The notes beneath the pieces were generated by a model, which was not told where the DNA came from, made no database searches, and worked only from the letters and a program-made list of their open reading frames with translations. Source: Tautonia plasticadhaerens (GTDB taxonomy: Bacteria; Planctomycetota; Planctomycetia; Isosphaerales; Isosphaeraceae). Taken from it: a DNA stretch of 64,000 nt. The stretch lies in NCBI RefSeq assembly GCF_007752535.1, contig NZ_CP036427.1, positions 1-64,000 on the forward strand. The letters are read 5' to 3'. Positions 1-64,000 of this stretch are shown one piece after another. Numbering within the stretch: position 1 is the stretch's first letter; every line of letters starts with the position of its first letter. A program made the translations under genes and the position numbers.

Positions 1-1521
1 ATGACCCAGTCGACGAGGGCCGGCGAGGATGACCCGGAGGGCGAGGGGCCTCCCCCGATCGCGGTCCCCGGGCGGGACGAGATGAACCTGGCCGAGTTCC
101 CGATCGCCCTGCTCTGCGACCGGGCGCCCCGGGGCCAGTGTGAGATCGAGTTCCACGACTCGATCTTCGACGCCCAGAGCGGCCGGGAAGTCGTCCGTTC
201 GCTCACGATCACCAGCCCGGAGAAATACGGCCTGCCGACGGCCGCCGACGACGACGTCATCCTGGCCCTGCTCCAGCTGACCAAGCAGCAGAATAATTTC
301 GCCAGGCCCGAGGTCCACTTCACGCGCCTGCAGCTCATCGAGCTGCTCGGCTGGGCCGACAAGGGGTCCAGCTACGCCCGGGTGGTGCAGTCGCTCCACC
401 GGTGGGCCAGCACGTACCTCTCCTACCGGAACTCGTGGTGGGACCACTCGGAGCGGCGCTGGACGAGCGGGGGCTTCCACATCGTCGACAGCTTCGAGGT
501 CGTCGATGGCCGATCGAGCACCGGGGGGGGAGGACAGGCCCGGTCGGCGGTCAGCTGGGGGAAGGTCTTCTTCCGGAGCTGCCGGTCGGGCTACCTCAAG
601 AGCCTGGACTACCGCCTGTACAAGGGCCTGAACTACCACACCTCGAAGCGGATGTACCGCTTCCTCGACAAGCGGTTCTACCACAAGGCGGAGTGGGCCT
701 TCGAGCTGCGGGACTTCGCCCTGGAGCACATCGGCCTGAGCCGGTCCTACGCCCACAACGGCAAGATCAAGGAGAAACTCTGGCCGGCGATCGTCGAGCT
801 GGAATCGGTCGGCTACCTCGAGCCGATGCCGAAGGCCGATCGGTTCCGCCGCCAGGGCCGCGAGTGGCTCGTCTGCTTCAAGAAAGCCGCGGCCGTCGAG
901 CTGGGGGCGGGAACCCCGGGGGGACCCGGGGCTCCCGCCCCCACCCCGGGACGCGCAGGGGCGGACCACCCGGCGGTCCGGGAGCTGGCGGCCAGGGGCG
1001 TGACCGAATCGACCGCCCGGGAGCTGGTCGGGCAGCACCCGGCCGCCCTAGTCTCCTCGAAGCTGGAGATCTTCGACTGGCTCATGTCGAAGGAGGACCG
1101 CCGCGTCCGCAAGAGCCCGGCCGGCTACCTCGTCGAGTCGATCCGGCGCGACTACGCCCCCCCCAGGGGATTCGTCCCCGCCGAGGACCGCCGCCTCCAG
1201 GAGGAGCGTCGGCTCCATCTCGAGCTGGAGGCGCTCCGCGAGCGGCATCGGAGGGCCGCCGAGCAGGCCCGGGCCCGCCAGGAGGTCGAGGCGATCGACG
1301 CCTACTGGGACGCGCTCGACTCCGAGGGGAAGGCCGCCCTCGACGCCGCCGCCCAGCGCTCCGCCGACCCGACCCGGTACGACGACCTCGGGCACTCCCC
1401 CGCCCTCCAGCGGATGCGTCGCCGGGTCCTCCGGCAGGACTACATCCGGGCCCTTCTCCGGGATCGGCACCACCCCCTCTTCTCCCCCCCGGCACCCGGG
1501 GACGAGCCCCCGGCACGCTGA
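1..1521 (+). CDS. repA: Plasmid replication initiator, RepA (RPA family)
   Basis: A 506-residue protein resembling the RPA-type plasmid replication initiators, which bind origin repeats and recruit the host replisome. The family core lies at about residues 27-295: it begins with MNLAEFPIALL, has the block YGLPTAADDDVILALLQLT near residue 76, and then the KRMYRFLDKRFY and FALEHIGLS blocks. These form the paired winged-helix region of such initiators. The remaining ~200 residues are charged, Arg/Glu-rich and low in complexity, as is common in planctomycete versions. The ATG is the first base of the window, so upstream signals cannot be judged and a longer N-terminus cannot be excluded. ParA and ParB lie 12 kb downstream, which supports a plasmid. 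The origin itself was not identified. Confidence 0.85.
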   Translation: MTQSTRAGEDDPEGEGPPPIAVPGRDEMNLAEFPIALLCDRAPRGQCEIEFHDSIFDAQSGREVVRSLTITSPEKYGLPTAADDDVILALLQLTKQQNNFARPEVHFTRLQLIELLGWADKGSSYARVVQSLHRWASTYLSYRNSWWDHSERRWTSGGFHIVDSFEVVDGRSSTGGGGQARSAVSWGKVFFRSCRSGYLKSLDYRLYKGLNYHTSKRMYRFLDKRFYHKAEWAFELRDFALEHIGLSRSYAHNGKIKEKLWPAIVELESVGYLEPMPKADRFRRQGREWLVCFKKAAAVELGAGTPGGPGAPAPTPGRAGADHPAVRELAARGVTESTARELVGQHPAALVSSKLEIFDWLMSKEDRRVRKSPAGYLVESIRRDYAPPRGFVPAEDRRLQEERRLHLELEALRERHRRAAEQARARQEVEAIDAYWDALDSEGKAALDAAAQRSADPTRYDDLGHSPALQRMRRRVLRQDYIRALLRDRHHPLFSPPAPGDEPPAR

Positions 1522-1876
1522 GCCGTCCGCCGGCCTTCGCCGCGTCCCGTTCGCGTTCGCCCGTCCCCCCCGGCCGGGCGAGGTCGGGCGTCGATTGCGC
1601 CCGAACTTCGTGTACGCGGGCCGGCGGCGTCCTTCCGTATTCTTTACGTGAGTGTCCGTTTCGGTATGCTATCCGGGCGGTGTGTGGATGGTTGGGCGGT
1701 CGTTTCCAGCCTCTTCCCGGTGCCTGGACGGGGGCCCGGGGGCCCGATATGATGGGGGTCGGTCGTTGTTGAGCGATTGTCAAACTCGCTCGAACTGCCA
1801 GTCATCGGAGCGGTTGCGTCAGATCGGCCCCGAGAATCGGGCGTCGGGCGATGCGACGAGAGGGGGAGGCGCCGCC
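1522..1876. other. Intergenic region after repA
   Basis: 355 bases with no convincing gene. It is less GC-rich around 1636-1680 and 1745-1815. A small inverted repeat, GAGCGA at 1771-1776 and TCGCTC at 1786-1791, lies in the less GC-rich part. No iteron array or DnaA box could be recognised. The region must hold the promoter for the cytochrome operon that follows and could hold origin sequence, but nothing here proves it. Confidence 0.4.
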
Positions 1877-4800
1877 GTGCGAACCCGAGGGGGCTGGTGG
1901 GTCGGCCTTGCGATCCTTGGGCCGGGGCTGGCCCCGGCGGTGTCGGCGTCGGGGGCCCTGGCCGTCGGCGACGAAGGTGACCGGGGCGACGCGGCGGCGA
2001 TCGCCGCCCGGTTCGGGGTCGAGGCGGGCCCGGTCCTCCGGACATATTGCTTCGAATGCCACGCCTCGGAGGTCGCCGAGGGGGGCATCGACCTGGAGGC
2101 GTTCGACGGCATCGACGACCCGGGGGAGGAGTCGGAGACCTGGCAAGACGTCGCCCGGGTGCTCGACCTCGGCGAGATGCCCCCCGAGGGTGCCCTGCCC
2201 CTCCCCCAGGCCGACCGCGACCGGCTCCGGGGCTGGGTCGCCCGGTTCCTGGGGGCGAAGGCCCTCGCCGACGCCGGAGACCCCGGGCCGGTGGTCCTCC
2301 GCAGGCTGACCAACGCCCAGTACGAGCACACAATCCGGGACCTGACCGGCCTGGACCTGGACCCGGCCCGGGAGTTCCCGACCGACGGCGCCGCGGGGGA
2401 AGGGTTCACGAATTCGGGCGGCGCCCTCGTGATGTCCCCGTCGCTGCTGGAGAAGTACCTCCGGGCCGCCAGCGAGGTCGCCGACCACGCCGTCCCCCTC
2501 CCCGGGGGCGTCCGGTTCTCCCCCGCCGTCTCCCGGAGGGACCGGACCGACGAGGCCGTCGACCGCATCCGCTCCTTCTACGGCCGCTTCGCCGACGGCG
2601 GCGACGGCACCCGGGTCGACCTCCAGGGGATCGTGTTCGACACGAACGAGGGGGGCCGGCTGCCGCTGGGCCGCTACCTTTCTGCGCTGGTCGAGGCCCG
2701 GGACGAGATCCGTCGGGGGGATCGGACGCCGGGGGCCGTCGCCGAGGCCCGGGGCCTGAGCCCGAAGTACCTGCGGCTGCTCTGGGAGGCGCTGGAGGTC
2801 GACCGAGGACCCTCGCTCCTGCTCGACCCCCTGCGACGGGCCTGGCGATCGGCCGACACGGCCGACGCGGCATCGGCGATCTCGGATCTGGTCGCCCCGT
2901 GGCAGGAATCGCTCTGGCGGTTCAACCGCGTGGGGCACATCGGCAAGGTCGGCGGGCCGCCCTCGTGGATGGAGCCGGTCTCCCCGCTGGTCGACCGCCA
3001 GGAGGTGCGGGTGGCCTTCCCGGGCGATCTCGAGGGAGTCGGGGATGAGGTGCGCCTCACGCTGTCCGTCCGGGACGCCGGGGAAGGGACCGGGCCCGTC
3101 GCCGCCTGCTGGGAATCCCCCCGGATCGTGACCCCGGGGCGTCCCGACCTGCCCCTGCGAGACCTGCGAGCCGTGGCCCGGCGACTGGAGGCGAGGCGGG
3201 ACGAGACGCTCGGCAGGGCGGTCGAGTGCCTCGATGCCGCGTCGGAGATCCTCCGATCCCCCGACCCGGGGGGACCCCGGGAGGTCGCCGATCGCCTCGG
3301 CATCCCCCCCGACGTGCTGGGGGCCTGGTTCTCCTACCTCGGGGTCGGCGAGGGGCCGCCGACGATCCCGGCCGACGAGATCCTCTCGGGCCCGATCTCG
3401 GGGGCCGGCGGGCACGAGTTCGTGGCCGGATGGGGGGAGCCGGGGACGCCGAACGTGGTGGCCAATTCTTCGGATGAACACGTCCGGATCCCGGGGAAGC
3501 TCCGGCCGCATTCGGTGGCGATGCACCCGTCGCCGTCCCTCCGGGTGGCGGCCGGCTGGAGGAGCCCGGTCGGGGGGGCGATCCGGGTCGAGGGCCGGGT
3601 CGAGCACGCCCACCCGGAGTGCGGGGACGGGGTGTCGTGGCGGCTGGAGTTGCGGGGGCCCGGGACGCGACGGCGACTCGCCTCCGGGACGGCGAGGGGG
3701 ACGGATCCCGTCGCGTTCGGGCCTTTCGAAGGGCTGCCGGTCGGGCCCGGAGACCTCGTCTGCCTCAGCATCGGCCCCCGGGACGGGAATCACGCCTGCG
3801 ACCTGACGGCGGTGGATCTGGCCGTCTCGGCCGGCGAGCGGTCCTGGGACCTGGCGGCCGACGTCTCCCCCGACATCGGGGCCGGTAACCCGCACGCCGA
3901 CCGCCTCGGCAACCCGGAGGTCTGGGCCTTCTTCACCGAGTCCGACGGCGAGGCCTCCGCCGATTCGGTCATCCCCGATGGATCCCTGCTGGCCCGTTGG
4001 CTGGACGAGTCCGACCGGGAGGTGCGTCGTCGGCTCGCCCGGCAGATCGGGGGCCTGATCGATGACGGCCCGCCGGCCGACCCCGAGGCGCCGGACGCCG
4101 CGCTCCGTCGGCAGCTCACCTCCTACCGGGGACCCCTGCTCGGCCGGCTCGGGGCGATCGACCCCGACGGATCGGCCCCCGTCGATGGGGCCGTCGGCCG
4201 ATTCGGCATCGACCCGGATCGATTCGGGACCGACCCCGAGGGACGCCCGATCGACGGGCAAAGCCTCGGCGTCCGATCCGGCTCGGTGATCGAGGTCCGG
4301 CTGCCGGCCGGGCTGGTGGCGGGCTCCGAGTTCGTCGCGACCGGGAGGCTGCTGGGGGAGGAAGGAAGCGTCCAGTTCCTTGCCTCGGCCTCGACGCCGG
4401 ATCCCAACCCCGGCCCCGGCCCAATCGCCGGGGTGCCGATCGTCGCCGCCGAGGGGAGCCGGGCCAGGAGCCGCGTCGAGGCGGATCTGGCCGCCTTCCG
4501 GGACCTGTTCCCGCCCGCCCTCTGCTATTCGGAGATCGTGCCGGTCGACGAGGTGATCACGCTGATGCTCCACTACCGGGAGGACGTGCACCTCCGCCGG
4601 CTCATGCTCGACGACCGGCAGCAGGAAGAGCTGGACCGCCTCTGGGAGGAACTCCGGTTCATCAGCCAGGACGACCTGGAGATGGTCGGGGCCTTCCAGC
4701 AGCTCCTCGAATACGCCTCGCAGGACGGCGACCCGGGCGTCTTCGAGCCGCTCCGGGGGCCGATCGAGCGGCTGGCCGAGGCGTTCCGGCGCGAGCTGAT

Positions 4801-6079
4801 CGAGGCCGAGCCCCGGCAGCTCGACGCCGTGATCGACTTCGCTGCCCTGGCCTACCGGCGTCCCCTGGAGGATGGGGAAGCGGAAACCCTCCGCGCCCTC
4901 TATCACTCGCTCCGGGAGGAGCCGATGCCGCACGACGAGGCGATCCGATTGACGATCGCCCGGATCCTCGTCGCCCCGCCGTTCCTCTATCGGGTCGAGC
5001 GGCCCGGCCCGGGGTCGGGCCCGTCCCCCGTGTCGGCCTGGGAGCTGGCCAGCCGCCTGAGCTATTTCCTCTGGTCCTCGATGCCCAACGAGGCCCTCCG
5101 GGCCCGGGCCGAGTCGGGCGAGCTGCTCGACCCCGACGTTCTGGCCGGGGAGGCGCGGCGGATGCTCGACGACGCCCGCGTCCGCCGGCTCGCCGAGGAG
5201 TTCGCCTGCCAATGGCTCCAGGTCTACGACTTCCCAAGCCTCGACGAGAAGAGCGAGCGGCACTTCCCCTCATTCGCCTCGCTCCGGCCGGCGATGTACG
5301 AGGAGACGATCCGGTTCTTCGAGGACCTCTTCCGCAACGACCGGCCCGTCTGGAGCATCCTCGACGCCGACTACGCGTTCTTGAATGAAGACCTGGCCCG
5401 GCATTACGGGATCGAGGGGGTGGCCGGCCCCGACTGGCGCCGGGTCGACGGCGTCTCGGGGCACGGCCGGGGGGGGATCCTCGGCCTCGCCTCGACCCTC
5501 TCGAAGCAGTCGGGCGCGTCCCGGACCAGCCCGATCCTGCGGGGGAACTGGGTCTCGGAGGTCCTGCTCGGCGAGCGCCTCCCCCGGCCCCCGAAGGACG
5601 TGCCCCCGCTCCCCGAGGACGAGGGGGCGACCGACGGCCTGACCGTCCGGGAGCTGGTCGAGCGGCACACGCAGGACCCCCGCTGCATGACCTGCCACCG
5701 CCGGATCGACCCCTTCGGCTTCGCCCTGGAGCGGTACGACGCCATCGGCCGCCTCCGGGAGGCCGACCTCGGCGGCCGGGCGATCGACGCGGCTTCCCGG
5801 CTGCCCGACGGCGCGGAGGTCGACGGCATCGAGGGCCTGAGGCGCTATCTCCTCGAAGACCGCCGGGACGCCTTCGCCCGGCAGTTCTGCCGGAAGCTGC
5901 TCGGCTACGCCCTGGGCCGGGGCGTCCGGCTCTCCGACGAGCCGCTGCTCGACGAGATGCGTCGGGGCCTCGACGAGGGCGGCGGGCGTGTCTCGGCCGC
6001 GATCGAGGCGGTCGTCCGGAGCCCCCAGTTCCTCGAGATTCGCGGCCGGGATTTCGCCGCCGAAGCCCCGCCCCGATGA
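1877..6079 (+). CDS. Secreted planctomycete c-type cytochrome, DUF1587/1595/1592/1588/1585 protein
   Basis: About 1400 residues. A GTG start at 1877 is chosen because GGAGG lies 7 nt upstream and the product then begins with a signal peptide (residues 1-28). An ATG at 1652 would add 75 residues with no sensible N-terminus. Order of domains: planctomycete cytochrome c-like domain with CFECH near residues 58-62; DUF1587 (LRRLTNAQYEHTIRDLTGLD) near 145; a long variable beta-rich middle; DUF1595 near 985; DUF1592 near 1035-1190; DUF1588 near 1200-1300 with a second haem-type motif, CMTCH; DUF1585 at the end. These proteins are abundant in planctomycetes and presumed periplasmic electron-transfer or polysaccharide-processing proteins, but their biochemistry is not established. 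It is first in a four-gene run with DUF1552, DUF1549/1553 and DUF1501 proteins. Confidence 0.88.
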   Translation: MRTRGGWWVGLAILGPGLAPAVSASGALAVGDEGDRGDAAAIAARFGVEAGPVLRTYCFECHASEVAEGGIDLEAFDGIDDPGEESETWQDVARVLDLGEMPPEGALPLPQADRDRLRGWVARFLGAKALADAGDPGPVVLRRLTNAQYEHTIRDLTGLDLDPAREFPTDGAAGEGFTNSGGALVMSPSLLEKYLRAASEVADHAVPLPGGVRFSPAVSRRDRTDEAVDRIRSFYGRFADGGDGTRVDLQGIVFDTNEGGRLPLGRYLSALVEARDEIRRGDRTPGAVAEARGLSPKYLRLLWEALEVDRGPSLLLDPLRRAWRSADTADAASAISDLVAPWQESLWRFNRVGHIGKVGGPPSWMEPVSPLVDRQEVRVAFPGDLEGVGDEVRLTLSVRDAGEGTGPVAACWESPRIVTPGRPDLPLRDLRAVARRLEARRDETLGRAVECLDAASEILRSPDPGGPREVADRLGIPPDVLGAWFSYLGVGEGPPTIPADEILSGPISGAGGHEFVAGWGEPGTPNVVANSSDEHVRIPGKLRPHSVAMHPSPSLRVAAGWRSPVGGAIRVEGRVEHAHPECGDGVSWRLELRGPGTRRRLASGTARGTDPVAFGPFEGLPVGPGDLVCLSIGPRDGNHACDLTAVDLAVSAGERSWDLAADVSPDIGAGNPHADRLGNPEVWAFFTESDGEASADSVIPDGSLLARWLDESDREVRRRLARQIGGLIDDGPPADPEAPDAALRRQLTSYRGPLLGRLGAIDPDGSAPVDGAVGRFGIDPDRFGTDPEGRPIDGQSLGVRSGSVIEVRLPAGLVAGSEFVATGRLLGEEGSVQFLASASTPDPNPGPGPIAGVPIVAAEGSRARSRVEADLAAFRDLFPPALCYSEIVPVDEVITLMLHYREDVHLRRLMLDDRQQEELDRLWEELRFISQDDLEMVGAFQQLLEYASQDGDPGVFEPLRGPIERLAEAFRRELIEAEPRQLDAVIDFAALAYRRPLEDGEAETLRALYHSLREEPMPHDEAIRLTIARILVAPPFLYRVERPGPGSGPSPVSAWELASRLSYFLWSSMPNEALRARAESGELLDPDVLAGEARRMLDDARVRRLAEEFACQWLQVYDFPSLDEKSERHFPSFASLRPAMYEETIRFFEDLFRNDRPVWSILDADYAFLNEDLARHYGIEGVAGPDWRRVDGVSGHGRGGILGLASTLSKQSGASRTSPILRGNWVSEVLLGERLPRPPKDVPPLPEDEGATDGLTVRELVERHTQDPRCMTCHRRIDPFGFALERYDAIGRLREADLGGRAIDAASRLPDGAEVDGIEGLRRYLLEDRRDAFARQFCRKLLGYALGRGVRLSDEPLLDEMRRGLDEGGGRVSAAIEAVVRSPQFLEIRGRDFAAEAPPR

Positions 6080-6140
6080 CCCCCGACCGGGCGATCGAGC
6101 CGGCCAACACCCCCCTGCCCCCTCCCATCGGAGTCGACCC

Positions 6141-7451
6141 ATGAGCCCGCCGATCCACTCCCGACGCGCGTTCCTCCGAGGGGTCGGGGTCAGCATGGCC
6201 CTGCCCTGGCTGGAGTCGGTCCCCTCGTGGGCCGACGACGTGCCCGATGTCGTCGCCTCGGCCGGCCCGCCGACCCGCCTGGCCGTCCTGTTCTCGGGCA
6301 ACGGCTTCCACAGCCGGGAGTGGTGGGCCCGGGGCGGGGGGGAGGCGATGGAACTGGGCGGCGTCCTCCGGCCGCTGGAGGATCTCCGGGAGAAGCTGGT
6401 GTTCGTCCGGGGCCTCTACAACGAGGAGGCGCTGAAGGGGAACATCCACAGCTCCCAGACCGGGAACCTGCTCTCCGGGGCCCCGCTGGCCTCGGGGGGC
6501 GAGATCCGATCCGGCACGAGCCTCGACCAGGTCGTCGCCCGGCACTCGGCGGGGCAGACGAAGGTGCCGAGCCTGGTGCTCGGCTGCGAGAAGTCGAACC
6601 CGTCGGTCCACAAGAATTACTCGATGCTCTACAGTTCCCACATCTCGTGGAGCTCCCCCACCACGCCGACCCCCCTGGAGTTGTACCCCGCCCTGGCCTT
6701 CGACCGCCTCTTCCGGGACGAGCCCCGTGCCGGGGAGCGGAGCGTGCTCGACTCGGTCCTGGCCGACGCCCGGGACCTCCGGGGGTCGATCGCCGCCTCC
6801 GACCGCCTCAAGCTCGACGAGTACCTCGACTCGGTCCGGGAGGTCGAATCCCGGATCGACCGGGCCGGCCGCCGGGGGGAGCTCCAGGGCTGGCGGCCGA
6901 ACCTGGAGGAGCCGGACGTCCCCCGCCCCGCCGACGGCATCCCGCAGGACATCGGCGAGCACATGAGGCTGATGGCCGACATCCTCGTCCTCGCCTTCCG
7001 GACCGACACGACCCGGGTCTGTTCCCTGAAGCTGAACAACGACCACAGCTCGCTCCGGTTCCCGAACCTGGGGGTGGACTACATGATCCACCACCTCCTC
7101 TCGCACACCGACAGCGACGACTGGCTGAAGGTCAATCGCTTCTTCCTCGACCAGGTGGCCTACCTCGCCCGGCGGCTCGATGCGGTCCGGGAGGGGGATC
7201 GCACCCTGCTGGACAACTCGGTGATCCTCTTCTGCTCCAGCATGCTCACCGGCAATCACGACGCGACCCAGCTCCCCGTGATCCTGCTGGGGGGGGGCGG
7301 CGGCAAACTGCCGGGAGGGCGTGTCCTGGACTACCGGGACGCCCCGAACCGCAAGATGTGCAGCCTTTACCTCTCGATGCTCGACCTGTTCGGCATCCAC
7401 CTGCCGGGGTTCGGGGACTCGGCCGAACGCCTGCCGGGCTTCTCGGGGTGA
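6141..7451 (+). CDS. DUF1552 family protein, Tat-exported
   Basis: 436 residues. The N-terminus, MSPPIHSRRAFLRGVGVSMA, carries a twin-arginine signal (SRRAFL), so it should be exported already folded. The rest matches DUF1552: the RLAVLFSGNGFHSREWWARG opening, LRPLEDLREKLVFVRGLYN, and LKLNNDHSSLRFPNLGVDYM further on. DUF1552 genes nearly always sit directly after a DUF1592/1588/1585 cytochrome gene, as here (61-base gap), so the two probably act together outside the cytoplasm. The enzymatic activity is unknown; a relation to the alkaline phosphatase/sulfatase-like fold is sometimes proposed. Start chosen at 6141 because it places the Tat signal at the terminus; the open frame continues further 5'. 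Confidence 0.88.
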   Translation: MSPPIHSRRAFLRGVGVSMALPWLESVPSWADDVPDVVASAGPPTRLAVLFSGNGFHSREWWARGGGEAMELGGVLRPLEDLREKLVFVRGLYNEEALKGNIHSSQTGNLLSGAPLASGGEIRSGTSLDQVVARHSAGQTKVPSLVLGCEKSNPSVHKNYSMLYSSHISWSSPTTPTPLELYPALAFDRLFRDEPRAGERSVLDSVLADARDLRGSIAASDRLKLDEYLDSVREVESRIDRAGRRGELQGWRPNLEEPDVPRPADGIPQDIGEHMRLMADILVLAFRTDTTRVCSLKLNNDHSSLRFPNLGVDYMIHHLLSHTDSDDWLKVNRFFLDQVAYLARRLDAVREGDRTLLDNSVILFCSSMLTGNHDATQLPVILLGGGGGKLPGGRVLDYRDAPNRKMCSLYLSMLDLFGIHLPGFGDSAERLPGFSG

Positions 7452-7622
7452 CTCACTGACGGGACTGGCCCGGCCGGGAGGCCTCGAACCGGGGCGGCCG
7501 ATCCCCTACAATCGGGAGATCGGGGCGTCCGCCCCGGGGCCGACCCTCCCGGCCCGGGGCGGTCGACCCCGGATCGCGCCGGGCGCACCGGTGCCCCGAT
7601 CCGTCCCCGGAGAGATGGACCC

Positions 7623-10600
7623 ATGATCCGAACACCTCGACGGTCCATCCCGGCACTCCTGATCCTCGCCCTCGCGGCCATCCGACCCGGCGACGCCCGA
7701 TCGGGTGAGGACCGGGTCGATTTCCGATCCCAGATCCGGCCGATCCTCTCCGACGCCTGTTTCCACTGCCACGGGCCCGACGCCGGGCATCGCGAGGCCG
7801 GGCTCCGGCTCGACGTCCCGGAGGGGGCCTTCGGCGAGACGGCCTCCGGCGCCCTCCCGGTCGTGCCCGGTGAGCCCGACGAGAGCGAGCTGGTCTGGCG
7901 GATCACCGCCGACGACGAGTTCTCGGTCATGCCCCCGCCCGACTCGGGGCGTTCGCTCACCCGAGAGCAGATCGACCTCCTCACCCGATGGGTCGAACAG
8001 GGGGCCGACTGGGAACGGCACTGGTCCTTCTCCCCGATCGCCGACGAGGTGGCCCTCCCCGGGGTCGGGGACGAGTCCTGGCCGACCAACCCGATCGACC
8101 GCTTCGTCCTCGCACGGCTCGAAGCCGAGGGGCTCCGGCCCTCCCCGGAGGCCTCCCGGGAGCGACTGATCCGCCGCGTCACCCTCGACCTGACCGGCCT
8201 GCCGCCGACCGTCGAGGAGATCGACGCCTTCCTGGGAGACTGTCGTCCCGATGCGTATGAACGCCTGGTCGATCGCCTCCTCGCCTCCCCCCGGTTCGGC
8301 GAGCACCGGGCGGTCGGCTGGCTCGACCTGGCCCGGTACGCCGACACCTACGGCTACCAGGCCGACGTCTATCGGGCCGTCTGGCCCTGGCGGGACTGGG
8401 TGGTGCGGGCGTTCAACGAGAACTTGCCGTATGACGAGTTCGTCACCCGGCAGCTCGCCGGCGACCTGCTCCCCGACGCCTCCCCCGATTCTAACCTCGC
8501 CACCGCCTTCAACCGGCTGCACCGGATGACCAACGAGGGCGGCAGCATCGAGGAGGAGTTCCGCCTCGAATACGTCGCCGACCGCACCGACACCTTCGGA
8601 ACCGCCTTCCTCGGCCTGACCCTCGGCTGCGCCCGCTGCCACGACCACAAGTACGACCCGATCAGCCAGCGGAACTACTACGAGCTCTCCAGCTTCTTCG
8701 ACGACATCGACGAGTCCGGCCTCTACTCCCACTTCACCGACGCCACCCCCTCCCCCACCCTGATGCTCTACGAGGGGGACGAGGAGCGCCGGATCCGGGA
8801 GCTCGAGGGTCGGATCCGGACGGCCGAGGCCGAGCTCGACGCCTTCGCCGAGGCCCGCCGGGATGCCTTCGACGCCTGGGTCTCGGAGACGAGTCGAGCC
8901 CCGACGATGACCGGGCTCATCGGCGATTTCCCCCTGGACGCCCCGGAGGGGGACGCCGTCCCGAACCGGGCCGACCCCGGGCGCCCGGGCAAACTGCTCG
9001 AAGGGCCGGAGGCCGCCCCCGGCAAGGTCGGCGGCGGCATCCGGCTGGACGGCGAGGACAGCATCGTCCTGCCGATGGGGAATTTCACCCGGGACGAGCC
9101 CTTCTCGGTCGCCCTCTGGGCGAAGACGCCGGATGCCAAGGACCGCGCGGTCATCTTCCACCGCTCCCGGGCCTGGACCGACGCCGGCAGCCGGGGCTAT
9201 CAGCTGCTCATCGAGGACGGCCGCCTCGGCGCCTCGCTCGTCCACTTCTGGCCGGGCAACGCGATCGGCATCCGGGCCGTCGACCCGATGCCCCTCGGGG
9301 AGTGGGTCCACGTGGCGGTGACCTATGACGGGTCGAGCCGGGCCGACGGGCTGACCCTCTTCGTCGACGGCAAGCCGGCCGAGGTCGAGACCGTCCGTGA
9401 CCACCTGTTCAAGGACATCACCGGCGGCGGCGGCGACGAGCTGACCTTCGGCCAGCGCTTCCGGGACCGGGGCTTCAAGGGCGGCTCGGTCGACGAGCTG
9501 AAGGTCTTCGACCGGGAGCTGACCCCGATCGAGGTCGAGCAGCTCTCCGGCGGTGAGGCGCTGGCCTCGGCCCTCGCCTCGACGGGCGATCACCGCTCGG
9601 AATACCTCCGTGAGCAACTGTTCTCCTATTACCTAGCGAACCACGATGACGGATACCGGGAGCGGCTCGACGCCCTCGAAGCCCTGCGGAAGCAGCGGAG
9701 TGCGATCGTGGAAGCCGTCCCCGAGATCATGGTGATGCGGGAGATGGCCGAGGCCCGCCCGACCTTCCTCCTGGAGCGGGGGGCCTACGACGCGAAGGGG
9801 GACCGGGTCGACTCCGACACCCCCGAGAGCCTCCCCCCCTTCCCCGACGGCCTGCCCCGGGATCGCCTCGGCCTGGCCCGATGGCTCACCGACCCGGAGC
9901 ACCCGCTGACCGCCCGGGTCGCCGTCAATCGCTTCTGGGGGGTCCTGTTCGGCCGGGGGCTGGTGGCCACCCCGGAGGACTTCGGCAACCAGGGGGCCTC
10001 GCCCTCGCATCCCGGGCTGCTCGATTGGCTGGCCCGGTCGTTCGTCGACTCGGGATGGGACGTGAAGCGGTTGTTCCGGCAGGTCGTCCTGTCCTCGACC
10101 TACCGGCAGGACTCCGACGCCTCGTCCTCGATCCGGGAGGCCGACCCGGAGAACCGGCTGCTCGCCCGGGGGCCGGGCCGTCGCCTCCGGGCCGAGGCGA
10201 TCCGGGATGCCGCCCTGTCGGCCTCGGGCCTCCTGGTCGAGACGATCGGTGGCCCCCCGGTCAAGCCGTACCAGCCGCCGGGGATCTGGGAGGAGAACTC
10301 GGGGCAGAAGTACGAGCGGGATCCCGGCCCGGGGAGCCGACGCCGCAGCCTCTACACCTACTGGAAGCGGACGGCGCCGCCCCCGTCGATGATCACGCTG
10401 GATGCCTCAGGCCGGGAGGTCTGCACCGTCGACCGGCCGACGACCGCGACGCCGCTGCAGGCCCTCCTGCTTCTCAACGACCCGCAATACGTCGAGGCGG
10501 CCCGGGCGCTGGCCTCCCGGTCCTGGCACGCGAGGGACTCGATCGAGGGGCAAATCTCCCATGCGTTTCGGTCGCTCCTGGGCCGAGCCCCCTCCCCCGC

Positions 10601-10793
10601 CGAGCTCGACGTGCTGCTCGACCTGTTCGAGGAGCAGCGCGAGGAGTTCCGGTCCGGCCGGGCCGACCCGGGGGCGTATCTCTCGATCGGCGACGAGCCT
10701 CCCGACCCCTCGATCGACCCGGTCGACCAGGCCGCGTTCGCGGTGCTGGTCCAGGCCCTGTTCAACCACGACGAGACCCAGATGAAGAGGTGA
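7623..10793 (+). CDS. Secreted planctomycete cytochrome c, DUF1549-LamG-DUF1553 protein
   Basis: 1056 residues. A signal peptide covers about residues 1-26. The planctomycete cytochrome domain carries CFHCH at 46-50 and the usual [11 protein letters not shown] stretch. DUF1549 follows (about 155-365; [16 protein letters not shown], then [12 protein letters not shown], a second CxxCH). A LamG/concanavalin-like insert lies at about 430-640 ([35 protein letters not shown]). DUF1553 ends the protein ([20 protein letters not shown]). This arrangement is typical of secreted planctomycete proteins found in dozens of copies per genome and always paired with a DUF1501 gene, here 4 bases downstream. 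The LamG domain suggests binding to carbohydrate or another extracellular polymer; the reaction is unknown. Confidence 0.9.
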
Positions 10794-10797
10794 GCCG

Positions 10798-12261
10798 ATG
10801 TCGATCGATCCGACCCGGCCGGGGGAGCCCGGCCGATCGTTCCACCGCCGCCGCTTCTTCTCCCGGGCGGGCCTCGGCATCGGCACGGCGGCCCTGGCGT
10901 CGCTGCTCGACGGCGAGGGGCGCCGCGCGGTCGCGTCCGACTCGGGGGGGCTCGGCCTGCCCGGCGTGCCGCACCTCCGGCCGAAGGCGACCCGGATGAT
11001 CTCCCTGTTCATGAGCGGCGGCCCGTCGCAGCTGGAGACGTTCGACCACAAGCCGCTGCTGGTCGAGATGACGGGAAAGGACCTGCCCGACTCCGTCCGG
11101 CAGGGCCAGCGGCTCACCGGCATGTCGGCCAACCAGGCGTCCCTGCCGCTGGCCGGCTCGCTGTTCCGGTTCGATCGGCACGGCGAGTCGGGCGGCTGGG
11201 TCAGCGAGCTCCTGCCGCATACCGCGGGCGTCGTCGACGAGCTTTGCATCATCAAATCGGTCTACACCGAGGCGATCAACCACGACCCGGCGATCACCTT
11301 CCTCCAGACCGGCTCCCAGATCGCCGGCCGTCCCTCGGTGGGGGCCTGGCTCAGCTACGGCTTGGGGTCGGAGAACGCGGACCTGCCCGCCTTCTGCGTG
11401 CTCATCACGAAGGACAAGGGGGGGCAGCCGCTCTACTCCCGGCTCTGGGGCAGCGGCTTCCTGCCTTCCACGCACCAGGGGGTCCTGTTCCGTTCGGGTA
11501 GCGACCCGGTGCTCTACCTCCAGAACCCGGAGGGGATCTCCGGTTCGGCGCGCAAGATGATGCTCGACCGCCTCCGGGAGCTGCACCAGATCCGGGTCGA
11601 GGAGACGCTCGACCCGGCGCTCGACGCCCGGATCGAGCAGTACGAGATGGCCTACCGGATGCAGGCGTCGGTCCCCGAGGTGACGGACCTCTCCGACGAG
11701 CCCGACTCGACCTTCGACCTCTACGGCCCCGACGCCCGGACCCCCGGCACTTTCGCCGCCAACTGCCTGCTCGCCCGTCGTCTGGTCGAGCGGGGCGTCC
11801 GCTTCATCCAGCTCTTCCACCAGGGCTGGGACCACCATGGCGGCCTCCCGGCCGGCATCCGAGTCCAGTGCGCCGAGACGGACCAGCCCTCCGCCGCCCT
11901 CGTCATCGACCTGAAGCGCCGGGGGCTGCTGGAGGACACCCTGGTGACCTGGGGGGGCGAGTTCGGCCGCACCAATTACAGCCAGGGGAAGCTGACCGCC
12001 GACGACTACGGCCGGGACCACCACCCCCGCTGCTTCTCCGTCTGGATGGCCGGGGGCGGCGTGAAGGCGGGACTCTCATTCGGCTCCACCGACGAGTTCG
12101 GCTACAACGTGGCCGAGGACCCGGTCCACGTCCATGACCTGCATGCGACGATCCTCCACCTGCTGGGGATCGATCACGAGCGGCTCACCTTCAAGTACCA
12201 GGGCCGCTACTTCCGCCTGACCGACGTGCATGGCCGGGTCCTCGCCCCGCTCCTCTCGTAG
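10798..12261 (+). CDS. DUF1501 family protein, Tat-exported
   Basis: 487 residues. The start at 10798 is preceded by GAGGTGAG, which overlaps the end of the preceding cytochrome gene, so translation is probably coupled. The N-terminal [16 protein letters not shown] is a twin-arginine signal. DUF1501 hallmarks follow: [60 protein letters not shown], and the closing [26 protein letters not shown] block. The fold is related to sulfatase/alkaline phosphatase, but no catalytic nucleophile is established. It is an obligate neighbour of DUF1549/1553 cytochromes, and this pair is the second half of the 1.9-12.3 kb operon. Confidence 0.92.
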
Positions 12262-12263
12262 CA

Positions 12264-12291
12264 GGCCGGAGCAACGCTCCTCCCTCCGGCC
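12264..12291 (+). terminator. Hairpin after the cytochrome operon
   Basis: GGCCGGAG at 12264-12271 pairs perfectly with CTCCGGCC at 12284-12291 across a 12-base loop, three bases after the DUF1501 stop codon. No T-run follows, so this is at best a weak or factor-dependent terminator. Confidence 0.35.
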
Positions 12292-12308
12292 CCGGGGCGT
12301 CCCGGGGC

Positions 12309-12323
12309 GATCCACCGTGGATC
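12309..12323. repeat. Candidate parS copy 1
   Basis: GATCCACCGTGGATC is a 15-bp palindrome (odd centre), extended to 17 bp by the flanking C and G. Near-identical copies occur at 13144, 13187 and 15015, all within 3 kb around parA and parB and not noticed elsewhere in the window. Clustered palindromes beside parAB are what ParB-binding centromere sites look like. The assignment is by position and symmetry only. Confidence 0.6.
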
Positions 12324-12463
12324 GGCCGCCCTCCCCCCTGCCCTCCCCGCCCCCGAATTCCGTAGGCGGGCCGTCCCTCGGCGGTTACGATCGGATCGGC
12401 CGGTGTCCCTCGGGGGCGTCCCCGGGGCCCGGGCCCGACCTCAGCCCGATCGGAGGAGCAGCG

Positions 12464-13087
12464 ATGATGTCGACCCGGATCGATCGGTCCCTCGGCCTCC
12501 CGGCGGCGATGGCCCTGGGGGCGCTGCTGGCCCTGGCGTTCGCCCCGGCCGCGAACGCCCAGCGCCTGTTTCCCGACGACTATTTCTTCAACATCAACAA
12601 CCCCGAGCTGGACGCCAAGCACGCCGAGATGACCGGCCAGCCCCGGCCGGAGCTGGCCGTCACCGACTGGATGAATGGGGACCTCTCCGAAGGGGACCTG
12701 GAGGGGAAGATCCTCGTCGTCGACCTCTGGGCCACCTGGTGCGGCCCCTGCCTCGCGGCGATCCCCGAGAACAACGAGCTGGCCGAGACCTACGCCGACG
12801 AGGGGATCCTCGTCATCGGCGTCTGCACCTCCAGCGGGCAGGAGAAGCTCGCCCAGGTCGTCGAGGACCGGGAGATCAAATACCCCGTGGCCAAGGACCC
12901 CGACCAGGAGACCTCCGAGGCCTGGAACGTCGCGTACTATCCGACGTATGCCGTCGTCGACCGCGAGGGGATCGTCCGGGCCATCGGCCTGACGCCCAAT
13001 CACATTGAGGACGTCGTCAAGGCGGTCCTGGAGGAGCAGCCGGTTGCCTCGGCCGAGGCCGCCTCGGACACCTCGGCGAAGGACTGA
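12464..13087 (+). CDS. Secreted thioredoxin-like (TlpA/ResA-type) protein
   Basis: 207 residues, starting at 12464 (two tandem ATGs) behind a GGAGGA site 6 bases upstream. Residues 1-32 form a signal peptide ending in ANA. The core is a thioredoxin fold of the TlpA/ResA kind: KILVVDLWATWCGPCLAAIP with the CGPC redox pair at about 93-96, GILVIGVCTSSG, and a cis-Pro loop in the YYPTYAVVDREG segment. Such proteins reduce disulfides or haem-binding cysteines of exported c-type cytochromes, which would fit the cytochrome operon just upstream; that link is inferred. It is separated from the operon by a hairpin and a candidate parS, so it is likely transcribed on its own. Confidence 0.85.
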   Translation: MMSTRIDRSLGLPAAMALGALLALAFAPAANAQRLFPDDYFFNINNPELDAKHAEMTGQPRPELAVTDWMNGDLSEGDLEGKILVVDLWATWCGPCLAAIPENNELAETYADEGILVIGVCTSSGQEKLAQVVEDREIKYPVAKDPDQETSEAWNVAYYPTYAVVDREGIVRAIGLTPNHIEDVVKAVLEEQPVASAEAASDTSAKD

Positions 13088-13132
13088 CCGGCCCGGCGGT
13101 CGAGGAAACGTCAACCCTCCCCTCGACCCTCC

Positions 13133-13169
13133 CCCGGGGGGCCGATCCACCATGGATCGGCCCCCCGGG
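13133..13169. repeat. Long perfect palindrome containing candidate parS copy 2
   Basis: Arms of 17 bases (13133-13149 and 13153-13169) are perfectly complementary around a 3-base loop, CCA. The centre, GATCCACCATGGATC at 13144-13158, matches the candidate parS with one changed base. It lies 45 bases after the thioredoxin gene and 90 bases before parA. It could also form a strong terminator hairpin, although no T-run follows, or serve as an operator for ParA/ParB autoregulation. Confidence 0.6.
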
Positions 13170-13186
13170 CGTTGGGCTGATTCGCT

Positions 13187-13201
13187 GATCCACGGTGGAG
13201 C
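13187..13201. repeat. Candidate parS copy 3
   Basis: GATCCACGGTGGAGC equals the reverse complement of copy 1 except for one base. It is 55 bases upstream of the parA start, in the probable parAB promoter region, so ParB bound here could also repress the operon. Confidence 0.5.
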
Positions 13202-13255
13202 GCGGCGCCGATACCTCCCGGTGGACAACGAGCCTCCGGGAGGGAGCCAGGAACC

Positions 13256-14068
13256 GTGGACGTTATCGCCTTGCTGAACATGAAGGGCGGGGTCGGCAAG
13301 ACCTCGACCACGCACAACCTGGGGGGGGCGTTCGCCCTGCTCGGGCGTCGCGTCCTGCTGGTCGACAACGACCCGCAGAGCAGCCTGTCCCAGGGATTGC
13401 TCGGCCCCTCGGCCGCCGAGGCCCTGCCGATCGACGAGACGGTGGCGGCCGTCTACGCCGGGGAGGCGGTCCCCGGCCGGCTGGTCCGGCCCACCGGGAT
13501 CGACGGGGTCGACCTCGTCCCCGGCTCGATCCACACCGACCGCCACAACCGTCCGGTGCCCGAGGAGGCGCCCTGGCCCGACCAGGTCGCCCTGCGGGAC
13601 TTCCTCGGGGAGCTGGGAGACTCCTACGACCTTGTCCTGATCGACTGCCCGCCGAACCTGCACCTGTGCTCCTGGTGCGCCCTGGCGGCGGCCTCCCACG
13701 CCCTGATCCCGGTGCAGCCGGAGGACTACGGGGCGCAGGGGCTGTCGGCCGTCCGGCGGTCGATGGTCCGGGTCTGCACTTCGGTGAACCCGTCGTTGAA
13801 GCTGCTCGGCTACCTCATCACGATGGCCCAGCCGAGGAGGGCCATCCACCAGCTCTACATGGAGTCCCTCCGGTGCGACTACGGCGCCGAGGTGCTCGAG
13901 GCGATCGTCCCGGCCGCGGCCGACTTCCCCGAGGCGGTGGCCCACCGCAAGCCGGTCACTCACCACAAGCCCCGGGGGGCGGCCTCGAAGGCGATCAAGG
14001 CGCTGGCCGATGAGATCCTCGGCCGGCTGGGGCGGTCGGGGGACGAGTCTCGCGAGGAGGCCGCTTGA
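13256..14068 (+). CDS. parA: ParA-type partition ATPase
   Basis: 270 residues with GTG start at 13256 and GGGAGGGA about 10 bases upstream. The deviant Walker A motif MKGGVGKT (residues 9-16) begins almost at the N-terminus, so this is a ParA without the extra N-terminal helix-turn-helix. LLVDNDPQSS (about 36-45) is the A' motif and LVLIDCPPN the Walker B. ParA dimers bind DNA non-specifically in the ATP state and move plasmid copies apart when ParB stimulates hydrolysis. A single base separates its stop from parB, a classic parAB operon. A short ParA without its own HTH usually leaves autoregulation to ParB. Confidence 0.93.
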   Translation: MDVIALLNMKGGVGKTSTTHNLGGAFALLGRRVLLVDNDPQSSLSQGLLGPSAAEALPIDETVAAVYAGEAVPGRLVRPTGIDGVDLVPGSIHTDRHNRPVPEEAPWPDQVALRDFLGELGDSYDLVLIDCPPNLHLCSWCALAAASHALIPVQPEDYGAQGLSAVRRSMVRVCTSVNPSLKLLGYLITMAQPRRAIHQLYMESLRCDYGAEVLEAIVPAAADFPEAVAHRKPVTHHKPRGAASKAIKALADEILGRLGRSGDESREEAA

Positions 14069-14069
14069 G

Positions 14070-14993
14070 ATGAGCAAGAAGCTCGAATCGCTGCGGAAGT
14101 CGGCCGGAGGGAACGTCCGGGAGTCGATGGGGGCCGAACGACCGGTCCCGTCGGCGGGGCAGGGGGGGGCGGCCCCCGGCGGCCCCCCGGCCCGATGGCA
14201 GGGGGTGACCAAGGCCAGGGACGCCGCCCTGATCCCGGTCGACAGGATCACCAACGACCCCGACCAGCCCCGCAAGGAGTTCGACCCCGAGGCCCTCGAG
14301 CGCCTCGCCGAGTCGCTCAAGGTTCGGGGGCAGCTCCAGCCGATCCGGGTCCGCTGGGACGAGGACCGCCAGTTGTACATCGTCCTCGTCGGCGAGCGTC
14401 GCTGGCGGGCCGCCCGCCTCGCCGGGTTGCCCGCGCTCTCCTGCATCGTCCACGAGGCCCGCCTCGACGCCGACGAGCGGCTGATGGTCCAGCTCGTCGA
14501 GAACGCCTTGCGGGAAGACCTCAAGCCGGTCGAGCAGGCCCGGGCCTATCGGGCCCTGATGGACGCCAACTCCTGGTCGGGCCGCCAGCTCGCCGAGGAG
14601 TTGCACGTCGGCCAGGCGTCGGTCGTCCGGGCCCTCTCCCTGCTGGAGCTGCCGGGGGAAGTCCAGGAGCGGGTCGATTCGGGGGACCTCGCCCCCTCGG
14701 TCGCCTACGAGATCGGCAAGCTCCCCGACCCCGGACAGCAGGCCGAGGTCGCCCGGGCTGTCGTCGCCGAGGGCCTGAATCGCTCGGAGGTCGGCCAGGT
14801 CATCCAGTCGATCAAGGCCCGACGCCCCTCCCCCTCGCCCAGGCCCGACCCCGAGACGATCGACCTTGGCGACGGCATCACCGTGACGATCAAGTGGCGG
14901 AAGCCCTCCACCGTCGGCGTCGTCCAGGCCCTCCGACGCGCCCTGAGCCTGGCGCGGGGACTCGAGCGGGAATCGATCGAGGGGGTCGCCTGA
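14070..14993 (+). CDS. parB: ParB-type partition protein
   Basis: 307 residues. The ParB/Srx nucleotide-binding domain starts near residue 54 (LIPVDRITNDPDQPRKEFD) and contains GERRWRA at about 108-114, the ParB box II motif for CTP binding and clamp closing. A helix-turn-helix region (SGRQLAEELHVGQASVVRAL) near residues 167-190 should read parS. The C-terminal ~70 residues would be the dimerisation part. The start at 14070 immediately follows the parA stop and has GAGGAGG upstream, inside parA. Candidate parS palindromes lie on both sides of the operon. Confidence 0.93.
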   Translation: MSKKLESLRKSAGGNVRESMGAERPVPSAGQGGAAPGGPPARWQGVTKARDAALIPVDRITNDPDQPRKEFDPEALERLAESLKVRGQLQPIRVRWDEDRQLYIVLVGERRWRAARLAGLPALSCIVHEARLDADERLMVQLVENALREDLKPVEQARAYRALMDANSWSGRQLAEELHVGQASVVRALSLLELPGEVQERVDSGDLAPSVAYEIGKLPDPGQQAEVARAVVAEGLNRSEVGQVIQSIKARRPSPSPRPDPETIDLGDGITVTIKWRKPSTVGVVQALRRALSLARGLERESIEGVA

Positions 14994-15014
14994 CCCCCGC
15001 TCCCCGCCCATCCC

Positions 15015-15029
15015 GATCCACCGTGCATC
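15015..15029. repeat. Candidate parS copy 4
   Basis: GATCCACCGTGCATC, one base different from copy 1, lies 22 bases after the parB stop codon. With three copies upstream of parA, this one brackets the operon. Confidence 0.55.
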
Positions 15030-15676
15030 ACCCCGGGCCGGGGACCCCGACGCCCCGGGGGCGGGACTGACGCCGCATCGCCCGGGAGGGTTTCCATATT
15101 GGGGCAGGGGGGGGGCGGGGTCTCATTCGAGGGACCCCGGCCCGGCGGCCTCGGCGACCGGGGCCTCTCGGGAGGAATGCCGGCGACCCGGTGGTTCTCG
15201 ACCCAGGCACTCTCGGCTGACCGGGGTTCGGCCTGGCCGGGCCGGCCGGACTGAGGGGCGACGAGGGTGCGATCCGTCGATCCCATGGCGGGGGTGTCGG
15301 GGAATCCGCCACGACCGGGCGGTCGATCCGTGCCACGGGAGCGGACCATCCTTACATGACTTGGTCGGGCCGATCGTGAGGGTAGGATGGTAGCCGGCGG
15401 CCAGGCCCCCCTCCCGCCCGCTCGGGCCCGGGTCCCGGGGCCGAGAGGCCGCCGTTCGACGGCCTCACCGTCCCCCGGCGGCCGGGAGGGCATCGGCGGA
15501 GTCGCCCGGAGTCGGGCCCGAGGCGATCGTGACGATCGCCGGGGTGGTCGCAGCCGATCGACGTCCCGACCCGACCCGGCCCCGGCGACGACCGGCGGGG
15601 AACCGGGTGTCGCCGGGTGGCCCTGACCCGTCGGCGGACGTTCTGCATAAATGATCCTGAGTGTGGAGGATGAGCG
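15030..15676. other. Intergenic region downstream of parB
   Basis: About 650 bases between parB and a small gene. I see no long open frame with family signatures, no iterons and no RNA gene. It is GC-rich with short C/G runs; the sequence around 15640-15665 is less GC-rich and probably holds the promoter of the gene at 15677. It could hold part of an origin, but nothing specific supports that. Confidence 0.35.
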
Positions 15677-15967
15677 ATGCGAGACCGGATGGAATTCCCG
15701 CCCCGGCAGATCGGTGCGGATGGAGCCTCGGTTGCCGACGCACTCCCCGGGATTGCCGACCTGGCCGACATCCCGATGCTCATGGACGCCTGGTGCCGCG
15801 AGCGACAGCATCGGGTCGAGTCGATGCTGGCGCTGAGGAGGGTCCGCCGCGTCCTGCGTCGGATCGACGCCGAGGGCGGCCTGGCCCCCCGGAGGGCCCG
15901 ACAGGTCCGGGGGCTCCTCCGCATGATGAGGGAGTTGGAGGAGGCCGACCGGATCGACGGCCCCTGA
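15677..15967 (+). CDS. Small hypothetical protein
   Basis: 96 residues, not recognised. A GGAGG at 15665-15669 sits 7 bases before the ATG, which is the main reason to accept the gene. The N-terminal third is unremarkable; residues about 35-90 are rich in Arg, Leu and Glu (LMDAWCRERQHRVESMLALR, then RRARQVRGLLRMMRELEEAD) and should form two amphipathic helices. Codon use resembles neighbouring genes. Its place just after parB would suit a small plasmid accessory protein, but no function can be given. Confidence 0.5.
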   Translation: MRDRMEFPPRQIGADGASVADALPGIADLADIPMLMDAWCRERQHRVESMLALRRVRRVLRRIDAEGGLAPRRARQVRGLLRMMRELEEADRIDGP

Positions 15968-16044
15968 CCGGGACCCGGGGGGCCCCGGCCGCCCCCCGAC
16001 GGCCGGCCGTCCGCCCGACGCCCCGGCGCCCCGCCGTCCCCCGC

Positions 16045-17052
16045 TCACCTCGGCTCCCGGGGAGGGAAGAGGGGACGACGGGCCAGTTCCCAGAGCCGGG
16101 GCAGCGCCCGGGCCAGCCGCCGGAGCAGCAGCAGGGCCGCGACCAGCAGGGCCAGGATCAGCGGGAGCCACGGGGCCAGGCCCACCGCGAGGAGGACGAG
16201 GGACTCTCCCAGGGACACCAGCGCGTCGATCGACGAGGCCCATTCCCGGGCGACTTTCGTCCGGAAGCTCGGCGAGACCGGCGGGGTCGGCTCGTAGTCG
16301 TCCCGCTCCCGGATCCCCAGGGTGATCGTCGCCAGGCTGGAGAGGGAATCGAGGACCCGGAGCCGGCCCTCGAGCTGCTCGATCTCCCCCCGGACCCGGC
16401 TCAGCTCCACCTCGACCTTCAGCACGTCCTCCAGCTTCCCCCCACGCTCCTCCAGGATTTCCAGCAGGGTGGATTCCTCGACCTCCTTGTTCCGGACCCG
16501 CGCCTCGATGTCGTAGAACTGCTCGGATACGTCCTGGGAGGTGCGTCGGTTCCGCTCCAGCTCGCCGAGCCTCAGGAGGCCCTGGACGAGGTCCTCGAAC
16601 CGCTCGACCGGCACCCGGAGCGTCCATCGGGCGCTCCGCCGGGAGCCGGGGGAGCCGGAGAGGTCCTGCTCGGCGATGTAGCCCCCATGCCCCTCCACGA
16701 GCCCGACGACCCGGCCGGCGACCGGGTCGAGATCCTCGACGAGCAGATCGATCTGGGCGTCGTAGATGATCTTCCGGGAGATGCCCTCGGCGGCCTCGGC
16801 GGCGGCGACGTCCAGGGGCGGGCCGTCCTCCTGCCCGGGCGGCCCGGGGGAGGCGGGGAGGCCCATCATCCCACCCATCATCCCCCCGGCCAGCTCGGCC
16901 ATCGCCGGCCCGGCCGGGGAGGCCGGGGCCGGGGAGGCGTCCCTGAAGGACGCCCCCAGCTCCTCTGAGCGGGCCGCCGACCTGGGGGACGCCTCCCCGC
17001 AGCCGGGGGGCACGATCGTCAGCAGGGCGAGCAGGATCGGGATGGGTCGCAT
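16045..17052 (-). CDS. DUF4349 domain lipoprotein
   Basis: 335 residues from an ATG at 17052, preceded by GAGGAAGC; the open frame runs 31 codons further but without a signal. The N-terminus, MRPIPILLALLTIVPPGCG, is a signal peptide ending in a probable lipobox cysteine, so this is likely a membrane-anchored lipoprotein. A Gly/Met/Pro-rich linker follows. The DUF4349 core begins at KIIYDAQIDLLVEDLDPVAG and continues through WTLRVPVERFEDLV and a long coiled coil (VRNKEVEESTLLEILEERGG onward). A transmembrane helix (LLAVGLAPWLPLILALLVAA) near residue 300 precedes an Arg-rich tail. DUF4349 proteins are found in many envelopes; their function is unknown. It is convergent with the small gene at 15677. 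Confidence 0.85.
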   Translation of the reverse strand: MRPIPILLALLTIVPPGCGEASPRSAARSEELGASFRDASPAPASPAGPAMAELAGGMMGGMMGLPASPGPPGQEDGPPLDVAAAEAAEGISRKIIYDAQIDLLVEDLDPVAGRVVGLVEGHGGYIAEQDLSGSPGSRRSARWTLRVPVERFEDLVQGLLRLGELERNRRTSQDVSEQFYDIEARVRNKEVEESTLLEILEERGGKLEDVLKVEVELSRVRGEIEQLEGRLRVLDSLSSLATITLGIRERDDYEPTPPVSPSFRTKVAREWASSIDALVSLGESLVLLAVGLAPWLPLILALLVAALLLLRRLARALPRLWELARRPLFPPREPR

Positions 17053-17312
17053 CGGAGTCGCTTCCTCGATCGGGACGGGGACGGGACGGGGGGACGGGCA
17101 ATCGGCGCGGGTCCTCCCCTCCTCGACGATCCGGGGCCCCTTCACCTTAGGACCCTTCCTCCCCTCGACGGGCCGGGAGGCTCAACCCGGGGTGGAGTGG
17201 CGATCCCCGGGCCTCCTCGCCCTCGATCGCGTCGTCGCCGCCGAGGATCCAGACGAGATCGCCCCCGGCCCCGTCCCCGGGCCCGCCGCCCCCCCGTGTC
17301 GAATCCCGGGAC

Positions 17313-17340
17313 GGCTCGCCTTCGGCTCGCCTTCGGCTCG
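17313..17340. repeat. Short tandem repeat, 11-bp unit
   Basis: GGCTCGCCTTC occurs twice in direct succession (17313-17323, 17324-17334), followed by a partial third unit. It precedes the three 96-nt elements. Confidence 0.6.
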
Positions 17341-17365
17341 GTCGAGGCGAGGTCGGGATGCGGTC

Positions 17366-17462
17366 GGTGCGCCGATCGGTCGCACCTGAGATTCGGCACA
17401 AGTCGTTATTTGGAAAGAAGTTTGTGTCAAACGAAATGGGTTCGCTCCGCCGAGGCGTACCG
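17366..17462 (+). repeat. 96-nt element with pairing ends, copy R1
   Basis: Begins GGTGCGCCGAT and ends with the 25-base block at 17438-17462, whose first half is GGGTTCGCTCCGCC and which closes with GTACCG. The terminal GGTGCGCC can pair with GGCGTACC near the end (one G-U pair as RNA). The ~60 bases between are much less GC-rich than the surroundings and contain GGAAAGAAG. Copies R2 and R3 have the same length and ends. Confidence 0.65.
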
Positions 17463-17570
17463 ACCTGGGGCTTCGCAGGACGGGGGATTCGGCACCCCGA
17501 GGTCCGGAGGCCCTCCGGGGCGGCCTCGGGGGCGTCTTCGCCCCCGCGGTGCGCGGGGTGGTCGGGGGTT

Positions 17571-17666
17571 GGTGCGCCGATTTCGCACCACGGCGATCCG
17601 ACGCAACGTTCTTCAGGAAAGAAGATTGCGGAGAATGAAATGGGTTCGCTCCGCCGGGGCGTACCG
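17571..17666 (+). repeat. 96-nt element with pairing ends, copy R2
   Basis: Begins GGTGCGCCGAT and ends with the same block at 17642-17666, one base different from R1. The interior also has GGAAAGAAG and an AATGAAATGGG junction like R1 (ACGAAATGGG), but is otherwise diverged. The spacing from first to last block is 71 bases (72 in R1). Confidence 0.65.
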
Positions 17667-17731
17667 GCTCGGCGGGGTGGATCTCGGGGCAGGGGGGCCC
17701 GTGCCGTTCGGCCCCCGGGGTGATCCGGGTC

Positions 17732-17827
17732 GGTGCGCCAATCACGCGGCCCGGCGAATTGCGATATGTGAGAAGCTCCCAACGACTTGCGGCATGTCGA
17801 TTGGGTTCGCTCCGCCGAGGCGCACCG
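17732..17827 (+). repeat. 96-nt element with pairing ends, copy R3
   Basis: Begins GGTGCGCCAAT and ends with the block at 17803-17827, again one base different from R1. Here the terminal helix is a perfect Watson-Crick match, GGTGCGCC with GGCGCACC, where R1 and R2 have a G-U pair. The interior is the most diverged of the three. Confidence 0.6.
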
Positions 17828-18564
17828 CCGAGGAGGGCCGATCCCCGGCGAAGGAAGCCCGAGGGGGTGCGGGGCTCGATCGACGGCCCGGGCGCGACCG
17901 ATCGACCCCGGCAGGAAGCCGGGTCGGTCGGGGAGGCCGGGGGAGGCATCGGGGGCGAGGCGGTCGGCACGTCGGGGGCTCGGCGCTGGGAGAGACGGCG
18001 GGGACGGCGCATCATCCCCTCCCCCTAATCATCGAGGATCGGGCCGATTCCAGTCACACGATCTGGAGGGATCGAGGGCGATCACCCCGGGCAGGGGAAT
18101 CGGCCTCGGGAGTCGCGGCGTCTCGGCCTCGGGAATCGGATCGGTTGCAGCAGCGGGGCGCGGTTTTGGGGACGGGCGGAGTGCCTCGGGATGACGGCGT
18201 TGGTCGAGCCGAAACCTCCGGGTCGCGGGTCGGTCTCCCCCAGCCGTGAAGTCGTCCGCGCTCGGGAACGATTCCCTGGGAACGATCGGGCACCCTTCAT
18301 CCAATCACGTCGACCGTCCCCCGAATATGAATCGCCCCCCATGGCTCGGGGCGGGCTCCCACTCCAGCTCGACCTCGCGGAGACGACATCCTTCGGTTGA
18401 CGCAGGCGATGGGGGGCATGCGGGTCCCAGGCTCGGGAGTCCCGAGACTTCGACGGGTTGGAGGATGGCCCGGGAGACTTGGAGTGCGCCCATGGGCCTC
18501 GCCCGTGGGGCCGGTCGGGGAGAATCCTGTAACAACGCCCCCTCGCCATCCGTACTTCCTGCAA
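17828..18564. other. Gene-free stretch before the ECF sigma operon
   Basis: About 740 bases in which overlapping open frames exist only as a by-product of high GC; none shows a ribosome-binding site with a plausible product. The last ~60 bases, before the sigma factor, include the less GC-rich GGGGAGAATCCTGTAACAAC and probably hold its promoter. Confidence 0.35.
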
Positions 18565-19131
18565 ATGGCGGATCCACTCCGATTCGATCAAGTCATGGAA
18601 CGACTCAGCTCCCGCGTCTACTCGCTGGCGCGTTACACGCTGGGGAGTGCCCAGGACGCCGAGGACGTCACCCAGGAGGTCTTCATCCGACTCTGGGAGA
18701 ACTGGGCTCAGGTCGACCTCGAACGGGTCGAAGGCTGGCTGATCCGCGTCACGAGCAACGCCTGCGTCGACTTCCGCCGGAGGAGCTCGGCGCGGCCCGA
18801 GGCCGGCGGCTCCCGCGCCCCGACCCGGGCGATCGACCGCTGCCCGTCGGCCGCGACGGACCCGAGCACCGCGGCCGAGTCCTCCGAGCTGCGATCCCGC
18901 GTCGCGGACGCCATCGCTCGCCTCCAGGAACCGTATCGGAGCGTCCTGATCCTCAGGGAAATCGAAGGACTTCCCTACGCGGAAATCAGCCAGGCGCTCG
19001 GGATGTCGATGCCCTCCGTGAAGGTCAATCTCCATCGGGCGCGAGCCCGGCTCACGGAGCTGCTCGGGCCCCTGGGCGATCCCCCGAGCAGTTCCGGACA
19101 GCGGCGAGAGGCGGGCGAACGTGTCCACTGA
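18565..19131 (+). CDS. ECF RNA polymerase sigma factor
   Basis: 188 residues from the ATG at 18565; a longer frame to 18397 adds an implausible Gly/Arg-rich leader. Region 2 is clear: RLSSRVYSLARYTLGSAQD and AEDVTQEVFIRLWENW (core binding and -10 recognition). Region 4 is LQEPYRSVLILREIEGLPYA plus EISQALGMSMPSVKVNLHRA, the -35-reading helix-turn-helix. The linker, rich in Ser/Ala/Pro, is longer than usual. Its last 11 bases overlap the anti-sigma gene, so the two are translationally coupled and probably autoregulated as a pair. Confidence 0.9.
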   Translation: MADPLRFDQVMERLSSRVYSLARYTLGSAQDAEDVTQEVFIRLWENWAQVDLERVEGWLIRVTSNACVDFRRRSSARPEAGGSRAPTRAIDRCPSAATDPSTAAESSELRSRVADAIARLQEPYRSVLILREIEGLPYAEISQALGMSMPSVKVNLHRARARLTELLGPLGDPPSSSGQRREAGERVH

Positions 19132-19726
19132 TCGGCGTCACGACTGCGGCTGGTCGCTCGAGCAGTTCCATGCCCTGCTCGACGGCGACCTGGATCCGAC
19201 TCGGGAATCCGCCCTCCGGCTCCACCTCGACCGGTGCGCGGACTGCCGGGGACGCGCCAATGAGGCCGCCAGGGCCCTCGCGGAGCTCCGCCAGTTGCCC
19301 AGCCTCCCTTGCCCCGACCATGTCCTCGCCTCGATCAAGGAGCGTGCCCGTCGCTCCGCCCTCGACGCCCTCCCGGACGCCCGCCCCGTCGCCATCGGCG
19401 GGTCGATCCGCCCGGTCGGCTGGGGCCTCATGGCCGTCGCGGCCGCGGCGTTGCTCCTCTTCGCCTCGCGGCCCCGCCCCGTCCCGCCGCCGAAGGAGCA
19501 CGACCCGACCGATCACCCGCCGATCGCCTCGACGCGGGAGATCGAGCAGGCCGAACGCCAGGTGATGGTCGCGATCGGACTCCTCCACGCCGCGGGGCGA
19601 CGCGGCGCCACCCGCGCCTCGGAGCATGTCCTCGAGCGAGGCCTGCTCGCCCCCGCGAGCAAGCTCGGCCTGGCCCTCCGCGAGTCGTCCCCCCCCGGGA
19701 CACGCGACGCGACCCGAAGTCCCTGA
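19121..19726 (+). CDS. Zinc-finger anti-sigma factor, membrane bound
   Basis: 201 residues from a GTG at 19121 inside the sigma gene. Residues 9-46 contain the zinc anti-sigma (ZAS/mycofactocin-type) signature: HDCGW, then HLDRCADC with the H-x3-C-x2-C spacing. A single membrane helix, GWGLMAVAAAALLLFASRP, follows near residues 100-116, so the N-terminal domain that binds the sigma factor is cytoplasmic and the C-terminal ~85 residues are outside. The outer part is Arg/Ala-rich with no recognised sensor domain. It most likely holds the adjacent ECF factor at the membrane until a signal triggers release. Confidence 0.85.
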   Translation: MSTDRRHDCGWSLEQFHALLDGDLDPTRESALRLHLDRCADCRGRANEAARALAELRQLPSLPCPDHVLASIKERARRSALDALPDARPVAIGGSIRPVGWGLMAVAAAALLLFASRPRPVPPPKEHDPTDHPPIASTREIEQAERQVMVAIGLLHAAGRRGATRASEHVLERGLLAPASKLGLALRESSPPGTRDATRSP

Positions 19727-19813
19727 CCCCCGAGCACCCCAGCCGCCCGATCCGTCGTCGCGGCTCCTGCAGCGTCCCTCGTCACCCCTCGTCTCCCATT
19801 CGGAGGAATTGCG

Positions 19814-20431
19814 ATGTCCAGAATGCGACCGATCCTCGGCCTCTCGGCCCTCGTGATCGCGCTCGGGCCGGGCGGGCTGGTTGCCGCCCCGCAGGACGCC
19901 GAGCCGCACCCCGGCAGCGTCGACATCGACTGGTCGAAGGCCCTGGGTGTCAAGGAGCCCTCGGTCCAGGTCACCCTCGGTCCGGCCCTGCTCAAGCTGA
20001 TGGCCTCGGCCGGGGAGGAGGCCGATCCCGACGTCGTGGAGCTGGTCGAGGACCTCTCCCACGTCCGCGTCATCGTGCATGAAGACCTCCCGGCCGGGGG
20101 GTCGGACGTCGCCGAGGCGGTCGACGCGCAGATCGAGGTCCTGCTGGACGAGGGCTGGAGCCCGGTCGTCAAGGTCAGGGAAGGGGAGCAGGAGACGGTC
20201 GACATCCTGATGAAGGCCGACGGCGAGACGATCGTCGGGTTCGTGATCTTCGTCGCCGAGCCCGACGAGCTTGTTTTCGTCAACATCGCCGGCACGATGG
20301 ATCCCGAGACCTTCGGCCCGAAGCTCGGCGCGGTCGTCGGCAAGGTCTCCGGCGGCGATCTCGAACTCGACGGCCTGGACGACCTGACCGAGCTGTTGAA
20401 GTCCTCAACCGACGACGGCGACACGCCCTGA
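19814..20431 (+). CDS. DUF4252 family secreted protein
   Basis: 205 residues with a signal peptide (residues 1-24, cleaved near VAAPQD) and GGAGG 7 bases before the ATG. The remainder fits DUF4252: IDWSKALGVKEPSVQVTLGP, LSHVRVIVHEDL, WSPVVKVREGEQETVDILMK and LVFVNIAGTMDPETFGPKLG. DUF4252 genes often sit with ECF sigma/anti-sigma genes in Bacteroidetes and planctomycetes, as here, and may be both target and sensor of the stress response. The biochemical role is unknown. Less than 100 bases separate it from the anti-sigma gene, so it is probably in the same operon. Confidence 0.8.
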   Translation: MSRMRPILGLSALVIALGPGGLVAAPQDAEPHPGSVDIDWSKALGVKEPSVQVTLGPALLKLMASAGEEADPDVVELVEDLSHVRVIVHEDLPAGGSDVAEAVDAQIEVLLDEGWSPVVKVREGEQETVDILMKADGETIVGFVIFVAEPDELVFVNIAGTMDPETFGPKLGAVVGKVSGGDLELDGLDDLTELLKSSTDDGDTP

Positions 20432-20496
20432 GCCGTCGCTCGCCCTCATCAGGGCCTCGCGGGACGACGCCGGTTCCAACCCCACGGAGGTACGCA

Positions 20497-22509
20497 ATGT
20501 CGAGGAACGTCCATCGCACCCCATCGCCCGTCGTCCGGGGGCCCCTCCTCCTGTTTATCGGGGCGATCCTCATCGGATCGCCCCCTGCCTACGGGCAGAA
20601 TGGCGCCCACGGCCTCGCCTATCCGGCGAAGGGGATCGTCGTGGACGGCGACCTGGGCGACTGGCCGGAGGAAGCCCGAACGTACCCGATCGCCCGGGTC
20701 GAGTACGGCGACGAGCCCGACGGCGGGGACGACCTGGACGCTCGATTCCGGCTCGCCTACGACCCCGAGGAAGGTGCCCTGTATGTCGCCGTCGAGGTCC
20801 GGGATGATTCGGTCGTGCCCGACCCGCCCGGGTCGGTCGCCTGGGACGCCCAGGACGGCTGCGAGCTCTACATCGACGCGCCGCATGCCAGCGGCGGCGC
20901 CGCGGTCTCCCAGTATTGCCGGTACGGGGGCCGGGACGAGCTCCACGGGCCGGCCGATGGCCTCGAGCACGAGGTCGACCTCGCCGTGGCCCGGGCGGGG
21001 CCTCGGACCGTGTACGAGTGGCGCATCGCGGGAGACGCCGGGCTGGGGCCCGATCGGGTGATCGGCTTCGACGTCTCGGTGGCGGACAGGGACGAGGACG
21101 GTTCGTTCTCGTGGGCCGCCTGGGGGGCCGGGACGCAGAAGCTCGACACGCCCGGCCGGTGCGGGGAGTTCCTGCTCACCACCCCCGAGACGGGACTCGG
21201 TGAGGTCTCCGGTCGGGTCGAGTGGGAGGAGCCCCGCCCCGTGCCGCTCGTCTCGCGCGTCCGGATCCAGTCGGTCCGATCCGCGCCCCTGTGGAGGACG
21301 GCGATCGTCGATCCCGCGGGATCCTACGAGGTCGAGGGGCTCCCCGTCGGCCCCTATTCGGTCCATCCGGTGGACTCGGCCGAACTTCGCGTCGATCCGG
21401 ACCCCGGCGTCGAGGTCCGTGTGGTGGCCGACCGGCCGGCGACGGCGGACGTCCTCCGGATCGTGCCCGTCCCCTGGCCCGGCCTGATCGGCGCCGAGGG
21501 GGTGCTCCTCGGTCCCGAGCCCGTGAACCCCGAGGCGCTCGAACGGTTGGTACGGGCTTATCTGGACTACTACAAGGTCCCCGGCGTCTCGCTGGCCGTC
21601 ATCAAGGACTCCGAGATCGTCTATCACAATGGGATGGGTGTGAAGGACGCTTCGACCCTGGAGCCCGTGGCCGATGACACGGTGTTCGAGGCCGCCTCGA
21701 TGACGAAGCCGATCCTCGCCTACCTCGTCCTGCGGCTCGCGGACCGAGGGGCCATCGGCCTCGACACGCCGCTCTACACCTACCTCCCCTACGACGACAT
21801 CGCCCACGACGACCGATACAAGCTCATCACGGCCCGGATGGTGCTGACCCACCGGACCGGATTCCCGAACTGGCGGACCGGCGAGCTCGTCCTCAACTTC
21901 GAGCCGGGCACGCAGTACATGTATTCGGGCGAAGGGTTCGTCTACCTCGGGAAGGTCGTCGAGCACCTCACCGGCAAGGGCCTGGTCGACCTGTGCCGGG
22001 AGGAGGTTTTTTCCCCATTGGGGATCGAGAATGCCTCACTCGTCTGGGACGAGGACGTGGCGCGTGTGTCCGCCACGGGCCACAACGGGACTTCACCGTT
22101 GCCGAAGGACACGCCTCGCGAACCCAACATGGCGTACAGCCTGCACATCGACGCGCGGAACTATGCCCGGTTCCTGATCGCACTCGTCGCGGGGGAAGGG
22201 CTCTCGGAGGCCGCCCACGCAGAGCTGCTCCGGGCCCAGACCGAGGTCCCCGAGGAACCGGGCGGGTGGTTCGGCCTGGGCGTCAGGATCGAGGAGACCC
22301 CGTCCGGGACAAGCTACGGCCACGGGGGGAGGAACGTCGGGTTCACGAGCCGATCCTGCTTCTACAAGGACCAGGGCATCGGGTATGTCTTTCTCGTGAA
22401 CAACGACGAAGCCTTGAAAATCGACAATGTCCTGGGCGCGTACTTGATCGCCGGCAAGTCGGGGCTCAAGGGTCCCGAACCCGACGCTCGCGAAGGTCGC
22501 CCAGATTGA
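20497..22509 (+). CDS. Secreted beta-lactamase-family serine hydrolase with N-terminal CBM9-like domain
   Basis: 670 residues; GGAGG upstream and a signal peptide ending near YGQN. Residues about 38-215 resemble the CBM9-like sugar-binding domain (IVVDGDLGDWPEE, RFRLAYDPEEGALYVAVEVR, GCELYIDAPHA, EWRIAGDAGLG). A short beta segment follows. From about residue 350 it is a penicillin-binding-protein/class C beta-lactamase fold: the SxxK nucleophile is S401-M-T-K404, the tyrosine motif is YSG at 476, and YGHGGRNVGFTSRS supplies the third motif. Such enzymes are usually esterases or peptidases, not true beta-lactamases. It directly follows the ECF/DUF4252 module and may be under its control. Confidence 0.82.
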   Translation: MSRNVHRTPSPVVRGPLLLFIGAILIGSPPAYGQNGAHGLAYPAKGIVVDGDLGDWPEEARTYPIARVEYGDEPDGGDDLDARFRLAYDPEEGALYVAVEVRDDSVVPDPPGSVAWDAQDGCELYIDAPHASGGAAVSQYCRYGGRDELHGPADGLEHEVDLAVARAGPRTVYEWRIAGDAGLGPDRVIGFDVSVADRDEDGSFSWAAWGAGTQKLDTPGRCGEFLLTTPETGLGEVSGRVEWEEPRPVPLVSRVRIQSVRSAPLWRTAIVDPAGSYEVEGLPVGPYSVHPVDSAELRVDPDPGVEVRVVADRPATADVLRIVPVPWPGLIGAEGVLLGPEPVNPEALERLVRAYLDYYKVPGVSLAVIKDSEIVYHNGMGVKDASTLEPVADDTVFEAASMTKPILAYLVLRLADRGAIGLDTPLYTYLPYDDIAHDDRYKLITARMVLTHRTGFPNWRTGELVLNFEPGTQYMYSGEGFVYLGKVVEHLTGKGLVDLCREEVFSPLGIENASLVWDEDVARVSATGHNGTSPLPKDTPREPNMAYSLHIDARNYARFLIALVAGEGLSEAAHAELLRAQTEVPEEPGGWFGLGVRIEETPSGTSYGHGGRNVGFTSRSCFYKDQGIGYVFLVNNDEALKIDNVLGAYLIAGKSGLKGPEPDAREGRPD

Positions 22510-22779
22510 CCCGGAGCCACGCGACGCCTCGGTCGGCCGCCGGCGTGTCGAGTCGCGTTGAGTCGTGCCGGACGGGCAGCGTCCCTGGGTCGCAGGACGG
22601 CCCGGGCGTGGGGATGCGACACGATGTCATCACCCCCGGAGGAACCCGGCCCACGACCACGCCATCTCACGACCTGGAATTATTAGAAATGAGTGGACCC
22701 TCACGACGCGAATTGTTCGGGGTCATCGGCTGCTCGGCGGCCCCCCTTCGCCTCGACCACTTCGAGCAGTTTCGCTGCC

Positions 22780-23673
22780 TCAGCCCCTCAGCACGTGCTC
22801 GTCCATCCACCGCACGTAGCCGGCCGCGTAGGCATCGAGGTTCTCCACGCTCCCGCCACCCCGGACCGGCGAGCACATCTCGTAATTGGCCACCCCCTCG
22901 AACCCACCGTCCCGCAGCCCTCGGAAGAACGCCGGGTAGTCGATGAACCCCTCCCCGAAGGGCACCGCCCGCACCCACTCGGGGCCCGACGCCTCGTAGT
23001 TGACCAGCTCCGGACGGTAGCGATACCGCGGCAGCCGGATGTAATCGGCGTTGGTCGTCAGCACCGCGTGCGGCGCCGCCCTCCGCGCCGCCTCGTACAA
23101 ATCCTCGCCCCGCAGCGCCGGCGACCAGGCGTCGAAGCCCAGCTTGCAGTTGGGCCGCCCGACGTCGTGCAGCAGCTCCAGCAGCGCGTCGGTGTGCACC
23201 CCCAGGTCGTGGTGGTTCTGCACGGCGATCGTGACGCCGTGGGGGGCGGCGCGGTCGCAGATCTCCTGGAGCGCCCCCACGACGCGCGGCCACAGCTCCT
23301 GGGCCCCCGTCCCGGCGACCTCGTAGGCGGTGAACAGCCGGACGACGCCGGCCCCCAGCCCCTCGGCCAGCCGCGCCAGCGCCTCGGCGTAGGCGATCTG
23401 CATCTCCAGGGCGGGCACCTCCGCGGCGCCGACGCCGGCCAGGTCGGTGTAACCGCCCAGGGCCGCGCAACGGATGCGGTGCCGGTCCAGGGCCTCCCGC
23501 AGCTCGGCGACCCGCGCCGGCGTGGCGTCCAGGGGGGAGAGGTGGGGACGCTTGCCCATGAGCATCACCGCGTCGTAGCCCAGTCGCGCCGCCCGGGCGA
23601 TGAACTCCGGCAGGTCCAGGCGGTGCTGGCCCCAGAGGCCGGCATAGCTGACCGAGAAGAGGCAGAGCTGCAT
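22780..23673 (-). CDS. Sugar phosphate isomerase/epimerase (xylose isomerase-like TIM barrel)
   Basis: 297 residues beginning MQLCLFSVSYAGLWGQHRLD. The AP-endonuclease-2/xylose isomerase-like fold is visible: FIARAARLGYDAVMLMGKRP, LGAGVVRLFTAYEV, VTIAVQNHHDLGVHTDALLE (strand and metal-binding region), and LGFDAWSPALRGEDLYEAARR with a final FEGVANYEMCSPVRGGG. Such proteins isomerise or epimerise sugars using a divalent metal, and related family members act on inositol derivatives. No signal peptide, so it is cytoplasmic. It stands alone on the minus strand, 236 bases from the esterase gene, which may share its transcript. Confidence 0.85.
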   Translation of the reverse strand: MQLCLFSVSYAGLWGQHRLDLPEFIARAARLGYDAVMLMGKRPHLSPLDATPARVAELREALDRHRIRCAALGGYTDLAGVGAAEVPALEMQIAYAEALARLAEGLGAGVVRLFTAYEVAGTGAQELWPRVVGALQEICDRAAPHGVTIAVQNHHDLGVHTDALLELLHDVGRPNCKLGFDAWSPALRGEDLYEAARRAAPHAVLTTNADYIRLPRYRYRPELVNYEASGPEWVRAVPFGEGFIDYPAFFRGLRDGGFEGVANYEMCSPVRGGGSVENLDAYAAGYVRWMDEHVLRG

Positions 23674-23909
23674 GGAGGGGCTCCGCGGGGCGGCGGGGCG
23701 GGCGACGGCCGGCGTGGGCCCGGGCCGCCGGACCGGGTGGCGCCGCCTTCGACCCGGACGCCCACCATTCGATCCGCCCGACCGGGGCCCGTCCAGGGGC
23801 TACCCCGCATGCGAGCCCGCGGCGCGCCCGGGATGCCGTCGGGCCGCGGCGCACCGGCGGGAAAACTCCCATCGACCCGACCGGCTGAGGCCGACCCGGG
23901 GCCGACGCC

Positions 23910-25061
23910 TCAGTCGCCGAAGAGCAGGGGGGCCAGCTCGTGCAGGCTCCGACGCCACGTCTGCCACTCGTGCGCCGTCCCGGCCGACTCATAGACCACG
24001 TGCTCGATCCCCTGCCGTTCCAGCCCCTCGCACATCGTCCGAACCCCGGCGACGAACCGCTCCTCCCCCGTCCCCGCTCCCAGCCACAGCAGCCGCATCT
24101 GCGTGTTGAACGCCCCCGGCTCCCCGAACGCCCCGCCATAGGCCGTCTCCACGTCGAACCCCTCCACCGGCGGCGGGCTCATCGCCCCGATCCAGGCGAA
24201 CTCCTCCCGGTGGCCCAGCCCGATCGTCAACGCCTGCCGCGCCCCCATCGACAGCCCAGCCAGCGCACGGTGCTCCCGCTCGGCCCCCGTCCGGTAGGTC
24301 GCGTCGACCAGCGGGATCAGCTCCCCCAGCAGCACCGCCTCGAACCCGACCGGATCGGGGCGGGTGGAGGCCGGCCGGTCGCCTCCCCTGGCCGCCTCGG
24401 CATAGCCGCGCTCCATGACCAGCAGCATCGGCTCCGCCCGGCCCTCGGCCAGCAGGTTGTCCAGGATGAAGTTCGCCCGCCCCTGGGCCGTCCACGCCCG
24501 CTCGTCCTCGCCCGCCCCGTGCTGGAGGTAGAGCACCGGGTAGCGGCGATCCGGCTCGTCGTCATAGCCCGGCGGGGTGTAGACGAGGGCCCGCCGGACG
24601 GTCCCGGTGACCTCGGAGTGATACCACAGGGCGCGCACCTCGCCGTGCGGGACGTCTCGGGCGTCGTAGAAGTCGACCCCCGGCTCGGGGACTTCGACCC
24701 CGCTGGTCGGCCGCCCCCAGCCGAAGTACGTCTCGCTGCCCGGGTCGTTGACCGCCACGCCGTCGACCACCAGCCAGTAGTAGTGGAACCCAGGCACCGC
24801 CGGCGGCGTGGTGACGGCCCAGGTGCCCTCGGCGTCGCGTCGCATGTCGAAGGGGCCGGGGCCCAGGCCGTTGTCCGCGCCGCCGGGCTGCACGCGGACG
24901 CTCGTCGCCTCGGGGGCCCGCAACCGGAAGCTGACCCGGCCGTCGGTGTGGACGCGGGGGTAAGCGGCACCCGGGACGTTGGACGAAGCGGGGATCGAGT
25001 CGTCGGCTTGCGCCCCCGCGGGGGCGTGGGCCAGCAGCGCGAGCAAGAGCAGGGGCCCCAT
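23910..25061 (-). CDS. Secreted esterase (esterase D/feruloyl-esterase-like) with N-terminal E-set domain
   Basis: 383 residues starting at 25061, preceded by GGAGGC; the open frame continues 111 codons upstream without a signal. Residues 1-18 are a signal peptide. Residues about 30-125 resemble the CBM48/E-set domain (VSFRLRAPEATSVRVQPGG, GFHYYWLVVDGVAVNDPGS). The catalytic alpha/beta hydrolase follows: RRALVYTPPGYDDEPDRRYP, VLYLQHGAGEDERAWT, and the nucleophile elbow GLSMGARQ, with the final AHEWQTWRRSL giving the histidine. This layout is typical of carbohydrate esterase family 1 relatives that remove acyl or feruloyl groups from plant polysaccharide. Confidence 0.87.
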   Translation of the reverse strand: MGPLLLLALLAHAPAGAQADDSIPASSNVPGAAYPRVHTDGRVSFRLRAPEATSVRVQPGGADNGLGPGPFDMRRDAEGTWAVTTPPAVPGFHYYWLVVDGVAVNDPGSETYFGWGRPTSGVEVPEPGVDFYDARDVPHGEVRALWYHSEVTGTVRRALVYTPPGYDDEPDRRYPVLYLQHGAGEDERAWTAQGRANFILDNLLAEGRAEPMLLVMERGYAEAARGGDRPASTRPDPVGFEAVLLGELIPLVDATYRTGAEREHRALAGLSMGARQALTIGLGHREEFAWIGAMSPPPVEGFDVETAYGGAFGEPGAFNTQMRLLWLGAGTGEERFVAGVRTMCEGLERQGIEHVVYESAGTAHEWQTWRRSLHELAPLLFGD

Positions 25062-25378
25062 GATGCCGCCTCCGGGTGCCTGGACGAGGTGGGTGAGGCG
25101 ACGGCGACCGGTCGCCGCCTCGGCGTCGAGCATAGACCGGGGTGCCGGGGGGCTCAACCTCCGGCCTGCCCGGGGGTGGGCCGCGGACGGATCGCGTCGG
25201 AGGTCAACGCGGCCGAGGCGGCCGCATGGGTCTGGACAAATGTGCCTTCCACGGGCAAGCTGCGAGATGGATCGCCGTCGCCAGGCGGCCGGAGCCATCG
25301 CCGGGAGCCGCTCGATCGCTCGCTGCCGGAGAACCAGCCCGACCCCCGGCCGCCGCGCGCCGCCGACGGAGCCATCGC
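25062..25378. other. Divergent intergenic region
   Basis: 317 bases between the esterase gene (minus) and the Uma2 gene (plus). It must hold promoters in both directions. No operator or structured element was recognised, and the Uma2-side frame continues upstream without a credible earlier start. Confidence 0.35.
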
Positions 25379-26062
25379 ATGAGCACGACGACATCCCGGA
25401 CGCCCGAAGTCCGGCCGCCGCGGCGCGACGGCCCCGGCGAGCGCCGCATCCTCCTGACCGGCATCGGCCCCGAGCTGTACGAGGCGATCGCCGCGTCCCG
25501 CGGAGACGACCCGACCCCCCGGCTGGCCTGGCTCGATGGAGACCTGGAGCTGATGAGCCCCTCCCCCGAGCACGACGACCTGGCCGAGCTGCTCTCGGAC
25601 TTGGTCAAGATGGTCGCCGACGCGCTGGGGCTGGACTGCCGCCCCCTGCGGACGACGACCTGGCGTCGGCTGGGGCTGGGCCGGAGCAAGGAAGCCGACG
25701 CCTGCTTCTTCTTCACCGGCCCGGCGGCCACGCTCGGCCGCGGGCAGCTCGACCTGAAGGCCTTGCCGCCGCCGGACCTGGCGATCGAGGTCGAGATCAG
25801 CCCGCCGGAGGTCGACGTCGAGCAGCTTTACGCCGGCCTGGGCGTCCCCGAGCTGTGGCGGCATGACGGCGAGCGGCTCCGAATCCTGCACCTCGGGCCC
25901 GACGGCCGCTACGCGGCGCACGACCGATCCCGGCACATCCCCCGGCTGCGGGTCGACGACGCGATGGCCCAGCTCGCGAAGGCCGACACGCTTCCCTCCC
26001 GGGCCTGGCGGTCCGAGGTCGGGCGCTGGGCCCGAGAAGAGCTGGCCGATCGCCCCGACTGA
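25379..26062 (+). CDS. Uma2-family (DUF820) PD-(D/E)xK nuclease-like protein
   Basis: 227 residues from the ATG at 25379; the open frame extends 79 codons upstream. The fold pattern fits Uma2/DUF820: RLAWLDGDLELMSPSPEHDD, then a helix (LAELLSDLVKMVADALGLDC), SKEADACFFFTGP with the family's acidic residue, and PPDLAIEVEISPPE carrying the E-x-E type catalytic strand. The family is predicted to be a restriction-like nuclease and is strongly expanded in cyanobacteria and planctomycetes, but the natural substrate is unknown. It has no obvious partner gene here. Confidence 0.82.
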   Translation: MSTTTSRTPEVRPPRRDGPGERRILLTGIGPELYEAIAASRGDDPTPRLAWLDGDLELMSPSPEHDDLAELLSDLVKMVADALGLDCRPLRTTTWRRLGLGRSKEADACFFFTGPAATLGRGQLDLKALPPPDLAIEVEISPPEVDVEQLYAGLGVPELWRHDGERLRILHLGPDGRYAAHDRSRHIPRLRVDDAMAQLAKADTLPSRAWRSEVGRWAREELADRPD

Positions 26063-26430
26063 GCCCATCCGGGCCGATGCCGCGTCGGTCCGGCTCGGAG
26101 ATTTTCCGGCCGGGACGTCCCCGATCATGGCGGGGCAGGGGGCTCGGCGTGGTGGACCGACCTCCGGCGGGCGGGTCCGTATCGGGCTCCGCCCCGGCCC
26201 GGTGGCCTGAAACCAAGGATCCTGGACGCATGAACGGAGGCCCCAGTTCCCGCCCCCAGAGCCCCACCCCCTTCGCTGTGGTTGCCGGGAACCGCTTCGG
26301 GCTGGGCGTCGCCTGCGTCGGGTGACCTGCCGCGCCCCCGGCGGGTCGACCAGCCTGAGGATCTCCGCACGCCCCATCCGTGGATTGGTCGCGTGAGGTG
26401 GGCGGCCTCCGGTCATCCGGCGACCTCGCC
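26063..26430. other. Intergenic region between Uma2 and the second DUF1501 operon
   Basis: 368 bases between genes on opposite strands that converge here. No gene, RNA or clear terminator hairpin with a T-run was seen. Confidence 0.35.
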
Positions 26431-27810
26431 TCAGGCGATCACGTCGCGGACCACCTCGCCGTGGACGTCGGTGAGCCGGAAGTCGCGGCCCGAGTAGCGG
26501 TAGGTCAGGCGGGTATGGTCGAGGCCCATCAGGTGGAGGACCGTGGCGTGGAGGTCGTGGACGTGGACCGGGTCCTCGGCCGGGGTGGCGCCGTACTCGT
26601 CGGAGACGCCGTGGCTGGAGCCGCCCTTGACGCCGCCGCCGACGAGGAAGCAGGTGAAGCAGCGGCTGTGGTGGCCCCGGCCGCGCGGCGTGAGGTCCTG
26701 CCAGGGGGTGCGGCCGAACTCGGAGCAGCCGACGATCAGCGTCTCGTCGAGCAGCCCGCGACGCTTCAGGTCGGCCACGAGGCCGGCGATCGGCCGGTCG
26801 ACGTTGCGCGAGAGGGCCCGGTGGTCCTCGATGTCGTTGTGGCTGTCCCAGTTGGTATTCGAGCCGACGTCGAACAGCTCGACGACCCGGACGCCCCGCT
26901 CGACCAGGCGTCGGGCGACCAGGCACTGGGCGCCGAACGAGGTCGGGTCGCCGGCGCTCGCGCCGTAGAGGTCGAGGGTCGCCGTCGACTCGCGGGAGAT
27001 GTCGAAGGCCTCGGGCGCCTCGCGCATCAGGCCGTAGGCGGTGTCGAACGTGGTCATCCGCGAGGCCAGCACGGTGTCGCCGTCGCGGCTCGTGAGGTGG
27101 GCCTCGTTCAGGTCGCGGAGCATCAGGCCCTCGAGCTCCTGCCGGCTGACCGAGGCCACCGGGCTCCTGACGTCGGGCATCGGGTCGGGGCCGGGGATGA
27201 TCCGCACGCCCTTGTGATAGCCGGGCAGGAAGTTCGCGTCCCAGCACTGGTAGGCGTTGTACGGCTCCTTGGCCGCGAGCACGACGAACGACGGCAGGTT
27301 GGTGTTCCGCGTCCCGAGGCCGTAGCTGACCCACGAGCCGATGCTCGGCATCGGGATCGTGACCGAGCCGGTATGCACGCCCAGCGTAGCGGCCGAGTGG
27401 CCGGCCGAGTCGCCGTGGACGGTGTGCAGGAAGCAGAACTCGTCGACGACCCCGCCGACGTGCTCGAACAGCTCGCTGACCATCTTGCCGCACTCGCCCC
27501 GCGGGCGGAACGCGTACGGCGAGGCCAGCACCCTGCGCCTCTGGCTGCCCTCGCCGACCTCCCGGTCGTGGTCGGCCTGGAGTTTCGGCTTGTAGTCGAA
27601 GGTGTCGAGGTGCGAGAGGCCGCCGGTCATGAAGAACATGATCAGGTGCTTCGCCCTGGCCGGGAAGTGGCCCGGCCTCGGGGCGAGCGGGTGGGCCGAG
27701 TTGGCCGCGGCGGCGATCGAGAGCCGGCGATGGAGGCCCAGCCCTCCGGCCGTGGCGAAGGCCGAGGCCCGGCGGAGCAGGGCCCGGCGGTTCAGTATTT
27801 CCGCGGCCAT
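26431..27810 (-). CDS. DUF1501 family protein, Tat-type leader
   Basis: 459 residues starting at 27810 (MAAEILNRRALLRRASAFAT), with a twin-arginine-like NRRALLRR in the leader. DUF1501 features follow: LIMFFMTGGLSHLDTFDYKP, YGLGTRNTNLPSFVVL, GSNTNWDSHNDIEDH, VGCSEFGRTPWQD, and the terminal VHDLHATVLHLMGLDHTRLT block. The same frame is open far upstream, but that part overlaps the cytochrome gene in a different frame and is not coding. It lies 26 bases after its cytochrome partner, the same pairing as at 7.6-12.3 kb with the order conserved. Confidence 0.92.
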   Translation of the reverse strand: MAAEILNRRALLRRASAFATAGGLGLHRRLSIAAAANSAHPLAPRPGHFPARAKHLIMFFMTGGLSHLDTFDYKPKLQADHDREVGEGSQRRRVLASPYAFRPRGECGKMVSELFEHVGGVVDEFCFLHTVHGDSAGHSAATLGVHTGSVTIPMPSIGSWVSYGLGTRNTNLPSFVVLAAKEPYNAYQCWDANFLPGYHKGVRIIPGPDPMPDVRSPVASVSRQELEGLMLRDLNEAHLTSRDGDTVLASRMTTFDTAYGLMREAPEAFDISRESTATLDLYGASAGDPTSFGAQCLVARRLVERGVRVVELFDVGSNTNWDSHNDIEDHRALSRNVDRPIAGLVADLKRRGLLDETLIVGCSEFGRTPWQDLTPRGRGHHSRCFTCFLVGGGVKGGSSHGVSDEYGATPAEDPVHVHDLHATVLHLMGLDHTRLTYRYSGRDFRLTDVHGEVVRDVIA

Positions 27811-27836
27811 GGGGAAAGCCCTCCTTCGGTCGAGCT

Positions 27837-30353
27837 TCAGTCCACGTGGAAGAATTCGTTCGAGGCGACCAGCGCGCGGGCCAGCGCGGCCCAGGCTTCG
27901 GGTTCGAGAACCCCGTCGGGGCGACCCTCGGCGGCGAGGGCCCCTTCGTACCGCGACAGGAACCGGCCGGCGCGGGCCCGCTCGGCCGCCGTCGGGCCCC
28001 GGCCGAAGGCCCGGAGATAGGCCAGGTCCAGGCGACCGGACGGGTCGGGCTCGTCGGAGATCAGGCGGCCCGCGAACCGCGCCGCCTGCTCGTGGACGAA
28101 GGGGTTGTTCAGCAGGTAGAGGGCCTGCAGGGCGACCGTGGAGCTGTCTCGCGTGGCGACCGTGGCGCTCGTGTCCGGCCCGTTGAACAGCGAGAGGTAG
28201 GGGTGCTTGTGGAGCCGCTGCACCATCAGGTAGACGCTGCGGTGCTCTGACGGGTAGGACGTGTCGTTGAACTGGTGATGCGCCGTGAACGTCCAGGTCC
28301 CCACGGGCGGGAACGGGTGGGGGCCGGGGCGGCCGCCCCGCAGGTTGCCGCCCAAGGCGAGCAGGCTGTCGCGCAGGGCCTCGGCGTCGAGCGGCCGGCG
28401 GTCGGACCGCCAATACCAGGCGTTGCCGGTATCGATCGCCTCGTTCACCGAGTCGTGCTCGGACGAGAGCCGGTAGGTCTCCGAGAGCATGATCCGCCGG
28501 TGCATCGCCTTGACCGACCAGCCCGAGGCGACGAAGTCGGCGGCCAGCCAGTCGAGCAACTCGGGGTGGGTCGGCGGGATGCCCCGGAGGCCGAAGTCCG
28601 AGGGCGTCGGCACGATCGGCTTGCCGAAGTGGTGCTGCCAGATCCGGTTGACCATCACCCGGGCGACCAGATCTCGGGGAGGCCCGTCGGTGAGCCACCT
28701 CGCCAGCGCGAGCCGGCCGCTCCCGGCCTCGGGCAGGTCGATCGTCCCGGAGGGGTCGAGGACCTCCGGCACGCCGCGGGGCACCTCGACGCCGAGGTTT
28801 TGCGGGTCGCCGCCGATCTGGAGCCTCACGTCGGTCGGCTCGCCGTCGCGGACGGCGTAGGCCTTCGGCGCCATGACCTCCGGGCCGGCCTTCTGGAGCT
28901 GCTCGATCTCGGAATCGAGCCGCCGATGCCGCCGGTCCAGCGCCTGGGTGGCCCGGGTGAGTCGGAACCGGGCCCTCCCGATCGGGTCGGTGGGCTCGAC
29001 CCGCCGGCCGCGGGTGGCCAGGTCCAGGGGCTTGGCCTCGCCGGCGACGAACTCCTCCACGGAGAGGGTCAGGCCGAGATCGCGCAGCGTCTCGGTCGCC
29101 TCGGCCTCGACCTCGGCCCGCTCGGCCCTGAGTCGGTCGATCGCCTCGGCGTGCTGCGCCGAGTAACCTTGCAGGCGGTCCGGCGGCACCAACGGCGCGA
29201 ACTCGCTCGGCCGGGTCTCCTCCTCCGCCCCGGCGAAGGGGTACAGGGTGCCGGCGAAGAACCCGTAGAGGGCGTAGTAGTCGCGCGCGGAGATCGGTTC
29301 GAACTTGTGGTCGTGGCAGCGGGCACAGCGCAGCGACATCCCGAGCACGGCCTGGCCGGTCGTGTTCAGGGTGTCCTCGATGATCAGGTGCATGTCCTCG
29401 AGCTTCTGCGTGCCGATCCGCTTGGCCTGCGCGATGAACCCGGTGGCGATCACGCGGCGGGCGTAGTCGCCTCCCAGGTCGTCGGCGGCCAGGATGTCGC
29501 CGGCGAGCTGCTCGTGGAGGAAGCGGTCGTAGGGGACGTCGTCGTTGAAGGCGTCGATGACGTAGTCGCGGTAGAGGTACGCCTCGCGGATCGGGTAGTC
29601 GGAGTTGTCGCCGGCCGTGTCGGCATAGCGGGCGAGGTCGAGCCAGTACCGCCCCCACCGCTCACCGTAGCGGGGCGAGGCGAGCAGTTCGTCGACCAGG
29701 CGTTCGAAGGCGTCGGGGCGACCGTCGGCGACGAACGCCTCGATCCTGCCGGGCTCGGGGGGCAGGCCGATCAGGTCGAAGTACGCCCGGCGGATCAGGG
29801 CCCGGCGGTCGGCCCGCGCCACGGGAGACAGCCCGCGTTCCCGGTGCTTCGCGGCGATCAGCCGGTCGATCGGCCCTTCGGCCCAGCCGGTCGGGTCCTC
29901 GGTGGGAGTGACGGGCCGGATCGGCCCGAAGGCCCAGTGGGCCTGACCTTCGATCGGCCGGGACGCGTCGTCCTCCGGCCACGGCGCACCGGCGGCGATC
30001 CAGGCCTCCAGGTCGTCCCGGACGGCGCGGGGGAGGGGACCCGAAGGGGGCATTTTCAGCAATTCGTCGGTGTGGCTGATGGCCAGGACGAGCGTGCTCC
30101 CCTCCGGGTCGCCCGGGATGACGGCCGGCCCGCTGTCGCCCCCGGCGAGGATGGCCTCGCGCGAATCGAGGCGGAGGCCGCCGCTATCCTTCGCCTCGCC
30201 GTGGCACTTCACGCACGTGCCGGCGAGCACCGGCCGAACCTTGAGCTCGAAGAAGGTCTCCGACGTTCCCTCGGGCTCCGACGCGAGGGCCGTCGCCACC
30301 CCACCGGAGGCCAGTGACGTCGTCAGGACCAGTCCGAGGATCGTCCGGTTCAT
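27837..30353 (-). CDS. Secreted planctomycete cytochrome c, DUF1549-DUF1553 protein
   Basis: 838 residues starting at 30353, with GGGGAGAG upstream and a signal peptide ending near ALASEP. A planctomycete cytochrome domain with CVKCH and GGLRLDSREAILAGG comes first. DUF1549 follows ([44 protein letters not shown], again a CxxCH). A helical linker takes the place of the LamG domain present in the first copy. DUF1553 closes the protein (LARWLTDGPPRDLVARVMVN; RLSSEHD; VALQALYLLNNPFVHEQAAR). It leads the two-gene operon with DUF1501. Role as for the 7.6-kb homologue: exported and haem-binding, reaction unknown. Confidence 0.92.
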   Translation of the reverse strand: MNRTILGLVLTTSLASGGVATALASEPEGTSETFFELKVRPVLAGTCVKCHGEAKDSGGLRLDSREAILAGGDSGPAVIPGDPEGSTLVLAISHTDELLKMPPSGPLPRAVRDDLEAWIAAGAPWPEDDASRPIEGQAHWAFGPIRPVTPTEDPTGWAEGPIDRLIAAKHRERGLSPVARADRRALIRRAYFDLIGLPPEPGRIEAFVADGRPDAFERLVDELLASPRYGERWGRYWLDLARYADTAGDNSDYPIREAYLYRDYVIDAFNDDVPYDRFLHEQLAGDILAADDLGGDYARRVIATGFIAQAKRIGTQKLEDMHLIIEDTLNTTGQAVLGMSLRCARCHDHKFEPISARDYYALYGFFAGTLYPFAGAEEETRPSEFAPLVPPDRLQGYSAQHAEAIDRLRAERAEVEAEATETLRDLGLTLSVEEFVAGEAKPLDLATRGRRVEPTDPIGRARFRLTRATQALDRRHRRLDSEIEQLQKAGPEVMAPKAYAVRDGEPTDVRLQIGGDPQNLGVEVPRGVPEVLDPSGTIDLPEAGSGRLALARWLTDGPPRDLVARVMVNRIWQHHFGKPIVPTPSDFGLRGIPPTHPELLDWLAADFVASGWSVKAMHRRIMLSETYRLSSEHDSVNEAIDTGNAWYWRSDRRPLDAEALRDSLLALGGNLRGGRPGPHPFPPVGTWTFTAHHQFNDTSYPSEHRSVYLMVQRLHKHPYLSLFNGPDTSATVATRDSSTVALQALYLLNNPFVHEQAARFAGRLISDEPDPSGRLDLAYLRAFGRGPTAAERARAGRFLSRYEGALAAEGRPDGVLEPEAWAALARALVASNEFFHVD

Positions 30354-30387
30354 GTCATGTCTCTCCCCTTGCCGTGGGCTGAGGATT

Positions 30388-30400
30388 GTTGTTGAACAAC
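30388..30400. promoter_or_regulatory. Candidate operator palindrome upstream of the second cytochrome operon
   Basis: GTTGTTGAACAAC is a palindrome with an odd centre, 35 bases upstream of the cytochrome start, inside a locally AT-rich stretch (30384-30430) that probably holds the promoter. No -35/-10 pair could be assigned with certainty. Confidence 0.35.
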
Positions 30401-30489
30401 TGTAGCGTATCAGTCGAATTGGCACAAATGGGTCTCGGCCGGAAGTCACATCCTCCCCCCCTTCGAGTGGCGAGACCCTCGATGCAGTT

Positions 30490-31436
30490 GCCGGTTCCGC
30501 TCCCCTCGTCCGAGCGAATCTCGGGCGTCATTGTCGGCGTGCCGTCGGGCCCTCTGGACTACGTCTCGATCGCCTTCAGGGCCGCCAGGCTCACCGTCGG
30601 GCCGTCCATCCCCAGCAGCATCTCGTGGTGCACGATGAAGCGGGAGTACTCGTCCAGGAATGCCACAGAGTCGTCGACCCGGCCCCCGACGTGCTCGTGC
30701 ATCAGGTCGGTGCGCCAGCGTTGATCGGGCCGGGTCGCCCGCTCCTCGACGGCCTTTTTCTTGTTGGACCGCCGCCAGAAGCAGACCAGGTTCGCCTGCT
30801 TCAGGATGCGGGAGACCTCCGGTGGGCTCAGGGACGCCGCTTCCTCGTCGGCCAACCTCCGGGCCGGTTCCCGATGCCGCAGCTCGGGGTGCTTGCGGAC
30901 GTAGTCGACCACCGCCTTCTTCTCCTCGGAGAGGGCCTCGTACGGCGATACCACGGGGGGCGGCGCGGCGGCCCGCTGCCTGGCCCAGGCTCCCTCCTTG
31001 AGTCAGCGATCGTAGCTCCGCGGCGCGATCCCCACGCCGAGGCTCTTCTCGACCGGCCAGCCGCCGCGAAACTTCGCCCGCTCGGCCTCCTCGTGGACCC
31101 GCTCCTGAAGCTCGGCCGGCAGCCGGCCGAGGTCCTCTCGCCCGAGCGCCCCTCTTTCGGGTGGAGGTTCTCGGCGGTGATCTCGGCGATCACGCTCTTG
31201 AGCCGCTGGACCTCGGCCTCGCGACGCTGCTCCTGGTCATTGGGTCGACCCCTGCGGTCCTCGAACACGCGGGCCGCCGACCCGAGCAACTGTTTCTTCC
31301 AGGCGTAGAACTGGATCGGGTTGAGCCCCTCGCGTCGGCAGAGGTCGGAGACCTCGACGTTCGGTTCCATGCCGTTCAGCACGATCCGCAGCTTCTCCGC
31401 GGCGGTCCACGACCGCCGCTTCCCGTTCCCGCTCAT
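30490..31436 (-). pseudogene. IS3-family transposase, broken (orfA and orfB remnants)
   Basis: The start at 31436 gives an intact orfA-like N-terminus (MSGNGKRRSWTAAEKLRIVL, EVSDLCRREGLNPIQFYAWK) ending near AEITAENL. A frameshift near 31150 then moves the match into another frame: GREDLGRLPAELQERVHEEA, SLGVGIAPRSYDR. A TGA at 31003-31005 replaces what should be Trp. The orfB part continues (VSPYEALSEEKKAVVDYVRK; DEYSRFIVHHEMLLGMDG) to a TAG at 30559-30561, after which GPDGTPTMTPEIRSD still matches the family but the catalytic end is missing. So one frameshift, two stops and a 3' truncation: inactive. Confidence 0.85.
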
Positions 31437-31524
31437 GGTTCGTCCTCCAGGTCGTCATCATCGCACCCCTGAAGGAGGCTGATTCCTTACCGAGGCTCTG
31501 TGCCACTTGGGCTGACACACTCTA
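30490..31524 (-). mobile_element. IS3-family element remnant
   Basis: The truncated element inferred from the transposase remains. Its 5' end is placed at the repeat TTGGGCTGACACACTCTA (31507-31524), about 90 bases before orfA, as expected of IS3 elements. The 3' end is missing; the element stops within the transposase near 30490. No target duplication can be read. Confidence 0.6.
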
Positions 31525-31542
31525 TTGGGCTGACACACTCTA
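31507..31542. repeat. Tandem 18-bp duplication at the IS3 end
   Basis: TTGGGCTGACACACTCTA appears twice back to back (31507-31524, 31525-31542). Each copy looks like the terminal repeat of the IS3 element. The 120 bases from 31543 to the reductase stop at 31664 contain a short open stretch ([19 protein letters not shown]) that I cannot assign, possibly the start of a gene cut off by the insertion. Confidence 0.6.
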
Positions 31543-31663
31543 CATGCAGCTCTCCAGGCCCCAGTGCGGCGCCGGCGCCTGGTACAGCTCGACGAGGTGC
31601 TCGTCGATGCGACGCAGCTCCATCGGCGCGTTCCTGGGGCGGCCTCCCGAGTCGGACGAGGCA

Positions 31664-32641
31664 TCACCCGCCCCGGTACCTGGGCCGCTCAAGCAGGCCC
31701 ACCTTCGTCGGCTCCTCCTTCCAGTCCTCGAGCTGCGGCCCCTGGAGGCCCTCGGCCCGCTGGCGGAGGGCCGCCATCCGCTGGTCATCGAGCGGCTCGA
31801 GCGCCTGGGCGATCCGGACGTCGTCCTCGAGCTGGCCGATCGTCGTGCAGCCGACGGCCGTGCAGTGGATCGGCAGGCTCAGGACGTAGCTCAGGCACTC
31901 CTTCACGCTGAAGCCCTGGAGCAGCTTGGCGTTGGCGAGGTTCTTCATCCCCTGGATGCCCATGCCGCGCTCCACCGCCACGGGCAGCACCTGCCGCTCG
32001 AAGCTCATGAAGTGCGGGTCGGCGACGTGCAGGGGCATCAGGATCGAGTCCCACCGGTCGTAGGCCCGGAGCATCGCCAGGTGGGCCTCGGGGTCGGAAT
32101 GGCCGGTGAAGCCGATGAAGCGGCACTTGCCCGCCTTCTTCGCGGCCTCGAACGCCTCGATCGCCCCGCCCGGCGCGAAGACCTGCTCGACCTCCCCCCG
32201 GTTCCGGATGCCGTGGACCTGCCAGAGGTCCACGTAGTCGGTCCCGAGCCGCCTCAGCGAGAGGTCCAGCTCCGCCTCGGCCTCCCGGCGCGTGCGCTGG
32301 GTGGACTTGGTGGTGAGGAAGACTTGCTGGCGGACTGCCGGGAGGACCTTGCCGTAGATCTCCTCGGAGTGGCCGCCCCAGTAGCTGTGCGCCGTGTCGA
32401 AGTAGTTGATGCCGAGCTCCACGGCGCGGCGGGTCAGCGCGATCGCCTCCTCATCGGAGGCGATGAGCGGGAAGCGGCCGCTGGCCAGGCCGATGACGGT
32501 GAGCTCGACTCCGGTCTTGCCGAAGGCACGCTTCGGGATCTCGCCGGCCTCGGGGGCGGGCTGCTGGGCGCGGATCGCCCGGCCGCCCAGCGCGGCGCCG
32601 AACCCTCCGACCAGGCCGCCGATCAGTGTCCTGCGTCGCAT
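31664..32641 (-). CDS. Aldo/keto reductase, exported type
   Basis: 325 residues starting at 32641 behind GGAGGA; the open frame runs on another 200 codons but that part is not coding. The N-terminus, [20 protein letters not shown], resembles a Tat leader. The (beta/alpha)8 reductase shows [20 protein letters not shown] (catalytic Asp and Tyr region), [10 protein letters not shown] (Lys), and [13 protein letters not shown] (His). NAD(P)H-dependent reduction of a carbonyl is the expected chemistry; the substrate is unknown. Planctomycetes have many exported reductases of this type. The end of the gene (LERPRYRGG) is intact although an IS3 remnant lies 120 bases further. Confidence 0.87.
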
Positions 32642-33119
32642 GGATGTTCCTCCGCTGGATCGACGGGCTCGCCGCTCGCGAAGGGTCGCGAACGCGGTGC
32701 CCGTCCGGGTCATGGTCCCGGATGTGCCCGATGAGGGTCGTTCGACTCGACGGCCTTCCCCATTCGACCCACAGCCGCAATTGGAATCGAGCCGATCCCG
32801 TCCTTCAAGGCCGCTCCGCCCCGGGGCCGGCCCCCGGGGAAACCGTGTCCTGGCGCCGGTTCCCCGAGCCCCGGGACGCCACCACGGGCCGGGTCTGGTG
32901 GGCGACCGGCCGGCGAGGCGGCCCGCCGCCCCGTGCCGGCGGTGCCCCGACCTTCCCTCCCGACACGGCAACGAGCGTGCCGGATCCCCGGACGTCCGCA
33001 TGCAGCAGGGAACGGCCCTCCCGGGCAGGAGGCTTGATGGAGGCGGCGAATCGACGATCATGGGCAGCTGACCGACGAGAGACCTGCAATCCGCCGAGCG
33101 TTGCGAGAGGGGACGGCCC
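32642..33119. other. Divergent intergenic region, reductase / amidohydrolase
   Basis: 478 bases between divergent genes. It should contain promoters in both directions. Nothing else was recognised; the frames open here are GC artefacts. Confidence 0.35.
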
Positions 33120-33905
33120 GTGGAGATCTGGGACCTGCACTGCCACCTCTCCGGTGTCCCGGGGCGCACGCCCGACGAGCGCATGGCCCGGCTCATCGAG
33201 TACGCCGACCGCATGGGCATCGCCCGACTCTGCGTGTACATGGGCATGAGCTGGTCCTACGACCCGTCCCCCGACGACTTCCGACGGCAGAACGACGAGG
33301 TGCTCCAGGCCCTCAGCCACTGGCACGACCGGGCCTTCGGCTTCGCCTACGTCAACCCGAACCACCTCGAGGCGAGCCTCGCCGAGATCGACCGCTGCAT
33401 CCGCGACGGGCCGATGGTCGGCGTCAAGCTCTGGGTCGCCCGGCGGGCGGACGCCCCGGAGCTCGACCCGATCGTCCGCCGCGCCACCGAGCTCAATGCC
33501 GTGGTCTTCCAGCACACCTGGATCAAAGCGACGGGGAACCTCCCCGGTGAATCGACGCCCATGGAGCTTGCGGCGCTGGCGGCACGGCACCCGGACGCCA
33601 CGCTCATCTGCGGCCACACCGGCGGCGACTGGGAGCAGGGCATCCGGGCCGTCCGGGCCCACCGGAACGTCGCCGTGGACCTGGCCGGCGGCGACCCGGT
33701 GGCCGGCATCACCGAGATGGCAGTGCGCGAGCTGGGCGCCGGGCGCGTCCTCTACGGCAGCGACGCGGGAGGCCGGAGCTTCGCCTCGCAGCTCGCCAAG
33801 GTGCAGGGAGCCGACATCCCCGAGGAGGCGAGGCGGCTGATCCTCGGGGGCAACCTCCGTCGCCTCCTGGGGCCGATCCTCGAGGCGAAGGGGGTGCACC
33901 CGTGA
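33120..33905 (+). CDS. Metal-dependent amidohydrolase (amidohydrolase 2 family)
   Basis: 261 residues from the GTG at 33120 (GAGAGGGG about 10 bases upstream). The first strand has the H-x-H metal motif: MEIWDLHCHLSGVPG. A TIM barrel follows (FGFAYVNPNHLEASLAEIDR, MVGVKLWVARR, VFQHTW, ATLICGHTGGDWEQGIRAVR, and a late Asp in RVLYGSDAGGRS). This set (HxH, His on later strands, terminal Asp) is complete, so it should hydrolyse or decarboxylate a small substrate. It overlaps the next gene by four bases (GTGA), so the two are expressed together. Confidence 0.87.
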   Translation: MEIWDLHCHLSGVPGRTPDERMARLIEYADRMGIARLCVYMGMSWSYDPSPDDFRRQNDEVLQALSHWHDRAFGFAYVNPNHLEASLAEIDRCIRDGPMVGVKLWVARRADAPELDPIVRRATELNAVVFQHTWIKATGNLPGESTPMELAALAARHPDATLICGHTGGDWEQGIRAVRAHRNVAVDLAGGDPVAGITEMAVRELGAGRVLYGSDAGGRSFASQLAKVQGADIPEEARRLILGGNLRRLLGPILEAKGVHP

Positions 33906-34687
33906 CCGGCCCGATCGTCGACGTGAACGTCAACCTGGGGCACTGGCCCGCCCGCCGGGTGCGCGGCGACGAGATCGGGGAGCTCGCCGCGAGGCTCCGC
34001 GCGAACGGCGTGGCCGAGGCCTGGTCCGGGAGCCTCGACGGCCTGCTCCACAAGGATCTGGCCGCCGTGAACGCCTGCCTGGCCGACGCCTGCCGCCAAC
34101 AGGAGGGCGTCCGCCTGGTCCCCTTCGGATCGGTCAACCCGATGCTCCCCGACTGGGAGGAGGACCTGCGGCGCTGCGTCGAGGAGCACGGCATGCCGGG
34201 CATCCGCCTCCACCCGAACTACCACGGCTACGCGCTGGACGACCCCGAGTTCGCCCGGCTACTCGAGCTCGCCTCGGGGCGCCGCCTGATCGTGGCCATC
34301 GCCCTGGCCATGGAGGACGAGCGGATGATGCACCCGATGCTCCGGGTGCCGCCGGTGGAACCGGGGCCGCTCGCCGGCCTGGTCCCGCGGATTCCGGGCG
34401 CCCGGCTGCTGCTGCTCAACGCGCTGCGCACCCTGGGCGGGGAGCGGCTCGGCGCGCTGCTGCGGGCCGGCGACGTGTCGGTGGAGATCGCCACGCTCGA
34501 AGGCGTCGGCGGCGTGGCGCGCCTCCTCGACGAGGTCCCGCTCGAGCGGGTCCTCTTCGGGTCGCACGCGCCGTTCTTCTACTTCGAGGCGGCGCCGCTG
34601 AAGCTCCGGGAGTCGGACCTTTCGCCGTCGCAGCTCCAGGCGGTGCGGCACGGGAACGTGCGGCGGCTGCTCCCGGCGAGCCCTTGA
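33902..34687 (+). CDS. Amidohydrolase-fold protein lacking the HxH motif
   Basis: 261 residues with GTG start at 33902 overlapping the previous stop. The fold is the same as its neighbour (VPFGSVNPMLPDWEEDLRRC, MPGIRLHPNYHGYALDDPEF, LERVLFGSHAPFFYFEAAPL), but the first strand reads DVNVNLGHWPARR, with Asn-x-Asn where catalytic members have His-x-His. Planctomycetes have a subfamily with this change. It may be inactive, use a different metal, or form a heterocomplex with the upstream HxH protein, whose gene it overlaps. The strict pairing suggests a joint role. Confidence 0.82.
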   Translation: MTGPIVDVNVNLGHWPARRVRGDEIGELAARLRANGVAEAWSGSLDGLLHKDLAAVNACLADACRQQEGVRLVPFGSVNPMLPDWEEDLRRCVEEHGMPGIRLHPNYHGYALDDPEFARLLELASGRRLIVAIALAMEDERMMHPMLRVPPVEPGPLAGLVPRIPGARLLLLNALRTLGGERLGALLRAGDVSVEIATLEGVGGVARLLDEVPLERVLFGSHAPFFYFEAAPLKLRESDLSPSQLQAVRHGNVRRLLPASP

Positions 34688-34754
34688 ATCCCGCCTCCCG
34701 GGAGGAGAGGTTGTCGATGGAGACGGATCACCCGCACGGAACCGGAGCCCGGCC

Positions 34755-36086
34755 ATGACCCCCAGGGGCCATCTCTCGCGACGCCACTTCCTCGCCGCCT
34801 CGTCGGGGGCCCTGGGCGCGAATACCCTTCGCGGCCAGGAGGCCGGGGACGACCCGGCCCCCGACGGGCGCCTGGCCATCGACGGCGGCCCGAAGGCCGT
34901 GCGCGAGTCGCCGCCGAGGCCCCGACGCTGGGGCGAGCCCGAGCGCGAGCGGCTGGAGGCGATGCTCGGGCAGGACTCGCTCTTCTACTGGAAGGGGCCG
35001 CAGACGGGGCTCCTGGTCGAGCGATTCCGCGAGGCCTGCCCGCTGGAGTACGTCATGACATGCTCCTCGGGCACCGCGGCGCTGCACATCGCCGTCGCCG
35101 CCGCCGGCATCGCGCCCGGCGACGAGGTGATCACCAGCCCCGTGACCGACATCGGCACCGTCATCGGCGTCCTCTACCAGCAGGCCGTCCCGGTCTTCGC
35201 CGACCTGGGGCGGAACACCTACAACCTCGACCCCGAGGACGTAGCAAGGCGGATCACCCCCAGGACCCGGGCGATCATCGCCGTCCACCTCGCCGGCAAC
35301 CCGTGCGACCTGGACGCCCTGAAGGCCCTGGCCGACGAGCATGGCCTGGCCCTCATCGAGGACTGCGCCCAGGCCTGGGGGGCTCGGTATCGCGGGCGTC
35401 CGATCGGCACGATCGGGCACATCGCCTGCTTCTCGCTCCAGGACTCCAAGCACGTCACCTGCGGGGACGGCGGCGTCGTGGCCTCGAACGAAGAGCGTTA
35501 TGGCCCCCGGCTCCAGCGCTTCGGCGACAAGGGCTTCGACCGCCTCGGCTCGAGCGGACTCTTCGAATCGTTCGCCACGAACTACCGCATGAGCGAGCCG
35601 CAAGCGGCGGTCGCCTCGGCGCAGCTCACGCGCCTGGAGGGGATCGCGGCGAGGCGGGCGCGCCTGGGCGACCTGCTCACCGAGGGGATCGCGGGCCTGC
35701 CCGGGATCGAGCCGCACGCGGTCCGCGCCGACGACCGCTGCACCTACTGGTTCTCCATGTTCCGCCTCCGCCCGGGGGCGATGCGATGCGACCGGGCGGA
35801 GTTCGTCCGGGCGCTGGTCGCCGAGGGCGTGCCCGCGACGGCCGGCTACATCCCATTGCCGCTCTACGGGAACCCGGTCTTCCGGGAGCACGGCTTCTTC
35901 GCCGGGCGATGGCCCGTGAAGGAGCTGGGGCTGACGACGATGGACTACGAGGCGGTCTCCTGCCCGGAGGCCGAGGCGATCCTCGAGTCCGGCGTCCGCG
36001 TGGCGATCCACGAGGGGATGGACGAGGCGTACATCCGAGGAGTCGCGGCGGCCGTGCGGAAGGTGGCGTCGCACTACTCGGCCTGA
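34755..36086 (+). CDS. DegT/DnrJ/EryC1/StrS aminotransferase with Tat-type leader
   Basis: 443 residues. The N-terminus (MTPRGHLSRRHFLAASSGAL) contains SRRHFLAA, a twin-arginine signal, which is unusual because this PLP-dependent family is normally cytoplasmic; Tat would export it with its cofactor. The rest matches the family: YWKGPQTGLLVERF, MTCSSGTAALHIAVAAAGI, GDEVITSPVTDIGTV, RAIIAVHLAGNPCDLDALKA, and the PLP lysine in SLQDSKHVTCGDGG (about K232). Such enzymes transfer amino groups onto keto-sugars. It is downstream of the amidohydrolase pair, on the same strand with a 67-base gap. Confidence 0.86.
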   Translation: MTPRGHLSRRHFLAASSGALGANTLRGQEAGDDPAPDGRLAIDGGPKAVRESPPRPRRWGEPERERLEAMLGQDSLFYWKGPQTGLLVERFREACPLEYVMTCSSGTAALHIAVAAAGIAPGDEVITSPVTDIGTVIGVLYQQAVPVFADLGRNTYNLDPEDVARRITPRTRAIIAVHLAGNPCDLDALKALADEHGLALIEDCAQAWGARYRGRPIGTIGHIACFSLQDSKHVTCGDGGVVASNEERYGPRLQRFGDKGFDRLGSSGLFESFATNYRMSEPQAAVASAQLTRLEGIAARRARLGDLLTEGIAGLPGIEPHAVRADDRCTYWFSMFRLRPGAMRCDRAEFVRALVAEGVPATAGYIPLPLYGNPVFREHGFFAGRWPVKELGLTTMDYEAVSCPEAEAILESGVRVAIHEGMDEAYIRGVAAAVRKVASHYSA

Positions 36087-36174
36087 GGCACGTCACCGAC
36101 ACGATGGACCCGAGCTCGCACCCGCCCGATCGCGGTGGCCCGTCCCCGCGTCGGCCGGAGAGGAGATGCTGACC

Positions 36175-37167
36175 ATGCCACAGTCGGAGGACCGCCCACG
36201 CGAGGTGCGGCGCAGCGGACGTCGCGACCTCCTCCGGGCCGGAGCCCTGTCTGTCCTGGGGAGCGGGCGGGTCGACGTCCTCTCGGCCCGGGCGGACGGG
36301 ATTGCGCCCGCGGAGCCGGGGCGCGAAGCGGCCAGGGACGGGAGCCCGCGGGCGGTCTGCCTCCCCGCGCACTACTACCAGCAGTTCGACGCCGACCCCG
36401 GCCTCGGCGTGCCCGCAGAAGGGTACGGCGGCTGGAAGCGCGAGCCGATCGACCTGGCGTGGGACCGCACGGCGCTCGTCGTCATGCACGCCTGGGACTG
36501 CGGGACGCGTGATCAATACCCGGGCTGGTACTGGGCCGTGGAATACATCCCCCGCGCCGAGGCCATCTGCCGGACGGTCTTCCCCCGGCTGCTGGGTGCG
36601 GTGCGCCGGGAGGGCTTCCGCCTCTTCCACGTCGTGGGCGGCGGCGACTACTACCGGTCCCTTCCCGGGTATCGGAGGGCCGTGGAGCTCGCGGGCCCGT
36701 CGCCGGCGCCGCCGGAGCAGATCGTCGCCGACGAGACCCTCCGGCGCCTCCGAGAGTTCCGCTCGGGGAGCGTGTACGTGGGCCCGCACAACGAGGAGGA
36801 CGTGCGTCGCGGATTCGCCGCGCTCGACTTCGCGCCGCAGGCCCGGCCACGGGGGGACGAGGGGGTCGCCGAGGACGGGCACCAGCTCTTCGCCCTCTGC
36901 AAGCACCACGGGATCAACCACCTGATCTATGCCGGCTTCGCGATCAATTGGTGCCTGCTCATGTCGCCGGGCGGGATGCTGGACATGTCGAGGCGCGGCC
37001 TGATATGCTCCGCGATCCGCCAGGCGGTGACGGCGGTCGAGAACAAGGAGACGGCCCGGGGCGAGCTGTGCAAGGAGATCGGCCTGTGGCGCGTGGCGCT
37101 CGCCTTCGGGTTCGTCTTCGACCTGGACGACTTCGTCTCCGCGATCTCGGGCGAGCAGGCACCGTAG
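36175..37167 (+). CDS. Isochorismatase-like cysteine hydrolase with Tat-type leader
   Basis: 330 residues if it starts at 36175, which leaves AGGAG 9 bases upstream; the ATG at 36166 adds three residues but sits too close to that site. RRSGRRDLLRAGALSVLGSG looks like a Tat leader. The isochorismatase fold is recognised by TALVVMHAWDCGTRDQ (first strand with catalytic Asp) and HHGINHLIYAGFAINWCLLM, where the Cys is the probable nucleophile. No clear catalytic Lys was located. It probably acts on an amide or similar bond. It ends the collinear run from 33.1 kb; the P450 gene converges with it. Confidence 0.78.
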   Translation: MPQSEDRPREVRRSGRRDLLRAGALSVLGSGRVDVLSARADGIAPAEPGREAARDGSPRAVCLPAHYYQQFDADPGLGVPAEGYGGWKREPIDLAWDRTALVVMHAWDCGTRDQYPGWYWAVEYIPRAEAICRTVFPRLLGAVRREGFRLFHVVGGGDYYRSLPGYRRAVELAGPSPAPPEQIVADETLRRLREFRSGSVYVGPHNEEDVRRGFAALDFAPQARPRGDEGVAEDGHQLFALCKHHGINHLIYAGFAINWCLLMSPGGMLDMSRRGLICSAIRQAVTAVENKETARGELCKEIGLWRVALAFGFVFDLDDFVSAISGEQAP

Positions 37168-37230
37168 CCGCACGACCTCCTCGGCCCCGTCGTCGTCGGC
37201 CGCCCGCGAGCGATCGGCCCTCGCGGCGGA

Positions 37231-38613
37231 TCAGGGGGGCGTGATCGACCCCTCGACGACCACCTGCGCCCCGTCGTCGGGCCCGAGCACCAGCCCGTAC
37301 CGCCTGGCCCGCGACCGCGCCCCGGCGGGGCGGGCCAGCCGCACCCGGCCGAAGAGCGTGGCGAGCAGGACCTTCATCTCGTAGAGCGCGAACGGCATTC
37401 CCAGGCAGACCCGGTTGCCGCCCCCGAAGGGGAACCACTCGTGCGGACCGTACTTCCGCCCCAGGAACCGTTCCGGGCGGAACTGCTCCGGCTCGGGGTA
37501 GAGCTCCTCGCGGCGGTGGACCAGGTAGGAGCACGGGCAGAGGACCACGCCGGGCGGGTACTCCCGCCCGCCCGCCGAGAACGGCCGCACGGCCTTGCGC
37601 ACCACGAAGGGGACCACCGGGCTGTGCCGCAGGCTCTCGCGGATCGCCGCGTCGAGGTACTCCAGCGCCGGCAGCTGCTCGGCCCCGGGCGGCCCGCCGC
37701 CGGTGACCCGACGCAGCTCGTCGCCGATGCGATCGACGACCTCCGGGCGCGGCACGAGGTCGACCAGCGCCCAGGCCAGCGCCAGGGCGGTCGTGTCGTG
37801 GCCGGCGATCAGGATCGTGATCAGCGCGTCGCGGACCTCGCGGTCCGCCAGCGGCGAGCCGTCCTCGTGCGTCGCCGCGAGCAGGTCGTCGAGCACGTTC
37901 GCGCCGCCCGAAGCTCGCTCGCCCCTCCGCCGGGCGGCGATGAAGGCGTAGAGGTCGTCGTCGAGGTCGGCGAGCTGCCGGAACAGCGGCACCCACCGCG
38001 ACCCGCTCAGCCGTTGGATCGGGACGACGGTCATCATCACCAGGGCGTACCGCTGGCGGCCGTTGGAGAGGAATCGCTCCATCTTTCGCTCGAAGCGGTC
38101 CATCTCCGGGCCGGGGGCCAGGCCCATCGCCGTGCGGAGGATGACCCGCAGCGTGATCCGCCGCATCTCCGGCAGGGCGGGGAACGGCGAACCGGGCGGC
38201 CAGGCCCGGATGGCCTCGAGCGTCTCCAGCCGCATGGCGTCGAAGAAGGCCCGCATCCGCTCGCCCTTGAGCGGCGGGACCAGGACGCGGCGCTGCCGGG
38301 CGTGCGGGACCTCGTCGAGCACCAGCACCGAGTGCCGGCCGACCGTCGCTGTGAACAGCTCATTAGCTTCGCCCGAGTGGAGCACGTCCGGGTCGGCGCG
38401 GAAGACCTCGCGGACGGCCTCCGGGTCGGAGAGCATGACGAAGCGGCCGTTGCCGGCGATGTCCAGCGTGAAGGCGTCGCCGAAGCGGCGGTGGCACTCC
38501 TCGAGCAGCCCGAGCGGGTCGCCCGCGAAGCGGACGAGCTGCCACCAGGTCGGCGACGTGGGCCCGGGCGGCAGCGCGGGCACGGAGGACGGAGAGGCGA
38601 GCGTCCGGGGCAT
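37231..38613 (-). CDS. Cytochrome P450
   Basis: 460 residues from 38613 (MPRTLASPSSVPALPPGP); an earlier ATG in the same frame (38655) is possible. Standard P450 landmarks: the I-helix oxygen motif AGHDTT, the K-helix ESLRHSP (ExxR), and the haem loop FPFGGGNRVCLGMPFALYEM with Cys as fifth ligand. The Pro-rich N-terminus without a membrane anchor suggests a soluble bacterial enzyme of the CYP102/CYP4-like (fatty-acid hydroxylase) class. A redox partner gene is not nearby. It converges on the isochorismatase-like gene with a 63-base gap. Confidence 0.93.
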   Translation of the reverse strand: MPRTLASPSSVPALPPGPTSPTWWQLVRFAGDPLGLLEECHRRFGDAFTLDIAGNGRFVMLSDPEAVREVFRADPDVLHSGEANELFTATVGRHSVLVLDEVPHARQRRVLVPPLKGERMRAFFDAMRLETLEAIRAWPPGSPFPALPEMRRITLRVILRTAMGLAPGPEMDRFERKMERFLSNGRQRYALVMMTVVPIQRLSGSRWVPLFRQLADLDDDLYAFIAARRRGERASGGANVLDDLLAATHEDGSPLADREVRDALITILIAGHDTTALALAWALVDLVPRPEVVDRIGDELRRVTGGGPPGAEQLPALEYLDAAIRESLRHSPVVPFVVRKAVRPFSAGGREYPPGVVLCPCSYLVHRREELYPEPEQFRPERFLGRKYGPHEWFPFGGGNRVCLGMPFALYEMKVLLATLFGRVRLARPAGARSRARRYGLVLGPDDGAQVVVEGSITPP

Positions 38614-38859
38614 GGGTCCTGTCCTGCGGGCAGGGCGAGTCTGGAGGAACACCATCCCGCGTCCGGGGTCACGGGCGAACGTCGGGATCCTCCCCATTGT
38701 TCACGAGGCGACCGGGCCGTTCGATCACAAACCGGGCCGCGATGGTCGCAGGGAGCGTCCTGAAGCCGCTGGCCGCTGGCCCGAGGAGGACGAGTCGCCT
38801 CACGGCACGTCCGGTGCGCCGCGTCCTTCGACGGCCGCGTCGCCTCGGCGCTCGCCTGT

Positions 38860-39220
38860 CGGTCTCGGCCAGTCCAGGTGGCGGTAGAGTTAGTCGAACG
38901 TGCCCTCACCGTTGATCGTGTGGCCGCCATTGAAGAACTCGATGGCTGTCCGGTCGGAGAGCCCGAGGTTGTCGTAGACCCATCGCACCATCGCGTACTC
39001 CACCGCCACCCACTCGTCGGGGGCGAGGCCTTCGTGGTGGCCGCGATCGACTATGAACGGCCGGGGCACCATCAAGTACGCCAATTCCGCGCAGTTGAAC
39101 GTATTACTCATGTTGAAGTAGGTAAACTCACACTCTATGGTGAACATGAAGCTGTAGTCGCTGTCGGTCGAAGCGACCTTGCCCGTCGAGTCGTTGAAGT
39201 CGCCCGAGCAGATCGACAGA
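38860..39220 (-). pseudogene. Alpha/beta hydrolase, C-terminal fragment (piece 3 of 3)
   Basis: Reads YLSICSGDFNDSTGK, FTYFNMSNTFNCAELAYLMV, PRPFIVDRGHHEGLAPDEWV and HTINGEGTFD, the C-terminal third of a planctomycete alpha/beta (dienelactone-like) hydrolase with the catalytic His region. A TAA at 38890-38892 replaces an expected Phe; after it the frame goes on to LYRHLDWP, the normal end. Its 5' neighbour in the ancestral gene is the fragment ending at 44095. The break is occupied by an IS5-type and an IS701-type element. Not functional. Confidence 0.85.
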
Positions 39221-39223
39221 TAA

Positions 39224-40130
39224 GAAGCCCTGACAAAACCGTGTGGCATGGAGTTTGCGCCCTGGTGCTGTTTTCCTCCGAACCGAAGGAGACACCACCA
39301 TGGCGAGCGCCCACATGCCGGACGAGTTCTTCGATCTGGTTGCCCACCACCTGCCGCCGGAACCGGCCATCGGCCCCTACGGCGGGCGTCCGCCGATCGG
39401 GCACCGGGTCGCCCTGCGTGTCATCTGGTTCGTCCTGGCCACCGGCAATCGCTGGGAGGATGTCCCGCAGGAACTCGGCTGCTCAGGTCGCACCGCCCAT
39501 CGCCGGCTGCGGGCCTGGGAGGAGGCCGGCATCTGGGACCGCCTCCATGCCGACCTGCTGAGGCTGCTCCGCAAGGCTGGCAAGCTGGAGACCGACACGG
39601 TGGTCGTCGACGGCGTGACGGTGCGGGCCTTCGGCGGCGGCGAGGCGACCGGCCCGAGCCCCGTCGACCGCAGCAGGAAGGGCACGAAGCACACGGTGAT
39701 GGTCAGTCGCACCGGAGTGCCGCTGGCGATCCGCACCGCCGGGGCCAACGAGAGCGACCACCGCCAGATCATCCCGCTGGTGCTCGACTTCCCGAGCGTC
39801 GCCGGCAAACCGGGCAGGCCGAAGCAGTTGCCGGATGACCTGTATGCCGACCGGGGCTACGACAGCGAGGGGACGAGGGCGTTACTGCGTTGGATAGGCA
39901 TCGAGCCGCACATCGCCAAGCGTCGGACACCGCACGGCAGCGGGCTGGGCAAGGTCCGCTGGGTGGTGGAGCGGACGATCGGCTGGATCAAGGGCCTGCG
40001 GCGGATGCGGGTGCGGTACGACCGGCTGGGGGTGATCCAGGACGCCTGGACGACCCTGGCGGCCTGTGTCATCTGCTTCCGTATCCTCCACCAGGATGTG
40101 ATGTGATTCACCCGGTTTTGTCAGGGCTTC
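39224..40130 (+). mobile_element. IS5-family element, complete (907 bp)
   Basis: Perfect inverted ends: GAAGCCCTGACAAAACCG at 39224-39241 and its complement at 40113-40130. Flanked by TAA on both sides (39221-39223 and 40131-40133), a 3-bp T-N-A duplication as made by the IS1031 group of the IS5 family. It encodes one intact transposase. It sits inside the alpha/beta hydrolase pseudogene. Confidence 0.9.
39300..40106 (+). CDS. IS5-family transposase
   Basis: 268 residues from the ATG at 39300 with AAGGAG about 9 bases upstream. The DUF4096/HTH N-terminus (MPDEFFDLVAHHLPPEPAIG; GHRVALRVIWFVLATGNRWE) is followed by the DDE domain: VVVDGVTVRAFGGG (first Asp), DDLYADRGYDSEGTRALLRW (second Asp), and RWVVERTIGWIKGLRRMRVR (Glu). 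All catalytic segments are present and the frame is intact, so this copy could still be active. Confidence 0.92.
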   Translation: MASAHMPDEFFDLVAHHLPPEPAIGPYGGRPPIGHRVALRVIWFVLATGNRWEDVPQELGCSGRTAHRRLRAWEEAGIWDRLHADLLRLLRKAGKLETDTVVVDGVTVRAFGGGEATGPSPVDRSRKGTKHTVMVSRTGVPLAIRTAGANESDHRQIIPLVLDFPSVAGKPGRPKQLPDDLYADRGYDSEGTRALLRWIGIEPHIAKRRTPHGSGLGKVRWVVERTIGWIKGLRRMRVRYDRLGVIQDAWTTLAACVICFRILHQDVM

Positions 40131-40187
40131 TAATGCTACTCCGTTAAATCATACGAACGATCGACTGCTGCGGTTCGTACCGAGGGT

Positions 40188-41276
40188 ATGAACCGGACCT
40201 ACACCCCCGACTTAAACCCCGACGTCCTCGACCGCCTCGCCGCGTATGCCGCCTCCTTCCGCGCCGACTTCAACCGGCCCCGCCAGGCCGCCTGGTGCGG
40301 CGTCTACCTCCGCGGCCTGGTCCAGGACGGGGACCGCAAGAGCGTCGAGCCGATGGCCGCCCGCGTCCCCCTGTCGGAGGGGCTCGACGTCGCCGACCCC
40401 GACCAGGCCCTGCAGCAGTTCCTCGGCCAGAGCACCTGGGACGAGCAAGCGGTCCTGAGCCGCTACCGGGCCACGATGGCGGCGAAGTTCGCCGACCCGG
40501 CCGGCATCTTCGTGATCGATGACACCACCTTCCCCAAGCAGGGCACGCACTCCGTCGGCGTGCAGCGGCAGTACTGCGGCGCCCTGGGCAAGAAGGCCAA
40601 CTGCCAGTGCGCCGTCAGCGTCCACTACGTCGCCCCGAGGGGGCACTACCCGCTGAACATGCGGCTCTACCTCCCGGAGGGCTGGCTGGCCGACCCGAAG
40701 CGACTGGATAAGGCCAAGGTGCCCGAGGCCGAGCGGCGGTCGCTGACCAAGGGTCAGATCGCCCTGGAGTTGCTCGACCGCATCCGCGCCGAAGGGCTGC
40801 CGGGCGGGCTCGTCGTGGCCGACAGCGGCTACGGCGTCTCGGGCCCGTTCCGCGACGGCCTGGCCGAGCGGGGCCTGCACTACGTCGTCGGCGTGACCGA
40901 CGAGATGCTGGTCTTCACCGAGGAGCCGAGGTGGGACGAGCCCAAGGCCGGGACGGGCGGGCGGCCGCAGAAGCGGCGTCGCCTGGCCGAGGGCTCGCCC
41001 CGGCCGGTGGGCCTGAAGGAGCTGGCGGCGCGGACGCCGCGCCGGAAGGTGACGTGGCGGGAGGGGACCAAGGGCCCGATGTGGGGCCGATTCGCCTGGC
41101 TGCGCGTTTGGCCGGGCCAGGGATGGGCGACAGGCGATTGCGCCGGGGCGGAGCCGATCTGGCTGCTGATCGAGGAGCAGGCCGACGGCAAGCTGAAGTA
41201 CGCCTTCAGCAACCTCCCGGCCGATACCAGCCGGATCCGCGCGGTGCGCCTGTGGCGGAGTCGCTGGCCGGTGGAG
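40188..41276 (+). pseudogene. IS701-family transposase, N-terminal part
   Basis: Starts at 40188 (MNRTYTPDLNPDVLDRLAAY). It carries the IS701 DDE signatures IFVIDDTTFPKQGTHSVGVQ (first Asp) and LVVADSGYGVSGPFRDGLAE (second Asp). The match stops at VRLWRSRWPVE (41276); the expected continuation, GYQQMKEELGLDHHEGRSW, is found at 43789. The frame stays open to 41360 but reads into the insert. The Glu-bearing C-terminal part is therefore separated and this copy is inactive. Confidence 0.87.
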
Positions 41277-41411
41277 ACGTGCCAAGCAGACTGCACCTCA
41301 AGCGACCGGTGGTGCAGCACCCCCGGCGGCGGTTACGATCAGCGCCGCCGCGCTGCTTGAGCTGGCGGCGTGGTGCCGACATCACCTGACCTCGGCATCG
41401 GGAGACATCGC

Positions 41412-41602
41412 ATGTCCGTCGCCCCCCGTCACAACGCTCCCCCCCGCGCCTGACGACGGCGCCCTGCCCACCGCCGACGGTCGCACCGACGATCTGGGCC
41501 CGCCTGCCGGCCGACCGGCAGCGACAGCTCCGCGACCTGCTCGGCCAACTCCTCGCCAGGCTCCTGGCGGCCACCCGAAGCGAGGAGGCCGGCCATGAGT
41601 GA
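41412..41602 (+). pseudogene. Small frame upstream of the recombinase, frameshifted
   Basis: The ATG at 41412 gives MSVAPRHNAPPRA then stop. One additional C in the run of seven C at about 41439-41445 would join it to a frame reading PTVAPTIWARLPADRQRQLR and ending EEAGHE, whose TGA overlaps the recombinase start by eight bases. The second part has a helical composition like a real protein and couples directly to the recombinase gene. I infer a ~63-residue partner broken by a single indel, or a sequencing slip in the C run. Confidence 0.45.
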
Positions 41603-43712
41603 CGCAACCCGCTCGCCCAAGCTCCGGCCCTGGCATCTCGACCGGGCGGCCTTCGTCTACGTCCGCCAATCCACACCCCAGCAGGTGCTCGACCACCGCG
41701 AGTCCACCGACCGGCAGTACGCCCTGGCCGACCGCGCCGTCGCCCTCGGGTGGCCACGGGACCGCGTCACCACGATCGACGACGACCTGGGCAAGAGCGG
41801 CCAGTCGATCGAGGGCCGGCCCGGGTTCCAGCGGCTGCTGGCCGAGGTGGCGCTCGACAACGTCGGGCTGATCCTCGGCCTGGAGATGAGCCGGCTGGCC
41901 CGGTCCAACCGCGACTGGCACCAGCTGCTCGAGCTCTGCGCCCGCTTCCGCGTGCTCCTGGCCGACGCCGACGCCGTCTACGACCCGGCCGACCACAACG
42001 ACAGGCTCCTGCTGGGCCTGCACGGCATGTTGAACGAGGCAGAACTTCATGTCATCAAGGAGCGGATGTGCCAGGGCCGGCTCAACAAGGCCCGCCGGGG
42101 CGAGCCGATGGGCTCCCCGCCGCTGGGCTACGTACGCCTCGCCTCGGGCGAGTGGGCGATCGACCCCGACGAGCAGGTCCAGGCGACCGTGCGGCTGATC
42201 TTCGACCGGTTCGACCGCGAGGGTACCCTGCACGGCCTGCTCCGCTACCTGGTCCACCACGGGGTCCGCATCCCGATCCGACCCCGCCACGGCCCCAACC
42301 GCGGCGGGTTGGAGTGGCGGCGGCCGAACCGCCCGACGCTGTCGAACGTCCTGCACCACCCGGCCTACGCCGGTGCCTACCGGTTCGGCCACCGGGAGGT
42401 CGACCCGCGGCGCAAGCGGCCCGGGCGGCCCGACACCGGCAAGCTGGTCCGCCGCCCGGAGGAGTGCCTGGTGCTGATCCGCGACCGGCTGCCGGCCTAC
42501 ATCACCTGGGAGCGGTTCTGTGACAACCAGGAGCGGCTGGAGGCCAACCGGGCCCGCCGGGACCGCCCCGGCGCGCCGCGGCAGGGGGCCTCGCTGCTGG
42601 CCGGACTCCTGCGGTGCGGGCGGTGCGGCCGGCGGATGCTCGTGCGGTACTCGGGGGCGACGGGCCGGTACAGCTACACCTGTGCCCGCGGGGCGGCCGA
42701 CCACGCCGAGCCGATCTGCCAGAGCCTCTCCGGGCCGGCGCTCGACGGGCTGGTCGCCGGCCGGGTCCTGGCGGCGGTGGAGCCGGCGGCGCTGGAGGCG
42801 AGCTTGGCGGCGGTGGCCGAGGTCGAGCGCGAGCGGTCCGAGCTGGCCCGGCACTGGCGGCTCCGCCTCGAACGCGCCGGCTGCGAGGCCGACCGCGCGG
42901 CCCGGCAGTACCAGGCCTGCGAGCCGGAGAATCGCCTGGTCGGCCGCGAGTTGGAGCGGCGCTGGGAGGAGGCGTTGAGGGCGCAGCGGCGCCTCGAGGA
43001 CGAGCACGAGCGGTGGCGGGGGTCGGCCCCCGGTCGGCTCTCACCGGACGACGAGCGGACGATCCGGTCGCTGGCCGGCGACTTGCCGGCGGTGTGGCAG
43101 GCGACGACGACGACGCCCGCCGAGCGGCAGCGGATCGCCCGACTCCTGATTGACCACGTGTCCGTCACCGTGGACAAGGCGAGCGAGCGGGTCGATGTGA
43201 CGCTCCACTGGTCCGGCGGCATGACCGAGTCGCACGCCATGTCCCGGCCGGTGAAGCGGTACGACCTCCTGGCCGACTACCCCCGACTGGTCGAGCGACT
43301 GCGGGGATGGCGCGCCGAGCGGCTCAGCCCGGCGGCGATGGCCGAGCGGCTCAACGTCGAGGGGTTCCGTCCCCCGAAGCGGGCCGAGCGGTTCACGCGG
43401 GGGATGGTGCAACGGCTGCTCTGGCACCTGGGGCTGGCCCGCACGCCCTTCGGCAGCCCGGCCGGCCTCGGCCGCGACGAATACCGGCCGTCGTCGCTGG
43501 CGCGTCGGCTGGGGGTGTCGCGAGACACGGTGCGGCGATGGGTGCGGGTCGGGTGGTTGACGGCGCATCGCGACGCCCAGGGCCACCACGTGATCTGGGC
43601 CGACGGGTCCGAGCTGCGGCGGCTGCGCGAGCTCCGCCGGCTGCCGCGGACGTGGGCGAACAAGGGGCGGCTTGCCGAACTGACCAGACCGAGGCCGCGC
43701 CCGGGACGGTAG
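41595..43712 (+). CDS. Large serine recombinase
   Basis: 705 residues with GAGGAGG 8 bases before the ATG. The resolvase domain comes first (AFVYVRQSTPQQVLDHREST, with the Ser of VRQS as nucleophile; VGLILGLEMSRLARSNRDW). A recombinase domain follows (GSPPLGYVRLASGEW; LHGLLRYLVHHGVRIP). A zinc ribbon, LLRCGRCGRRMLVR with a second Cys pair in YSYTCARGA, is followed by a coiled coil of ~100 residues. A C-terminal MerR-like HTH (SLARRLGVSRDTVRRWVRVG) is extra compared with plain resolvases. Strand exchange occurs through a Ser-DNA bond without replication. All key parts look intact. Confidence 0.9.
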   Translation: MSDATRSPKLRPWHLDRAAFVYVRQSTPQQVLDHRESTDRQYALADRAVALGWPRDRVTTIDDDLGKSGQSIEGRPGFQRLLAEVALDNVGLILGLEMSRLARSNRDWHQLLELCARFRVLLADADAVYDPADHNDRLLLGLHGMLNEAELHVIKERMCQGRLNKARRGEPMGSPPLGYVRLASGEWAIDPDEQVQATVRLIFDRFDREGTLHGLLRYLVHHGVRIPIRPRHGPNRGGLEWRRPNRPTLSNVLHHPAYAGAYRFGHREVDPRRKRPGRPDTGKLVRRPEECLVLIRDRLPAYITWERFCDNQERLEANRARRDRPGAPRQGASLLAGLLRCGRCGRRMLVRYSGATGRYSYTCARGAADHAEPICQSLSGPALDGLVAGRVLAAVEPAALEASLAAVAEVERERSELARHWRLRLERAGCEADRAARQYQACEPENRLVGRELERRWEEALRAQRRLEDEHERWRGSAPGRLSPDDERTIRSLAGDLPAVWQATTTTPAERQRIARLLIDHVSVTVDKASERVDVTLHWSGGMTESHAMSRPVKRYDLLADYPRLVERLRGWRAERLSPAAMAERLNVEGFRPPKRAERFTRGMVQRLLWHLGLARTPFGSPAGLGRDEYRPSSLARRLGVSRDTVRRWVRVGWLTAHRDAQGHHVIWADGSELRRLRELRRLPRTWANKGRLAELTRPRPRPGR

Positions 43713-43717
43713 AGTGA

Positions 43718-43750
43718 GGGCGGCCCGGCTCAGGGCGAGCCGGGCCGCCC
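43718..43750 (+). terminator. Perfect 14-bp hairpin after the recombinase gene
   Basis: Stem GGGCGGCCCGGCTC (43718-43731) with its exact complement at 43737-43750, 5-base loop AGGGC, six bases after the recombinase stop. No T-run follows. Either a terminator or part of the element's recombination site. Confidence 0.55.
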
Positions 43751-43787
43751 CATCGCGCTCTTGGAGGGCATTATGGCTGGAACATCG

Positions 43788-44088
43788 AGCTCGGGTACCA
43801 GCAGATGAAGGAGGAACTGGGGCTGGACCACCACGAGGGCCGCTCGTGGCGGGGCTTCCACCATCACGCCTGCCTGGTGATGTTGGCCTTCGGGTTCCTC
43901 ACCCTGGAGCGACGCCGAGCCCGTCGGGGGCGATCCCGGCCGGGCAAAAAGGGGGAGGCCGAGCGCCGGTGATCACGGTGCCGGCGATCCGCCGGGCGTT
44001 GCAGCGGCTGCTGGCGCCGGTCAGCCGGCCGGACTGCGCGCACTGCCGGCCCTGGCTCACCCGCTCCAAGACCAAGCTAACGGAGTAG
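43788..44088 (+). pseudogene. IS701-family transposase, C-terminal part
   Basis: LGYQQMKEELGLDHHEGRSW carries the Glu of the DDE triad and continues GFHHHACLVMLAFGFLTLER. After GKKGEAERR the frame stops at 43971; the family's end (VITVPAIRRALQRLLAPVSR, then CAHCRPWL) is found in another frame up to 44088, so there is also a frameshift near 43950. It is the missing end of the transposase starting at 40188. Confidence 0.82.
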
Positions 44089-44094
44089 TACTAA

Positions 44095-45371
44095 GCGGCG
44101 GCACGCGCACCGCCGTCTCGCCCCCGTAGCTCAGGCCGTAGAAGGCGATCCGGCCCGGGTCGCCGAACGGCAGCGTGGCGAGCCAGTCGAAGATCTGACG
44201 GTGCTGCGCCGTGATGTTCGAGAACATCGAGAGCTTGACCGGGTTGCCCTTGAGGTTGAGCATCCGGTAGAGGTCCTCGCCTCGGTAGAGGTTGTGCGGC
44301 GCGAAGGTGACGAAGCCGCGCCCTCCAGCCGGGCGGCGAAGTCGCGATAGGCCGGCAGCTCCCCCTCGATCACGTCGCTGGGCAGGCGGTTTCGCCCATG
44401 CTGCCAGACGACGACCGGCCGCCGCTTGCCCTACGGGATCTCCTTGGGCACCAGCAGGACGCCCCAGGCGAAGACGTCGGGGTACACGTCGAGCATCACC
44501 TCTTAGCCGCTCCACGTCGGTGTGTCGTAGACCCGTCGCGAGCGCGGGTCGGGCGGCAGCACCGGGTCGTCGATGCGGCCGAGGACCTCCGCGGCGAGGA
44601 CCTCCTTGAACGGCGCGACCTCGCGGGCGAAGACCTCGGCGGACTGCTCCGGGAGGCGGAACATGCGGAAACGCTCGCTGCGCGGGGCCAGGGTGCGGAT
44701 CAGCGTGGTGTGCTCGAGGAAGAAGCCGTCGCGCGTCTGGTCGGCGCCGCGGAGCAGGCGCTGGACGTAGTCCTCCAGCACTCGGACCTGGCGGCGCTGT
44801 CGCTCCTGCGGCGAAAAGCCTTCTCGCCGGTCGCTCGACGCCGCCTCGGGTAACACCAGCGTCGAGCGGATGCCGATGAGCTCGACGAACTGCCACGCGG
44901 CCTCAGGGCCGAAGAAGTTGCGCACCGCCTCGCCGTCACCGTGGACGAGGGCGCGTGGCTGGAAGCCCGCGGCCAGCAGCGCCTCGAGCCGCGCCCATTC
45001 GGCGCGGACCTCGTCCAGGGTCGGCATCCGAGCCCACCCACTGCAGCCCCGCCGCGCCGCCCCTCGGGCACGGCGGGCGGTTCCTCGACGCGCGGCCCGA
45101 CGCTGTCCTCGACCACCAGGGCGCGCGGCGCGATCAGCGTCGCGATCTCGGCGTTGCCGGACTCGGAGAGTAGGCCCCAGACGTTGCGATCGATTGGCTC
45201 GGCCCAAAGCCGCTCCCGCGGGCCGAATTAGCCGCTGACCAAGGCGGCGTCGATCCGCTCGTCGGCGGCCGCGGCGTAGAAGGCGATCAAGCCGCCCTCG
45301 CCGTAGCCGGCGACGCCGACCTTCGCATCCGGCCCCGCACGCTGCTCAATCCAGTCGAGTGCGGCCAGGAC
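44095..45371 (-). pseudogene. Alpha/beta hydrolase, middle fragment (piece 2 of 3)
   Basis: Reading on the minus strand: VLAALDWIEQRAGPDAKVGV and AGYGEGGLIAFYAAAADERI (an elbow-like Gly-Tyr-Gly motif), a TAA at 45228-45230 in place of Tyr, then FGPRERLWAEPIDRNVWGLL. After a frameshift near 45045 the frame MPTLDEVRAEWARLEALLAA runs to YDTPTWSG and a TAA at 44503-44505 (Tyr again), then a TAG at 44431-44433. A further frameshift near 44318 leads to GRGFVTFAPHNLYRGEDLYR and IAFYGLSYGGETAVRVP, with the Ser nucleophile. Three stops and two frameshifts: the gene was dead well before or after the insertions. Confidence 0.85.
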
Positions 45372-45375
45372 CTAA

Positions 45376-46875
45376 TACTACAGCGCAGGTCGGTCCTCTC
45401 TTCTACGCCGCGATGGCTTCGGGTACAAGAGCGATCATTCGTGAGTCCCGCCGGACCTCCCGAGGCGATCGCTCGTGGACGAACACCAACTCCTGGCCCT
45501 CAAGCCCGAACTCGACCGCTTCCTCGACCGCTTCGCCCCCCTCTTCGGCCGCGACGAGAATCAGGTCCACGCCCGCCGCTTCGTCCAGGGGCTGCTCCAC
45601 GGCGGCGAGCGTCGCAGCATCGAGAACATCGCCCAGGCGACCAGCGGCGGCCCGGTGCGCTCGCTGCAAGCCTTCATCAGCACCGGCGCCTGGTCCGATG
45701 GCGCGATCCTCAGGCAGATGCGCGGCGCGGTCCTGGAGCTGCTGGCCGATGACGACGCCGCCTGGAATGCCGCCGAGACCGGGTTCCCCAAGAAGGGGAC
45801 CAAGTCCGTCGGCGTCAGGCGGCAGTACTCCGGCACGCTGGGGCGGACCGACAACTGCCAGGTCGCCGTCTTCGCCGACTACTGCTCGGCCAAGGGCCAC
45901 ACCTTCCTCGATCGGCGGCTGTTCCTGCCCGAGGAGTGGGCCGGCGACGGCGAACGCCGCGAGGAGGCCGGGGTGCCCGCCGGCGTGATCTTCCGCACCA
46001 AGCCGGAATTGGCCCTGGCGATGGCCGCCGACGCGGTCGCCGAGGGGGTGCCGTTCCGCTGGGTCGGCGGCGACGGCGTCTACGGCGACAGCCCGACCTT
46101 CGTGCAGGGCGTCCGGCAACTCGGCAAGCGGTACGTGCTGGACAGCTCGGCCGATGCCCGGGTCTGGACCGGCGAGCCGCGGGTGATCCCGCCCGAGGAG
46201 CGGCCCAGGCCGAGGCGCGGACGCCCGTGCACCCAGCCGCTGGTCGTCGGGGAGGCGAAGCGTGTCGACGAGGTGGTCGCCGCCCTGCCGGCGACGGCCT
46301 GGCGCCGGCTGACGGTGGCCGAGGGGAGTCAGGGGCCGCGGGTCTACGAATACGCCGAGCTGTGGGCCTGGTTCAGCGAAGGGGGCCTGCCCGGCCCGCG
46401 CGAGCGGCTGCTTGTGCGTCGGTCGCTGGGGCAGGAGCCGGAGCTGAAGTATCACCGCTCCCACGCCCCGGCGGAGGTCCCGCTGTCGAAGTTGGCGCAG
46501 GTCCGGGCGACGCGGTGGACGATCGAGGAGGACATCCAGTCGGCCAAGGGGGAATGCGGCCTGGACGAGTACGAGACCCGGGGCTGGGTCGGCTGGCATC
46601 ACCACACGGCGTTGTCGATGCTGGCCCTGGCATTCCTGGTGCTCCAGCGGGTGCGGCTGGGGGGGAAAAGCGTCGCAGATGAGCGTGCCGGAGGTGCGTG
46701 CCCTGCTGGTGCACTTGCTGGAGGTGCGGGCGTGGGACGTCGAGGAGATCCTGCGGTGGTCGGCGTGGCGCCGCGAGCGGAACCGGCGGGCCGCCGTCAG
46801 TCACCGCAAGCGGAGGCTTGCCGAACTGCGGCGACGCGGCGTAAAAAGTAGGGCGAGAGAACCTGCGCTGTAATA
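45376..46875 (+). mobile_element. IS701-family element, second type (1.5 kb)
   Basis: Ends TACTACAGCGCAGGT (45376-45390) and its complement with one mismatch (46861-46875). Flanks are CTAA (45372-45375) and CTAG (46876-46879), both YTAR but not identical, so either one has mutated or the right flank was replaced by the next insertion. Different in sequence from the IS701-type element at 40134. Confidence 0.82.
45475..46873 (+). pseudogene. IS701-family transposase with C-terminal frameshift
   Basis: GTG start at 45475. The frame is open through FAPLFGRDENQVHARRFVQG, AWNAAETGFPKKGTKSVGVR (region of first Asp), VGGDGVYGDSPTFVQGVRQL (second Asp) and WTIEEDIQSAKGECGLDEYE (Glu), so the whole catalytic domain is uninterrupted. 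At a run of seven G and four A near 46668 it leaves the family frame; the proper end (MSVPEVRALLVHLLEVRAWD and on to 46873) is one frame over. The catalytic core may still be made, with a wrong tail of about 60 residues. A sequencing slip in the G run is also possible. Confidence 0.75.
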
Positions 46876-46878
46876 CTA

Positions 46879-47600
46879 GGGTCTGTCTCACGAAGCGAGG
46901 AGGCGCTGGCAGCGGCGGATCATGGCCGGCTTGACCATCCCCATGAAGCTCACCGCCGGCTTCTCGTGACGGGTCCCGATCCGCCGGCTCTCCTCCAGCC
47001 AGTCGATGCACCGCTCCACCACGTTGCGTCGGCGATCGCTCGCCTCGCCAGGCGCTTCGACTCGTGGGCCTGCCCCGGCGAGATCGACGCGGCGCGGGGC
47101 GGGCCATCGCCATCGACGATCAGGTGGGGCTTGGTGCCGAAGCCGCCGCGGGACCGGCCCAGGGCATGGTCGCCCGGCTCCCCATCGACGCGCCGCCGGG
47201 CCCCGGCCGCCGAGCGGCTGGCCCGGATGCCGCTGCCGTCGACGCACCGCAGGTCGAAGTCCAGCCGCCGGAGCCGGTCCGGCCGGGCGTGGAGCCGGCG
47301 ACGGACGCGGCCGAGTGGCCCGTCCTCGCTCCGGCGATTGAAGCGGCCGTAGGCCGACTTGCACTTGCCGTCGCGGCCGGGCGGCTCGCGCCGCCGGGCC
47401 CCGGTGCGGAGGATCCGACCGATGCCATCGAGGGTGGTGCGGTGGTCATCCCACTGGCCGCCGCGACGGCCGTTGGTCGGTAGCAGGTCCTCGATCCGGG
47501 CGTACTGCCCGTCGGTCAACTCGTAGGGGCGTCGGATCCGCACGGCGTCCTCCGCGAAAAGACCACCATGATGACACCTTGTGATTCGTCAGACGGACCC
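46879..47600 (-). mobile_element. IS5-family element, internally deleted (722 bp)
   Basis: Ends GGGTCTGTCTCACGAA (46879-46894) and, at 47585-47600, TTCGTCAGACGGACCC, which matches its complement at 14 of 16. It lies directly against the IS701 element on the left and the IS630 remnant on the right. About 70 codons are missing from its transposase. Confidence 0.75.
46888..47543 (-). pseudogene. IS5-family transposase, deleted and frameshifted
   Basis: N-terminus MRIRRPYELTDGQYARIEDL, then DDHRTTLDGIG, VDGSGIRASRSAAG (first Asp) and GGFGTKPHLIVDGDGPPRAA. After PGQAHESKRLA the second-Asp segment is deleted and the frame changes; the family end (RRRNVVERCIDWLEESRRIG, with the Glu) is read in another frame down to 46888. 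Many conserved residues are changed even before the deletion. Inactive. Confidence 0.82.
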
Positions 47601-47607
47601 TGGTTGC

Positions 47608-48185
47608 CCGACACGGAAGTTTCTGGTTGTTGCTGCGGATAGAGGTGAGCGAGCTTGACCCGGGCGTCGGCGGGGCGGAAGGTCCATTCGATCTTCGCCC
47701 GCATCGCATTGCGACGCCCCTCCCACGTCGCCACCTCGGCCGCCAGCGTCGCCGCATCGGCGATCCGCCGCGACAGGCACTGCCGCGAGAGCACCGACAG
47801 CTCCAGCTCGGCCATGTCCAGCCAGCTGGCGTGCTTCGGCGTGTGGTGGAACTCCAGCCGACGGGCCAGCCGCCACGCCTCGTCCGGGCCGGACGTGGCG
47901 AAGAGCGACTGCGGCCCGTGCGTGTTCAGGTTGTCCAGCACCACCCGGATCACCTCCGCCTCGGGGTACCACTCGTCGCACAGCCGCCGCATCTGCCCGG
48001 CGAAGTCCACCGCCGTGCGCCGCTGGGTCACCGTCACGCGCCGCCGCCCGGCCAGCGGCTCGACGGCGATGAACAGGTTGGCCGTCGACGCGGTTGCGCT
48101 GGCGAAGCGTCAGGGCCCCGGCGCGACGGGCGTCCAGGTCCAGTCGCTGCTCATCGGTCAGGGCGACGTGGTATTTCTTGGGCAT
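47608..48185 (-). pseudogene. IS630-family transposase, deleted
   Basis: Start MPKKYHVALTDEQRLDLDAR at 48185. After ~27 codons the sequence jumps, out of frame, to the DDE part: TQRRTAVDFAGQMRRLCDEW, VIRVVLDNLNTHGPQSLFAT (second Asp) and FHHTPKHASWLDMAELELSV (Glu region). The HTH and first-Asp regions are gone. It must depend on other copies to move. Confidence 0.82.
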
Positions 48186-48253
48186 GGCCTCCTCCTTGAC
48201 GGAGGAGGATCGCAAGATCACGCCATCTCTACAACCAGAAACTTCCGTGTCGG
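47608..48253 (-). mobile_element. IS630-family element, internally deleted (646 bp)
   Basis: A perfect 23-bp inverted repeat bounds it (47608-47630 and 48231-48253), with the sequence GACACGGAAGTTTCTGGTT inside each end. A full IS630 is about 1.1 kb, so nearly half is missing. No clean TA duplication is visible at the ends. Confidence 0.8.
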
Positions 48254-48261
48254 ACCACTAG

Positions 48262-48835
48262 TAGCCGATGACGTGCCGGCCCATGTGGTAGGCCTGCCGG
48301 GAGATCCGCTCGCGGTGCGGCTGGATGGTCATCGCGATCTCCGGATTCCCGGAGGACTCGATGCCGCGGCTGATGAGCGTCGGGACCACGACGAGGAAGC
48401 CGCCGGCCACCATCCGCCGAGCGAGCTGGGACTCGCCTGCGACGCCGGGGCTCAGGCCCGCCAGTTGCTCCGGCGTCTGGTCCGCGTCGGGCAGGACGGC
48501 GACATGGCCAAGCGCTCGCCCGCGGTCTCCAGCAGCAACCCCTCGCCGTGGACGCCTTCCAGGACCGGCCAGCGCACCTGCTGGATGCGGCAGGTGTCGT
48601 ACTCGGCCACCAGGGCGGGCCGATCGTCGTCGCCGAGGCGCTCCATCGTCGCGGGCCGCCGCGGATCGACGACGCCGATGATCCTGCGGAACGACTTGCG
48701 GTTGGCCCGGATGGACTGCCCGTAGGCCCCGGGTGAGGAGGGGTCACGCGTCCAGTGTTTCGCCCGCCCGGCAACCGACGCGTCGATCTTCCGCTCGGCG
48801 AAGCGGTCCACACCCACGCCGGATTGCCGTTCACG
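48262..48835 (-). pseudogene. Alpha/beta hydrolase, N-terminal fragment (piece 1 of 3)
   Basis: Reads VDRFAERKIDASVAGRAKHW, RIIGVVDPRRPATMERLGDD, VRWPVLEGVHGEGLLLETAG; after a frameshift near 48500 it continues VLPDADQTPEQLAGLSPGVA, GGFLVVVPTLISRGIESSGN and YHMGRHVIGY, then TAG at the IS border. The family expects Glu-Val-Gln-Lys-Val-Leu next; the Val-Leu-Ala-Ala is found at 45371. The true N-terminus and signal peptide are missing because the piece is fused at 48835 to a glycoside hydrolase pseudogene. Confidence 0.83.
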
Positions 48836-49883
48836 CCCCAGATGTGGTCCGTGTTGAGCAGGCTGACCTTCTTGCCATCCCAGGCCGGGGGCTCCTCGGC
48901 GTAGCCGTCGGCCCGGCCTGGGGAGATCTAGTCAGCGGGGCTCGCCAGCATGCTCGCCAGCCGATCGGCGCCGTGCCCGGTAATCCCGATCGGGTGCTGA
49001 CTGGGTCTGCCCCGCTCGTGCTCGCGCACGGTCTCGACCACCCACCAGTCCCACTCCCGATGCCCGCCCTCGTTGATGACCTCTTAGAGCACGTTGTCCC
49101 GGTTGTTGACGGTGTCGACGACCTTGCGGATGTAGGCGGCCTGGAGCGCGTTGGCCTCCATGTCGGCCAGGCTGTGCATTGCGGCGCCGAGGACGGCCGG
49201 ATCCAGCCCGACGTCGATGCTGTTGACGTTGTTCCCGGGGTGGAAGGGATGACTGCGACAGGCCCAGCCCTTCGGCGCGGAACGGCCGCGGTTGCCGTGC
49301 ATCAGCCCCCAGCCCTCGAACAGCATCACCGAGACGTAGATCCCGCGACGGCCGGCCGCGCCCGTCCGGGCCCGCAGGCGATTCAAGGAGGCGTTGTCGA
49401 ACCGGCTCAGGTCGAACTTCGGCTTGCCGTCGAGGGCCTCCCCCGGCCCGGTCCGGGCCCATGGCAGCGGCGCGACGTGGCGGACGAAGTCCTTGCCGTG
49501 CCGCCCGTTGGCCTGGGTGTCCCAGGTCGTCGAATCCAGGTCCAGAGCCGGAAGAAGTTCTGGCCGTGGCGGTCGAGGAAGTCGAGGTAGGCGTCGAAGT
49601 CGAACGACCCGGTCGGGTCGCCGCGGCCCATGTCCACCAGATTGTCCCAGGTGTGCGAGCCGGTCAGGTAGACCGCCCGGCCCGAGCCGTCGATGAAGTA
49701 GCGCGGGTTGTCGGGATGCACGTGCAAGGGCCCGCGCGCGGGCTGCTTCTCCGCCACCCGTGCGGGTGACAGGGCCGAGCAAATCGGGCCGGCTGCCAGC
49801 AGGCCCAAGGTGAGGCCGATGGACGTGCGGAAGAATTCCCGCCGCGAACGGGCTGGATCCCGCCTGGATAATCGTCGGAGCAT
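48836..49883 (-). pseudogene. Glycoside-hydrolase-like (DUF4038-type) secreted protein, broken
   Basis: Starts at 49883 with MLRRLSRRDPARSRREFFRT, a Tat-like leader, then PLHVHPDNPRYFIDGSGRAV and YLTGSHTWDNLVDMG, typical of DUF4038/cellulase-like TIM-barrel proteins. A one-base loss near 49538 (TWD region) shifts the frame to GIYVSVMLFEGWGLMHGNRG and FHPGNNVNSIDVG. TAA at 49084-49086 stands for Tyr in NVLYEVINEGG, and TAG at 48929-48931 for Trp in SPADWISPG. The remaining sequence ends at TDHIWGVNGNPAWVW and runs straight into the hydrolase piece. The C-terminal collagen-binding-like part is lost. Confidence 0.82.
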
Positions 49884-50158
49884 GTCACACCCCGCCCCCG
49901 GCCGGCACGACGGCGGCACGGGGATGGTCGATCCCCCGGTTGCAGGCCGACAGCGGTCCTGATTATTTCATCCGGAATTGTGGCGGGTCGAAGACCTTCT
50001 TGATCGCCTCCCCGCGGATGCCCGCTCGTGGGAGATCCCGGATTCTTGACAGTTCCCTCCCCCCCGCACCTTGTGCGCGGTTGCAGGGCCGGTTGAAACC
50101 GTGTCTGGAGCGATCCGGAGCACGTGGGTCATAGATCCCGGGAGCGGCGAGGCCTTTC

Positions 50159-51190
50159 ATGCATCCGACCGGACGTGGGGGTGGGGCAGATCCCATTCGG
50201 CCTTCCCGCTCTCGATACGCGCTCGCGATCCCGGCCGCAAGGCTGGTGGCAGCGTGTAGCCTCCTCGCCGACGCAGCTTCCGCCGAGGGGCCGATCACGC
50301 TCTACCCGGAGAATCCCCGCTACTTCCTCTTCCGGGGCCGCCCGACGGTCTTCATCACCGCGGGTGAGCACTACGGCGCCGTGCTGAGCCGCGACTTCGA
50401 CTCCGACCGCTACCTCGACGTCCTCCAGTCCCACGGGGTCAACCTGACCCGGACCTTTTCGGGAACCTATCACGAGGTGCTGGGCTCCTTCGGATCGCCG
50501 GCAAGACCCTGGCCTCGGCCCCGGGCTGCTACGTCGGCCCTTGGGCCCGCGGCATCGTCGCCGGCGCCGCGGACGGCGGCAACGAGTTCGACCTCTCCCG
50601 GTGGGACCCGGCGTACTTCGACCGCCTCAGGGATTTCGTCGGCGCGGCGGGCCGGCGCGGCATCGTCGTCTGGCTGGTGCTCTTCCGCACGATGTACGAC
50701 GAGGCGCTCTGGCAGGCGAGCCCGATGAACGCCCGTAAGAACGTCAACGACATCGGCGCCGTCGGGCGGCACGAGGTCTATTCCGGAGAGGATGGGGACC
50801 TACTCGCGGTGCAGGAGGCCCTGGTGCGGAAGATCGTTGGGGAGCTCAATGGCTTCGACAACGTCTACTACGAGGTCTGCAACGAGCCCTATGAGCGGCC
50901 CGGCCTGACCCGAGCGTGGAACGATCGGATCATCGCGGCGATGGTAGAGGCGGAATCCGCCCTGCCGGCGAAGCACCTGATCGCCTAGGGCGTGGCCCAT
51001 GGCGCCGCGAAGGTCTCCGCCCTCAACCCGCACGTCTCCGCCCTGAACTTCCATGCCACCCGGCCCGAGGCCGTGGCCCTGAACGACCACCTGGGGCGCG
51101 TCATCGCCGACGACGAGGCCGGCGGGGGCGGCTTCGACCATCTCGACGTCTCCTTTACCACCGACCGGGAGGACGGCACGGGTCGGGACC
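50159..51190 (+). pseudogene. Second glycoside-hydrolase-like protein, broken
   Basis: Begins near 50159 with a hydrophobic leader (RLVAACSLLADAASAEG), then PITLYPENPRYFLFRGRPTV and LQSHGVNLTRTFSGTYHEVL. A frameshift near 50500 moves the match to another frame: RRGIVVWLVLFRTMYDEALW and FDNVYYEVCNEPYERPGLTR. TAG at 50986-50988 replaces Gln; after it comes GVAHGAAKVSALNPHVSALN and a deletion, ending in FDHLDVSFTTDREDGTG. Related to the family of the 48.8-49.9 kb pseudogene, and divergent from it. The 3' end is replaced by the intein-like sequence. Confidence 0.8.
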
Positions 51191-52399
51191 CGTTGCCATC
51201 TACCAGCACCGGCTGGGGGACGCCATCGTCTCCCTCGACGAGATCGACTGGGCCTCCTGCTTCGCGCCGGTGCTCGGCATCCGGGAGCAGCCCCCCGAGC
51301 GCGGCGGGCTGCTCCGCATCCGCACCCTCTCCGGGCGCATGCTTGTCGTCGGGCCCGAGCAGCCCGTGGCCGTCATGGGGCCCGACGCCCGGCCCGACGC
51401 CACCCGGGCCGACCGGCTCGTCCCCGGCGGGAACCGGCTGATGGTCGTCCGGCCGACCTTGCCGCCGGAGGACGAGCCCGACCCCGAGGAGTTCGACTAC
51501 GGCTGCCTCGCCGGCCTCTACGCCGCCGAGGGGGACTGCCCCAAGGTCCCCGGCGTCGTCCGCATCGCCGTCGCCCCCGACGACCGCGCCCGGGAGTTCC
51601 TCGACCTCTACGCCCGGCTCGACCTGGACGGGTACCGGACCCAGGGCCGCGTCTACGTCACCGACCACCCGGCCCGCGAGTGGCTGGAGGGGACCATCGG
51701 CCGCGGCTCGCACCGCAAGCGGCTGCCCCCCGAGCTGCTGGGCCACGGCCGGTCGTTCGTCGAGGGGCTGGTCGCCGCTTACATGGCCGGTGATGGCTCG
51801 GGCTGGGGCTATGGGAGCGGCACGATCCAGGTTTCGGCGGCGAGCGTCTCGGCCGCCCTGCGCGACGGAGTGGTCGACACGCTGGCCGCGCTGGGGGTCT
51901 TCGCGACGCGCCTTGAGATCCCCCGACCCGGCGGCACCCGGGGCAACGGGACGCCTACGGCCTGCGCGTGGTCAACACGGACATCGGCAAGCTCCGGCGC
52001 TGGTTCTTCTTCGGCGATCGACAGGAGCGGCTCGACGCTGCGCTCCGGGCGAGCTACAGGGCCTCCCCCTTCGACCGCGTCCCCGTGCCCCGGGCGGCGC
52101 GACCGCTGCTCTACGAATTCATCCCACCTGAGCAGGCCCGCGACTACTACAAGAGCTCGGAATACGGTGTGGTCTCCCGCCACCGGCTGGAGTCGCTGGA
52201 CGGCCCCTATGGCCGTTGGGGGCGATCGGACGTGCGGTTCGACCTCGTCACCGCCGTCGATCGGGCCGGGGGCCTGCGGGCTCGGCGGTTCGGGCTGGTC
52301 GTCGGGGGCCTGGGCTTCTTCGCGGCCGGGCACGGCCTGCTGCTGGGCGGGGCCGAGCCGGGCGAGGGCGGGGACGCCGACGGCCCGATGCCCCACTGA
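51191..52399 (+). pseudogene. Remnant of a LAGLIDADG (DOD) intein
   Basis: First part: YQHRLGDAIVSLDEIDWASC resembles intein block A without the expected first Cys, and IRTLSGRMLVVGPEQPVAVM block B, with Gln for the usual His. Then come two LAGLIDADG helices, CLAGLYAAEGDC and FVEGLVAAYMAGDGSG, each with its acidic residue. A frameshift between 51914 and 51945 leads to DAYGLRVVNTDIGKLRRWFF and a tail FDLVTAVDRAGGLRARRFGL, GGLGFFAAGHGLLLGG, like block F/G with the final His-Asn lost. No extein is recognisable on either side. Self-splicing looks impossible; the endonuclease frame is split. Confidence 0.65.
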
Positions 52400-52407
52400 C
52401 CGCGGTC

Positions 52408-52438
52408 GCCGGGCCCGGGGGCGATCCCCGGGCCCGGC
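52408..52438 (+). terminator. Strong rho-independent-type terminator stem
   Basis: GCCGGGCCCGGGG (52408-52420) pairs perfectly with its complement at 52426-52438 around GCGAT. A T-run (52451-52455) follows about 12 bases later, and the insertion sequence at 52456 begins right in that T-run. It closes the intein-like frame. Confidence 0.6.
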
Positions 52439-52455
52439 CCTGCCGCCCGATTTTT

Positions 52456-53832
52456 CTGCTTATCACGGATTTCGGGGAGCCCTGCGATCCCCTCCGAGTG
52501 AGGCCGAGATCAGCAGGTTCTGGAGCCAGTCGGGGTGATACCGCTTCCCGTTGAGCCGTTCCGCCGGGCTCCTCAACTCGGGGGTCTCTCGGACCGTCCA
52601 AGGGCACATCGGGGCGAAGTTGTGGATCAACGCCCAACCTCGCAACCCCTGCTCAGCCGCTGCCGATTTGCCGTGCAGTTGCTGCGTGCAGGACAGGTGG
52701 CAGTCGAGCCGTCGCAACAGCCGGTCCACCGGGTTGCTCGTCCGAGGGCAGCCGGGATGGGCGTAGGCCAGGGCGAACGCCTCGCGCTCCTCGCACAGTG
52801 ACAGCACCTTCTCCCGCACGATCGGCTTGTCGATGTGCTTCGGGGCCCCCTCCCGCAGCCGGCGAAGCCGTTGCGAGAAGGTGCGGGCATCCGGGGCGTG
52901 ATACGCACCCCAGACCCGCCCCCGGAGGGCATCGAAGGTCTCCTTCAGGTGCTTGGCCCGCTCCCGGATCTCCAGGGACGCATGGAGGAAGCAGAGGATG
53001 ATCGTCGCCCCCTGGAACAACGCCCGCCAGGCCGCCTGCGTGGCGGCCCAGCCGTCGGTGTTGACCGTCCGGGGCCGGTACTCCGGGTCCAGGCCCCGGA
53101 CCCCATCCCGGGACACGCCGTAGGCCCTCGTCAACTCGTCCTGATCCGCCTTCTCGGCCAACGCCAGGCCCAGGCAGCACCCGCCGCCGGCGGTGGCCGC
53201 CAGGTAGACCTCCTCGCCGGCCAAGGTCGTGTGCTTCTCGTCGGCGACCAGATGACCGGGCAACCGCTCCGGTCCCTTGACCGTGGCCCCCACCAGGCCG
53301 GATCGGCCAAGCGTGCGTCCCAGGCGATGCCAGTACATCGGGCCCCGCCCGAAGACCTCGGTCAGGGCCCAGTCAGGGACGGCGAACTTGCGGAGAAAAG
53401 GGGGGCCTGCACGTCCTCGGTGTGGGCGGTCAGCTACGGCATCAAGAACGACGGTCGGACCAGGGAGCTCTGGCCGTCGCGGAGGTCGATCCGCCGGAGC
53501 CTCCAGCCGGCCTTGCGGGAGGTGTAGGTGTCCTTCATGCGGTAGCCCCGCCGGATCTCGGATGGGAACAGTTCCGGATGGGCTTCGATCTGCTGGCCCA
53601 GATACTCCCGGAACCGCTCGGCATCGCCTGCGATCTGCTCATACTTCTGCGGGGCGCGGGGGATACAGATGGCCTTCTGTCCCCGGAGGGGCGGGGACGT
53701 GGGGTCGGCTGCCGGCATGGCGTCGTCCCTGCTGATGGCTCACGAGGCGGAGATCCGTGACCCTCAGCATAGCCGCTGTCGGACGGGCTGACATGGACAT
53801 CCGCTTCCATCCCCCAAATCCGTGATAAGCAG
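52456..53832 (-). mobile_element. Insertion sequence of uncertain family, 1377 bp, 8-bp target duplication
   Basis: 22-bp inverted ends with one mismatch (52456-52477 and 53811-53832), beginning CTGCTTATCACGGATTT. CGATTTTT is duplicated exactly on both sides (52448-52455 and 53833-53840). Eight-base duplications occur in several families (IS66, ISL3, IS1595, IS256); the transposase did not let me choose between them. Confidence 0.85.
52463..53718 (-). pseudogene. Transposase of the 52.5-kb element, broken
   Basis: N-terminus MPAADPTSPPLRGQKAICIP at 53718, then RAPQKYEQIAGDAERFREYL. A TAG at 53434-53436 stands where Tyr is expected (FLMP-stop-LTAHTEDV). A frameshift at the C/T run near 53400 leads to KFAVPDWALTEVFGRGPMYW and an otherwise complete DDE-like domain: LVADEKHTTLAGEEVYLAAT (first Asp), RPRTVNTDGWAATQAAWRAL (second Asp), IILCFLHASLEIRERA, and the C-terminal LNGKRYHPDWLQNLLISASL. 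Family not assigned. Needs an outside transposase to move. Confidence 0.75.
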
Positions 53833-53876
53833 CGATTTTTTAGACCCACCGGCCGGCGGGGCCGAGGGCCGGGGCG

Positions 53877-54428
53877 TCAGGACGGGATGCCGTGCGTCCG
53901 CGGCGCCTCGCGCCAGGCCGCCATCGGCCCGCCCGTCACCGGGTCCCGCGCCGGGATCGGCAGGCTGCCGATCAGCTTCAACGCCGCCCGCGCCTCCGCC
54001 TCGCCCACCTCCTCGTCGCGGATCAGGTCCCAGTCCCGCCCCTCGGGGTAGCCGCCCACCATCCACGAGTCGGCCGTGTTCCCCAGCCGCGTGTGCGACG
54101 TCCCGGCCGGCAGCACCAGCACGTCGCCCGCCTCCAGCTCCACCACCACGCCGCCCGCGCCGCCCAGCCGCAGCGTGATCCGCCCCCGCGCCATCCCCAG
54201 CGCCTCGTGGGTCGTCGAGTGGTAGTGCGGGTAATCGTAGACGCCCAGCTCGCGCCAGTTGTTCAGCCAGTCGTGCCGCCGGAACCTCGCCTCCAGCTCG
54301 TCGGCCAGGTCCCCGCCCGGCTCGGGACCCACCGCCCCCCGGTACAGCAGCACGGGGAAGCGGCTGTTGGGCACGCGCCCCTCGGGCCCGAAGTGCATCG
54401 TCTCCAGCCGTGGTCCGCCGGCGATCAT
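53877..54428 (-). CDS. Cupin-domain protein
   Basis: 183 residues starting at 54428 with GGAGGGGG upstream. The single cupin barrel shows HDWLNNWRELGVYDYPHYHS and THEALGMARG (metal-binding His, Glu), then VELEAGDVLVLPAGTSHTRL (second motif, with His). Similar YjlB-like cupins are often beside dehydrogenase genes. Here the HisD/HpsN-like gene lies 34 bases upstream on the same strand, so the two form an operon; the cupin may isomerise or oxidise the product. No signal peptide. Only 37 bases separate the stop from the target duplication of the IS next door. Confidence 0.85.
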   Translation of the reverse strand: MIAGGPRLETMHFGPEGRVPNSRFPVLLYRGAVGPEPGGDLADELEARFRRHDWLNNWRELGVYDYPHYHSTTHEALGMARGRITLRLGGAGGVVVELEAGDVLVLPAGTSHTRLGNTADSWMVGGYPEGRDWDLIRDEEVGEAEARAALKLIGSLPIPARDPVTGGPMAAWREAPRTHGIPS

Positions 54429-54462
54429 GGCGTCTGCCCCCTCCACAAGGTCCGGTCCGAGG

Positions 54463-55791
54463 TCAGTCGGGCCCGGTCTCGCCGGCCGCGACCACGCCGC
54501 CGTACGGCACGTCACGGCCGCCGTAGCGCCGCACGCGGATGTTGGCCTGCTCGGCGTGCCCGACGAAGCCCTCCAGGGCGCAGAGCCGCGAGCAGTAGCC
54601 GCCCACCAACGCCGACGCCGCGTCGCTCTCCACCCGCTGGTAGGTGCAAGTCTTCAGGAACTTGCCCACCCACAGCCCGCCGGTGTACCGCGCCGCCCGC
54701 CGCGTCGGCAGCGTGTGGTTGGTGCCGATCACCTTGTCGCCGTAGGCCACGTTGGTCCGCGGGCCGAGGAACAGGGCCCCGTAGTTGCGCAGGTGCTCCA
54801 GGAAGTAGCCCGGGTCGCGGGTCATCACCTGCACGTGCTCCGAGGCGATCCGGTCGGCGATGCGCACCAGCTCCGCGTCGCTGTCGGCCACGCAGACGGC
54901 CCCGTGCCGCTCCCAGGCCTGCCGGGCCATGGCCGCCGTGGGGAGGATCGTGAGCAGCCGATCCACCTCGGCGATCGTCGCGCGGGCCAGCGGCTCGGAG
55001 GTCGTCAGCAGGACGGCCGGCGACTCGGGGCCGTGCTCGGCCTGGCCCAGCAGGTCGGTGGCGCACAGCTCCGCATCCACCGTCTCGTCGGCGATCACCA
55101 GGGTCTCGGTCGGGCCGGCCAGCAGGTCGATGCCCACGCGGCCGAAGAGCTGCCGCTTGGCCTCGGCGACGTACGCGTTGCCGGGTCCGACCAGCAGGTC
55201 GACCGGGGCGATGGCCTGCGTCCCCAGGGCCATCGCCGCGACCGCCTGCACGCCGCCGAGGCAGTAGATCTCGTCGGCGCCGGCCAGGTGCTGGGCCGCG
55301 ACGATCGCCGCCGCCGGCGCCCCCCGGTACGGCGGGGCGCAGGTGACCACCCGCCCGACGCCGGCCACCTTGGCCGTGACGACCGACATGTGGGCCGAGG
55401 CCACCATCGGGTACGTGCCGCCCGGCACGTAGCAGCCCGCCGAGCCGACCGGGATGTTCTTGTGGCCGAGGACGACGCCGGGCAGGGTCTCGACCTCCAG
55501 GTCGCGCAGGGCCTCCCGCTGATAACGGGCGAAGGTGCGGATCTGCTCCTGGGCGAAGGCGATGTCGTCCAGGTCACGACGGCCGAGCCGGGCCAGGCAG
55601 CCCTCGACCTCGGAGGGCGTCAGCCGGTAGTCGTCGCGGTCCCAGCCGTCGAGCCGGGCGGACAGCTCGCGCACGGCCGCGTCCCCGCGGCGGGCGACGT
55701 CGTCGAGGATGCGGGCGACGGCCTGGCGGACCTCGGCATCCGCCCGGGCCGCCTCGGCCGGCTCTGCGCCGCGCTTGAGCCAGGTCTCCAC
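54463..55791 (-). CDS. Histidinol dehydrogenase family protein, HpsN-like
   Basis: 442 residues; no ATG is available, so a GTG at 55791 (giving [10 protein letters not shown]) is preferred, with GGGGAAAGGGG about 8 bases upstream; a GTG at 55800 is also possible. The fold matches HisD throughout: [92 protein letters not shown], and [20 protein letters not shown]. Wording of these blocks is closest to sulfopropanediol 3-dehydrogenases (HpsN), a catabolic branch, and the partner is a cupin, not his genes. So NAD-dependent oxidation of a small alcohol to an acid is likelier than histidine synthesis. Confidence 0.83.
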
Positions 55792-56435
55792 CGCGTGCAC
55801 CCCTTTCCCCGGCCGTCGGCGACGACCGCGCCCGACACCGCCGCCCCGCGGCCGGCGTGGCGGCTCGGGGCGACCCCCGGCCGTGTCGTCGAGGCGATCT
55901 GCCGAGGTGGGATGATACGAGGCCGCGCGAGCCGGTGCCAGGGCGCACCCCATCGACGGCCGCCGATGGAGGCGGGGCCCCGGGTCGGGTCGGGGGTGGC
56001 CCCGCGGCCGTCCACGACGGCCCGACCCACGGCGTCCACCGGGGCGATCGGGGGGTTCTCCTTCGCCTTCAGGCGCCGGGGACGCACTCGCTGCGCCTTC
56101 CGGAGCCCTCCGATGGGTCGGAGGTCGGCCGCCGATGCCGGTCCGGCTGAGGAGATCCGACGGTTCGGGTCCGACGGGGGAGCGGGGCAGTCGGGCCCGC
56201 CCGAGTCTTTGCGGGCGGATCACGCACTCCAAAACCATCAATCCGGGCCAGGACGCCCTCGCCGAGCGCTGCGATCTCGGCCCGGTTCCCGAGAGTCCGC
56301 GGGATGCCCGCCATGGTCGGGCCGGGGCCCCGCCGGTGGCCTCCGACGATCCCGACCAATCCGGGCGTGGCTCCCCGGCCCGGGTCCTTCGGCGGGTGGC
56401 CCGCCGGGCTCGGCGGGACGTCGGGCACGGGGTGC
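55792..56435. other. Intergenic region between HpsN-like gene and kinase gene
   Basis: 644 bases on the 5' side of the HpsN-like gene and the 3' side of the kinase gene. It includes a short minus-strand open stretch (56130-56350: [29 protein letters not shown]) that I do not recognise and that has no ribosome-binding site; it could be a decayed gene. No RNA or repeat was seen. Confidence 0.35.
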
Positions 56436-59400
56436 TCAACCCGGCGGGCGGGCGTCCCAGATGCGGACGGTCAGGTCGAAGCCGGTGGAGGCCAGGAGCT
56501 GGCCGTCGGGGCTGAAGGCGACGTTGAAGGGCCCGGCCGTGTGGCCGCGCAGGGCGAAGACCGGCTCGCGGCGGCCGAGGTCCCAGAGGGTGACAGTTCG
56601 GTCCATGCTGGCCGAGGCCAGGCGGCGGCCGTCGGGGCTGAAGGCGACGTGGTACACGTCCGCGGTGTGGCCCTCCAGGTCGGTGGAGGCGCCCGTCTCC
56701 AGGTCGAAGATCCGGATCGCCTTGCGTTCGTGCGCCCAGTCGCCCACGGCGAGCCGGCGGCCGTCGGGGCTGAAGGCGGGGATCCCATGCAACTCGCCCG
56801 GCCGGTCCAGCAGGGTCCGGATGACCGCGCCGTCCCGGGCGTCCAGGATGTGGAGGAACCCCCTCCCCACCTCCCAGGAGGACGCGACCAGGCGCCTGCC
56901 ATCGGGGGACGGGATGACGTGGGCGAAGCCTGCAAGCTCCGTGTCCCAGTGGCGCTCGCCGGTGGCGATGTCCCAACTGGCGACGGTGCCGTCCTTCGAC
57001 GTCGTGATGAGCGACCGCCCGCCGTGCGCGAAGGTCGCCGGGCCGATCTCCACATCATCCGGCCCGACAATCCGGCCGACCACCCGGTTCGTCCCGGCCT
57101 CTCGGATCGTGATCGCGTGGAAGCCGTTGCGTGAGGCGATCAGCCGGCCCTCTCGATCGAAGAAGGCGACACCGACGTGATCCTCCGCCGTGCCGGCGAC
57201 CGGCCCGGCCGGCTCGCCGATCGGTGCCGGGCCGATCGGCGAGCCGTCGATCGGATCCCAGAGCGTGAACGTGTCGTTCATCGCCTCGGTCGGCGTCTGG
57301 GTGACGATCCGGGAGTGGGGGGAGGTGGGGTCGAAGCCGGTAAGGGCCACCCAGCCGGAGACGGGCTTGACGATCGGACGGCTCGTGACTAGGTCCCACG
57401 ACAGGATCGTCCGGTCGCATCCCCCCGAGATCAGCGCGTCGGACCGGGGGTGCCAGGCCAGGCAGAGGACATACGCGGTGTGCCCCCGGAACTCGTCCAC
57501 GCGAAGGCGGGACGCCACGTCGATCAGGCCGACCGCGTTGGACTCGCTGGCCGAGGCGAGCCATCGGCCGTCGGGGCTGAACGCGAGGTCCTGGATGAAG
57601 CCCCCCTCGCCGGGGACCTCCGCGAGCAGGCGTCGCGACGCGACCTCCCAGAGCCGGGTCGTCCGATCGAACCCGCCCGCCGCGAGGATGGTGCCGTCGG
57701 GGCTGAAGGCCAGGGCGTTGACCCATCGGTCGGGCGCCGGCTCCAGCACGTGGAGTCGCTCGCCGGTCGTCGCGTCGCAGATCTCCACGAACCCGCGCCC
57801 CGCCAGGGCGACGGTCAGCCGGTCGGGGCCGATGGCGACGGCCGTCACGCCGCGGCCGACATCGGCCGCGAACCCCGGCGTCGCCTCCCCCGTGACCAGG
57901 TCGTAGCGGGACGCCCCGCCCGGAGACGGGTCATCCGGGTAGTCCGCGGGGGCATGGCCGACGAGCAGCCATCTCCCCTCGGGATCGATCGCCAGGTCCG
58001 TGGCCCAGGTGCCCTCGGGCGACGGCGCGTCCCAGCGGGTCTCGAGCGTCTCAGCCTCGCAGACGACCACCCGGCCGGTCGGGTCGCCCGCGGCCGGCCT
58101 TGAGGCGTTGCCGAAGCCCACGGCGTAGGCGATGCGGCGGCCGTCGGGGCTGACGGCGACCCGTCGGATCGAGCCCTTGACCTCGATCGATCTCAGGACC
58201 GCCCCCGACCGGGCGTCGCATACCGCGAGCGAGGCCCGGTCGTCGTGGCCCGGCTCGAACTGGTCCCCATCCGCCGAGACGAACCACGAGCCGTCTGGGG
58301 CGAAGGCGAGGCCCATGACGTACTGCTCGGCCTCGCCGAGGGTGCCGGCCGCGAGGTGGCAGAGGCGTCGGACGCAGTGCCATTCGAAGTCGCGCAGGTT
58401 CTCCGTGCAATCATCGAGCAGCTCCCGGGCGCGGGCGACGTTGTTCTGGGTGACCTCGAAGTAGGCGCGGTTGACGAGGTTGACGTAGTTGCCCCAGAGC
58501 AGCTCCTCTTTCTGCCGCTCGACATCCCGACGCAGGCTCACTTCCCGACGCGCCGTCTCCTCGGCCCGCCGGGCCTCCGCCTGCACCCGACGCGTGAGGG
58601 CGAAGGCGACGACGTCGATCGCCACCAGCAGGACGAGGACGGCGGCGGCCATGCCCGCGAGCCACGGGTTGCGTCGGGCCCAGCGCGCCAGCCGCTCGGG
58701 GGCCGGCACGCGCCGGGCGCGGATCGGGCGGCCCTCGAGGAAGCGGCGCAGATCCTCGGCCATCGACCCGGCAGCCGCGTAGCGGTGGGCCGGGTCCCGC
58801 TCGATCGCCTTGTGCACGATCGTCGCCAGGTCGCGCGGCACCGCCGGGTCGAGCCGGCGGAGCCGGGGCGGCCCCTCCTGGGTGATCCGGCGGATAAGGT
58901 CATGCCGGTCGGCGCCCGGGAAGGCCGGGCGGAGGGCGAGCAGCTCGTAGAGCGTCAGGCCCAGGGCATAGACGTCGGCGCGGGCGTCGCAGCGGCCGGC
59001 GAAGCGCTCGGGGGCCATGTAGCGGGGCGTGCCCACGAGGTCGCCGGTGTGCGTCAGGTCGTCGTCGCCGGCCGCCTTGGCCAGGCCGAAGTCGGTCACC
59101 CAGACGCCCCCCCGGGCGTCGAGCAGCAGGTTGCTGGGCTTGATGTCCCGGTGCAGCGTCCCCTGGGCGTGGGCGTAGTCGAGCGCCTCGGCGACCTGCT
59201 CGCCGATCCGGGCGACGCTGCGGGCGTACCGCCGGGCCGACTCGGCGGCCGTCGAGAGGTCAGCCTCGCCCGGCAGGGTGACCGAGGAGGAACCGCCCCC
59301 GCCCCCAGCCGCCTCGGGGGACGCCGCCGTCCTCCCGGCCGCCCCCGATGCCGTCGCCGTCACCCCCGCGGGATCGGGCGACCCGGTCAGCAGCGAGCGG

Positions 59401-60026
59401 GCGACCTCGGCCGCCGACTTCCCCGCCCGGGTGGGCGGCCCGGCGCCGGCCGGCTCGGCGCCGGCCCCCCGCGATCGCAGCCGCTTCAGCTCGTCGAGCA
59501 CCTCGTCCAGCCCCAGGCCGGTGATGAACTGCATGACGTAGTATTGCCGCCCCGCCTCCTCGCCGACGCCGAAGACCGGGACGATGTTGGTGTGGTGCAG
59601 CTTCGCCGCCGAGCGGGCCTCGCGGCGGAACCGCAGGACCTGCTGGGGGTCGGCCTGCGTCGGCGACGCCAGCACCTTCAGGGCGACGCGGCGGCCGAGG
59701 CTCTCCTGCTCGGCCTCGTAGACGACGCCCATGCCACCCCGGCCCACCTCGCGCAGGACTCGGTAGTCGCCCAGCCGCTCCGGCGCCTCCGCCGCCCGGG
59801 CCGGCGCGTCGCCGGTCGGGTCGCCGGCGAGCGAGTCGTCGGCGATGGCGACCTTCTCCATCAGGGCCACGGCCGGGAACACCTCGCGGATCTCGGCGGC
59901 CAGTTCGGGATGGCGCTCGATGTACTCCCGGAGCGGGGGCCGTTCGCCCCGGCGGTAGCGGTCGAGGAACTCCTCGGCCAGCCCCAGCACCGCCGCCGAC
60001 CGCGACTCTGAGCCGGACATCGCCAT
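56436..60026 (-). CDS. Serine/threonine protein kinase with WD40 repeats
   Basis: 1196 residues from 60026 (an ATG at 60020 is equally possible). Residues 1-85 hold a helical region often found ahead of planctomycete kinases ([20 protein letters not shown]). Kinase domain about 88-430: GRGGMG (95-100), VALK with Lys117, HRDIKPSN (292-299), DFG (312-314) and APE (338-340); between strand and catalytic loop there is a ~90-residue Gly/Ala/Ser insert. One transmembrane helix at about 455-477, a coiled coil, then from about 560 to the end a set of WD40 repeats ([52 protein letters not shown]). The kinase is inside and the propeller outside the membrane. The ECF gene 48 bases upstream is in the same operon. 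Confidence 0.93.
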
Positions 60027-60074
60027 CGTCGCCTCCTCTACCCGACGGGGCCGATCCCCCGTCGTCTTCGGGCA

Positions 60075-60722
60075 TCAGAACGCATCGAAGCCGGGGATCT
60101 GCTCCAGGATTGCGCGTAGGCGCCTGATCGCCCGGATGTAGCGGCTTCCGGCCCCCGCCTTGGAAAGGCCGAGCACCTTCGCGACCTCCGCCGTGCTGAG
60201 CTGCTCGAAGTGCTTCAGGGCCAGGACCTCGCGGTCGACCATGTCCATGGCGTTGAGCGCCTCCTGCACCAGCAGGCGCGTCTCGGCCTTGATCGCCGCC
60301 TGCGAGGGCGTCGACAGCGTGCCCAGCAGCTGGGCCGCCAACGTGGCGCCGTCGGCCGGGGGCAGGCCGCCGCGGTGCAGGGTGACCTCGCGGTCAGCGT
60401 CGCGCAGCTGCGTGCCCAGGTGGCGGCGGTGCACCTCGGCCAGCTTCAGGGCCGTCAGATGCCGCAGCCAGAGGGACGGCGGCAGCCGAGGCTCCCGGGC
60501 GTACTCGGGCAGCCGGCGGGCGACCTCGGCGAACGCCTCCTGGAGGACGTCCGAGTCGTCGACGCGGCCGGCCAGCCGGCGGCTGAGCCGGAGGCGGACC
60601 ATACGCTTGAGGCGATCGCGGTGCGCGTCGAGCAGGGCGCACAGGGCGGCCTCGTCGCCGGCGGCAGCCCGCCGGACCTGCTCACCGGTCCCGTCGTCGA
60701 TCCCGACGATTTCATCTCCCAT
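60075..60722 (-). CDS. ECF RNA polymerase sigma factor (planctomycete type)
   Basis: 215 residues. Region 2 is ALCALLDAHRDRLKRMVRLR, LAGRVDDSDVLQEAFAEVAR; region 4 is AMDMVDREVLALKHFEQLST and AEVAKVLGLSKAGAGSRYIR. This type, usually next to a membrane Ser/Thr kinase, is regulated by phosphorylation in planctomycetes instead of by an anti-sigma factor, which suits the kinase gene that follows. The ATG at 60722 lies only 3 bases from an ISAzo13-type element, whose end (AAGAGGAT reading toward the gene) supplies the apparent ribosome-binding site. The native promoter has been separated from the gene and the original N-terminus may have differed. Confidence 0.88.
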   Translation of the reverse strand: MGDEIVGIDDGTGEQVRRAAAGDEAALCALLDAHRDRLKRMVRLRLSRRLAGRVDDSDVLQEAFAEVARRLPEYAREPRLPPSLWLRHLTALKLAEVHRRHLGTQLRDADREVTLHRGGLPPADGATLAAQLLGTLSTPSQAAIKAETRLLVQEALNAMDMVDREVLALKHFEQLSTAEVAKVLGLSKAGAGSRYIRAIRRLRAILEQIPGFDAF

Positions 60723-60725
60723 ATC

Positions 60726-62035
60726 CTCTTAGGCACCAGAAAGAAGCTACGTCTTCCGTGGCCTGCCTCGCTTACGAGGGATCTTCACGAACCACTTCTC
60801 AAGCGACGGCAGGCGGATCACCTCGGCCTCCAACGCCTCCATCTCCTCGGGCTTCAGCCTGACCCCCTTGGCGTAGGTCGTCTCCACCAGGCTGACCACC
60901 GGGTGCTTCCGCTTCCAGGTCATCGATCGGGCGAATCCCAACACCGCCTCCACCGAGTCCAGCAGCGACCCGTTCCAGTGCATCTCCAGCACGCCCCAGC
61001 ACCGCTCGATCGGGTTGTACTTGCTGTGGTACGGCGGGTAGTACGCCAACTGCACCACCAGGCGATACTTGCGGGCGAAGGCCACGATCCGCTTGAGGAA
61101 CTGGCTCCGCCGGCTGTGGTTCTCCGGGCCGTTGTCCAGGTTGATCACCAGCGTCTTGACCCGCAGGAACCGCAGGCGGACGCCCTCCCACCATTGCTCC
61201 AGGCGATCGGCGATGAAGTCGCTGGTGACCTTCGACCGGGCCATGTACAGCCACAGGTCGTCGTGCTCGGGCAGGAAGATGCCGAAGGGGGTCAGCGTCG
61301 CCACGGGCTTGAAGTCGTGATCCGCCGCCTTCGTGCCGGTCCGGCTCCGGCCCCGCCGTGAGAAGGGGCCGACATGCACCGTCGCCTTGGCGTCGATCGA
61401 GAGCCGCAGGGTGCCCCTGGCCCGATCCGCCTCGGGGTTGACCGCCTTCAGTTGATCGAAGATGGCATCGGTCTGCGGGACTCTTTTTGGGGGCGGCACT
61501 TGGCCACCCTGGAGAGGCGATAGCCCAGCAGGTTCAGCTTGGTGTTGATGGTCTGCTGGGTGGGCAACTCCTCGTCGGTGTAGCCCTTCGTGGCGATCAA
61601 CTGGCGTCGGACCTCGGCGGCACTGATCCGGGTGAAGAGCCCCTTGGTCTGGAACTTGGGGTCGGCCTGGCTCTGCCCGTCGGCGATGCTGCGGATGTCA
61701 TCGAGGAGTCGGGGCAAGTGCTCCTCGGCGGGCTTGCGACGGCGGGCCGAGAAGGCGTCCACGCAGGTCATGCCCGAGCGGAGTTCGTGCGTGCCCTTGC
61801 GGATGGTCTCCCGGCACCAGCCGAGATGCTCCTGGGCCCAGCGTTGTCCACCCCGCCCCATCGCTGCGACGGTCTTGGCCATGAAGACTCGCTTCGGACT
61901 GCCCTTGAGGGCCTTGGCGGCATCGATGAGGACGGGGATCATCTCGGGGCTGGGCCGCATCTGCGTATCTCCTTGATCTCCTGGTGCGAAGGTCTCAGGA
62001 TACGGAAGAGTTTTGTCCTTTCAATCCCCTTAGAG
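60726..62035 (-). mobile_element. ISAzo13-family element
   Basis: About 1.3 kb around the transposase. Ends are imperfect: CTCTTAGG at 60726-60733 with CCTTAGAG at 62028-62035, and TCTTCCGT 19-20 bases inside each end. No certain target duplication. Inserted directly upstream of the ECF sigma gene. Confidence 0.7.
60747..61960 (-). CDS. ISAzo13-family (Rhodopirellula-type) transposase, in two overlapping frames
   Basis: First frame 61960-61448 (170 residues: MRPSPEMIPVLIDAAKALKG; WAQEHLGWCRETIRKGTHEL; LFTRISAAEVRRQLIATKGY; INTKLNLLGYRLSRVAK). Second frame 61499-60747 (250 residues) with the DDE domain: GTLRLSIDAKATVHVGPFSR (Asp), LRVKTLVINLDNGPENHSRR (Asp) and YYPPYHSKYNPIERCWGVLE (Glu). The two join by a -1 shift at CCCAAAAAGAG near 61487-61492. 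Some related proteins are a single frame, so this is either a mutation or programmed slippage on five A. All catalytic segments are present. Confidence 0.8.
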
Positions 62036-62238
62036 TGAGACCCGGAGCTGATCGTCTCCATGGGTCGGTCGGATTTTCGCACGGGCTCGCCGGGGACGCC
62101 GCTCGGGGCGGCAGACGAGCCGCGGCTCATCCAGCCGCCCGGCCTGGCGTTGCGTCAATCGAGGCAGAAAGTGCAGGCGATTGAGGCGACCGAAGGCCTC
62201 GGCAGTTGCATGGGCATCGGGCCGCCGCATTGGGCTGC

Positions 62239-62694
62239 TCAACGGCCCAGGATCGGCGGCGGCCGGTCGCCGCGCGGCCGGAGCGTCACGTGTCGTTCCG
62301 GGCCATTGAACGTCGCGTTGAAGTACTGCAGGAAGCCGAGGTGACCCCACGACGCCTCGTCCGCCCGACCCCGGTCGAAAGCCACCTTGGCCGACCACCG
62401 CAGTGGACGACCCTTGATGGCCACCTCCACCCCCACCGTCCCGTACTCCAGGACCCGATGGCGACCGCCGGCGTCGACCAGGTTCCCGACGTCGTCGCCC
62501 CGCCGAGCCGCCTCGACCGCCTCGTACACCTCGAACGGCAGCACGCACTCGACGGCACCGGTGTCGAGGATGCCCCACAGGTCCAGCTCGCCGGGCAGGC
62601 CGCGGACCCGGACCAGCACGGCGGGGCGGTAGATGACCGGGGAGGGGTCCGCCGGGGTCGGCTGGGCCTCGAAAGGCTGGTAGCCGAAGCGCAT
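62239..62694 (-). CDS. Retropepsin-like aspartic protease family protein
   Basis: 151 residues starting at 62694, overlapping the previous stop by one base. The segment LDLWGILDTGAVECVLPFEV has the D-T-G of a single-domain (dimeric) aspartic protease, and the flanking strands (AVLVRVRGLPG; HLGFLQYFNATFN) fit the beta-rich fold. The C-terminus RHVTLRPRGDRPPPILGR is short. Members in planctomycetes are small, cytoplasmic and of unknown substrate. Translationally coupled to the gene before it. Confidence 0.78.
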   Translation of the reverse strand: MRFGYQPFEAQPTPADPSPVIYRPAVLVRVRGLPGELDLWGILDTGAVECVLPFEVYEAVEAARRGDDVGNLVDAGGRHRVLEYGTVGVEVAIKGRPLRWSAKVAFDRGRADEASWGHLGFLQYFNATFNGPERHVTLRPRGDRPPPILGR

Positions 62695-62984
62695 CAGCGG
62701 GTCGGGCGCGCGGGCTCGGTTGGGGGGGCCGAGCCGAGACGCTCGAAGGAGACGCGTTCGGAGGTCGCCTCTCCGGCCCGGCGACGGGCCTCGTCGAGGG
62801 TGGTGCCCGAGGCGACGATGCGTCGCCCGTCGGCCGACCAGGCGATCCAGCGGCCGGCCAGCTCGCGCGGGACGGGGGGCCGGGGCCCGGGAGCCGGCGG
62901 GGCATCCGGGTCGCCGGGCGTGTCGGCCACCGGGCGTCGGAGATGATCACCGAGGCTGCGGAGGGCCTCGAGGATGAGGTTCAT
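62694..62984 (-). CDS. Small hypothetical protein (DUF5678-like)
   Basis: 96 residues. A helical start (MNLILEALRSLGDHL), a Pro-rich linker and then ELAGRWIAWSADGRRIVASG, TTLDEARRRAGEATSERVSF, which resembles the short DUF5678 domain (gives W-I-A-W, G-x-x-hh-A-S-G). It overlaps by one base with the retropepsin-like gene and the same pair occurs together in related bacteria, as far as I recall. Function unknown. A pairing of this sort (small domain + small protease) might be a regulatory unit, but I see no evidence for toxin-antitoxin activity. Confidence 0.65.
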   Translation of the reverse strand: MNLILEALRSLGDHLRRPVADTPGDPDAPPAPGPRPPVPRELAGRWIAWSADGRRIVASGTTLDEARRRAGEATSERVSFERLGSAPPTEPARPTR

Positions 62985-63660
62985 GGTCCTGATGCCTCGC
63001 CAGGGCTTCGGATCGACGAGCGTCCCACTATCATCTCCATCCTGGCGTCGAGTCTCCCGGCGGGGCAGGGCCGACGGCCGATCGCCGGGCAGGGCGAGGC
63101 CGATCTCATCACCCTGATCGCTCCGAGCTGGTCGGGCTGCTTGCGAGAAGTGGCAGGGACGTCGGTGGCCGGCGACCGCACCTCCGATCGCGCTGGCGGT
63201 GCGTCTCCTCGGGCTGGAAGCGAGCCGCCCGGGCGCCCCGTTGACGGGGACCTGGGCGGTTCTCCTTGCGCCGTCAGCGGTTTTGTCATCGTGCAGACAG
63301 ATTCAGCACTCCTTGATTCCAGGGCAAAATGAATCGGAGTTGATAAAATCGGCTGATGCGACAGCCCCGATTTCCCTGGGTTTTCAGCCCTTCGGGCCCG
63401 CTTGCGTGGATGGGGGCGGAGGACGCAGCCAGTTCCGGTCAGTCGGCTCACCGGGACAGGGCCCGCCGGCGGGGCAAACCCGAGAGCGGCACTCTGGCTC
63501 GCTCGGAGTGCCCCGGCATCCGAACCCGATTGCCATCGCCGAATCATCTATACAGAAGAGATTGGCTCATGGGGCCGAATCCGTGCCCGGCATCTTGACG
63601 ACCGTTTCCGAAGGCGTTCGCATCGAGGGAGATCCGTCGCATCACGCGGAGGGCCCCGCC
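62985..63660. other. Intergenic region before the terminal transposase
   Basis: 676 bases. The short stretch at 63295-63360 is AT-rich for this replicon (CAAAATGAATCGGAGTTGAT) and may hold a promoter or the left end of the next element. No gene, RNA or repeat was recognised. Confidence 0.35.
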
Positions 63661-64000
63661 ATGGACCTCCCCCTGATCGACTTCCTGGACGAGGACGCCT
63701 GCTACCGCAAGCTGGTCGAACTGCTGCACCCCGGGGGGTTGGCCTGCCCCAGGTGCGGCCGACGGGAGCGGCTGGGCATCCGCAGCCGCCACCGGGAGCC
63801 GGTCCTGGAGTACCAGTGCGGTCATCGCGGCCGGGTCTTCAACGCCTGGACCGGGGCCGCCCTGCAGGGGACGCACCGCCGCCCCGGCCAACTGCTGCTG
63901 ATCCTCCACGGCGTCGCCACGGGCGAGCCCACCGCCCGGATGGCGCGCGAGCCGGGCTGCGACCGCAAGCACCTGCTGGAGCTGCGGCGCCGGCTCCAGG
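63661..64000 (+). CDS. Zinc-ribbon transposase (IS1595-like), truncated by the window end
   Basis: 113 residues visible. MDLPLIDFLDEDACYRKLVE is followed by the zinc ribbon LACPRCGRRERLGIRSRH, then EYQCGHRGRVFNAWTGAALQ (the second Cys with His in place of the usual fourth ligand pair) and HHR-PGQLLLILHGVATGEP, the beginning of the ISXO2-like/IS1595 DDE region. Open to the last base, so the rest of the gene lies outside the window. No terminal repeat was found upstream. Confidence 0.75.
   Translation, partial: MDLPLIDFLDEDACYRKLVELLHPGGLACPRCGRRERLGIRSRHREPVLEYQCGHRGRVFNAWTGAALQGTHRRPGQLLLILHGVATGEPTARMAREPGCDRKHLLELRRRLQ

Follow-up and report, generated by a model that had tools for sequence, protein, structure and literature searches.

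Phased sites are a feature of ara looping and of plasmid iterons. For lac loops, a period of about 10.9 bp in vivo is reported (PMC1831498), and REPINs are dispersed elements whose ends are conserved and whose spacer is diverse, and they are linked to a gene family (PMC8049555). The repeat family from Tautonia plasticadhaerens described here resembles each of these systems in part. With REPIN/RAYT systems it has in common more than 100 dispersed and mostly intergenic elements, conserved ends, a diverse spacer, and the link to a gene family, which we named GPRT after the STGPRT motif of its uncharacterised members. It differs from them in that the linked gene is multicopy and has no Y1_Tnp match, and in that the spacing within the element is helically quantised. 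Phased operator and iteron arrays, like the present family, have their sites in helical register, with a period of about 11 bp here beside that of the lac loops, whereas the present family occupies about 70 chromosomal places and consists of two unlike boxes whose distance can change by whole turns.

The comparison with mobile elements is similarly mixed. Like the MITEs of insertion sequences, the element is short, dispersed, partly inverted at its ends (boxes A and D) and related to one end of a gene unit that is multicopy. Neither a target site duplication (TSD) nor a homogeneous body was seen, and the gene matches no transposase model. As for integrons, an attI-like region is found in some GPRT units, and cassette arrays lie next to them, whereas the element cannot be called an attC site: GCCTAAC...GTTAGGC cores are absent from the window, by which we mean the whole analysed stretch of 64,000 nucleotides. 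Among the listed titles and abstract openings of the literature outside subscription journals, we found no description of this element family.

Three repeats in the window and their dispersed relatives

The window covers positions 1-64000 of contig C2, a 278-kb part of the 9.4-Mb genome. It contains the copies R1 (17366-17462), R2 (17571-17666) and R3 (17732-17827) on the plus strand, which form a head-to-tail array (17366-17827) with box C to box C distances of 204 and 161 bp. Counted through the G after ACC, the copies are 97, 96 and 96 nucleotides long. Box A, GGTGCGCC, is located at 17366-17373, 17571-17578 and 17732-17739. The box C core, TGGGTTCGCTCCG, follows at distances of 71, 70 and 70 bp (17437-17449, 17641-17653 and 17802-17814), and the near-identical ends, which begin with this core, read TGGGTTCGCTCCGCCG(A/G)GGCG(T/C)ACC. 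Box D is GGCGTACC in R1 (17454-17461) and R2 (17658-17665) and GGCGCACC in R3 (17819-17826). The original prediction of three equal-length repeats was thus reproduced in its positions, box A starts and near-identical ends. Its gene-free surroundings were also confirmed with our own codon-usage caller, from which all coding calls around arrays derive: there are zero calls between 17145 and 18595. The intergenic gap (17146-18594) is flanked by genes at 16045-17145 (minus strand) and 18595-19131 (plus strand), neither of which is part of the element.

R1-R3 belong to a family beyond chance, because the box C pattern WTGGSTTCGBTCCG has 154 exact matches in the genome (80 and 74 on the two strands), against 0 and 1 for the reversed-pattern controls. 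We read 65 array regions, i.e., 60 fetched regions, the window and four loci obtained by searching. They hold 123-124 copies depending on the script, where a copy is defined by the form of box C used in the respective script and degenerate copies are left out; two box C matches lacking the 5' box were also omitted from one copy-comparison set. The general layout consists of box A with one to four iterons of GGTGCGC, a diverged, AT-richer spacer, and box C (AATGGGTTCGCTCCG). The low-GC interior predicted for R1-R3 turned out to be general to the family, as the G+C fraction is 0.50-0.58 at positions -50 to -1 and 0.73-0.82 further out (124 copies). Element interiors are highly diverged between copies.

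Multi-copy arrays are invariably head-to-tail, both in T. plasticadhaerens (42/42 with a strict and 45/45 with a looser box C) and in T. sociabilis (13/13). No coding call lies inside 58 of the 65 arrays, which adds to the likeness with the many dispersed intergenic copies of REPINs; six arrays reside in a GPRT gene and one overlaps another call. The genes flanking the 65 arrays show no bias in orientation (21/17/15/12), a count from which locus L031 was excluded as it has no flanking call on one side. The listed arrays occupy 70 places on contig C1, in addition to the window on C2. Unlike replication-origin iterons, the element is therefore not confined to an origin, and the proposal of origin repeats did not hold as such; the iteron-like helical phasing is real. 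The list merges several patterns and, past 7.06 Mb, relies on patterns other than WTGGSTTCGBTCCG. A 1.11-Mb stretch of C1 (4663880-5776156) is free of listed copies, for which p is 0.0068 if 70 arrays are placed randomly and with the list possibly incomplete beyond 7.06 Mb.

Helical phasing and terminal pairing

With no register imposed, GGTGCGC upstream of box C is found mostly at 58-60, 69-71, 80-82, 92-94 and 103-105 bp. The 124 copies contain 168 box A sites within 45-130 bp of box C, and 164 of these fall into 20 of the 86 positions, chosen after the data were seen. This amounts to a 54-fold enrichment over the background, which would give 0.025 sites per copy. At least one box A site is present in 120 of the 124 copies, and four copies have no box A. 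When one copy was taken from each array (n = 62), a register-free test gave a period of 11.3-11.5 bp (R 0.91; null 99% 0.40). The A-to-C period is 11.36 bp in T. plasticadhaerens, using distances of 50-130 bp, and 11.32 bp in T. sociabilis, using distances up to 112 bp (bootstrap 11.15-11.54, n = 102). The pooled genomes G040 and G041 show the same period of 11.3 bp with weaker phasing (R 0.60, n = 98, null maximum 0.33).

Neighbouring copies are also phased relative to each other. For copy-to-copy spacings limited to 140-300 bp, the period in T. plasticadhaerens is 11.04 bp (10.65-11.40, n = 59), matched by none of 500 null sets, and that in T. sociabilis is 11.05 bp (n = 13, p 0.028). A slightly different set of T. 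plasticadhaerens copies gave 10.80 bp (n = 58, R 0.55, null 95% 0.34). For comparison, B-DNA in solution has 10.5 bp per turn. The A-to-C distance spans five to ten turns in helical register, and apparently orthologous places of the two species can differ by whole turns (-70, -70 in L128 against -80, -80 in L229; -58 three times in L077 against -80 in L234).

Shared descent alone would hardly explain a register that is kept despite the loss of spacer sequence. Because the distances between A and C are quantised while the sequence between them is lost, they suggest that a protein complex sits on double-stranded DNA and would need both boxes, and neighbouring copies as well, in register. Taken on its own, we consider this phased-DNA reading of the repeats to be probable, and we hold it with good confidence. 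The arrays amount to a natural experiment on DNA looping, with more than 100 diverged sites whose length varies in whole turns while the register stays constant; the period is about 11.3 bp inside a copy and about 11.05 bp from one copy to the next.

The original prediction had offered a structured RNA family closed by a terminal helix. Box D is the reverse complement of box A, and it is correct that the terminal bases of R1-R3 can pair, with G-U in R1 and R2 and G-C in R3; individual copies such as R1 and R3 are still pairable at their ends. Over 121 copies, however, box A pairs equally well with its own box D and with a box D shuffled among copies (6.397 versus 6.418 of 8; p 0.91), which also sets the element apart from REPINs with their hairpin ends. 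Only one change in box D is compensated, against 188 that break a pair, in a test that took box A with at most two mismatches and thereby limited the compensation that could be seen. Box A is exactly GGTGCGCC in 106 of the 121 copies, and box D is exactly GGCGCACC in 35.

Covariation is likewise absent from alignments. RNAalifold returned a covariation term of -0.07 for 27 copies, with zero pairs changed on both sides. A scan of all pairs in 23 equal-length copies with exact GGTGCGC at -70 gave a best stem of 3.14, compared with a maximum of 3.11 in 30 column-shuffled sets, and this stem joins flank and spacer rather than forming the terminal helix. Rfam has no match at gathering in the window, and a search of 17200-18000 at E up to 10 returned one match (E 5.2) under its gathering score. 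The place relative to genes is not fixed, and the distances are quantised by helical turns, making a structured RNA highly improbable. The data suggest double-stranded DNA elements rather than RNAs, with protein presumably bound to them. The original prediction had named two observations that would speak against it, of which the lack of covariation at the terminal helix among homologues was found and a conserved reading frame through the blocks was not. Such a frame is out, given that 58 of the 65 arrays contain no called gene and that the A-to-C distances are not multiples of 3.

Array positions and the GPRT gene family

Comparing 40 T. sociabilis array regions with the 65 of T. plasticadhaerens, we found 14 pairs with a common neighbour gene. 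Eleven of these were examined, the remainder being three single-gene pairs; nine were judged to be at the same place, all nine in the same orientation, and two at different places. Place was judged from gene order, in several cases on one side only (contig ends or rearrangement). Turnover of arrays also appears high, because 31 of the 40 T. sociabilis regions are unmatched to a T. plasticadhaerens array in the sample.

The GPRT gene has about 450-520 codons. Six single copies of the element, of the -104 class, lie antisense inside its 3' end. We examined 18 of the 28 GPRT hits in T. plasticadhaerens, and 12 of the 18 carry the element. These are the 12 closest copies, all of which (12/12) have it at exactly -104, antisense, in the 3' end; in each, GCGCACC follows the start of the reverse box C by exactly 110 bp. 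The close copies are scattered over different places, and their protein cores share up to 94% identity with that of the first. Six diverged copies (L171-L176, 34-42% identity) show neither the element (0/6) nor its core (0/6) from 1.5 kb before to 2.6 kb after the gene start. Among six T. sociabilis GPRT loci, four have the element at -104 with one mismatch per box allowed; in L201, box A is at -126, and in L200 it is absent.

The association extends to other genera, for which we examined 40 GPRT loci (20 from genome G011 and 20 more) from seven genomes of five genera. The 8-bp core occurs 43 times antisense and once sense in the GPRT tails, 4 times antisense and 3 times sense upstream of the genes, and once antisense and never sense in the coding core. 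The 43 antisense tail cores compare with a mean of 2.0 in dinucleotide-shuffled sequences (maximum 8, 200 shuffles), and the 34 in the coding part of the tails with a mean of 2.1 in codon-shuffled ones (maximum 8, 300 shuffles). By genome, tails with the core number 18/20 in G011, 5/6 in G026, 4/5 in G007, 2/2 in G044, 2/2 in G030 (two near-identical loci), 1/4 in G043 and 0/1 in G028, i.e., 32/40 in total.

GPRT matches were found in 33 of the 45 genomes searched of this bacterial family. In G043, G026 and G007, there are 37, 21 and 23 GPRT hits and no 15-mer match, and in G022 the motif is matched 18 times with no GPRT hit at E 1e-5. GPRT proteins returned nothing from Pfam (six proteins at E 0.001, two at E 5), NCBIfam, PHROGs, PADLOC, PDB sequences, a phage collection or IMG/VR, and no transposase model matches them. 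Plasmids gave one weak place, with 48% identity over 82 residues, in Planctomyces sp. SH-PL62. The structure model of a T. sociabilis GPRT protein is all helix at low confidence (pLDDT 53.7). GPRT is the leading candidate for the partner of the element, since its gene has the site in several genera.

The same association could mean that the repeats are a non-autonomous mobile element of the GPRT unit, resembling a MITE or REPIN and without a function for the host, in which the boxes would be what a mobilising enzyme needs and the spacing would be set by its DNA complex. The element in all 12 close copies, the different places of these copies and the identity of their protein cores (up to 94%), the unmatched T. 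sociabilis regions (31/40) and the unbiased orientation of flanking genes (21/17/15/12) are all in line with this. However, the copies are highly diverged inside, nine pairs of arrays keep place and orientation across species, and GPRT matches no transposase model. For L100 and L095, searched in G040-G042, we found no site with collinear flanks and the unit absent, i.e., no clean empty site, and neither terminal inverted repeats (TIR) nor TSD were established. We therefore find this explanation doubtful; the small mobile element originally proposed is partly supported by the tie to a multicopy gene unit.

Alternatively, the arrays could be architectural or regulatory sites of a chromosome-organising host protein, and the GPRT link would be secondary, arising because a copy is present in some GPRT units. 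The many places with phased head-to-tail arrays, the 1.11-Mb stretch without listed copies (p 0.0068), the places common to T. sociabilis, the six diverged GPRT copies without the element and the motif in G022 without a GPRT hit would all fit host sites. This explanation is unlikely in view of the link between the core and GPRT tails, almost always in antisense, in five further genera, and of the many places that differ between species.

We favour a reading, held with roughly even confidence, in which the R1-R3 family consists of phased, putative protein-binding DNA sites for GPRT or a partner, arranged in looped arrays and forming a REPIN-like population. A protein, most likely GPRT or a partner, would bind boxes A and C and loop or wrap the spacer, and the same protein would join neighbouring copies into one complex. 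Its original role may have been to mark or handle the end of a mobile GPRT unit. The solo arrays would then be a REPIN-like population derived from that unit end and kept at old sites by selection or slow re-copying. The phasing of 164 of 168 sites, the lack of covariation, the nine shared places and the GPRT tail link argue for this reading; the six diverged GPRT copies without the element and the poor tail counts of G043 (1/4) and G028 (0/1) argue against it. The low-confidence GPRT model, the genomes with only the motif or only GPRT hits, the weaker phasing in G040 and G041, the four copies lacking box A and the T. sociabilis loci L200 and L201 also weigh against it.

Integron sites near GPRT units

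The strict attC pattern GCCTAAC-N70-100-GTTAGGC, which is symmetric and so reports each place on both strands, occurs at 15 places in the T. plasticadhaerens genome, against 2 and 2 for the reversed control. All 15 sites are located in five clusters upstream of GPRT copies (C1: 2050915-2052301, 2703082-2708007, 3371903-3372002, 6928920-6930631 and 7964861-7964960), and each cluster has its nearest site at a distance of 0.9 to 2.9 kb from the start of the gene. The single integron integrase above the cut-off (C1:2708613-2709554; 470 bits, cut-off 265) is encoded between the largest attC cluster with its cassettes and a GPRT gene. An attI-like region of approximately 185 bp (1105-1292 of L168) separates the cassettes from the integrase. 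It recurs with 83-89% identity over 177-189 bp at the left ends of the GPRT units L161, L163 and L166, where the integrase is absent, and as a 24-bp match in L167 and L170. Because attC clusters, the integrase and attI-like regions adjoin GPRT units, some of the Tautonia units look like possible dispersed integron platforms. Near one GPRT copy, at a distance of about 2 kb, lies the only Y1_Tnp gene of the genome (C1:7963603-7963839), which has an attC site about 1 kb away.

A broader partnership may be envisaged, albeit tentatively and as a rather improbable extension: an unclassified multicopy protein family and its phased binding arrays would form a looping system that disperses around the chromosome with integron attI sites and cassette arrays, and serves as a platform for them. 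An unnamed gene family, found in 33 of the 45 genomes searched, is linked with a DNA motif in several genera and also with integrons in Tautonia, and through these links its function becomes testable.

Other repeats and features were observed alongside. The core TGGGTTCG is also found in short tandem repeats (L043 1488-1660, L102 3888-4056 and L047), with 25-bp units in G011, units of 24-34 bp within L102 and many variants in G022. A separate dispersed repeat of the CCCTCACCC...CCTCTCCCC type is present at 2152-2203 and 4809-4939 of L100, with many copies in G040 and G041. On contig C2, an adjacent gene pair at 13256-14993 of the window, which we take by eye from its motifs to resemble parA and parB, lies about 2.4 kb from the R1-R3 array. 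ARAGORN called a tRNA-His with an ATG anticodon at 32680-32761 of the window, an anticodon that is unusual for this tRNA in a bacterium.
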